From contig JAKSKW010000025.1 in the NCBI GenBank assembly GCA_024401495.1, forward strand, positions 1-18,573: DNA of 18,573 nucleotides, written 5' to 3'. Below are positions 1 through 18,573 of this stretch, piece after piece; positions within the stretch are counted from its first letter, which is position 1; each line of letters begins with the position of its first letter. A program made the position numbers and the translations under genes. The notes beneath the pieces were generated by a model. That model did no database searches. It had not been told where the DNA came from and saw nothing but the letters and a program-made list of their open reading frames with translations. This DNA is from Paludibacteraceae bacterium. Lineage in GTDB: Bacteria; Bacteroidota; Bacteroidia; Bacteroidales; Paludibacteraceae.

Positions 1-1454
1 TTTTTCACTGTCTCCGTCTGCTTCATTGCAAGACGTGTGAAGATGCTGCCGATGCCATCGTTGACAAGCAGGACTCGCAGATTGGTGTTGCCAGCGCTCC
101 AAAGACTGCTGACGTCGTAGAAGAAACTCAAATCCCCTATCACCAGGTAGACGAGGGCATTCCCCACTCCACTCGCATATCCTATGGCTGCCGACATGCT
201 TCCCTCGATTCCGTTCACTCCACGGTTGCAGAAGAATCGTGGGCGTTTGGCTTGAGCGTCGGGCATACACCAGTAGGCATAATCGATGGCTCGCACAGTT
301 GTGGAGTTGGCAAGAAAGATATGTGACGACGGTGCTATATTTTTTAGGAATTCGCTGTATGCCGACGGATATTTGGTTGCATCATTCTCACATACTTCTT
401 TGAAGACGCGGCACGCCACGTCTCTACGTTCTTTCCAACCATTATCTAAGACGGGGCATGCCACGTCTCTACGCATATCCACCAACAGATGCGTCATACA
501 CTTGAATGTGTCGGCAAACTCCATTGCTTTCGACACACGAACCACCGTCGTCGGCTTGATCTTTGTGATAGCCGCTTTGGCAATTTTGCTGACAATATGT
601 CCGCCGATATAGATCACTAAATCAGGATTATAAGCCTCAATCTTGTCATCAGAAATTCGTTTATATCCACCAACATTTTCGTCTTCGTTTTCGTCTTCGT
701 CTTCGTTTTCGTTTTCGTCTTCGTCAACGTTAGACAATACCTCCGTATATAATGGAGCACCTAAGCGGATAAAAGCATCAATATATGCTCGATTGATTCC
801 GTCGTTCTGGCCAACCATCACCAATGGACGCTGAGACTGATTCCACAACTGCTTCATCGAGTCGCCGAAAAGAGCACCGTCTTCAATAAGGGAGATTTTT
901 CTGAATTCAGGAAGGGTATCGACGGTGCAGTCGAAAAACGGCTCTTTAATCTGCATGTTGATCTGCACCGGACCATTCTGCCCTGAGTAGGCAATATTCA
1001 AGGCGGCATTGATCTCACGGTTGGCATACCACATTCCGTCGGCGCTCTCGTCGTCCTCCACATCGACACTATACTTCACAGACGAGGCCAACGCAGGCAC
1101 CTGCCACATCGTCTGGCCCATAAGCTGGCCTATCATCTCCTTTGGGCGGTCGGCAGTGATCACAGCCATTCCAATACCTTGATACTGAGCCTCAACCAAC
1201 GCCGGAAGAAGGTTTGCCACCGCACTTCCACTTGTGACACAAACAGCAACTCGTTTGCCGGTCTGCACAAGACCTAAAGCCATGAAGCCCGCGCTACGTT
1301 CATCAAGAGCTCTGTGAACTTTGAAATCCCCACAACACATCGACTCCACAATAGGCATATTGCGACTGCCAGGACAAACCACCACGTCGGAAAACGAATG
1401 AATTTTAAGCAAATAGATAAGCTGCTGAATATGTTTCTTTAACGAGTATGCCAT
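1..1454 (-). CDS. menD: MenD, 2-succinyl-5-enolpyruvyl-6-hydroxy-3-cyclohexene-1-carboxylate synthase (3' end outside window)
   Basis: This thiamine-diphosphate enzyme joins isochorismate and 2-oxoglutarate in menaquinone synthesis, in the cytosol. I translated the minus strand from the ATG at 1452-1454. It stays open to the window edge for about 484 codons, whereas the family usually has about 555 residues, so the C-terminus is missing. MenD hallmarks are readable: VVCPGSRNMPI near residue 25, the ThDP-enzyme glutamate context ALDERSAGF near 50, TSGSAVANLLPALVEAQ, ITADRP, and the late ThDP-binding region NRGVNGIEGSMSAAIGYA followed by GDLSFFYD and NDGIGSIF. Two stretches look foreign to the family. 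One is an acidic (Asp/Asn-Glu)n run at about residues 244-260, encoded by a hexamer microsatellite. The other is a duplicated RRDVAC segment at about residues 328-348, encoded by palindromic repeat copies. The reading frame survives both. A promoter -7 match lies upstream at 1490-1497. The family call is firm; whether the enzyme tolerates the inserts is inferred. Confidence 0.93.
   Translation of the reverse strand, partial: MAYSLKKHIQQLIYLLKIHSFSDVVVCPGSRNMPIVESMCCGDFKVHRALDERSAGFMALGLVQTGKRVAVCVTSGSAVANLLPALVEAQYQGIGMAVITADRPKEMIGQLMGQTMWQVPALASSVKYSVDVEDDESADGMWYANREINAALNIAYSGQNGPVQINMQIKEPFFDCTVDTLPEFRKISLIEDGALFGDSMKQLWNQSQRPLVMVGQNDGINRAYIDAFIRLGAPLYTEVLSNVDEDENENEDEDENEDENVGGYKRISDDKIEAYNPDLVIYIGGHIVSKIAKAAITKIKPTTVVRVSKAMEFADTFKCMTHLLVDMRRDVACPVLDNGWKERRDVACRVFKEVCENDATKYPSAYSEFLKNIAPSSHIFLANSTTVRAIDYAYWCMPDAQAKRPRFFCNRGVNGIEGSMSAAIGYASGVGNALVYLVIGDLSFFYDVSSLWSAGNTNLRVLLVNDGIGSIFTRLAMKQTETVK
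399..428 (-). repeat. Decayed copy B of the GTAGAGACGTGGC palindrome, inside menD
   Basis: This second copy begins 45 bp (15 codons) downstream of copy A in the gene. The minus strand reads CGTAGAGACGTGGC, GT, GCCGCGTCTTC. The left arm is intact and the right arm is partly decayed. It is in frame and again encodes RRDVAC. The short spacing suggests either two insertions or one duplication. Confidence 0.75.
447..473 (-). repeat. Decayed copy A of the GTAGAGACGTGGC palindrome, inside menD
   Basis: The minus strand reads CGTAGAGACGTGGC, then AT, then GCCCCGTCTTA. The left arm is identical to the arm of the intergenic palindrome at 5675-5702; the right arm has diverged. It is in frame and encodes RRDVAC followed by PVL. 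Confidence 0.75.
676..725 (-). repeat. Hexanucleotide microsatellite inside menD
   Basis: An array of about eight hexamers of the form (GACGAA/AACGAA) on the minus strand encodes alternating Asp/Asn and Glu. The unit is a multiple of three, so gain or loss of units keeps menD in frame. The same hexamer family recurs in the HEAT-like gene at 6613-6675, read there in another frame. Confidence 0.85.
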
Positions 1455-1489
1455 TTCTTTACTGCCATTTCTTATTGATTACGAGAATG

Positions 1490-1497
1490 CAAAATTA
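1490..1497 (-). promoter_or_regulatory. Predicted -7 element for menD
   Basis: The minus strand reads TAATTTTG, an exact match to the Bacteroidota -7 consensus TAnnTTTG. It lies 36 bp before the menD ATG. The expected -33 TTTG is only approximated (TTTA at 1517-1520, spacing 19). Transcription would start near 1483. Confidence 0.6.
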
Positions 1498-1569
1498 GCA
1501 CAAATCATAAAAAAATTAAAATTTCACCAAACATCAAAAAAAGAGAATTATAATAAGAAGAAAAATGCC

Positions 1570-1577
1570 TACTTTTG
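1570..1577 (+). promoter_or_regulatory. Predicted -7 element for the DUF975-like gene and its cluster
   Basis: TACTTTTG matches TAnnTTTG exactly and lies 19 bp before the ATG at 1597, giving a leader of roughly 12 nt. No TTTG is present at the expected -33 position. It is divergent from the menD promoter; the two share an AT-rich stretch of about 70 bp. Confidence 0.55.
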
Positions 1578-1596
1578 ATAAAAATTTGACGACGAT

Positions 1597-2706
1597 ATGA
1601 CAAAATCAAGTTCAATCTATATGGTAGAGGGTAAAATGGCTCTTTCCGGGAAATGGGGAAAAGCTTTACTCGCATGCTTTATCACAAACGGTATTACTTT
1701 TTTACCCACATTCATATATATTTTTTTAACTCTTAACAGCACGTTAGAGTTGCCCGACTCATACGAGGCAAACCTCATCGATAGACTTATCAACTTGGCA
1801 TGGTCTATCTTTGTGACTCTTCCATTGACATATTCGTGTATTATTGGATTGAGACAGATGCATGTGGCCAATGAACAACCCAAGAATGTAATGTTTGATA
1901 AATTCAAACAAAACTGGATAAGATACATAAAATTAGGAGCCAAAGTGGCATTAAAGATACTTGCTATAATTGCAATTCCATTTGTTATTTACATGATTTC
2001 CATCTTTTCTGCTGGTATTAATTCCTCCATTATAGGTTTGTCTTTTTTATTCATACTTGCTTGTCTTGTAATTTACTATTACAAATTCTTTGAGTATATC
2101 TTTGTTCCGGTTGTGGCCAACGACAACCCAGAAATGACCGATAAGGAAATTCTGAACAAAAGTTCTGAACTTACAAACGGATACAAAGGGACAATATTCA
2201 AGATCTATTTGCAAGGAATAATACCAGCATTGCTAATATACATGCTTGTGGGCTTCGTTGCCATAATTGCTCTTATTATTGTGATTGGCGAAATTGCAGT
2301 GACTGGGGAATGGAACAACTTTGACTCATTCCAACCATACATTAATGATACTCTCACGGTTTTTATTTTCGCATATTTAATCACTACTATTCTACTGTTT
2401 TCATATGTATTTGTGAGAATTAGTCTTCCTTTGTCGGTTTTGTATTCTGAATTGACGGGATTCAACGATAAGAAAAACGAAGGACCTATAACTCCTGTCC
2501 TTCTTCCTGGAAACGGTTCTAATTCAACTACAGAAGAGTCTGCAAAAGAGGAGGAAAAGAAGGTTGAGCCGGAAATTCCTTATGAGCAGAGATACATGCC
2601 CAAAGGTATGATCCCTACTGAATCCAAAGAGACTCCGAAGAACGAAAACGTGGAGAAGAAGGATGACGACGATATCCCTTATGAGCAGAGATATATGCCA
2701 AGATAA
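1597..2706 (+). CDS. DUF975-like multi-pass membrane protein with duplicated cytosolic tail motif
   Basis: This is a 369-residue integral membrane protein. Hydrophobic segments lie near residues 22-45, 65-85, 115-135, 142-162, 208-235 and 252-280, so about six TM helices. The stretch FVPVVANDNPEMTDKEILNKSSELTNGYKG resembles the conserved loop of DUF975 membrane proteins, where a Pro-Asp helix precedes a KxS...GxK segment; this match is from memory and moderate. Residues after about 300 form a charged, low-complexity tail carrying two copies of IPYEQRYMP(K/R), the second at the very C-terminus. The molecular role is unknown. It is the first gene of a same-strand cluster, 32 bp before the glycosyltransferase gene. 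The start is the ATG at 1597, just downstream of a -7 match; another methionine at codon 9 is possible. Confidence 0.8.
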   Translation: MTKSSSIYMVEGKMALSGKWGKALLACFITNGITFLPTFIYIFLTLNSTLELPDSYEANLIDRLINLAWSIFVTLPLTYSCIIGLRQMHVANEQPKNVMFDKFKQNWIRYIKLGAKVALKILAIIAIPFVIYMISIFSAGINSSIIGLSFLFILACLVIYYYKFFEYIFVPVVANDNPEMTDKEILNKSSELTNGYKGTIFKIYLQGIIPALLIYMLVGFVAIIALIIVIGEIAVTGEWNNFDSFQPYINDTLTVFIFAYLITTILLFSYVFVRISLPLSVLYSELTGFNDKKNEGPITPVLLPGNGSNSTTEESAKEEEKKVEPEIPYEQRYMPKGMIPTESKETPKNENVEKKDDDDIPYEQRYMPR

Positions 2707-2738
2707 AATTGAAAGGTCAATAATTAAAATTAACCATT

Positions 2739-3581
2739 ATGATGACTCCAAAAAGAATGCTTTTTCGTGCCATAGTAAGAACCTTGGAAGCCTTTACTAT
2801 GTGTTGTCCTCCCAAGAAAACTCTTAATTTGAAGGCAGGTATGGACAAGCCTAACAGAGTGGACGTCATCACTATCGCTTTCAACAACAGCGAACTTATC
2901 CAGATCCAGTATAAGTTTCTACAGAAGAATCTGAAGGACAACTACCATCAGATCATCATAGACAACTCCACCAACACGACCGTGCGCGACGAGATCTATG
3001 AGTTTTGCAAGGAAAAAGGTCTTACTTACGTCGGTCTGCCAAAGAATCAGCTCAACCGTATAGGAGGATCATACTCACACGCCATGGCTCTCAACTACAC
3101 TTACCGCCGAGTCATACGTGAGAGACAGCCATACGCGTTTGGCCAGATCGACCATGATCTCTTCCCTATCGTACCGGTCTCAATAGTTGAGAAACTGAGC
3201 AACCAGCCCATCTACGGACCGTTGAGACACCGTGAGAAATGGTGGTACCTGTCAGCCATCATGTCGTTCTTCAAATACGACCACGTTAAAGACAAGAAGG
3301 TGGATTTCATGCCCGTCACGCCTGATAAAATCTATCTCGATTCCGGTGGCGGCAACTGGTATGATATCTACTCACACCTGGATATGAATCAGATCAAGTT
3401 CCCTACCGAATGCATCGAGCCACTACGTATGGGAGGCGACCGACACGGAGATTCATTGGAGTATTTCGATGATAAACAATGGCTTCACACCATCAATGGA
3501 AGCTGTTGGAAGAAGATTGATAAGGAAAACGAAAAAAACCAGCTTGTCAGAGAATATCTTGACTCTCTGTTGCAGGCATAA
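2739..3581 (+). CDS. Probable GT-A-fold glycosyltransferase
   Basis: The 280-residue protein shows a family-2-like GT-A pattern. A beta-strand VDVITIAFNN begins at about residue 41, followed by an amphipathic helix, and then QIIIDNSTNT where nucleotide-sugar contacts are expected. GGSYSHAMALNYTYR at about 109-123 and FGQIDHD at 134-140 follow. The Asp-His-Asp at 138-140 sits where the metal-binding DxD is expected. No TM segment is seen, so it is probably cytosolic or peripheral. Donor and acceptor cannot be told from sequence. The ATG at 2739 is chosen because its leader (TTAACCATTATG) resembles other starts here; an ATG at 2841 would give a shorter protein that still holds the catalytic domain. 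It is co-directional with the flanking membrane and helical proteins. A fold-only relative with another activity is possible. Confidence 0.6.
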   Translation: MMTPKRMLFRAIVRTLEAFTMCCPPKKTLNLKAGMDKPNRVDVITIAFNNSELIQIQYKFLQKNLKDNYHQIIIDNSTNTTVRDEIYEFCKEKGLTYVGLPKNQLNRIGGSYSHAMALNYTYRRVIRERQPYAFGQIDHDLFPIVPVSIVEKLSNQPIYGPLRHREKWWYLSAIMSFFKYDHVKDKKVDFMPVTPDKIYLDSGGGNWYDIYSHLDMNQIKFPTECIEPLRMGGDRHGDSLEYFDDKQWLHTINGSCWKKIDKENEKNQLVREYLDSLLQA

Positions 3582-3606
3582 ACATAACACCTAAATAAAT
3601 TGGATT

Positions 3607-5667
3607 ATGAGCGAGACAATTTACAAACAGATCAAGGAGATTGCAGAAGAGGCTAAAGGTGCAAAAATCATACGCGCAGACCTTGCTGCCGACCTGAAAA
3701 AAACAGATTCTATAGATGTCAGCCGTCTTGCATGGGAGGCTTACAACCATTATGGCAAGGACCAACAGATCAAGTCGACTTTCGTCAACAACGACAGCCA
3801 GACCTCCATCGTGGACGATTACGAATTGCGTCAGCTTATTGCAGCCGACAACAAAGATGGCTATTTCAACGCGGTATCCACTGATCTCAAGAACGGAGAG
3901 AATGCGTTGACTGTGCTCGACAATATGCTGAAGACGAAGGTGTCTGAAGCTGTGGCTTCAGAGATGAGCAGTCTGTTGAACGTCATTATGGGCACAAAAG
4001 GTATCGAGAGTGTCAAGAAAGAGGCAACTCAGGCAGTGGAGCTGTATGGCAAACTTATCAACGTCTACGATGAGGCTAAGGACGGAGTGAAAGAGGTGGC
4101 CCACGATTTCGTCGACCTCCGCACTGAAATCCTCCGCGTCTACGAGAAGTATGCCCAGATGCTTGTGGATTTCTACGGCGACTCCATCAAACGCGTCGCT
4201 CCATCTCTTTTCGATTTTGATGCAATCGAATATCTCGACACAGCAAAGATGTTTGAGAAGGTTCAGCTGCAATACGATATGCTTTCAGAGAACTGCACAG
4301 TGATGATGTCGGAGATCAGCGACGGATTCTCCAAATCAGTGCAGATAGCCTCACAAAGCAGCCAGGCTTTAGGCAAGAACGGAGCGATAGCTGTGGCGGC
4401 TGTTGAGGCTGTGAAACATTATCTCGACGCTTCAGAAAAAACCGTCAGAATGAAATCCGATCTTGAGGCTTTCAAGATGAATATCAAGAAAGACGTTACG
4501 AATATCAAGTCGGATTACACCCGTTTGGCGACGGTGTACAAGACCATCAACGACCTTTATATCCCTAAGGCAAACGCATATTTCAAGTTTAGCGGCAAAC
4601 TTCTCGACGCTGAGTTCAATCAGATGGTAGCATCACTTTACAGCAAGGCTGGAGTGGCTGAACTTGTGAAGGAGCGCGACAAGGTGATGGATGAGATACG
4701 TGAGCTTTCCGACCAGATCAACGACCACAACAACAATATCATCTTCTGGAATGAAGATTTGGAGCGTTGTCAAGGTATCTTGACTAACAAGAAAAACGAT
4801 TACGAGAATGCGAAAAGCCTACGCCCAGAAAAACCAAATGTGGTGGTCAACGCATTGACTTTCGGTTCGGCTGACAAGAAGTATAGCCAGAAGATGTTCA
4901 AGTGGAAAGGCGTCTATGGCAACTTGGTAAAGGAGTATGAGGATGCCATCGTCGACGAGGCAGTGGCAGAACAAGAGGCTAATTATCAAGAAGAAGCCAA
5001 GCGTAATGCAGAAAACAGACTTGCTCAGCTAAAGGCAAAGCAGAAAGAGCTTACAGACAAAATCTTAAAAAACATTTCCGTCGACGCGGAGATGAAGAAA
5101 ACTCTTGCCACTCATCTTGAGGACATCATCAGAATGCTCCACGTCGGCAAGGATATTCTTGAGAGCGGACTCGACCAGAAGAGTATCAAGGCAATCAACC
5201 TCGACACCTATCACTCCAATGAACTTCCTGACGATCTCAAGAATGCCGTAGCAAAATTCAAGGATCTTGTGAAGGATGTGGCTCCGAACTTGAAAGAGGA
5301 GATTAAGAAAGATCTGGCTAAGGACTTCAATGAGGAAGAGCTTGCCGAGATGAAAAGAGTATATAACGAAAGCGTCAAGCTTACTGACGCACTTGTGTCG
5401 CTTGAAATGTTGAAAGAGCAGAACCAAGTGTCGGCAGAGATCTACGATCAGGAGTTGGAGAAGATCCAGACACAGTTCAACTCCCAGATGGCAGATATCG
5501 ACGCCAAGGCAGACGTGCTTGGCAACGTGTTGAAGGATCTCAACACTGCTCCAGATGCAGAGACAAGAAAGAAAGCACTACTCAAACTTACAGAAAGAGG
5601 CAAGTTCTTCAACAATGAGGAAGACTTCAACAGATTCATCAACGGAGAATTCAGAATAAAGATTTGA
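3607..5667 (+). CDS. Large all-helical, coiled-coil-rich protein of unknown function
   Basis: This is a 686-residue protein that I do not recognise. There is no signal peptide and no clear TM segment. The composition is Lys/Glu/Asp/Ala-rich and strongly helical. The N-terminal ~80 residues look like a small domain (SETIYKQIKEIAEEAKG...). A long helical region runs to about residue 330 with a moderately hydrophobic Gly/Ala stretch (LGKNGAIAVAAVEAVKHYL, about 257-275). Classic coiled coil is seen at about 350-490, where heptad-like Glu/Lys/Leu patterns are dense, and more helices run to the end. Such architecture fits scaffolds, ClyA/Hbl-like helical toxins or TelA-like stress proteins, but no diagnostic motif supports any of these. 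It starts 25 bp after the glycosyltransferase gene and precedes the DUF4112 gene, so co-transcription is likely. Codon use matches the neighbours. Confidence 0.85.
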   Translation: MSETIYKQIKEIAEEAKGAKIIRADLAADLKKTDSIDVSRLAWEAYNHYGKDQQIKSTFVNNDSQTSIVDDYELRQLIAADNKDGYFNAVSTDLKNGENALTVLDNMLKTKVSEAVASEMSSLLNVIMGTKGIESVKKEATQAVELYGKLINVYDEAKDGVKEVAHDFVDLRTEILRVYEKYAQMLVDFYGDSIKRVAPSLFDFDAIEYLDTAKMFEKVQLQYDMLSENCTVMMSEISDGFSKSVQIASQSSQALGKNGAIAVAAVEAVKHYLDASEKTVRMKSDLEAFKMNIKKDVTNIKSDYTRLATVYKTINDLYIPKANAYFKFSGKLLDAEFNQMVASLYSKAGVAELVKERDKVMDEIRELSDQINDHNNNIIFWNEDLERCQGILTNKKNDYENAKSLRPEKPNVVVNALTFGSADKKYSQKMFKWKGVYGNLVKEYEDAIVDEAVAEQEANYQEEAKRNAENRLAQLKAKQKELTDKILKNISVDAEMKKTLATHLEDIIRMLHVGKDILESGLDQKSIKAINLDTYHSNELPDDLKNAVAKFKDLVKDVAPNLKEEIKKDLAKDFNEEELAEMKRVYNESVKLTDALVSLEMLKEQNQVSAEIYDQELEKIQTQFNSQMADIDAKADVLGNVLKDLNTAPDAETRKKALLKLTERGKFFNNEEDFNRFINGEFRIKI

Positions 5668-5674
5668 TTATAAC

Positions 5675-5702
5675 GTAGAGACGTGGCGCGCCACGTCTCT
5701 AC
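5675..5702. repeat. Perfect 28-bp palindrome (intact copy of the menD-embedded repeat)
   Basis: The left arm GTAGAGACGTGGCG is followed directly by its exact reverse complement CGCCACGTCTCTAC. It begins 7 bp after the stop of the helical-protein gene and reaches to just before the DUF4112 reading frame. The same arm occurs twice inside menD. As RNA it would form a 12-14 bp hairpin without a U tract, so it is less likely to be a terminator than a dispersed palindromic element. Confidence 0.9.
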
Positions 5703-5728
5703 AGATGGATCATATAATTGGATATAAT

Positions 5729-6319
5729 ATGGCAGAATATACAAGCCGACGTCGCCAGCGGATGGGTGCTGACGTGTTTGACAAAGAGATGCAGGAAGCC
5801 GAAAGAGCAGCCGCTAAAGGAGCCGAGATCGAACGCCAAAAGCAAGAGAAACGTGAAAAGCTTGAGCAAGATCCCGTCTACGCCGCATGTGCCAAGATCA
5901 GCAAAGTGATGGACAAATACCACCTGGACCCTATCCTCGGATTCATTGCTCCAGAGGTGGGAGACTTTTTAGGAGGTTTCTTAGCATTACCGTTTGTATA
6001 TGTCTCATTGACCAAAATCAAATCCATTCCGTTGACACTCGCCATAATCTTCAATACACTGATAGATTTGTTGGTGGGTGCTATACCTTTGCTTGGAGAC
6101 GTGTTCGATTTCTTCCACCGAAGTCACAAGAAAAATTACAAATTGTTGACAGGATTTATTGAAGACGACAAAGAGATCAAGAAAGATGTGAATAAGAAAG
6201 CACTCTTTTGTAGTATAGGAATCGTAATGTTGATTGTGCCAATCTATTTTGAACTAAAATTGGCTGGAATGGTGGTCAGCATTATCTTGGAGCAATTCAC
6301 AGCATTATTTTTACAATAA
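5729..6319 (+). CDS. DUF4112 family membrane protein
   Basis: The protein has 196 residues from the ATG at 5729 (MAEYTSRRRQ...); an in-frame ATG at 5705 would add eight residues but begins only 3 bp after the palindrome. A charged helical N-terminus of about 60 residues precedes the DUF4112 signature: LDPILGFIAPEVGDFLGG, a hydrophobic segment, then LIDLLVGAIPLLGDVFDFF and HRSHKKNYKLL. The repeated P..GD elements and the run of Arg/Lys/Asn after the second are typical of this uncharacterised inner-membrane family. A further TM segment lies near the C-terminus (FCSIGIVMLIVPIYF) with a last hydrophobic stretch after it. No function is known for the family. It appears to be the last gene of the cluster that begins at 1597, and it converges with the HEAT-like gene 29 bp downstream. 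Confidence 0.8.
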   Translation: MAEYTSRRRQRMGADVFDKEMQEAERAAAKGAEIERQKQEKREKLEQDPVYAACAKISKVMDKYHLDPILGFIAPEVGDFLGGFLALPFVYVSLTKIKSIPLTLAIIFNTLIDLLVGAIPLLGDVFDFFHRSHKKNYKLLTGFIEDDKEIKKDVNKKALFCSIGIVMLIVPIYFELKLAGMVVSIILEQFTALFLQ

Positions 6320-6348
6320 ATGATACGGGCAGGCACAAGGCACTTCCC

Positions 6349-6900
6349 CTACTTTATCTTCTTCACCACACTCTTAATCGCTGCCTGTTCGTCCTTCAAA
6401 TCCATCATCGACACGACAGCCTGCAACTCTTTCAATAGTTCAGGCTCACGTTTGCAAAGCTGGTAGGCAATCTTGATGCAGACAGCCCTCATTGCCACAG
6501 CCATACGCATATTGCAGATATTCTCAAGGGAAAAGTTGAGAAGGTCGACGTCGATATCCTTCGTCTCAGGAAGAAGCATAAGGGAGATGTTGAGCCATAA
6601 ACGGAGTTCTCCAGTCTCAGTTTTCGTCTCGGTTTTCGTTTTCGTCTTCGTCTTCGTCTTCGTTTTCGTTTTCGTTATAATCTCCACCACCCTACGCTGA
6701 TAAGGCACCAACCGTTTCCTATCCTTCTTGCACAATGCCTCCAGCACCCACACAGCGTGCCAAGCCAAACGTGGATTATCACTGCCGGTGAGCTCCCAAA
6801 GCAGAGCTATATCAGTATTGCCGACGAGAATGTCGTCAACAATCGCGTCGACAGCATTTTTATGCAAACGATTATCTGACAATATAGAAATGATATCCAT
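6349..6900 (-). CDS. HEAT-like helical repeat protein with Lys-Thr hexamer insert
   Basis: The 183-residue protein is read from the ATG at 6898-6900; a longer version would need a TTG at 6939. Paired amphipathic helices (VDAIVDDILVG / IALLWELTGS / PRLAWHAVWVLEALCKK / YQRRVVEII / LLNFSLENIC / MAVAMRAVCIKIAYQL / LLKELQAVVSMM) resemble HEAT or armadillo repeats, a protein-binding scaffold fold. No catalytic motif is seen. Between helices, residues about 76-96 are a pure Thr-Lys/Thr-Glu run encoded by the ACGAAR microsatellite, probably an expansion in a loop. It is convergent with the DUF4112 gene and divergent from the PepSY lipoprotein gene 103 bp away. Small HEAT-like proteins of this kind are usually annotated as hypothetical; the fold call is from helix pattern only. 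Confidence 0.75.
   Translation of the reverse strand: MDIISILSDNRLHKNAVDAIVDDILVGNTDIALLWELTGSDNPRLAWHAVWVLEALCKKDRKRLVPYQRRVVEIITKTKTKTKTKTKTKTETKTETGELRLWLNISLMLLPETKDIDVDLLNFSLENICNMRMAVAMRAVCIKIAYQLCKREPELLKELQAVVSMMDLKDEQAAIKSVVKKIK
6613..6675 (-). repeat. Hexanucleotide microsatellite inside the HEAT-like gene
   Basis: About ten hexamers ACGAAA/ACGAAG (with ACCGAG and ACTGAG variants at the distal end) run on the minus strand and encode Thr-Lys and Thr-Glu pairs. It is the same repeat family as at 676-725 in menD. There the frame is GACGAA (Asp-Glu); here it is ACGAAR (Thr-Lys), so selection acts on the DNA unit rather than one peptide. Confidence 0.85.
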
Positions 6901-6954
6901 TGAAAATGACGTGTCTTGATTTTGAAGTAAATATAGCAAGTATAAAATGATTCA

Positions 6955-6986
6955 TTTGCTTATTTACCATTTTTTTGCTTATTTTG
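6955..6986 (+). promoter_or_regulatory. Weak promoter candidate for the PepSY lipoprotein gene
   Basis: TTTG at 6955-6958 is followed, 21 bp later, by TATTTTG at 6980-6986, one base short of the TAnnTTTG consensus. Transcription would start just before the chosen ATG at 7004. The imperfect match makes this tentative. Confidence 0.3.
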
Positions 6987-7003
6987 AATTCGTTAAACTC
7001 AAA

Positions 7004-7462
7004 ATGAAGAACTTTATGAAGATGAGATATTTCTTTTTCAGCACATTGGTTTGCGCGGCGCTTACAGCCTGTTCAGGAAGCGGAGATGCTAAATCAAATT
7101 TACCAAGCAGCGCAGAAAGTTTTTTGAACAAACATTTCCCTGATTCACAGATGACCAGTGTGGAGACAGATGACGACAACGATGTTGAGGTGACTCTTGA
7201 GAACGGCATCCGTGTCAAATTCGACCGTCGTGGCACATGGGAGGAGATCAACACTAAGAAGAATGGTTTGTCGGAGTCGTTGAAGAAACTTCTTCCTAAC
7301 CAGACACTTAACTATATCGCGAAAAACTATCCTGAACGCAGCATCAGAAAAGTGGAGAGAAAGAAATATGGTTATGAGGTGACACTCAACAAACCTAACG
7401 CTATCTCATTGAAATTCACAAAGGGCGGTGCCTTTATTCCTGAAGACGAAGAAGTCCAGTAA
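7004..7462 (+). CDS. PepSY-like (PF11396-type) putative lipoprotein
   Basis: The protein has 152 residues from the ATG at 7004; the frame is open back to an ATG at 6947, but the extension is not signal-like. The N-terminus MKNFMKMRYFFFSTLVCAAL ends in the lipobox LTAC, with Cys23 as the likely lipidation site, followed by a SGSGD spacer. Two repeats follow with the pattern of the PepSY-like/putative beta-lactamase-inhibitor-like family: PSSAESFLNKHFPDSQMTSV with EVTLENGIRVKFDRRGTWEEI, and LNYIAKNYPERSIRKVERK with YEVTLNKPNAISLKFTKGGAF. These proteins are periplasmic or outer-membrane-attached and of uncertain role. The stop is 3 bp before the GTG of the LRR gene, so the two are probably translated from one message. 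Confidence 0.78.
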   Translation: MKNFMKMRYFFFSTLVCAALTACSGSGDAKSNLPSSAESFLNKHFPDSQMTSVETDDDNDVEVTLENGIRVKFDRRGTWEEINTKKNGLSESLKKLLPNQTLNYIAKNYPERSIRKVERKKYGYEVTLNKPNAISLKFTKGGAFIPEDEEVQ

Positions 7463-7465
7463 AAA

Positions 7466-8839
7466 GTGAACACCCATAAATTCATAATCTTAATCATATC
7501 CGTACTTTTGTTTATTCCCGTTAGCAAAAGTTGGTTTGAGTTCCTCGACCATAAATATAGTAAGTTGAATAGGGTTATCGTTGAAGATCACGAAGACGTT
7601 AATGCGAAACCCATTGACGACAATATATTTGAAGAAGAAGAGATAGAAATTGAATCGTCTGATGAGTTAGACGAAGTTTTTCCTCAAGGTAGAGACAGAC
7701 AAACAGAGACACAAACACCTGTAACCCAGGAAAAAACTGTGGATAAAGGCAACCATGTGTCTCAAAACGACGTCGTATCTAAAAATGACGAAGAGAAGCA
7801 AAATGCTCCAAAAAAAGAGAAGTCTGCTAAAGGTGGTATAGTGGACGCCAATGATACTCCATTGAAGTTTCGTTTTACTGCATATAATAAGAGTGCAACT
7901 CTCGTGTATGACCCTTCATATGAGAATTTGACATCTTTAAATATTCCTCAGAAAGTACGATACAATGGTGAAGTATATACCGTTCATAGCATCGATTATA
8001 AAGTGTTCTACGAGTGTCAAAACATTGTCAGAATAGAAATTCCCTCAACTATTAGAATTACTTATTCTTCCTTTCGCAATTTTAAAAAATTGACTACCAT
8101 CGTAGTAGCGCCGGATCATCCAACTCTATCATCTGAAAAAGGTATATTATATAATAAGGACAAGAGTGAGATTATACGTGTGCCTTTAGGTTTCAAAGGA
8201 ACTTTTAAGTTTCTTTCCAGTGTCAAGAAAATTGGAAACGATGCTTTTCAAAATTGTAAAGAACTGACTAACATTGAATTTTCCTCTAATGTAACTGAAA
8301 TTGGGAAATATGCATTTTATAAATGTACAGGATTAACCAATCTTGTTATACCTTCTAATATCAAAAGTATCGGCTACAGTGCGTTTTCCTATTGCCATAA
8401 TTTGACAAACGTAGAGATTCAAGTCCCTACTGAAGTCAAATTTGAGTCTAATACATTTTCATTTTGTAGAAGACTAAAATCAATTAATATTCCTCCACAC
8501 CTCACAATCTTGCCAGATGGATTCCTCTGTGGCTGTTCGGGCTTAGAAAATTTTGAAATTCCTTCACATATTACTTCTATCGGAAATTCTACTTTTTCAA
8601 GTTGCTCAGGATTGACGTATGTGACTATCCCCAAAAGCGTAACATACATTGGAAACAGTGCTTTTTCAAATTGCAATGGGTTGACTAACATAATTATCCC
8701 ATCCAATGTCTCCAATATAGGATCTAGTGCCTTTGCTGGTTGCTCAAACCTCAACGTCTTGGTTGACAATTCAAAAAAGATCGTTAATTATGACGTCTCC
8801 ACTTTCCAAGGTTGTAAATCATTAAAATGGGCTAAATAA
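7466..8839 (+). CDS. BspA-like leucine-rich repeat (LRR_5) protein, N-terminally anchored
   Basis: The 457-residue protein starts at GTG, 3 bp after the PepSY stop. Residues 5-22 are a hydrophobic signal/anchor segment (FIILIISVLLFIPVS). An acidic, low-complexity linker follows to about 125. About ten LRR_5 (Treponema/BspA) repeats then run to the end, with units such as KKIGNDAFQNCKELTNIEF, TEIGKYAFYKCTGLTNLVI, KSIGYSAFSYCHNLTNVEI and TYIGNSAFSNCNGLTNIII. BspA-type repeats act in surface adhesion and protein binding in Bacteroidales and Treponema. No C-terminal T9SS sorting domain is seen; the last residues are GCKSLKWAK. It is therefore probably periplasmic or membrane-anchored rather than a T9SS surface adhesin. 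Nearly identical repeat codons suggest recent unit duplication. Confidence 0.85.
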   Translation: MNTHKFIILIISVLLFIPVSKSWFEFLDHKYSKLNRVIVEDHEDVNAKPIDDNIFEEEEIEIESSDELDEVFPQGRDRQTETQTPVTQEKTVDKGNHVSQNDVVSKNDEEKQNAPKKEKSAKGGIVDANDTPLKFRFTAYNKSATLVYDPSYENLTSLNIPQKVRYNGEVYTVHSIDYKVFYECQNIVRIEIPSTIRITYSSFRNFKKLTTIVVAPDHPTLSSEKGILYNKDKSEIIRVPLGFKGTFKFLSSVKKIGNDAFQNCKELTNIEFSSNVTEIGKYAFYKCTGLTNLVIPSNIKSIGYSAFSYCHNLTNVEIQVPTEVKFESNTFSFCRRLKSINIPPHLTILPDGFLCGCSGLENFEIPSHITSIGNSTFSSCSGLTYVTIPKSVTYIGNSAFSNCNGLTNIIIPSNVSNIGSSAFAGCSNLNVLVDNSKKIVNYDVSTFQGCKSLKWAK

Positions 8840-8846
8840 TTTTTAC

Positions 8847-8854
8847 TATATTTG
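8847..8854 (+). promoter_or_regulatory. Predicted -7 element for the transglutaminase-like gene
   Basis: TATATTTG matches TAnnTTTG exactly, 20 bp before the ATG at 8875 and 7 bp after the LRR stop. No -33 TTTG is seen at the expected spacing, so this may be a secondary promoter within an operon. Confidence 0.45.
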
Positions 8855-8874
8855 CCCAAACAACTTAATTATAC

Positions 8875-9684
8875 ATGGAATTCATAATAATCCTGCAAGC
8901 AATAATCATCATTTTTCTCACTAAAACGCTTTTATCAAAGAATAATAAGGTGAAGGAAATCACCTCTTTATTGAATGATTATGGCGACGGTAAAGAACGC
9001 ATCACTTACAGTTGGAAACTCGACTCTGCACGCAAGACTAAACTCAAAGGCCATCTTGCGTTGAATTTCAATCCCAAGGAGATAGAGGAGCAGCGTCTTA
9101 ACAATCCGTTTGCGGCAATCAATACCGCTGCCGGCTACCAGGGAATAGAGGTCAATTTGCGAAAGATGTATTTCTACATGATCAGCCATCCCCGCACATT
9201 GTTGCACTCCTCTGAGATTGTGAAGTATATCAACCGTGAATGCAGCAAAAACCGTGTCGACGAGCTTGATAAACTGCAGTTCGTTCTCGACTTTGTGCAG
9301 GAGCCAAACGTGAAATACAACTACGACCACGACTGCGCTGAGATCCAGTATCCAAAAGAGTATATCCGTTTCCCCGACGAAACTCTCTACGACAGACACG
9401 GCGACTGCGACTGCAAATCGTTCCTTGCCGCTACCCTCTTCCATTTGATGGGCTACAACGTGCTGTTTCTAATCTCCTACAGATTGGCTCACGCCGCTGT
9501 CTGTGTGGAATACGATGAACGTTGGAAAGCTTTGCTACAGAATAACATGAGCAGCGTCGTGACCGAATATGAAGGCCGCAAATACGTCTACTGCGAAACC
9601 ACATCCGACAATTTCAGAATCGGGGGCATCTCACCTGAATTCAAAGTAAATGATTTTGAGATTAAGATTGAGCTTAGAGGATAA
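8875..9684 (+). CDS. Membrane-anchored transglutaminase-like (papain-fold) protein
   Basis: The 269-residue protein has an N-terminal TM anchor at residues 2-20 (EFIIILQAIIIIFLTKTLL). The core of the transglutaminase-like cysteine-protease fold is clear. HSSEIVKYINRECS and LQFVLDFVQEPNVKYNYDHD precede the catalytic block RHGDCDCKSFLAATLFHLMGY, where Cys178 is the likely nucleophile. AHAAVCVEY follows with His206. The third position is in YVYCETTS near residue 240, where many relatives have Asp; Glu241 is seen here. Relatives act as cysteine proteases or cross-linking enzymes; the substrate here is unknown. The anchor leaves topology open. The stop codon overlaps the start of the DjlA-like gene by 1 bp (TAATG), so the two proteins are probably made together. 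Confidence 0.82.
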   Translation: MEFIIILQAIIIIFLTKTLLSKNNKVKEITSLLNDYGDGKERITYSWKLDSARKTKLKGHLALNFNPKEIEEQRLNNPFAAINTAAGYQGIEVNLRKMYFYMISHPRTLLHSSEIVKYINRECSKNRVDELDKLQFVLDFVQEPNVKYNYDHDCAEIQYPKEYIRFPDETLYDRHGDCDCKSFLAATLFHLMGYNVLFLISYRLAHAAVCVEYDERWKALLQNNMSSVVTEYEGRKYVYCETTSDNFRIGGISPEFKVNDFEIKIELRG

Positions 9685-10475
9685 TGATTACAAATCCATA
9701 TATTTTACTATCTGCCATTTATCGCGTTCCAGTTGATGGAACAATATTCACAATAGCTGCTATTATCATCGCCTTGCTAATTATAGGATACACTTTTATA
9801 GCTAACAAGGGACTCAATAAAGCTAACGAATATTGTGAATCCATTCTTGCCATATTGATTCAGATGGGACCTAAATATAGCAAGAATCTATTGACAAAAT
9901 TCTATACAAAACAATTCCCTACTAAAAAATCACAATGGGCCACAGAATTGGAGGCAGAATCTTTTGCAAACAAAATAATAACAAAATCCCAAACGATTGA
10001 TCCAAACGTAGAGATTGACTACCTGCTTATTGTGAAAAATAAGGATCTCTCTTTCAGATGCAGTATGGTACGATTGATGTTCAGTCTTGCAGCCGATGGC
10101 GACGGAATTAAAAACGACGAATGGAATTTTATCCTGGATACTATGAGTCGTCTGAAAATAAACAAAAGGAGCTACGACTACTTCATCAAATATTACTCCC
10201 CACTACGAACTGAGTTTGACGACGACTCACAATACTACAATGAGGAGGCCAAAAAAGAGTATGCCGCGTCTACTCCGTCGAACATCATTCAACAATACTA
10301 TGATATCCTTGGCATCTCAATAGGTGCATCAAAACAGGAGATCCAGAAAGCCTACCACGCTTTGGCACTTATACATCATCCTGATATGCAACAGAATGCG
10401 GATAGGAAAGAAGAATGTGAAGCTAAAATGGCACAGATTAATGATGCGTATGAAAAGGTAATAGCGAGTCTATAA
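9684..10475 (+). CDS. DjlA-like membrane protein: TM anchor, TerB-like domain, C-terminal J domain
   Basis: The 263-residue protein has a TM helix at about 20-40 (TIFTIAAIIIALLIIGYTFIA). A helical middle region (about 110-172) with LLIVKNKDLSFRCSMVRLMFSLAADGDGIKNDEW resembles the TerB/DjlA fold, in which acidic residues after the AADG motif are conserved. A J domain closes the protein: YYDILGISIGASKQEIQKAY, the HPD triad at 232-234, then ECEAKMAQINDAYEKV. This order (TM, TerB, J) and length match DjlA, a membrane-bound co-chaperone of DnaK. It should recruit Hsp70 to the membrane. It begins inside the stop of the transglutaminase-like gene and ends 140 bp before a strong hairpin, so it is the last gene of its operon. 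The J domain is certain; orthology to DjlA is inferred from architecture. Confidence 0.85.
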   Translation: MITNPYILLSAIYRVPVDGTIFTIAAIIIALLIIGYTFIANKGLNKANEYCESILAILIQMGPKYSKNLLTKFYTKQFPTKKSQWATELEAESFANKIITKSQTIDPNVEIDYLLIVKNKDLSFRCSMVRLMFSLAADGDGIKNDEWNFILDTMSRLKINKRSYDYFIKYYSPLRTEFDDDSQYYNEEAKKEYAASTPSNIIQQYYDILGISIGASKQEIQKAYHALALIHHPDMQQNADRKEECEAKMAQINDAYEKVIASL

Positions 10476-10615
10476 CCGTTTATAATAATCTCCATAATGT
10501 TATGATTATCTGTTAGAAATTTGCTTAGACTTTAGATTTCGACAATATTATTTCAATATAAATAAAAAAGGCGACGCAATTCATTTCTATCAACAAACTA
10601 AAAAGAGCTTGAAAG

Positions 10616-10652
10616 AGGTTGCTAATGTCATAAAATAAAGCATTAGCAACCT
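10616..10652 (+). terminator. Hairpin terminator after the DjlA-like gene
   Basis: AGGTTGCTAATG (10616-10627) pairs perfectly with CATTAGCAACCT (10641-10652) across a 13-nt loop. A T-rich stretch ending in TTTTTT follows at a short distance (10671-10676 region) rather than immediately, so efficiency is uncertain. Confidence 0.65.
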
Positions 10653-10765
10653 ATTTCAATACTATTTTTTGGAAAAATTGAAGTTATTAGTTTACTTGAC
10701 AGATTGAAAATCTATTATTTTCCAACATTTTGAAAATAAGTCGATAACACAGAAAAAAATTTTTT

Positions 10766-10773
10766 GGGGGGGG
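10766..10773 (+). repeat. G8 homopolymer upstream of promoter
   Basis: Eight G residues follow A7 and T6, 20 bp before the -33 element. Such tracts slip during replication and could change promoter geometry or activator access. In this AT-rich setting it stands out. Confidence 0.8.
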
Positions 10774-10793
10774 TAATTTTTGTCATTGAAAAT

Positions 10794-10824
10794 TTTGTAA
10801 TAATGTTCATTCCGTTTAATTTTG
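10794..10824 (+). promoter_or_regulatory. Complete Bacteroidota housekeeping promoter
   Basis: TTTG at 10794-10797, a 19-bp spacer, then TAATTTTG at 10817-10824. Both elements and the spacing match the consensus TTTG-N19-TAnnTTTG of the Bacteroidota primary sigma factor. Transcription should start near 10831, giving a leader of about 80 nt for the secreted-protein operon. Confidence 0.8.
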
Positions 10825-10868
10825 TGGCATCTTCACTATAGTTGTGATGATGCTTTTCTTTCGTTTTA

Positions 10869-10910
10869 ATGGTTCGTGCGATTGAAAAGGACACAGTAAC
10901 GAACCCCTAA
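10869..10910 (+). promoter_or_regulatory. Leader hairpin overlapping a 13-codon mini-ORF
   Basis: GGTTCGT (10871-10877) pairs with ACGAACC (10899-10905). The same segment reads as an ORF, ATG-GTT-CGT-GCG... to AAC-CCC-TAA, ending 3 bp before the ATG at 10914 and in the same frame. Ribosomes translating it would open the hairpin. Whether it is translated cannot be told from sequence. Confidence 0.35.
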
Positions 10911-10913
10911 TTT

Positions 10914-11402
10914 ATGGGACTTAAACAACTTTTATCTATCTGTCTGTTAGGAGGATCTATGCTTACTAATGCGGCTGTGACACACATGACAGTAGAACTC
11001 AATTCAGGAAGCAAGATAAATTTCTTGCTCGATGACAATCCCGTCATCACTTTCGAGAAAGGAAAGTATGACATTAAAGCTTCTAAAATGGTCGTCAATG
11101 GAAATGCGGAAACTACTTATGCTATCGACGACGTGAAAATCTATTATTTCACAAATGGAGATTCCACACCCGTAAAGTCTATTGAGGCTATAGATGAGAT
11201 TTTAGTTTCTCTCTCAAAATCTGCCATCTGTATTCAAAACGCCAAGGCAGGTGAAAAAGTAACATTAGTCAGCATCAACGGATCTGTTGTGGCATCATCA
11301 ATTGTAGATACTACCGGTCAGTCTACTTTGGATCTTCCAAAAACAAAAGGAGTTTACATTGTAGTTGTCGGCAACCAATCTTTTAAAATCATTCGTAACT
11401 AA
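10914..11402 (+). CDS. Small secreted protein with T9SS type-A-like sorting domain
   Basis: The 162-residue protein has a signal peptide (about residues 1-20, LLSICLLGGSMLTNAA). An N-terminal beta-rich part (MTVELNSGSKINFLLDDNPVITFEKGKYDI) matches a pattern common at the start of Prevotella secreted proteins. From about residue 90 the sequence has the features of a T9SS type-A C-terminal domain: AGEKVTLVSINGSVVASSIV, LDLPKTKGVYIVVVG and a terminal SFKIIRN. Such domains route cargo through the outer membrane to the surface or medium. Almost nothing lies between signal and sorting domain, so it is cargo without an enzymatic domain. It starts about 80 nt after a strong promoter and is followed 14 bp later by the FISUMP gene, so the two form an operon. 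Confidence 0.75.
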   Translation: MGLKQLLSICLLGGSMLTNAAVTHMTVELNSGSKINFLLDDNPVITFEKGKYDIKASKMVVNGNAETTYAIDDVKIYYFTNGDSTPVKSIEAIDEILVSLSKSAICIQNAKAGEKVTLVSINGSVVASSIVDTTGQSTLDLPKTKGVYIVVVGNQSFKIIRN

Positions 11403-11416
11403 CAAATAAGAACAAA

Positions 11417-12157
11417 ATGAAAAAAACTATACTTTGTGCTTTCGCACTTTTGAGTTTGAACGCTTCTGCAGCCACAAGAAACATGATCATCGAGCAGAAG
11501 GATGGAAACAAAATCACTGTTGATGTCGAGACTATCAAACAGATTTCCTACGCATACGAGTTGGACGGTGGTGTGTCTATGACAGGAGAAAAAGGAAGTA
11601 TAAGTTACGTGGATCTTGGATTAAGCGTCAATTGGGCATGTTACAATCTAAATGCCTCTTCTCCAGAGGATAAGGGACAATTCAGAGGTTGGGGTGAAAA
11701 GCAAGGTGGAAAATCTACTTTCACAAAGGATAGCTACAACAAAGGATTGGGTGATGTAGTATTAGATGACAAAGGCTATCTTACTGGAGATAGCGACCCT
11801 TACCAGAAAATGAATGGTGATGGATGGCGTATGCCAACACGTGACGATTTCAGAGAATTATTCTCTAAAACAACTATAGAATTCGTCGCTGATTTCAACG
11901 GCACTGGCGTTGCAGGATTTTTGTTCACTTCCAAGGAAAACCAAAACACATTGTTCTTGCCATTCGGTTGGCCTAAAGACGATGAACCAAATGCTGACAA
12001 CAACTATGACGAGTACTATGGTGCATACTGGACAGCAGACAACTGTTATAGTTTTGTCATAGCCCAATTGGGAACTGATAATATGATTTATGACTTCGAT
12101 TATATGAAAGACTCCGAATATCAAGGAATGATGTTACGTGGTGTTTTCAACAAATAA
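11417..12157 (+). CDS. Secreted FISUMP-domain protein
   Basis: The 246-residue protein has a signal peptide (MKKTILCAFALLSLNASAA). A short beta segment (MIIEQKDGNKITVDVETIKQISY) parallels the N-terminus of the preceding gene product. The FISUMP (Fibrobacter succinogenes major paralogous) domain follows: YVDLGLSVNWACYNLNA near residue 64, FRGWGEKQGG near 90, DGWRMPTRDDFRELF near 135-149, then GVAGFLFTSKENQNTLFLPFG and YGAYWTADN. This fold is related to C-type-lectin-like/sulfatase-modifying modules and is common in secreted Bacteroidota proteins; no catalytic role is established. There is no C-terminal sorting domain, so it may stay in the periplasm or leave by another route. It is the second gene of a two-gene operon ended by the terminator at 12188. 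Confidence 0.82.
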   Translation: MKKTILCAFALLSLNASAATRNMIIEQKDGNKITVDVETIKQISYAYELDGGVSMTGEKGSISYVDLGLSVNWACYNLNASSPEDKGQFRGWGEKQGGKSTFTKDSYNKGLGDVVLDDKGYLTGDSDPYQKMNGDGWRMPTRDDFRELFSKTTIEFVADFNGTGVAGFLFTSKENQNTLFLPFGWPKDDEPNADNNYDEYYGAYWTADNCYSFVIAQLGTDNMIYDFDYMKDSEYQGMMLRGVFNK

Positions 12158-12187
12158 TTCTGTTGAATCAAAAAAATAATCAATATA

Positions 12188-12222
12188 AAAAGCCACAGAA
12201 GAGTTGAACTTCTGTGGCTTTT
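12188..12222. terminator. Bidirectional intrinsic terminator between convergent genes
   Basis: AAAAGCCACAGAAG (12188-12201) and CTTCTGTGGCTTTT (12209-12222) form a 14-bp stem with a 7-nt loop. T runs follow on the plus strand (TTTTATTTTT), and A runs on the other side serve the minus strand. It ends both the FISUMP operon and the PL11 gene. Confidence 0.88.
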
Positions 12223-12243
12223 ATTTTTCGTTATCAATCCATT

Positions 12244-14673
12244 TTACTTCACCATAATCCTATAGTCTGCATCCTTCACCTTGACATCGTAGATATCCGA
12301 TGATAGCGGACTTAGATTCAAATAACCATTTGAGATTGTCTTCTCCATCACTACTCTACCATTTACATCGTAGACTGTGACATTTCCACTGTACATATTT
12401 CCAGCCTCATCTGTGATGAACAAATCTCCAGTTGTTGGGTTTGGATATGCCGACTTGCCAATAGCATTAATCTCTGACACATCAGTAGGATCCTTCACCT
12501 CGATATAGCCTGTATAAGTTGCCTCTGTATCAGCATCGCTGACAGTAGTGACAGTCCAATTGAATGTTCCCTCCTCAGCAGGTGTACCGCTGAAATAGAT
12601 ATTCTTTGTGGCCTGGTCAATCTTTGTCTCAATACCAGCTGGAGCCTTTGGTTCCCATGAAATCTTAACAGTTGAAGCGTCGCTCCAAGTTAGATAATAG
12701 TCTGTGATTGCATTATTGATATATACAGTCTGCTTGCTCGAACCACCACCATGCTTTGTAAGTGTAGGCTCAGCCATATTGCGAAGACTCTTATAATACT
12801 CCACAGGGCTGTAACCCAAGTGAGGTGGCTGGTTATATCCACAATGCTCCCAAGCCACAGCCATATCATACACATGGTCGTCACGTAGCCAAGGCAACTT
12901 ATATGGGCTTGGCATTGTTGATGTGTAGATTGTCAAATAATACTGACCATTCTGTTGTGTCCAGAACACAGACTCCTCACGCCAGTCGCCCACAAGATCA
13001 GACTGTAGACATGGGTTGTACTTAGTATCGTTGTTAAGTTCAGCACCCCACTGCACCTTAGTGCCGTTGACCATGATATTGTAACCGAATGTGTATGTAC
13101 GGCCCCAAGTCTTATTTACATTGTCCCACTTGTCGACGTGACCACGGTCTGTATACTCCTCCAACAAATCACCATCCCAGAAGATACGTCCGTTGATTGA
13201 ACTGCTGTTTGTACTACCTGTGTGCCAATCAGCAAACTCATATCCTTTGCATGTGAAGATTTTTGCATTGCTCCACTCAAAAGCCTCAGCACCGTCGAAT
13301 GTGCTGTCACAGTCGAGAATCAAACCACGACCTGTATCACCACCTGTCTGATTCTTATACATCAACACTTTTCCAGTTTTGGCGTCAAGCAAACAGCAGT
13401 CATATTTAGCAGTCTCCTCCTCTGTGATCATGAAATATTCCAATCCAGGGTTTGAAGGATCAAACTCACCCAAGTGAGTGGCGTCTCCATGACCAAGGCC
13501 AGTGCTCCATAGAGTATTGCCATTATGGTCGATACAAGCGGCACCAGTGATGATCTCATCAAAACCATCATTATCGACGTCGCCACAAGTGATACTGTGA
13601 GCTCCCTGTGCATAGACGCCCTGACCTTGCTTGTCGGAAGAGTGCTTCCAAAGATTAGTCAAATTCTTTCCATCCCAATTCCATGCAGCGGCATAAACGT
13701 ATGTATAGATTCCACGAGTAGTCACGACGCATGGCTTAGCCTTGCCGTTGACATCAAGGAATGCCACACAACCCTTTAGCCAATTACCACGGTGACCGTA
13801 GGTATTGCCATCGCTCTTACCAGGGCGGTCGTCCCAGTTAGACTGGATATTAAAGTATGGCCAATAGTCGACGGTAGCCAACTCCTCACCTGTCCTACCG
13901 CTGAAGCAAGTCATCCACTCCGGACCACCATCAGTCACAAGACCATTCTTCAAACAGTTCTGATAAGGATTTGAACCAGCAGCCTTACCTTTGCTAAGGA
14001 AGTTGCCCTTACCATCTTTTGAACCTGGAGCAGTCTTAGTGATCAACTCACCGTAACCGTCGCCATCAAAGTCGTAGCAAAGGAAAGAAAGACGACATCC
14101 ACTCAAGATGTTTGGTCCAAGATTAACCTTCCACAATGATCTACCGTCAAGTTTCAAACACTCCAAGATTGGAGGCGCAGTGGCAGCGGCAGTAGCACCC
14201 TCACCAGCCGACCAACACATGATGATCTCCTCCTCACCGTCGCCATCCATATCGTAGGCAGAACAGTCATAAGGATGATAAGTCACCACGTCGCCAGTAG
14301 GCAACTTGTATGTGCCGGGATGATTAAGTTTGATATGATGGTATGGATAAGCATCCACCTTGATTCCTGATTGCGAATCGATCACCTCACCAGCCTTGTT
14401 CAACACCTCAAGAGAGAAAGTTGAATTAGCATAATTAGATGTAAGAGTTGTGTTCGTGCGATCCTTAGAAGAGAACACAAGTTTGCCATCTGCATATAGA
14501 TTATATGTAGTCGACTTGGGAGAATCTGTAGCGCGCATACGCCAACTGGCAAATATAGAGTTGCCATCCTGACAAGCCCAAAGACCACGGTTGGCACCAG
14601 CGTGGGCAGTACCCAAACCTAATGCACCACCAAGCATAAGGGCTGAAAAAAGTTTTGTAGCTGTATTTTTCAT
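12244..14673 (-). CDS. PL11 rhamnogalacturonan lyase with T9SS sorting domain
   Basis: The 809-residue protein is read from the ATG at 14671-14673; a TTG two codons upstream is less likely. It has a signal peptide (MKNTATKLFSALMLGGALGL...AHA). The catalytic part follows the PL11 (YesW/YesX-type) beta-propeller. NRGLWACQDGNSIFASWR starts an N-terminal beta domain. Calcium-binding DxDxDG loops follow: YDMDGDGEEEII near 140, YDFDGDGYGELI, and CGDVDNDGFDEIITG. HLGEFDPSNPGLEYF, GGDTGRGLILD and the family-typical NGRIFWDGDLLEEY come later. The enzyme cleaves rhamnogalacturonan I in pectin by beta-elimination. The last ~75 residues (SAYPNPTTGDLFIT...VYDVNGRVV...DIYDVKV...YRIMVK) are a T9SS type-A sorting domain, so the enzyme is secreted or surface-attached. 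No SusC/SusD pair or other pectin genes lie within the window. Confidence 0.92.
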   Translation of the reverse strand: MKNTATKLFSALMLGGALGLGTAHAGANRGLWACQDGNSIFASWRMRATDSPKSTTYNLYADGKLVFSSKDRTNTTLTSNYANSTFSLEVLNKAGEVIDSQSGIKVDAYPYHHIKLNHPGTYKLPTGDVVTYHPYDCSAYDMDGDGEEEIIMCWSAGEGATAAATAPPILECLKLDGRSLWKVNLGPNILSGCRLSFLCYDFDGDGYGELITKTAPGSKDGKGNFLSKGKAAGSNPYQNCLKNGLVTDGGPEWMTCFSGRTGEELATVDYWPYFNIQSNWDDRPGKSDGNTYGHRGNWLKGCVAFLDVNGKAKPCVVTTRGIYTYVYAAAWNWDGKNLTNLWKHSSDKQGQGVYAQGAHSITCGDVDNDGFDEIITGAACIDHNGNTLWSTGLGHGDATHLGEFDPSNPGLEYFMITEEETAKYDCCLLDAKTGKVLMYKNQTGGDTGRGLILDCDSTFDGAEAFEWSNAKIFTCKGYEFADWHTGSTNSSSINGRIFWDGDLLEEYTDRGHVDKWDNVNKTWGRTYTFGYNIMVNGTKVQWGAELNNDTKYNPCLQSDLVGDWREESVFWTQQNGQYYLTIYTSTMPSPYKLPWLRDDHVYDMAVAWEHCGYNQPPHLGYSPVEYYKSLRNMAEPTLTKHGGGSSKQTVYINNAITDYYLTWSDASTVKISWEPKAPAGIETKIDQATKNIYFSGTPAEEGTFNWTVTTVSDADTEATYTGYIEVKDPTDVSEINAIGKSAYPNPTTGDLFITDEAGNMYSGNVTVYDVNGRVVMEKTISNGYLNLSPLSSDIYDVKVKDADYRIMVK

Positions 14674-14763
14674 ATCCAAGCAATTTTCTGTTTATGTGCT
14701 TGCTAATTTATCAAAGAATATCAAAAAGTGGTTCGACAAAACTTGTGTTTTTGGGCACTATTA

Positions 14764-14782
14764 CAAATATCTATGATATTTG
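14764..14782. repeat. Inverted repeat upstream of the PL11 gene
   Basis: CAAATATC (14764-14771), TAT, GATATTTG (14775-14782) form a perfect 8-bp inverted repeat about 90 bp before the PL11 start. It could be a regulator site for the lyase gene. I see no clear -7 consensus for PL11. The rest of 14674-14874 holds nothing else I can assign. Confidence 0.4.
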
Positions 14783-14874
14783 GGAAGAAATTCGCCTGTT
14801 TATAAATCTCTAAATAAATCCTTGAATTCTGCCAATGTAATGAATTTTGTACATTTGACAATCAAAAATTACTT

Positions 14875-15081
14875 TCACTCTCCTCTTCTATATGCTTTTA
14901 TCTCCTCAATTATTTCTTCGTCAGACATAGTACACTTTGGCATTTTTTCCATAGCGGACTTCATTTCATTCCATAATTCATCTGTGGACATATTTTCGTA
15001 TGACCTTTTGGTATTTTGTAACAAAACCTTCTTTGCTACTTCTACCGTTACTACTCTGTTTTTACTTTGTACTCCTAGCAT
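14875..15081 (-). CDS. Small antitoxin-like protein, no partner toxin seen
   Basis: The 68-residue protein is read from the ATG at 15079-15081. The sequence begins MLGVQSKNRVVTVEVAKKVLLQ and ends MSDEEIIEEIKAYRRGE. The acidic amphipathic C-terminal helix (SDEEIxxEIKAxR) resembles the toxin-binding tails of type II antitoxins for PIN or RelE toxins. The N-terminus shows no clear ribbon-helix-helix or Phd motif. A -7 match (TAACTTTG on the minus strand, 15102-15109) lies 20 bp before the ATG, which supports a real gene. No toxin-sized reading frame follows before the PL11 gene, so it is either an orphan or a different small regulator. Family assignment is from general resemblance only. Confidence 0.55.
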   Translation of the reverse strand: MLGVQSKNRVVTVEVAKKVLLQNTKRSYENMSTDELWNEMKSAMEKMPKCTMSDEEIIEEIKAYRRGE

Positions 15082-15101
15082 AATCTTAATTTTTACTTCC
15101 G

Positions 15102-15109
15102 CAAAGTTA
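15102..15109 (-). promoter_or_regulatory. Predicted -7 element for the antitoxin-like gene
   Basis: The minus strand reads TAACTTTG, matching TAnnTTTG, 20 bp upstream of the ATG at 15081. No -33 TTTG is seen at 19-21 bp. Confidence 0.5.
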
Positions 15110-15238
15110 CTGATTAAAGATCAAATAAAAAAGGCTCTATCCTAGATAATGACTGATAAATTTTGGCAGTCGAAATTGCGTATAAAAACCAAGCATGTTT
15201 GGACAACCCATATATAGTTACCAAATTTTTTTATCTTA

Positions 15239-15271
15239 ATTGTAGCGTTTAATCTATAATTCGTACTTTTG
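15239..15271 (+). promoter_or_regulatory. Predicted promoter for the 7-TM AraC-type regulator
   Basis: ATTG at 15239-15242, a 21-bp spacer and TACTTTTG at 15264-15271. The -7 element matches TAnnTTTG; the -33 is one base off. Transcription would start near 15278, 17 nt before the ATG. Confidence 0.6.
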
Positions 15272-15294
15272 CAAGTAAATAACATTTAATAAAT

Positions 15295-16548
15295 ATGGAC
15301 ACCTACATTTCTCCGTTTGAGTATCTTGGAATATTGGTTCAAGGCGGCAACATTTTTTATTTTCTGATTAATGCCTTGTTCTTGTTCCTGGTTCTCCCTA
15401 AGTTACAACCGAAAAGAAACGAGGCGACAGCCGCCATTCACAACTCATTGGGCTGGCTGCTGGTCATCTACCTTGCCAACTATACATTATGGATTGCTCC
15501 CGAATTGCTTCAGCCCACTTGCGGTTACTATCAGATAGCAAGAGTTTATCCTGACTACAACACCTTCATGGAATATATGGACCTTGCCATTTTGCCACTT
15601 TCCATGGTGTTTGGTTCCACTGTTCTTGTGGGTAGAATGCCCAAAAGATGGCTTGGCACCGCCATCATTGTGCCTTATGTATTATATGCCTTGAACGACG
15701 TGTTTGAAGTCCTACCTTTCAAATTGTACACCTTTGCCTACATTACCACATCTGTTATGGTTTTGGCACAGTTGTTATGGTATGGCCATTTCATCAAAAA
15801 ATTCGATAAGAAACTGATGGAAAACTATTCCAATATTGACAGAAGAAGTACTCGCTGGGTGTTTTGGACTCTCGTTCCTCTGTTCTTCCTGTCAATACTT
15901 TATATACCGCTCAACATCCTTACCGATAATGATGAATATATGGTTCTTTACGACTTACTTACATTCATCTTCCTTTCAGGTATTGTAGGATGCGCTCTTT
16001 CATATAAAGTCGACGATATGACCATCGACTTGATTAAGGAGCAACTTCAGGAAATGAAACCTGAGGAGAACCAACTAATCGACCAATTTAAAGAGAATTT
16101 TGAAAAATCTGAGACTGTCACTGAGACTCCAGACACAACAGTTGACCCAGAGACTGTTACCGCAGATAGTCCAGCAAAGGATCAAAAAGAGTCTGAAAAC
16201 AATACGTCGGCAACCTCCGCCAAATTCGCAAACTTCGCGGAGATCCTCAATAAGTTGGAGGAAGATAAATTCTACTTGGATACCGAGGTCAACATTGACT
16301 GGATTTCAAGCAAGCTTGGCACCAACCGACACTATGTGTCCGACTTTCTCAACCAGGTGAAACACGTTACTTTCTACGAATACGTTAACACACTGCGTCT
16401 AGTCCATGCGGAACAACTCTTAAAAGAGGGTAAGGAAAAGGTTTCCGACATCGCCTTCATCAGTGGATTCAACAGCGACCACACTTTCCGCAGACTTTTC
16501 AAGGAAAAATATGGCTGCACTCCGTTGCAGTATCTAAAATGTGCGTGA
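15295..16548 (+). CDS. Membrane-embedded 7-TM protein with C-terminal AraC-type DNA-binding domain
   Basis: The 417-residue protein carries hydrophobic helices at about residues 11-35, 52-69, 96-113, 119-138, 144-166, 188-208 and 218-237, so seven TM segments. A polar linker of about 70 residues (245-310) rich in Glu, Thr and Ser follows. An AraC/XylS-type domain closes the protein: a first helix-turn-helix at about 333-353 (VNIDWISSKLGTNRHYVSDFLN), RLVHAEQLLKEG, and the second at about 383-402 with VSDIAFISGFNSDHTFRRLFKEKYGCTPLQYL. It should bind DNA while tethered to the inner membrane, sensing through the TM bundle. No ligand-binding domain or kinase module is visible, unlike hybrid two-component regulators. 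A terminator follows, then the micro-peptide operon on the same strand, which is a plausible target. Confidence 0.85.
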   Translation: MDTYISPFEYLGILVQGGNIFYFLINALFLFLVLPKLQPKRNEATAAIHNSLGWLLVIYLANYTLWIAPELLQPTCGYYQIARVYPDYNTFMEYMDLAILPLSMVFGSTVLVGRMPKRWLGTAIIVPYVLYALNDVFEVLPFKLYTFAYITTSVMVLAQLLWYGHFIKKFDKKLMENYSNIDRRSTRWVFWTLVPLFFLSILYIPLNILTDNDEYMVLYDLLTFIFLSGIVGCALSYKVDDMTIDLIKEQLQEMKPEENQLIDQFKENFEKSETVTETPDTTVDPETVTADSPAKDQKESENNTSATSAKFANFAEILNKLEEDKFYLDTEVNIDWISSKLGTNRHYVSDFLNQVKHVTFYEYVNTLRLVHAEQLLKEGKEKVSDIAFISGFNSDHTFRRLFKEKYGCTPLQYLKCA

Positions 16549-16577
16549 CATAAGACTGTCCATAAAACATACAAAAG

Positions 16578-16608
16578 GCATTGCATCTTTGATGCGATGC
16601 TTTTTTTT
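16578..16608 (+). terminator. Intrinsic terminator after the AraC-type regulator
   Basis: GCATTGCATC (16578-16587), loop TTT, GATGCGATGC (16591-16600; one G-U pair) and then T8. This is a classical Rho-independent terminator, 30 bp after the stop. Confidence 0.9.
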
Positions 16609-16686
16609 GTATCGTCCTATATCAACGTCTTTTTAGGAAATTTTATAATAAAGAGATTATATAGCAGATGTCTAAAAATGAGGATT

Positions 16687-16740
16687 GCAAAGGGCGGAAC
16701 GCCCTTGCCCCTCCCCCAACGCGAGGCCGTAGGCCGAGCG
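16687..16740. repeat. GC-rich island with hairpin and short repeats
   Basis: GCAAAGGGCG-GAA-CGCCCTTGC forms a strong hairpin with one bulge. It is followed by a C-rich run and GAGGCCGTAGGCCGAG, which holds a direct repeat of GGCCG. The composition is sharply unlike the AT-rich flanks. It may be a dispersed repeat element; a genome copy count would decide. Confidence 0.5.
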
Positions 16741-16825
16741 TATAAAGGAAAAGCGTGATTAGACAACTCATATATAATTTCTATAATAATACATATCTTC
16801 TTTATATACAACAATTTAACCTAAT

Positions 16826-16871
16826 GTACAAATTGTGAAAACGTACAAATTGTGAAGTTCACAAACTGTCC
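16826..16871. promoter_or_regulatory. Operator candidate: direct repeats plus an inverted third copy
   Basis: GTACAAATTGTGAA occurs exactly at 16826-16839 and 16843-16856 (17-bp period). TTCACAAACTGTCC at 16858-16871 matches the reverse complement at 11 of 14 positions. Direct repeats at about 1.5-2 helical turns are typical of AraC-type sites. They lie about 45-90 bp upstream of the -7 element at 16916, where an activator would bind. Confidence 0.55.
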
Positions 16872-16915
16872 GCACGCTTTTCCTTTTCTGTCCGACGCAC
16901 CCCAGAATCTTGCCC

Positions 16916-16923
16916 TACTTTTG
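16916..16923 (+). promoter_or_regulatory. Predicted -7 element for the micro-peptide operon
   Basis: TACTTTTG matches TAnnTTTG and is identical to the -7 elements at 1570 and 15264. No TTTG is present at -33, which fits an activator-dependent promoter. Transcription would start near 16930, leaving a leader of about 90 nt. Confidence 0.55.
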
Positions 16924-16998
16924 CAATGTCAACGGGAACAAACGACAACAACAAATCCTGAAGACAACACATTAAAAACAATAAAAAACAAAATTCAT

Positions 16999-17240
16999 TA
17001 ACAATTAAAAACTAAGCATTATGGCATCATTTATTCTCATGGTAATCGGAACAGCAGCGATCTTCTCATTCAGTTTCGCATACGTTACAATAACAGATAA
17101 GAAATAACAATTAAAAACTAAGCATTATGGCATCATTTATTCTCATGCTAATCGGAACAGCGGCGATCTTCTCATTCAGTTTCGCATACGTTACAATCTT
17201 CTCATTCAGTTTCGCATACGTTACAATAACAGATAAGAAA
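16999..17240 (+). repeat. Tandem duplication carrying two micro-peptide genes
   Basis: Unit 1 spans 16999-17104 (106 bp) and unit 2 spans 17105-17240 (136 bp). Each has the same leader (AACAATTAAAAACTAAGCATT) and coding sequence. They differ by two substitutions and by a 30-bp internal duplication in unit 2 (17166-17195 repeated at 17196-17225). The leader alone recurs a third time at 17241-17262. Confidence 0.9.
17021..17107 (+). CDS. 28-residue hydrophobic micro-peptide
   Basis: ATG GCA TCA ... AAG AAA TAA encodes MASFILMVIGTAAIFSFSFA followed by YVTITDKK. Residues 3-24 form one hydrophobic, probably transmembrane, helix rich in Phe/Ser/Ala, with a charged DKK tail. It is preceded by the shared leader ending CTAAGCATT-ATG and overlaps by 3 bp the leader of the next copy. 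I recognise no family. Near-identical duplication of both leader and reading frame, with the substitutions compatible with coding (Val to Leu, one silent Ala codon), supports real translation. It could be a small membrane protein, a signal peptide pheromone precursor or a toxin of the type I kind. Confidence 0.65.
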   Translation: MASFILMVIGTAAIFSFSFAYVTITDKK

Positions 17241-17243
17241 TAA
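17127..17243 (+). CDS. 38-residue hydrophobic micro-peptide, internally duplicated paralogue
   Basis: This is a copy of the preceding peptide gene: MASFILMLIGTAA, then the decapeptide IFSFSFAYVT twice, then ITDKK. The in-frame 30-bp duplication lengthens the hydrophobic span from about 22 to about 32 residues. That is too long for a simple helix and may alter its membrane behaviour. The same leader and start context are used. The stop overlaps the leader of the third micro-gene. The function is unknown. Confidence 0.65.
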   Translation: MASFILMLIGTAAIFSFSFAYVTIFSFSFAYVTITDKK

Positions 17244-17262
17244 CAATTAAAAACTAAGCATT

Positions 17263-17337
17263 ATGGTTACAGCAATTCTATTGTTTCTAGGAGCAGCGGC
17301 ATCAACAGGTCTAATACTACTAAATCATATTATGTAG
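17263..17337 (+). CDS. 24-residue hydrophobic micro-peptide
   Basis: The reading frame encodes MVTAILLFLGAAASTGLILL followed by NHIM and a TAG stop. It is almost wholly hydrophobic, a single predicted TM helix. It differs in sequence from the two preceding peptides but uses the same 22-bp leader ending CTAAGCATT-ATG. The shared leader and position in a row of similar genes are the evidence for coding; size alone would not be enough. The function is unknown. Confidence 0.55.
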   Translation: MVTAILLFLGAAASTGLILLNHIM

Positions 17338-17395
17338 GAAATGATCCATTAGACAGCAATCAATATTCAAAATATAATCTAAAAATTTAAGCATT

Positions 17396-17971
17396 ATGAA
17401 TACGAAATTCTTAAACATATCAGCAGTCATTTTCATAGTAGCGTCTTCTTTATTTGGTACTTCATGCACAGATTATGATGAAGGCGGTTATTATCCACTT
17501 CAGGATGAGCCAGAAAATATTCAGAAGACACTTGAAACAAGAGCTAAAATCTCAGAGGATGCAGCAGAATTCTATGATATTAAGGCAACATATAAGTATA
17601 ATGGTGTGAATGTAGAGGAAAATCTTCAGGATTTGTTTATGGATGAAAAGACCAGATATGCCTCTCAGGATCCAGAAGAGGATCTGACGATCATTTCCTT
17701 CAAGAAATATGGTTTCTCAAAAACAGTGGATAGCGACAAGGTCGGTGTGACCATCACAGCGACACCTAAGTCTGATGCCATCGCCAGAGTGGAAGCCATG
17801 CCTGACGACTCAAAGTTCATATATTTCATCGACAGCGAGACACGTGTAAACGGCAAACTTAATAACTTTTACTACAATAAGCTTGTAAAGGGATGTAACA
17901 CAATGAGCAAGGCTCAGTTCCTTCAGCATTTGAGAAACGGAGAAAAACTTATTGAGTCGCAGATTTTCTAA
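17396..17971 (+). CDS. Putative lipoprotein of unknown family
   Basis: The 191-residue protein begins MNTKFLNISAVIFIVASSLF and continues to a lipobox-like GTSC, so Cys24 is the probable lipidation site, followed by TDYDEGG. The mature part is acidic and contains KATYKYNGVNVEENLQDLF, DLTIISFKKYGFSKTV, VGVTITATPKSDAIARVEAM and a C-terminal helix region ending KLIESQIF. I recognise no domain. It would sit in the periplasm or on the outer membrane. It starts with TTAAGCATT-ATG, the same start context as the micro-peptide genes, 58 bp after the third, so it probably belongs to the same operon. It may be the partner or receptor of the small peptides; this is inference. Confidence 0.75.
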   Translation: MNTKFLNISAVIFIVASSLFGTSCTDYDEGGYYPLQDEPENIQKTLETRAKISEDAAEFYDIKATYKYNGVNVEENLQDLFMDEKTRYASQDPEEDLTIISFKKYGFSKTVDSDKVGVTITATPKSDAIARVEAMPDDSKFIYFIDSETRVNGKLNNFYYNKLVKGCNTMSKAQFLQHLRNGEKLIESQIF

Positions 17972-18021
17972 TTCATAATTTTGATAGACATACAATATTA
18001 AACAATTAAAATATAAGCGTT

Positions 18022-18168
18022 ATGAAAGCAAGGTTATACTCATTTCTATACTCCGTATTCATTTCCATGTTTGAAATGCCATCGGATACTTCATGTCACC
18101 CAAACAGAGACTCTGGAAAGGATGGACCCTCCAATCCACCAAAAGAAAAAAATAAAAATTCAGAATGA
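18022..18168 (+). CDS. 48-residue small secreted or lipoprotein-like peptide
   Basis: The reading frame from the ATG at 18022 starts MKARLYSFLYSVFISMFEM and continues PSDTSCHPNRDSG, ending in a Lys/Asn/Pro-rich polar tail. Residues 5-17 are hydrophobic but short. Cys25 in DTSC could be a lipidation site, though the signal is weak. Its start context (ATAAGCGTT-ATG, after AACAATTAAAAT) belongs to the same series as the four genes upstream. A strong terminator follows 33 bp after the stop, marking it as the last gene of the operon. No family is recognised. Confidence 0.6.
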   Translation: MKARLYSFLYSVFISMFEMPSDTSCHPNRDSGKDGPSNPPKEKNKNSE

Positions 18169-18201
18169 GGCTGTATGTTAGTCAGTAAACATCCAATATG
18201 T

Positions 18202-18231
18202 AAAAAAGCAACCTAATAAGGTTGCTTTTTT
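18202..18231 (+). terminator. Intrinsic terminator ending the micro-peptide operon
   Basis: AAAAAAGCAACCT (18202-18214), loop AATA, AGGTTGCTTTTTT (18219-18231). The 13-bp stem with A and T arms could work in both directions. Confidence 0.88.
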
Positions 18232-18573
18232 ATGTGTTTTGTTTTTAACCAGTAAGCTTACAGTATGGACAATCATTTCATCCAACATGGTTAGAAAATT
18301 TGATATAGCTTTTATCTTATATTCTTTCATCATTCATTTGTTGAGAAATCACGTCTACAAAAATAACATAGAAACTCTGTAAAACAATAAAATCAGCCCG
18401 AAGGCTGATTCTAAATCTCATCGATTCTGTCTGGTGTAAGTTGTAGTAGTCACAACTGTCCGAGGTCAGGGTTTCTAATACCCTGACAAAATAGTCCCAG
18501 AAAGACACGTCGTTCAAATCCTAAATGGAATGATCAACATGTATACTAAATCCTGTCCAAATAAATACTCTTT
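18232..18573. other. Right-end region without a supported gene
   Basis: No convincing reading frame was found in either strand. The segment at 18391-18487 carries three hairpins (18391-18410, 18439-18457, 18465-18487). The remaining flanks are AT-rich with nothing assignable. Confidence 0.6.
18391..18410 (-). terminator. UUCG-tetraloop hairpin, terminator-like on the minus strand
   Basis: On the minus strand the stem AATCAGCC / GGCTGATT closes a TTCG loop, an exceptionally stable C(UUCG)G tetraloop, and is followed by TTATTGTTTT. This would end a transcript entering from the right. The plus-strand version has a CGAA loop and no U tract. Confidence 0.55.

Follow-up and report, generated by a model that had tools for sequence, protein, structure and literature searches.

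In the 18,573-bp stretch of DNA analysed here (the window), three micropeptide genes lie downstream of a gene for a predicted seven-helix membrane protein bearing an AraC-type DNA-binding domain, and the locus probably belongs to a clade-specific regulon in which a membrane sensor directs the production of envelope micropeptides. As summarized in Table 1, the micropeptide genes follow a control block and a predicted 5' hairpin, and the array was read from the sequence as the start of a five-gene operon.

Table 1. Features of the regulator gene and of the micropeptide operon in the window
Feature	Coordinates	Strand	Description
Regulator gene, 417 aa	15295..16548	+	Predicted seven-helix membrane domain, disordered linker, AraC-type DNA-binding domain
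Terminator-like hairpin behind regulator gene	16573..16605	+	15 pairs and T tail; consensus scan only
Control block, 109 bp	16817..16925	+	Two GTACAA..TTGTGAA direct repeats, GTTCACAAACTGTCCG, CTGTCCG, CCCC, TACTTTTGC; from 40 aligned sites and model R1 searches
Predicted 5'-terminal hairpin of transcript	16927..16966	+	-8.1 kcal/mol, z -2.74
Start leader 1	16999..17020	+	A at -3, -6, -12, -13
Micropeptide gene 1	17021..17107	+	28 aa, single hydrophobic span
Start leader 2	17105..17126	+	First triplet is the stop codon of gene 1
Micropeptide gene 2	17127..17243	+	38 aa; copy of gene 1 plus in-frame 30-bp duplication (17166-17195 / 17196-17225)
Start leader 3	17241..17262	+	First triplet is the stop codon of gene 2
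Micropeptide gene 3	17263..17337	+	24 aa
Predicted lipoprotein gene, 191 aa	17396..17971	+	Lipobox read from sequence
Possible mini-lipoprotein gene, 48 aa	18022..18168	+	Lipobox-like TSC read from sequence
Terminator-like hairpin, operon end	18195..18238	+	20 pairs and T tail; consensus scan only

The initial annotation had described three micro-ORFs of 28, 38, and 24 codons behind a common leader, and all three were located where it had placed them, with the identical string TAACAATTAAAAACTAAGCATTATGG ahead of each. Repeat comparison also bore out the near-perfect tandem duplication and the in-frame duplication within the second ORF: units 1 and 2 constitute a 106-bp tandem repeat with two substitutions, and unit 2 additionally contains the perfect in-frame 30-bp duplication, an insertion found in the window only. 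Three non-overlapping hydrophobic ORFs of at least 20 aa arose in none of 2000 dinucleotide shuffles of positions 16926-17395, and the outcome was likewise 0/2000 when the duplicated unit was counted once and two ORFs were needed. In the closest relative (G001; genome of 2.2 Mb), the 17-base leader AAAAACTAAGCATTATG was found nine times on both strands with up to two mismatches, eight of these matches falling within 3.1 kb at the array locus, its second operon included, and the reversed-pattern control occurred once. Since the starts at 17396 and 18022, those of the following two genes, also have similar leaders, the leader is a feature of the operon that is not specific to the micro-ORFs. PMC6847099 describes adenine at positions -3, -6, -12, and -13 as favouring initiation in Flavobacterium johnsoniae; all three micro-ORFs carry A at these positions, and no difference was seen between the array leaders and the Kozak-like start contexts of Bacteroidetes as presented there. 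A Bacteroidetes start context together with the duplication thus accounts for the common leader, and the identical leader is best read, on sequence grounds, as an efficient start context kept through duplication; a special signal was ruled out on the same basis. All four adenines also occur at two of the nine non-regulon starts compared in the window (2739 and 11417), and the context is not uniform across the regulon, with A at -3 in 27 and at -6 in 41 of 54 first-cistron rows.

The micro-ORFs are very likely coding, as judged from several properties of their sequences. The balance of synonymous and non-synonymous change among copies, a check that the initial annotation had suggested, was computed and favours coding, with a pooled pN/pS of 0.31 over eight small-ORF pairs (pS 0.153, pN 0.048; binomial p = 1.4e-4), although this signal of constraint derives mainly from paralogues and a 26-aa pair (G3_1/G3_2, G1_5/G1_6, and the 26-aa pair) because changes were few in five of the eight pairs. 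These pairs consisted of six micropeptide pairs, the 26-aa pair, and a 48-aa pair, and comprised 23.5 synonymous differences over 153.5 sites and 23.5 non-synonymous differences over 494.5 sites; the five pairs in question carried three changes or fewer, and three of them (gene 1, gene 2, and the G005 pair) had one amino-acid change and zero synonymous changes. Gene 3 differed from its G001 counterpart by two synonymous changes and none other. The G001 locus, which shares 93% identity in the regulator and 96% DNA identity over positions 16999-18573, contains three 28-aa copies, the 24-aa gene, the 191-aa lipoprotein gene, and the 48-aa gene; frame-breaking changes, on which the earlier reading would have failed, were sought in this one close relative and none was found, the three copies and the 24-aa gene being intact.

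Recent diversification, as had also been proposed, was borne out in part: the copies differ in number and length between the window and G001 (two, of which one is lengthened, against three), whereas sequence change favours synonymous sites. Codon 12 is GCA in the first copies and GCG in the later ones, and the first duplication thus predates the split from G001; after the split, either G001 would have gained a third copy or the window would have lost one. Beyond the extent of the window, the G001 locus continues with a second control block and leader, after which come genes for a lipoprotein (185 aa), a 20-aa peptide, a protein built of 13-residue repeats (103 aa), and a further 20-aa peptide.

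The earlier proposal of small membrane proteins was in good agreement with hydropathy. Across 19 micro-ORF rows, drawn from this locus and its relatives, the read frame was always the most hydrophobic of the three, and the best 17-residue hydropathy mean was at least 1.9 in 18 of them (the exception, G3_7, reached 1.33), with values of 2.19, 2.17, and 2.32 for the 28-, 38-, and 24-aa peptides, respectively. By hydropathy alone, each has one span covering most of an ORF shorter than 50 aa, as expected for a small membrane protein, and it is highly probable that the peptides insert into the membrane.

In contrast to their size, hydrophobicity, and control, which are mostly common to the micropeptides of different operons, the sequences of these peptides are for the most part not shared. 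Gene 1 has relatives in another species (G003), where peptides of 27-29 aa form a four-gene operon, and its alignments with G3_1, G3_3, and G3_4 each scored above every one of 1000 shuffles (G3_2 being left out). Among the 55 pairs formed by 11 peptides, this excess was seen only in those three pairs and in G3_3 with G3_4, and a single peptide family across the regulon was thereby ruled out; gene 3 was weakly similar to G3_3 (p = 0.017) and G3_4 (p = 0.014), and most other regulon micropeptides gave no alignment with the gene 1 peptide. Among 38 genomes, the gene 1 family was confined to G001 and G003, either as the rows of the model itself or as near-identical copies, the best other match having an E value of 0.036. 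The three peptides matched no curated small-peptide family above cutoff in NCBIfam or Pfam, or at E ≤ 0.1 in PHROGs. This divergence between operons is the result most against a simple story; it may mean that what matters is insertion into the membrane as such, or that the partners differ.

The control block ends in TAnnTTTG, which we take to be the Bacteroidetes -7 element; a sigma-70 scan is ill-suited to this phylum. From the first repeat to the -7 element, 38 of the 40 extracted sites measured 109 bases (one 110 and one 108), the sites having been chosen for three or fewer substitutions and a TAnnTTTG at 38-48 bases, with cut sites such as L101 left out; the spacing of the two direct repeats differs by up to three bases among sites. 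The predicted hairpin lies immediately 3' of the -7 element. Leader folds had a mean z of -2.14 with 26/38 below -1.5, against +0.05 and 3/38 for control stretches 150 bases further on, and a GTC triplet was paired in 33 of the 38 folds, usually with an inner stem next to it. Both-sided pair changes (outer T:A and C:G, inner G:C and A:T) were read from each sequence's own fold, and these hairpin counts are those of individual folds and not tree-based, the MAFFT leader alignment A3 having been set aside on account of mis-set 3' arms and a wrong-strand row (L172). An Rfam search of the window returned no family.

A 21-base pattern from the window locus, allowing three mismatches, was present in 11 of 13 regulator-bearing genomes, and its reversed control in 0/13. 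Model R1 matched 19 of 250 genomes of the family; in the order it matched one of 393 genomes (G001), apart from one weak partial match (E = 8.8e-4). The regulator occurs in 15 of the same 250 genomes, all of them among the 19 R1-positive ones (Fisher p = 8e-21, not corrected for kinship and largely reflecting one clade). Training sites for R1 came from 12 of the 19 positive genomes, and of the seven new ones three have the regulator (G010, G012, and G144) and four do not (G051, G068, G104, and G152). When searched for the regulator, three of these four gave matches at the level of the AraC domain only and G104 gave none, which may reflect incompleteness of the metagenome-assembled genomes (MAGs) or another protein acting there. 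At the genus level, G014 and G015 had neither block nor regulator, and G017 had a 47-residue regulator piece at a contig end and no DNA match to the block. Among the 15 genomes with both, ten have a block at most 450 bp from the regulator gene, two have one 2.8-3.5 kb away, two 12-14 kb away, and one on another contig. Co-occurrence and adjacency make the seven-helix protein a candidate regulator, and it likely binds the block; that the block-bearing genes constitute one co-regulated regulon appears well supported by these sequence comparisons.

The regulator scored above the curated cutoffs for the AraC/XylS helix-turn-helix (HTH_18, 62.5 bits against 33.6; HTH_AraC, 37.2 against 26.6) and matched the SoxS chain 7w5w_J in a profile comparison (E = 1.7e-9), with 236 relatives at E ≤ 0.001. 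In the AlphaFold2 model of the whole protein, which had a mean pLDDT of 69.8, a disordered linker joins seven long helices to the AraC domain, and the membrane domain alone gave a pLDDT of 77.1 and a pTM of 0.76; ten-residue pLDDT means of the membrane part ranged over 58-89 in the former and 50-89 in the latter. A DNA-binding domain and membrane helices are thus predicted to coexist in one chain, as in transmembrane regulators. No Pfam family covers the membrane domain, and its similarity to GPCRs and rhodopsins was weak, such that no membership is claimed. While the HTH_18 score and the direct repeats upstream of the promoter resemble those of the AraC/XylS family, the protein has an N-terminal membrane bundle without Pfam match instead of a soluble ligand domain. 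It would carry a sensor of its own that anchors the DNA-binding domain to the membrane, like ToxR, TcpP, and CadC, transmembrane transcription regulators treated in PMC10269533, the main text of which does not contain the term AraC; it differs from them in the predicted fusion of a seven-helix bundle to an AraC domain. In the open-access literature (subscription papers being outside the scope), no description of this regulon or of a seven-helix AraC protein as a sensor type was found.

A profile search with the regulator identified 19 loci: in 14 the match spans all or most of the protein, and in the other five it is limited to the DNA-binding domain. The former 14 belong to Paludibacteraceae or to unassigned Bacteroidales MAGs, several of them from horse faeces, and the Prevotellaceae, whose genomes the initial annotation had suggested searching, proved wrong for relatives of the full-length regulator. 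A Prevotella host was likewise ruled out, the five Bacteroidaceae or Prevotellaceae-type loci being those that match the DNA-binding domain only. Carriage as mobile-element cargo was also rejected: positions 16549-18573 had no match in phage or plasmid records, and the regulator had no relative in viral contigs.

The complete first cistrons behind the block (n = 53) had a median length of 90 aa, with 16 below 60 aa and 49 of 200 aa or fewer; they were taken from a list of 55 sites in which L176 stands twice; the second L098 site had no ORF in view, which leaves 54 rows, and among these the L096 ORF was cut off, the L173 ORF looks spurious and that at L174+3767 was entered from an internal ATG. 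They include lipoproteins, secreted repeat proteins, a tail-anchored family of 45-57 aa, and micropeptides, and most of the genes behind the block encode small proteins that appear to be exported or membrane-bound. In G003, four micropeptides (27, 27, 29, and 27 aa) are the sole genes between the block and a terminator identified by reading; in G005, one micropeptide precedes CsgG, DUF4810, and GNA1162-like genes; and a 411-aa protein with a tyrosine-phosphatase domain also lies behind a block. Overall, we infer an envelope or surface programme. In the 5.8-billion-protein database, the 191-aa and 48-aa proteins of the window had two relatives and one, respectively. A lipoprotein family was rejected, the identity of 14-25% to three candidates being too weak for homology to be called, and PADLOC returned a partial match of the 191-aa protein to PDC-M39B (E = 0.0015).

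Further small genes were observed at block-bearing loci. A conserved 26-aa cationic, amphipathic-looking peptide is encoded between the control block and the regulator gene at L174:2091-2171 (G003) and L181:866-946 (G005), and none was seen ahead of the regulator gene of the window. Secreted-looking proteins of 13-residue repeats (DTRERAFERRVDV type) with differing repeat numbers occur behind the block at L001:10260-10571 and in L172. The tail-anchored family was found behind the block in five genomes (G002, G003, G004, G005, and G152; the second gene in G003), at L090:273-416 (its reverse strand), L102:1156-1293, and L174:4714-4854, and also in L088, L094, and L171.

In the favoured scheme, the upstream seven-helix AraC protein would sense an envelope or membrane condition and activate the block directly, also in the vicinity of its own gene. 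The 5' hairpin would stabilise the transcripts, and each leader would load ribosomes independently, whereby the tandem copies would raise the dosage of the peptides. These would enter the inner membrane as single helices and bind larger membrane proteins or change membrane properties, as do other bacterial small membrane proteins, while the lipoproteins, made together with them when the membrane-bound AraC protein is active, would alter the surface. A role of the peptides as modulators of membrane partners is our best guess from precedent, albeit a tentative one. MgrB is made under an envelope-sensing regulator. The peptides resemble MgrB, AcrZ, and CydX, modulators of larger membrane proteins, in having fewer than 50 aa and one hydrophobic span, but differ from them in their tandem near-identical copies, in one micropeptide-only operon, and in having no recognised partner and no curated family match. 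It is possible, though rather unlikely, that the micropeptides dock on the seven-helix bundle inside the membrane and set its activity as intramembrane ligands or feedback elements, with the tandem copy number tuning the circuit through gene dosage; a receptor and transcription factor encoded as one gene, with the seven-helix bundle fused to the AraC domain, would then control operons of self-encoded micropeptides.

Other functions of translated peptides were weighed against this modulator scheme. The peptides, being short, hydrophobic, and tandemly duplicated, recall Ldr and Ibs, which are tandem hydrophobic toxins of type I, and they might damage the membrane in the same manner while remaining silent until induced. 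This is, however, improbable: an antisense antitoxin promoter, sought at the consensus level as TAnnTTTG, was found on neither strand of 16926-17395, and the peptides further differ from these toxins by being part of a longer operon with lipoproteins, by strong, unobstructed start contexts, and by matching no family. Slightly less likely still is a function as antimicrobial peptides or as signals that are exported or released from the membrane, for which the predicted co-expression with exported proteins, the rapid change in copy number, and a likeness to the SpoV signalling-peptide model GAS_sig_Nterm speak. That likeness, the best sub-cutoff NCBIfam match (E = 0.12), is far under the cutoff at 11.9 against 44 bits, whereas hydropathy suggests retention in the membrane, and a non-systematic look at the genes of the operon identified no processing or export gene.

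A regulatory role of translation itself, in which the micro-ORFs would be leader peptides for the downstream lipoprotein gene, agrees with their position ahead of that gene in the window and in G001, but is very improbable given the micropeptide-only operon of G003, the second operon of G001, where the 20-aa genes come after the lipoprotein gene and one of them is last, and the selection on amino-acid sequence. It is equally hard to credit that a repeat expanding within a leader RNA left the micro-ORFs behind as untranslated by-products. Slippage or duplication typically yields repeats like the near-identical 106-bp units and the 30-bp one, yet pN/pS is below 1, the hydrophobicity is confined to the read frame, the 30-bp duplication is in-frame, and the start contexts and the related peptides in another species also argue for translation.

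Genes as short as 20-30 codons are missed by annotation, and a context that can be tested is available for few of them. For the micropeptide genes considered here, a control block has been defined, a 5' hairpin is predicted, start contexts are described, and there is a candidate regulator; moreover, one species' operon (that of G003) appears to be made of micropeptides alone; the 109-bp block could serve as a ready detector of unannotated small envelope genes across this gut clade.

Some further features of the window were observed. The intergenic stretch between the regulator gene and the array is 139 bases longer than in G001, and a palindromic GGGCGGAACGCCCT element lies at 16692-16705, between the terminator of the regulator and the control block of the array, in a stretch absent from L001. 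The presence of the same string in 20 of the 205 loci fetched, many of which overlap, suggests a REP-type repeat. Six-base tandem repeats are present within coding regions at 671-731, where they encode an acidic run in the minus-strand gene 3-1454, and at 6620-6676, where they encode a KT run in the minus-strand gene 6349-6939. On the minus strand, 12244-14679 encodes a rhamnogalacturonan lyase of family 11 with a secretion-system C-terminal sorting domain, and 14875-15081 is a 68-aa ORF that also lies beside the regulator in L001.
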